Part shown: positions 1-5,414 of the stretch, piece by piece
Numbering within the stretch: position 1 is the first letter of the stretch
Layout: every line of letters starts with the position of its first letter
NCBI GenBank assembly: GCA_043820105.1
Contig: JBDREC010000023.1
Location: 1 to 5,414, forward strand
Direction of reading: 5' to 3'
DNA: 5,414 nt
DNA from: JBDREC01 sp043820105 [NCBI: Pseudomonadota bacterium]
GTDB lineage: Bacteria > Bdellovibrionota_F > JAHFAK01
Translations under genes and position numbers: made by a program
Notes under the pieces: model-generated
What the model saw: only the letters and a program-made list of their open reading frames with translations
Told to the model about the DNA's origin: nothing
The model's database searches: none

Positions 1-1247
1 ATAAGGTACCAACAGAATGCCTTCGTTATAGGAAATATAATGGAAGAATACTAAGCGACATAAAAAGCTATGAAGCAAATCATGGTGTGTTTGATGAAAA
101 AATGCAAAAAACTCAAAATATAATTGGTGAATTTCTAGAACGAAAAGACCCTGAAAACACAAATGCCTTAATGAAATCAATTGAGCATGCAGGACAACTT
201 GAACCTGCAATCATCACGTGCGATGGTTTTTTAATAAATGGCAATAGACGAAAGATGGTATTTAATAAACTTTATCCTTCTAATAATGAAAAATATGGAA
301 TGATGAAAGTCGTCATTTTACCGAATGTTGGTGATGAGGGAGGGCCGCCAACAATAAAAGAAATTGAACACATTGAAAATAGATATCAGTTACAAAGAGA
401 TGGTAAATCGGAATATTATGGGTTTGATATGGCACTTTCAATTAAGAGAAAAATAGACAGTGGCTTAACACTAAAGGAACAGCTAAGAGATGACCCTCGC
501 TATATTGGGATGAATGATGCTGAACTAAAGAAAATAGTGAAAAAATATGAGAGGGATTATTTATTTCCGTTGGAATGTGTCGATAGATATTTGGAATCCC
601 TTGGCAGAATGGGATTGTATGATTCTGTTTCAACTGGTGTTGGTGATAAAGAAGGAAGATGGCAAGCCTTTATTGATTACGGTATTTTTTACAAAAATTA
701 TTTGTCTAATGAAAAGTGGCGTATAGAAGCAGGTATTGAAGAAGATGAGATAGGCGATATTGAAGATATGGCATTTAAAATAATCAGAAAAAGGGAGGTG
801 CCATCTAGAAGGTTAAATGATGTGATAAGAGATTTAAAAAAATTTCTGAAAAATACTGAATCCAAAAAACTACTAACGAGTTTAGAAAGAGAAGTAGATA
901 TTCAACTTCCGCATGAAGATTATCACGATAAAGATGGTAATGAACTTTCGACAAGAACTCTTGATATCGTTTGGGGTAAAAAATATAATAAAAATTTTGC
1001 ACATAAAATTAATGCGGCATATGGGCATCTTGAAAATCAACAGGAAAGAGAAACACCCTTAACCCTATTAGAAGCGGCATTGAAGAAACTTAACCACGAT
1101 AACATGGATTTAAAGAACATTAGTGTGAGTGACCAAAACAAGGCAATGAAGTTGGCTAGAGCAATAAAAGAGAGAGCGAATGAATTAGAAAGTGAAGCGT
1201 ATCAATTTCAAAAAGACTTTAAAAGCCTTAAGAACAAAAAGTGGTAG
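1..1247 (+). CDS. ParB/sulfiredoxin-fold-like N-terminal domain protein (5' end outside window)
   Basis: This is the first gene of the visible operon. The frame is open from base 3 without a stop, giving 414 visible residues. A GTG at 87 could serve as a start. However, the 28 codons before it read as ordinary protein (they include LRYRKYNGRI and DIKSYEANHG) and fit the beginning of a ParB-like domain, so the real start probably lies upstream of the window. The domain core is GQLEPAII (192-215) followed by DGFLINGNRRKM. Its GNRR (240-251) sits where classical ParB proteins have the GERR nucleotide-binding motif. The remaining two thirds is charged and mostly helical, ending in a Lys/Glu-rich, coiled-coil-like tail, with no recognisable nuclease motif. 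ParB-fold proteins bind CTP or other nucleotides and act in plasmid partition, and related folds occur in defence proteins (DndB, SspE). With a helicase and methyltransferase downstream, a DNA-sensing or regulatory role is more likely than partition; that is inference. Confidence 0.78.
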   Translation, partial: KVPTECLRYRKYNGRILSDIKSYEANHGVFDEKMQKTQNIIGEFLERKDPENTNALMKSIEHAGQLEPAIITCDGFLINGNRRKMVFNKLYPSNNEKYGMMKVVILPNVGDEGGPPTIKEIEHIENRYQLQRDGKSEYYGFDMALSIKRKIDSGLTLKEQLRDDPRYIGMNDAELKKIVKKYERDYLFPLECVDRYLESLGRMGLYDSVSTGVGDKEGRWQAFIDYGIFYKNYLSNEKWRIEAGIEEDEIGDIEDMAFKIIRKREVPSRRLNDVIRDLKKFLKNTESKKLLTSLEREVDIQLPHEDYHDKDGNELSTRTLDIVWGKKYNKNFAHKINAAYGHLENQQERETPLTLLEAALKKLNHDNMDLKNISVSDQNKAMKLARAIKERANELESEAYQFQKDFKSLKNKKW

Positions 1248-1249
1248 AT

Positions 1250-3154
1250 ATGCTTATCTCATTTGATAATAATAAAGAATTAATTCTAAATGACAATAAA
1301 TCCCAATTAAAATCAAAACACAGTTCGCAATTAAAATATTGGGAATTTGTTCCTTCTAAAGATGATAATTCTTTATGGACTTATGTTGGATCAAGCAACT
1401 TAACTATTATTTGTACTAAGATTGAGGCATATTTTAAAAAGCATAAAATTCAATTTCAATTATGTGATAAGATATCCAAACTTCTTTTAGAAAACCAACG
1501 TATTAAGCAGGCGTTTTCTCAGTCAAAATCACTATCAAAAAATTTCAAAGATGGGAATTATGATTCTAAACAGTTTAATGAGTTCTGCTATTTTTTGAAG
1601 ACAAATATCAGAAGAGAACTGAGAGAACATCAAATAAAAGCCTGTTATCACCATTATCTTCTCAAAAATTCTGCAAATTTTTCTGTCCCAGGCAGTGGGA
1701 AGACAAGTGTTGTATTAAGTGTATATGAGAAACTTCGTACTGAAAATGAAGTAAATCTAATTTATGTTGCTGGACCTACATCTTGTTTCGGTCCTTGGCA
1801 AAATGAATTTGAATCGACATTGGGTAGAAAAGCGAAATGTAAGATATTATCAGGAGGAGATAGTTTATCAAGGAAAGATGAATATTATGATTTTTATTCA
1901 GATGATTATGAACTTATTCTAACATCATTTCAAACATTTTATAGAGACGTATCACATATCGCCAATTTTTTCAATCATGTGTCAATGAATGTCCTTCTTG
2001 TCATTGATGAAGCCCACTATATGAAGCAGATAGGTGGAGTGTGGGCAGATGCTATTCTTGAAGCAGGTCAATATGCCAAATACAGGTTAATTTTAACAGG
2101 AACTCCATGCCCAAGAAAATATATGGACCTTTTTAATCTGTTTGACTTTCTTTGGCCGCAAAATAAGCCGATTTCTGATATTGACAAAAGCAAAATTGAT
2201 ATCTCTGAAGCAAATGGAGATAAGGATACAGCCGCTTCCATAATTAGAAATTCAATAGACCCACTTTTTTACCGAGTTAGGAAAAAAGATCTTGGTCTAT
2301 TGCCTCCACAATTTCATAAACCCATTATAATTGAAATGAACAAATATGAGAAATTGATATACAAGGCAATTTCCGAACGTCTTCAAGAACTAAGTCATTT
2401 TGATGAAATGAAAAGCGTAGAATTTCTTTTAAAGTTGAAAAAAGGAAGGGTTATTCGACTTCGTCAATTGATTTCATATGCAAAACTTCTAATAACAGCG
2501 ATTGATGATTATAGCGAAGATTTAATAAGTGATGACAAGGATTTACAGCAAGTGATAATAAATTATGACAAGTATGAGAAACCTGCAAAATTAGTTGCCC
2601 TGAATGATTTAGTAAAAAAGATTAGCCAAAATGATAAAAAAATTCTGGTATGGACGAACTTTATTGGAACCATTAAACTTTTGGAGAATTATTTCAATTC
2701 CAAGGGAGAGCATTGTCGATCTATATATGGGGACATTCCTATCTATGAGAGTCCATATAAGGAGGAATGGACAAGGGAAAAAATTGTGCGCGAGTTTTTA
2801 GACATTGACAGCAATCTAAACATTCTAATAGCGAATCCAGCGGCTTGTGCGGAGTCAATTTCTTTGCATAAGAGTTGTTTCAACGCTATTTATTATGACC
2901 TTTCATATAATTGTGCTCAATATTTACAGTCTATGGACCGCATCCATCGTGTGGGAGGTTCAGAAGAAAATGAAGCAAATTATTATTTTTTGCAATATGC
3001 TGATACGATTGATGCTGACATTATGAATAATTTATCAAATAAAGCGGAAAAGATGTACGCAATAATCGAAAACGATTATGCCATATATTCAATGGATATG
3101 TTTGAAGATGATGGAAGTGAAATTGAGGCTTACGACAGGATTTTTGGAGCATAG
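1250..3154 (+). CDS. SNF2-like superfamily 2 DEAH helicase/DNA translocase
   Basis: This 634-residue protein is a probable ATP-driven DNA translocase. Counting from ATG 1250, the motifs run in order: a Q-like motif LREHQ (124-128), Walker A PGSGKT (147-152), DEAH (253-256), motif III TGTP (283-286), motif IV around VWTNF (about 467-471) and motif VI QSMDRIHRVG (560-569) with its arginine finger. The TGTP and QxxDRxHRxG forms are characteristic of SNF2/Rad54-like enzymes. Walker A reads NFSVPGSGKT rather than the usual DEMGLGKT, which suggests a divergent subfamily. The first 115 or so residues match no domain I know. The region between motifs III and IV (about 295-455) is a charged helical insertion. 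No nuclease or methylase domain is fused; those functions lie in the next two genes. The upstream gene stops at 1245-1247. An in-frame GTG at 1241 would overlap that stop, while ATG 1250 leaves a 2 bp gap. Neither has a strong ribosome-binding site, so translation is probably coupled. Confidence 0.9.
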   Translation: MLISFDNNKELILNDNKSQLKSKHSSQLKYWEFVPSKDDNSLWTYVGSSNLTIICTKIEAYFKKHKIQFQLCDKISKLLLENQRIKQAFSQSKSLSKNFKDGNYDSKQFNEFCYFLKTNIRRELREHQIKACYHHYLLKNSANFSVPGSGKTSVVLSVYEKLRTENEVNLIYVAGPTSCFGPWQNEFESTLGRKAKCKILSGGDSLSRKDEYYDFYSDDYELILTSFQTFYRDVSHIANFFNHVSMNVLLVIDEAHYMKQIGGVWADAILEAGQYAKYRLILTGTPCPRKYMDLFNLFDFLWPQNKPISDIDKSKIDISEANGDKDTAASIIRNSIDPLFYRVRKKDLGLLPPQFHKPIIIEMNKYEKLIYKAISERLQELSHFDEMKSVEFLLKLKKGRVIRLRQLISYAKLLITAIDDYSEDLISDDKDLQQVIINYDKYEKPAKLVALNDLVKKISQNDKKILVWTNFIGTIKLLENYFNSKGEHCRSIYGDIPIYESPYKEEWTREKIVREFLDIDSNLNILIANPAACAESISLHKSCFNAIYYDLSYNCAQYLQSMDRIHRVGGSEENEANYYFLQYADTIDADIMNNLSNKAEKMYAIIENDYAIYSMDMFEDDGSEIEAYDRIFGA

Positions 3155-3157
3155 TTG

Positions 3158-4120
3158 ATGTTAAACTTTGAAAAAATAACTTTTGGAAAGGTGAGTGCTT
3201 TGGTTGAAACTATTGCTTTTCATACCATAAACGATATTGAACATATTGAACGCTATTATCTTAATAAAGCAACAGATTTTTCTGATAATCTTTCTTTTCT
3301 ATCTGCCATCCAATTAGTCGAAGTATTAGATGGAAAAATTCTACCATCAGCAATCATTACTTCCCTTCAATCAATTCAAGATAAGCAAGAAAAAAGCAAT
3401 AAACTAAAATTGATTATATTGGATAAAATACTTCAACACAATGATAATACTCAAATCCAAGAGTTCTGGGACTATTGCTCAAGGTTTTCACTTGACGGAA
3501 ATAGATTCTCTTACATTCCGAATTTGACTAACAGGCTGAAACAGGCAGGAATTAGAAATTACCTTATGGAATTAGGATTTGTGACGAAAGACAATGATAG
3601 GGATGAATATTTTATAGATGGGGAATACGCTAATTTATTTATAAGTTTTAGGGAAAACACTACCGTGTTAACTCCTAAAGCATTTACTTCTATGCAAAAG
3701 AGGCAAGTAGAACTTGGTAATAAGGCAGAGCAAAGAATTATTGAATATGAAATGAAAAAATTGAAAGATTATCCTTATATGGCAAGAAATATTGAGCATA
3801 TTGCAAAAATAAATGTGAATGCTGGTTATGATATTGAAAGTTTTTGCAAGAATGAGGCTGAAAAAGGAGTTTCAGAGAAGATATATATAGAAGTCAAAGC
3901 GGTATCAGCAATACAAAAGAAATTTTACTGGTCAGCAAATGAAGTAGAGACGGCAAAAAGATTAAAATCAAGGTATTATCTTTATCTTTTACCTATTGGG
4001 CTAAATGAGCAATTTGACATTAATAATCTACAAATTATTCAAAATCCATACGAATCTGTTTATTTGAGTTCTGATTGGCTGAAAAGGGAAGAATCAATAT
4101 CAGTCACGGAAAAAATTTAA
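3158..4120 (+). CDS. NO VEIN (DUF3883)-type domain protein, putative restriction nuclease subunit
   Basis: This is a 320-residue protein. Counting from ATG 3158, residues 1 to about 115 are helical and unrecognised. Residues about 115-170 look like a winged-helix segment, with RLKQAGIRNYLMELGFV followed by a short hairpin-like stretch. Residues about 185-280 match the pattern of the NO VEIN C-terminal domain (DUF3883): E191 in the first helix, GYDI with D225, IEVK with E245 and K247, then N261-E262. The D...ExK arrangement is that of PD-(D/E)XK nucleases and all the expected acidic and lysine residues are present. Such domains are frequent in restriction and defence loci, so this is the best candidate for the DNA-cutting subunit; cleavage is not proven by sequence. 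A TTG at 3155 touches the helicase stop. ATG 3158 is preferred because GGAG (3146-3149) lies 8 bp upstream of it. The methyltransferase follows after a 4 bp gap. Confidence 0.8.
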   Translation: MLNFEKITFGKVSALVETIAFHTINDIEHIERYYLNKATDFSDNLSFLSAIQLVEVLDGKILPSAIITSLQSIQDKQEKSNKLKLIILDKILQHNDNTQIQEFWDYCSRFSLDGNRFSYIPNLTNRLKQAGIRNYLMELGFVTKDNDRDEYFIDGEYANLFISFRENTTVLTPKAFTSMQKRQVELGNKAEQRIIEYEMKKLKDYPYMARNIEHIAKINVNAGYDIESFCKNEAEKGVSEKIYIEVKAVSAIQKKFYWSANEVETAKRLKSRYYLYLLPIGLNEQFDINNLQIIQNPYESVYLSSDWLKREESISVTEKI

Positions 4121-4124
4121 GTCT

Positions 4125-5027
4125 ATGCAATATGAAAAAAATACCATTTATAATGGAGATTGCAGGGAATTATTGAAGGATGAAACCTTCATAGTGGATA
4201 ATTCTGTGCATCTAATAGTAACATCACCTCCTTATTCTGACAGAAGGAAAAGTACTTATGGGGGTATACATCCAAATGAATATGTTGAATGGTTTTTGCC
4301 ATTATCAGAGCACATGTTAAGAATTCTAAAACCTCAAGGCTCACTTATTATCAATATTAAAGAGCATGTTACGAATGGAGAACGCCAGACATATGTATTG
4401 GAGTTGATTCTTGCAATGAAAAAGCAAGGATGGAAATGGACAGAAGAATATTGTTGGTACAAGAAAACTGCATTTCCAGGAAAATGGCCCAATCGTTTTA
4501 GGGATTCTTGGGAAAGATGTTTGCATTTTACAAAAGAAAAGAAGTTTTATATGAATCAAGATGCAGTCAAGGTGCCTATAGGTGACTGGGCAGAAAAACG
4601 TTTTAAGAGTATGTCAGAAAATGATTTTATCCGATATGCTTCTGGCACAAACAAACATCTAGGCAAAAGAGTGGCTAATTGGATGAACAAGAGAAAGGTT
4701 TATCCGCATAATGTTTTAGTTTTTGAAAAAGAACACTATTCACTTCCATCGAACGTTCTTGAACTATGTCCTGTAACAAATCATAAAAACCACAGCGCTT
4801 GTTTTCCACTGGAGTTACCTGCTTGGTTTATCAGGCTTCTTTCAAAGAAAAATGATTTAGTGCTAGACCCATTTATTGGTGTGGGTACAACCGCTTTAGC
4901 CTGTAGACTGCTTGGTAGGAATTACATTGGAATCGAAAAACAAAAAGAATATATAAAAGAAGCCAACCTAAATATTCAGAAATTAGAACAGGAAATATCA
5001 AGTTCTAAAAGAAAATGCCAACAATAA
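4125..5027 (+). CDS. Site-specific DNA methyltransferase, beta class (N4-cytosine or N6-adenine)
   Basis: This 300-residue enzyme transfers a methyl group from S-adenosylmethionine to an exocyclic amino group of a DNA base. The catalytic motif IV TSPPY is at 33-37, before the AdoMet-binding motif I DPFIGVGTT at 248-256, with YIGIE (acid at 271) following. The order IV-to-I is the circular permutation that defines the beta class. TSPPY rather than DPPY leans towards N4-cytosine, but N6-adenine cannot be excluded. The stretch RDSWERCLHFTK (126-137) and HSACFP (223-228) are also typical of this group. Residues about 145-215 are the likely target-recognition region. The length and a complete motif set indicate an intact enzyme, so it does not visibly need a separate specificity subunit. 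ATG 4125 lies 4 bp after the preceding stop with only a weak, distant purine tract, consistent with translational coupling. It is the probable self-marking component of the cassette. Confidence 0.93.
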   Translation: MQYEKNTIYNGDCRELLKDETFIVDNSVHLIVTSPPYSDRRKSTYGGIHPNEYVEWFLPLSEHMLRILKPQGSLIINIKEHVTNGERQTYVLELILAMKKQGWKWTEEYCWYKKTAFPGKWPNRFRDSWERCLHFTKEKKFYMNQDAVKVPIGDWAEKRFKSMSENDFIRYASGTNKHLGKRVANWMNKRKVYPHNVLVFEKEHYSLPSNVLELCPVTNHKNHSACFPLELPAWFIRLLSKKNDLVLDPFIGVGTTALACRLLGRNYIGIEKQKEYIKEANLNIQKLEQEISSSKRKCQQ

Positions 5028-5087
5028 AGGTGAAGTATGCTCATTTGCGGGGGGCACCTTACTGGGAAAATTGGGGCCAAACCTTGA
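5026..5087 (+). pseudogene. Possible truncated start of a fifth operon gene
   Basis: AAGG (5027-5030), overlapping the methyltransferase stop, precedes an ATG at 5037 by 6 bp. It is as good as any ribosome-binding site in the operon. The frame from this ATG has only 16 codons (MLICGGHLTGKIGAKP) before TGA at 5085-5087, and the peptide resembles nothing I know. The arrangement looks like the beginning of a further cassette gene whose body was lost, with foreign sequence joined shortly after the start codon. It could also be a chance start or a very small peptide. Confidence 0.35.
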
Positions 5088-5166
5088 CGGGCTGTTGCCC
5101 AATCATATTGAAGATCTATCAGCACTCCTTAAAGCACATGAAGGACATACCCAAAAACGCAGCTAA
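5028..5166 (+). pseudogene. Start-less open frame, possible 3' remnant of an interrupted gene
   Basis: In the frame one base forward of the methyltransferase frame, codons are open from 4987 to the stop TAA at 5164-5166. The last 40 or so residues, including GTLLGKLGPNLDGLLP and HIEDLSALLKAHEG, look like real protein: a helical, amphipathic C-terminus rather than random translation. There is no ATG in frame and no ribosome-binding site for it. It may therefore be the surviving tail of a gene cut by the arrival of the cassette or of an insertion element. I do not recognise the family. The overlapping G-rich repeat at 5051-5091 leaves open that part of it is non-coding. Confidence 0.35.
5051..5091. 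repeat. Imperfect GGGGC...ACCTT...GGG direct repeat, possible mobile-element end
   Basis: Two related units lie side by side. Unit 1 (5051-5066) reads GGGGC-ACCTT-ACTGGG. Unit 2 (5073-5091) reads GGGGC, CAA, ACCTT, GAC, GGG. They are offset by about 22 bp and separated by AAAATT. Short G-rich tandem repeats of this spacing are reminiscent of the multiple terminal repeats of IS21-family elements. This is pattern recall only: no transposase gene and no matching opposite end are visible in the window. The repeat falls at the change from AT-rich cassette to GC-richer flank. Confidence 0.4.
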
Positions 5167-5243
5167 TCATTTGAATTAAAAAATGTGTTCCGGGAATGCC
5201 CTCCGGGTCGGCGCAAGATTGCAGTCAAGGTCGTGGATTTCTG

Positions 5244-5252
5244 AGGATTGAA
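5244..5252 (+). promoter_or_regulatory. Ribosome-binding site deciding the GTG start of the last gene
   Basis: GAGGA directly upstream of TTGAA and the GTG at 5253 gives a Shine-Dalgarno core with about 5-6 bp spacing. An alternative in-frame ATG at 5196 has no such sequence. Its extra 19 residues (beginning MPSGSAQDCSQG) are unlike the start of a membrane sensor. GTG 5253 is therefore preferred. Confidence 0.6.
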
Positions 5253-5414
5253 GTGTTTTATCGAGGAATAAAAACTAATATATTTATAAATATTGCGGTG
5301 CTGTTAGTGCTGGCAATGATTCTGATTGATTTTGTAATTACTATTGCAGTTCAGAATATTCTGATTCGATCTGAAATTTCAAAAGGCTCCTTTCTTATTT
5401 CTTCGATAGAAGAT
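5253..5414 (+). CDS. N-terminus of a membrane sensor, probably histidine kinase (3' end outside window)
   Basis: Fifty-four codons are visible and the frame runs off the right edge. After a short basic start (VFYRGIKTN, with V read as formyl-Met) comes one long hydrophobic segment, about residues 10-34, that would be a signal-anchor transmembrane helix. A polar, presumably periplasmic, stretch follows (LIRSEISKGSFLIS). This composition is what I recall from the start of sensor histidine kinases abundant in Desulfobacterota, where an IKT-IFxNIA segment leads into a sensor and then HAMP and kinase domains. No HAMP, phospho-accepting His or ATPase motif is within the window. Kinase identity therefore rests on N-terminal resemblance only; a chemoreceptor or cyclic-di-GMP enzyme with a similar anchor is possible. 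It is probably a chromosomal flank gene unrelated to the cassette. Confidence 0.55.
   Translation, partial: MFYRGIKTNIFINIAVLLVLAMILIDFVITIAVQNILIRSEISKGSFLISSIED

Follow-up and report, generated by a model that had tools for sequence, protein, structure and literature searches.

A predicted restriction-modification cassette combining a ParB-like protein, an SNF2-family motor and a winged-helix nuclease

The window analysed here, a 5,414-nt stretch of DNA, carries four adjacent genes, P1 to P4, which probably (probability about 0.6) constitute an NTP-dependent restriction-modification system in which P1, P2 and P3 would be the restriction machine and P4 the self-marker. Restriction-modification counts among the oldest antiviral defences known. 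The variant described here, with its unusual ParB component, is real and widespread and, as far as the tools show, has no name. The defence role of the cassette was inferred from its context.

Results

Gene organization of the window

The window consisted of four long ORFs arranged end to end on the same strand (Table 1). P1 and P2 overlapped by 7 nt, P2 and P3 were separated by 0 nt, and P3 and P4 by 4 nt, as expected from the near-zero spacing stated in the original prediction. Its four family guesses (ParB-like, SNF2, NO VEIN nuclease and amino-methyltransferase) were also supported by Pfam and, for P1, by the predicted fold. The 5' end of P1 was missing from the window; comparison with 104 homologues indicated a median of 43 extra N-terminal residues (quartiles 37-50). 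An ORF at 5196-5414, 3' of P4, gave no match in a Pfam scan.

Table 1 Features of the window. AF2, AlphaFold2.
Feature	Position	Strand	Description	Evidence
P1, ParB-like protein	3..1247	+	414 aa, 5' end cut off by the window edge	ORF call, AF2 model, VIA-align
P1 ParB N-domain	about residues 1-134	+	followed by helical middle and C-terminal parts	AF2 model
P1 Box II variant	240..251 (residues 80-83)	+	G-N-R-R (ParB: G-E-R-R)	alignment
P2, SNF2-family translocase/helicase	1241..3154	+	637 aa, GTG start	ORF call, Pfam
P2 Walker A	1682..1705	+	inside NFSVPG(S/A)GKT	in all five sequences first aligned
P2 Walker B	2006..2017	+	DEAH	five-sequence alignment
P3, tandem winged-helix and PD-(D/E)XK (NOV_C/DUF3883) nuclease	3155..4120	+	321 aa, TTG start	
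P3 tandem winged helices	3155..3664	+	like the N-terminal part of N.BspD6I	fold comparison
P3 nuclease domain	3683..4093	+		fold comparison, conservation
P4, N6_N4 amino-methyltransferase	4125..5027	+	300 aa, ATG start	Pfam
P4 motif TSPPY	4221-4235	+		sequence motif

P1 has a predicted ParB fold

P1 matched no family of Pfam, PADLOC or NCBIfam at an E-value of 1. The PHROG ParB-like family matched it weakly (6.9e-4), and among 48 P1 homologues Pfam gave weak matches to ddrB-ParB (12) and HTH_ParB (4). A PDB search with the sequence of P1 yielded nothing significant (a ParB at E 0.06), and a search with alignment A6 yielded nothing at 0.2. An AlphaFold2 model built from 46 sequences reached a pLDDT of 92.8. 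Foldseek alone found nothing for this model at E 0.001, the best match being a ParB at 0.04. Its top 1000 chains were re-aligned using VIA-align, by which 991 were aligned. All 16 listed entries with Z of 7.4 or higher were ParB, Noc, KorB, PadC or sulfiredoxin, i.e. the ParB/Srx superfamily, and the next row had Z 4.9. The best listed match was KorB (Z 10.8 over 197 residues), and M. xanthus ParB aligned with Z 10.2 and an rmsd of 1.3 A over 88 residues. P1 is therefore predicted to possess the N-domain fold of CTP-dependent ParB proteins, an assignment that rests on the predicted fold because the PDB sequence search gave no significant match. The link to SspE and DndB suggested in the original prediction was not upheld: the nearest listed folds were CTP-binding ParB, KorB and Noc, and Pfam detected no GmrSD/DUF262 domain in P1.

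The motifs of P1 resembled those of the ParB clamps in part. Both Box II arginines were kept, and the motif reads GNRR versus GERR in ParB; the Asn, N81, was present in 102 of 105 P1 rows, the remaining three having a gap. GERR with its Glu, typical of CTP-hydrolysing ParB, was thus absent from P1. Among the fold matches, titles of M. xanthus ParB entries in the PDB name the mutants Q52A and E93A, two residues that we take to be catalytic, E93 being presumably the Glu of GERR. P1 therefore probably binds a nucleotide, but hydrolysis is doubtful; the Box II Asn suggests that P1 may not hydrolyse CTP in the manner of ParB, a point against the clamp role that we favour for it. Box I has the ParB consensus ELxxSIxxxGxxxP (PMC10653881), from which the window's P1 departed at E while agreeing in the L, S, I, G and P positions. 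P1 is therefore similar to the ParB/KorB/Noc clamps in its predicted fold (Z 10.8 to 7.4), in Box I and in both arginines of Box II, but differs from them in the Box II residue, in having no ParA partner in view and in its linkage to restriction genes.

The ParB fold raises the question of a function other than defence, namely that P1-P2 helps to maintain or segregate mobile elements, the methyltransferase acting as an addiction module. Copies of the cassette do lie on plasmids and in one prophage. Nevertheless, Pfam scans of a set of neighbouring proteins turned up no ParA family, most partner genes were restriction genes, and 4 of 80 genome loci (the best 80 of at least 459) were located on contigs longer than 2 Mb, i.e. 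not solely on mobile elements. We consider this function very improbable.

P2 is an SNF2-family protein

Pfam assigned SNF2-rel_dom (2.9e-20) and Helicase_C (3e-8) to P2, which contains the SNF2 N-domain with Walker A and B and the helicase C domain of that family. In an alignment of 105 rows, Walker A was found in 102, DExH in 103 and TGTP in 89. SNF2 proteins are described as travelling on duplex DNA without separating its strands (PMC5512222).

P3 is a winged-helix nuclease

P3 matched Pfam NOV_C (6.4e-14), for which DUF3883 is presumably the older name. DUF3883 has been termed 'a novel REase domain' (PMC3710099). The sequence of P3 retrieved no relatives from the PDB at E 1, and Foldseek alone found nothing at E 0.001 for its AlphaFold2 model (pLDDT 93.6). 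Residues 177-315 aligned with PD-(D/E)XK folds, namely a SPARDA chain (Z 8.8), the Eco15I N-domain (8.0) and Hjc (7.9), and residues 1-170 with N.BspD6I (5lhc_A; Z 8.0, 156 residues, rmsd 3.9), Z scores near 8 being modest. Residues 1-306 aligned with two FokI entries (Z 8.4 and 8.2) with an rmsd of about 18, so that the likeness to FokI holds domain by domain. G188, E192, D226, E246, V247, K248 and Y274 were invariant in 43 sequences, and the D...E-x-K pattern that accompanies the PD-(D/E)XK core fold was found in 76 of 78. The winged helices were the most divergent of the parts measured; they are the best, though uncertain, candidate for the site reader.

P4 is a likely N4-cytosine methyltransferase

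P4 matched N6_N4_Mtase (1.1e-47), and its best PDB relative was M.PvuII, an N4-cytosine methyltransferase (1.8e-28). The motif TSPPY presumably indicates an N4-cytosine target as well. Judging from these sequence features, P4 is likely to be an N4-cytosine methyltransferase.

The P1-P2 pair is linked to methyltransferase genes

When P2 motifs were sought in 84,980 genomes, at least 459 relatives were confirmed, of which the best 80 were taken. In viral sequences, P2 by itself retrieved no relatives, and a scan with the P2 alignment confirmed 162 sequences, 80 of which were kept, L086-L106 as family and L107-L165 as control. With the addition of five annotated records, 18 loci from a search with P1 and the window itself, there were 125 family loci, in 121 of which P1 adjoined P2 (exceptions: L102, L198, L204 and L206). 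Clustering of 119 loci at 85% P2 identity gave 105 clusters, and the 67 representatives with at least 2 kb upstream and at least 3.5 kb downstream were counted.

Of the 67 loci, 63 had a methyltransferase within 4 kb, belonging to C5 in 28, to D12 in 17, to the N4 type in 7, to the DUF1156 type in 7, to type III Mod in 2 and to two families at once in 2. P3 occurred in 52 loci and Vsr in 10. Up to 1 kb from the P1-P2 pair, methyltransferase genes had a density of 3.79 per 10 kb, compared with at most 0.07 beyond 4 kb. The models for methyltransferases and restriction enzymes were seeded from neighbours of P1-P2 and therefore favour near genes; the same models were applied to the far flanks and the controls. 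The 59 control loci, all generic SNF2 helicases on viral contigs, contained a methyltransferase in one case and P1 in none; the border between family and control (L106/L107) was drawn after the Walker A signature and P1 had been seen, so that the latter count is partly built in. The linkage that marks restriction-modification systems, between genes for a DNA methyltransferase and a DNA nuclease, was thus found both in the window and across the survey, in agreement with the restriction-modification reading of the original prediction.

When P1 alone was used as the query in three phylum draws, it was found in 18 of 1187 non-seed genomes (6/393, 8/397 and 4/397). P2 was next to it in 15 of the 18 (two with broken frames, L193 and L194), whereas L198 and L204 had no P2 and L206 stops at a contig edge. 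Among the 15 with P2, a methyltransferase was nearby in 14 and P3 in 11.

Nine clusters combined P3 with an N4-type methyltransferase and contained none of the other modelled enzymes (L006, L007, L020, L022, L072, L076, L200, L205 and the window). The co-occurrence of all four genes in the window's order, for which the original prediction had proposed a test, was found in six other genomes (L006, L007, L020, L022, L072 and L205), whose hosts include Desulfobacterales, Bacillota, Anaerolineaceae, Chloroflexi and the archaeon Nitrosopelagicus. In L007, a DUF1016/YhcG nuclease gene lies directly 3' of P4, and more methyltransferases are on the opposite strand.

P1, P2 and P3 appear to be inherited together

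To compare the histories of the components, pairwise distances were correlated with those of P2. In 42 C5-type loci, the parts of P1 and P3 gave r of 0.84-0.92 and the methyltransferase 0.72; in 16 N4-type loci, the values were 0.94-0.96 and 0.86, respectively. In nine D12-type loci, P1 gave 0.94-0.96, the P3 winged helices 0.85, the methyltransferase 0.80 and the P3 nuclease 0.50. A quick P2 tree (101 rows) implied a minimum of 11 changes of methyltransferase class and 9 of restriction-enzyme class; this tree, the distance densities and the clusters use earlier labels (without the L011 P3, the L059 C5 methyltransferase and the L084 P1). The clade of the window's P2 (26 members, SH-aLRT 100) included both D12 and N4-type partners. 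Because the distances of P1 and P3 track those of P2 and those of the methyltransferase do so less, the trio looks like an inherited unit whose methyltransferase is exchanged, the small D12 set being less clear. Thus, of the four-gene unit originally predicted, P1-P2-P3 was conserved, but the methyltransferase was not fixed.

If P3 and the methyltransferase share a site, P3 would be expected to track the methyltransferase. This expectation failed in the window clade, where the winged helices did not follow the methyltransferase class (12 loci, residual p 0.85, with P3 distances near saturation), a result that counts against our preferred reading. The partial correlation between P3 and the methyltransferase was 0.13 in the 42 C5-type loci and 0.04 in the nine D12-type loci. 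In the 16 N4-type loci, near-copies included, it was 0.39, and that of the P1 parts was similar (0.29-0.33). These values also count against our reading, as does the closer agreement of P2 with the methyltransferase than with the P3 nuclease part in the D12-type loci.

Some loci contain other nucleases or lack P3

An additional restriction enzyme was present in 17 of the 67 loci (BanI/DpnII-like 7, BglII-like 4, MutH-like 3, type III Res 2, HaeIII-like 1; L039, with only a 62-residue HaeIII-like fragment, was left out), and the trio therefore need not be the cutter at those loci. Because these enzymes adjoin the trio, they strengthen another explanation, namely that P1-P2 is an accessory remodeller whose clamp and motor strip bound proteins and give the methyltransferase and a site-specific enzyme access to DNA, P3 being one attached nuclease of several. 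The repeated class changes on the P2 tree fit this explanation, as does the description of VirB, a CTP-binding relative of ParB that acts against silencing by H-NS (PMC10653881). However, P3 was present on both sides of the midpoint root of the P2 tree as well as in most loci, and for these reasons looks like an old core part; moreover, 50 of the 67 loci had no other whole restriction enzyme of the modelled families. We thus regard a purely accessory role as unlikely.

P3 was absent from 15 of the 67 loci, a further point against our preferred reading, and 11 of these had another nuclease or a PNP-family enzyme. P1 carried an HNH-like N-terminal segment in L013, L015, L017 and L019 as judged by eye; Pfam HNH_2 scored 0.0055 in L013 and 0.0075 in L017, both below its cut-off, and HNH was not found in the L015 P1 by Pfam at 0.01, while the L019 assignment is by eye. 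A PNP-family gene was present in L009 (Pfam) and in L010 and L018 (family model), type III Mod/Res in L103 and L105, and a MutH-type enzyme in L057 and L199. Such substitutes strengthen the alternative that P1-P2 is a sensor hub that is triggered by unmethylated DNA and then activates interchangeable effectors, some of them acting on targets other than DNA (abortive infection). Consistent with this, P2 of L197 and L199 had an N-terminal PLD-like domain, below the Pfam cut-off, and P1 of L198 was fused to a HEPN domain (7.4e-23). On the other hand, most substitutes for P3 were DNA nucleases, the PNP genes could be mere neighbours, L198 has no P2, and four of the 15 loci (L003, L004, L016 and L083) contained no recognised substitute. 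A hub of this kind therefore seems quite unlikely.

Comparison with known systems

Neither the PADLOC 2023 and NCBIfam libraries nor the papers searched offered a match or a name for the P1-P2-P3 system, in line with the original prediction, which could not map the set to a named system; curated cut-offs were applied to the libraries. No paper describing a ParB-SNF2-NOV set was recognised in the literature searched, a scope outside which most subscription papers and REBASE lay. The helicase core of P2 matched the PADLOC/NCBIfam models of DrmD, ZorD, DpdE and BrxH (DISARM, Zorya, Dpd and BREX). These matches were weak in PADLOC (DrmD 1.6e-13, DrmA 8.3e-5) and far below the cut-offs in NCBIfam (DrmD 42 of 610 bits, ZorD 26.6 of 1500, DpdE 17.1 of 500), and the window contained no DrmA, DrmB and DrmD at curated scores as in DISARM. 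Features of Dnd/Ssp, in which a DndB/SspE-type ParB (DUF262) accompanies phosphorothioation genes, were not found either: P1 had no match in Pfam, PADLOC or NCBIfam, and P2 reached 28.9 of 600 bits with dnd_restrict_1. Neither HsdS nor a single-chain helicase-nuclease-methyltransferase, as in type I/ISP systems, was found in the window, nor did P4 show the T3RM C-domain of a type III Mod with its Res. Type III features were found instead in partner genes of L098 and L105.

R.CglI is a PLD and B3 nuclease, unlike P3 with its PD-(D/E)XK domain and winged helices, and Pfam detected neither a DEAD/Z1-type ATPase in P2 nor a PLD/B3 nuclease in P3. CglI is the nearest worked-out analogue, rather than a system of which the window is a member: in CglI and NgoAVII, the methyltransferase, nuclease and helicase-like ATPase are described as separate genes (PMC5737866, PMC4267653). 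In CglI, NTP-driven movement along DNA, before cleavage, has been proposed to license cutting; H.CglI is, however, a DEAD-family ATPase, and the gene set as published there includes no ParB protein (PMC5737866). The MORC/paraMORC operons are similar in that an SNF2 motor, methylases, Vsr and RE-fold nucleases are separate genes, but their described hub is a GHKL ATPase, whereas a ParB-fold protein adjoins the motor in the window (PMC2292703). By eye, neighbouring genes in L014 and L198 were GHKL-like. The DUF1156-type methyltransferase, present in 7 of the 67 surveyed loci, is presumably COG1743. The COG1743-DUF499-SNF2/nuclease operon likewise pairs an amino-methyltransferase with SNF2, but it has a DUF499 ATPase and a helicase-nuclease fusion, and the word 'ParB' does not occur in the available text (PMC7641849).

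Discussion

In the restriction-modification system that we favour, P4 would methylate the host's own sites, and P1, P2 and P3 would act as one complex. P3 would supply the PD-(D/E)XK nuclease and may read the site through its tandem winged helices, P1 would be a ParB-type nucleotide-gated clamp keeping the complex on DNA, and the SNF2 motor P2 would carry the complex along duplex DNA and license the cutting of unmethylated invader DNA. Of this picture, the analysis established the order and families of the genes, the predicted folds, the catalytic motifs and the conservation of the trio with its methyltransferase linkage; assembly of the complex, the use of nucleotides by P1, translocation, site reading by P3 and an antiviral effect are inferred from these.

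A broader and more tentative idea, which we consider somewhat unlikely, is that P1-P2 is a general-purpose nucleotide-gated clamp-and-motor, coupling the recognition of unmethylated DNA to an exchangeable effector, which could be a nuclease (NO VEIN, HNH-like, PLD or MutH), a classical enzyme of type II or III, or even a PNP-family or HEPN protein. The change from Glu to Asn would then make P1 a bind-and-hold clamp that is freed by the motor and not by CTP hydrolysis. To our knowledge, this would be the first ParB-type CTP clamp to drive restriction.

Across bacteria and archaea, the trio, which combines a ParB-type clamp with a motor of the chromatin-remodeller type, accompanies methyltransferases of five families and restriction enzymes of five, and is nameless in the libraries searched. 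If our reading is true, ParB clamps would gain a role beyond segregation and gene control, and some of the 'hypothetical protein plus helicase' genes next to restriction enzymes would be accounted for. Why textbook type II enzymes are sometimes accompanied by a motor would also become testable.

Downstream end of the window

The G+C content of the window rises to 0.41 at 4751-5250, and the rise near 5030-5414 is perhaps the border of the cassette. A Pfam search with the ORF at 5196-5414 gave no match.

Variants and neighbours in related loci

Variants of the ParB-like P1 and the SNF2-family P2, together with neighbouring genes, were observed in related loci of other genomes (L-numbers).

Variant and neighbouring genes (locus-own coordinates)
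Locus	Position	Observation
L198	7346-9463	Swt1-like HEPN domain fused to the P1 N-terminus (Pfam, 7.4e-23)
L035	12766-14025	Second P1, without its own P2 immediately downstream
L068	4715-5986	Second P1, without its own P2 immediately downstream
L016	7495-9969	Asn/Gly-rich motifs shared by the P1 N-terminus and the 3' end of the preceding gene (by eye)
L102	4010-7147	Apparent fusion protein, single frame
L197	1847-4417	PLD-like domain at the P2 N-terminus (weak match)
L199	8489-11092	PLD-like domain at the P2 N-terminus (weak match)
L003	3805-6456	Large protein adjoining P1-P2, Sigma70_r4 match (Enterococcus plasmid)
L004	4013-6460	Large protein adjoining P1-P2 (Enterococcus plasmid)
L014	3743-6070	Neighbour, GHKL ATPase-like in appearance (by eye)
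L198	14697-16781	Neighbour, GHKL ATPase-like in appearance (by eye)
L086	6691-7923	GIY-YIG homing-type nuclease gene immediately 3' of the nuclease gene P3

In the neighbourhood of the HEPN-P1 fusion, P2 was absent and two C5 methyltransferases were encoded upstream. HNH-like P1 proteins have a linker that, by eye, resembles the motifs of L016.

None of the modelled methyltransferase families was found at either Enterococcus plasmid locus, and type I restriction genes adjoin the cassette in L004. A protein of 896 aa from the sigma-like family represented in L003 is likewise encoded in L199. Also present there are genes for a C5 methyltransferase, Vsr and a MutH-type enzyme.

The L102 protein joins the C-terminal portion of a P2-like protein to GmrSD_N, GmrSD_C, and DUF4268, and is an apparent chimera of a P2-like protein with a type IV restriction enzyme.
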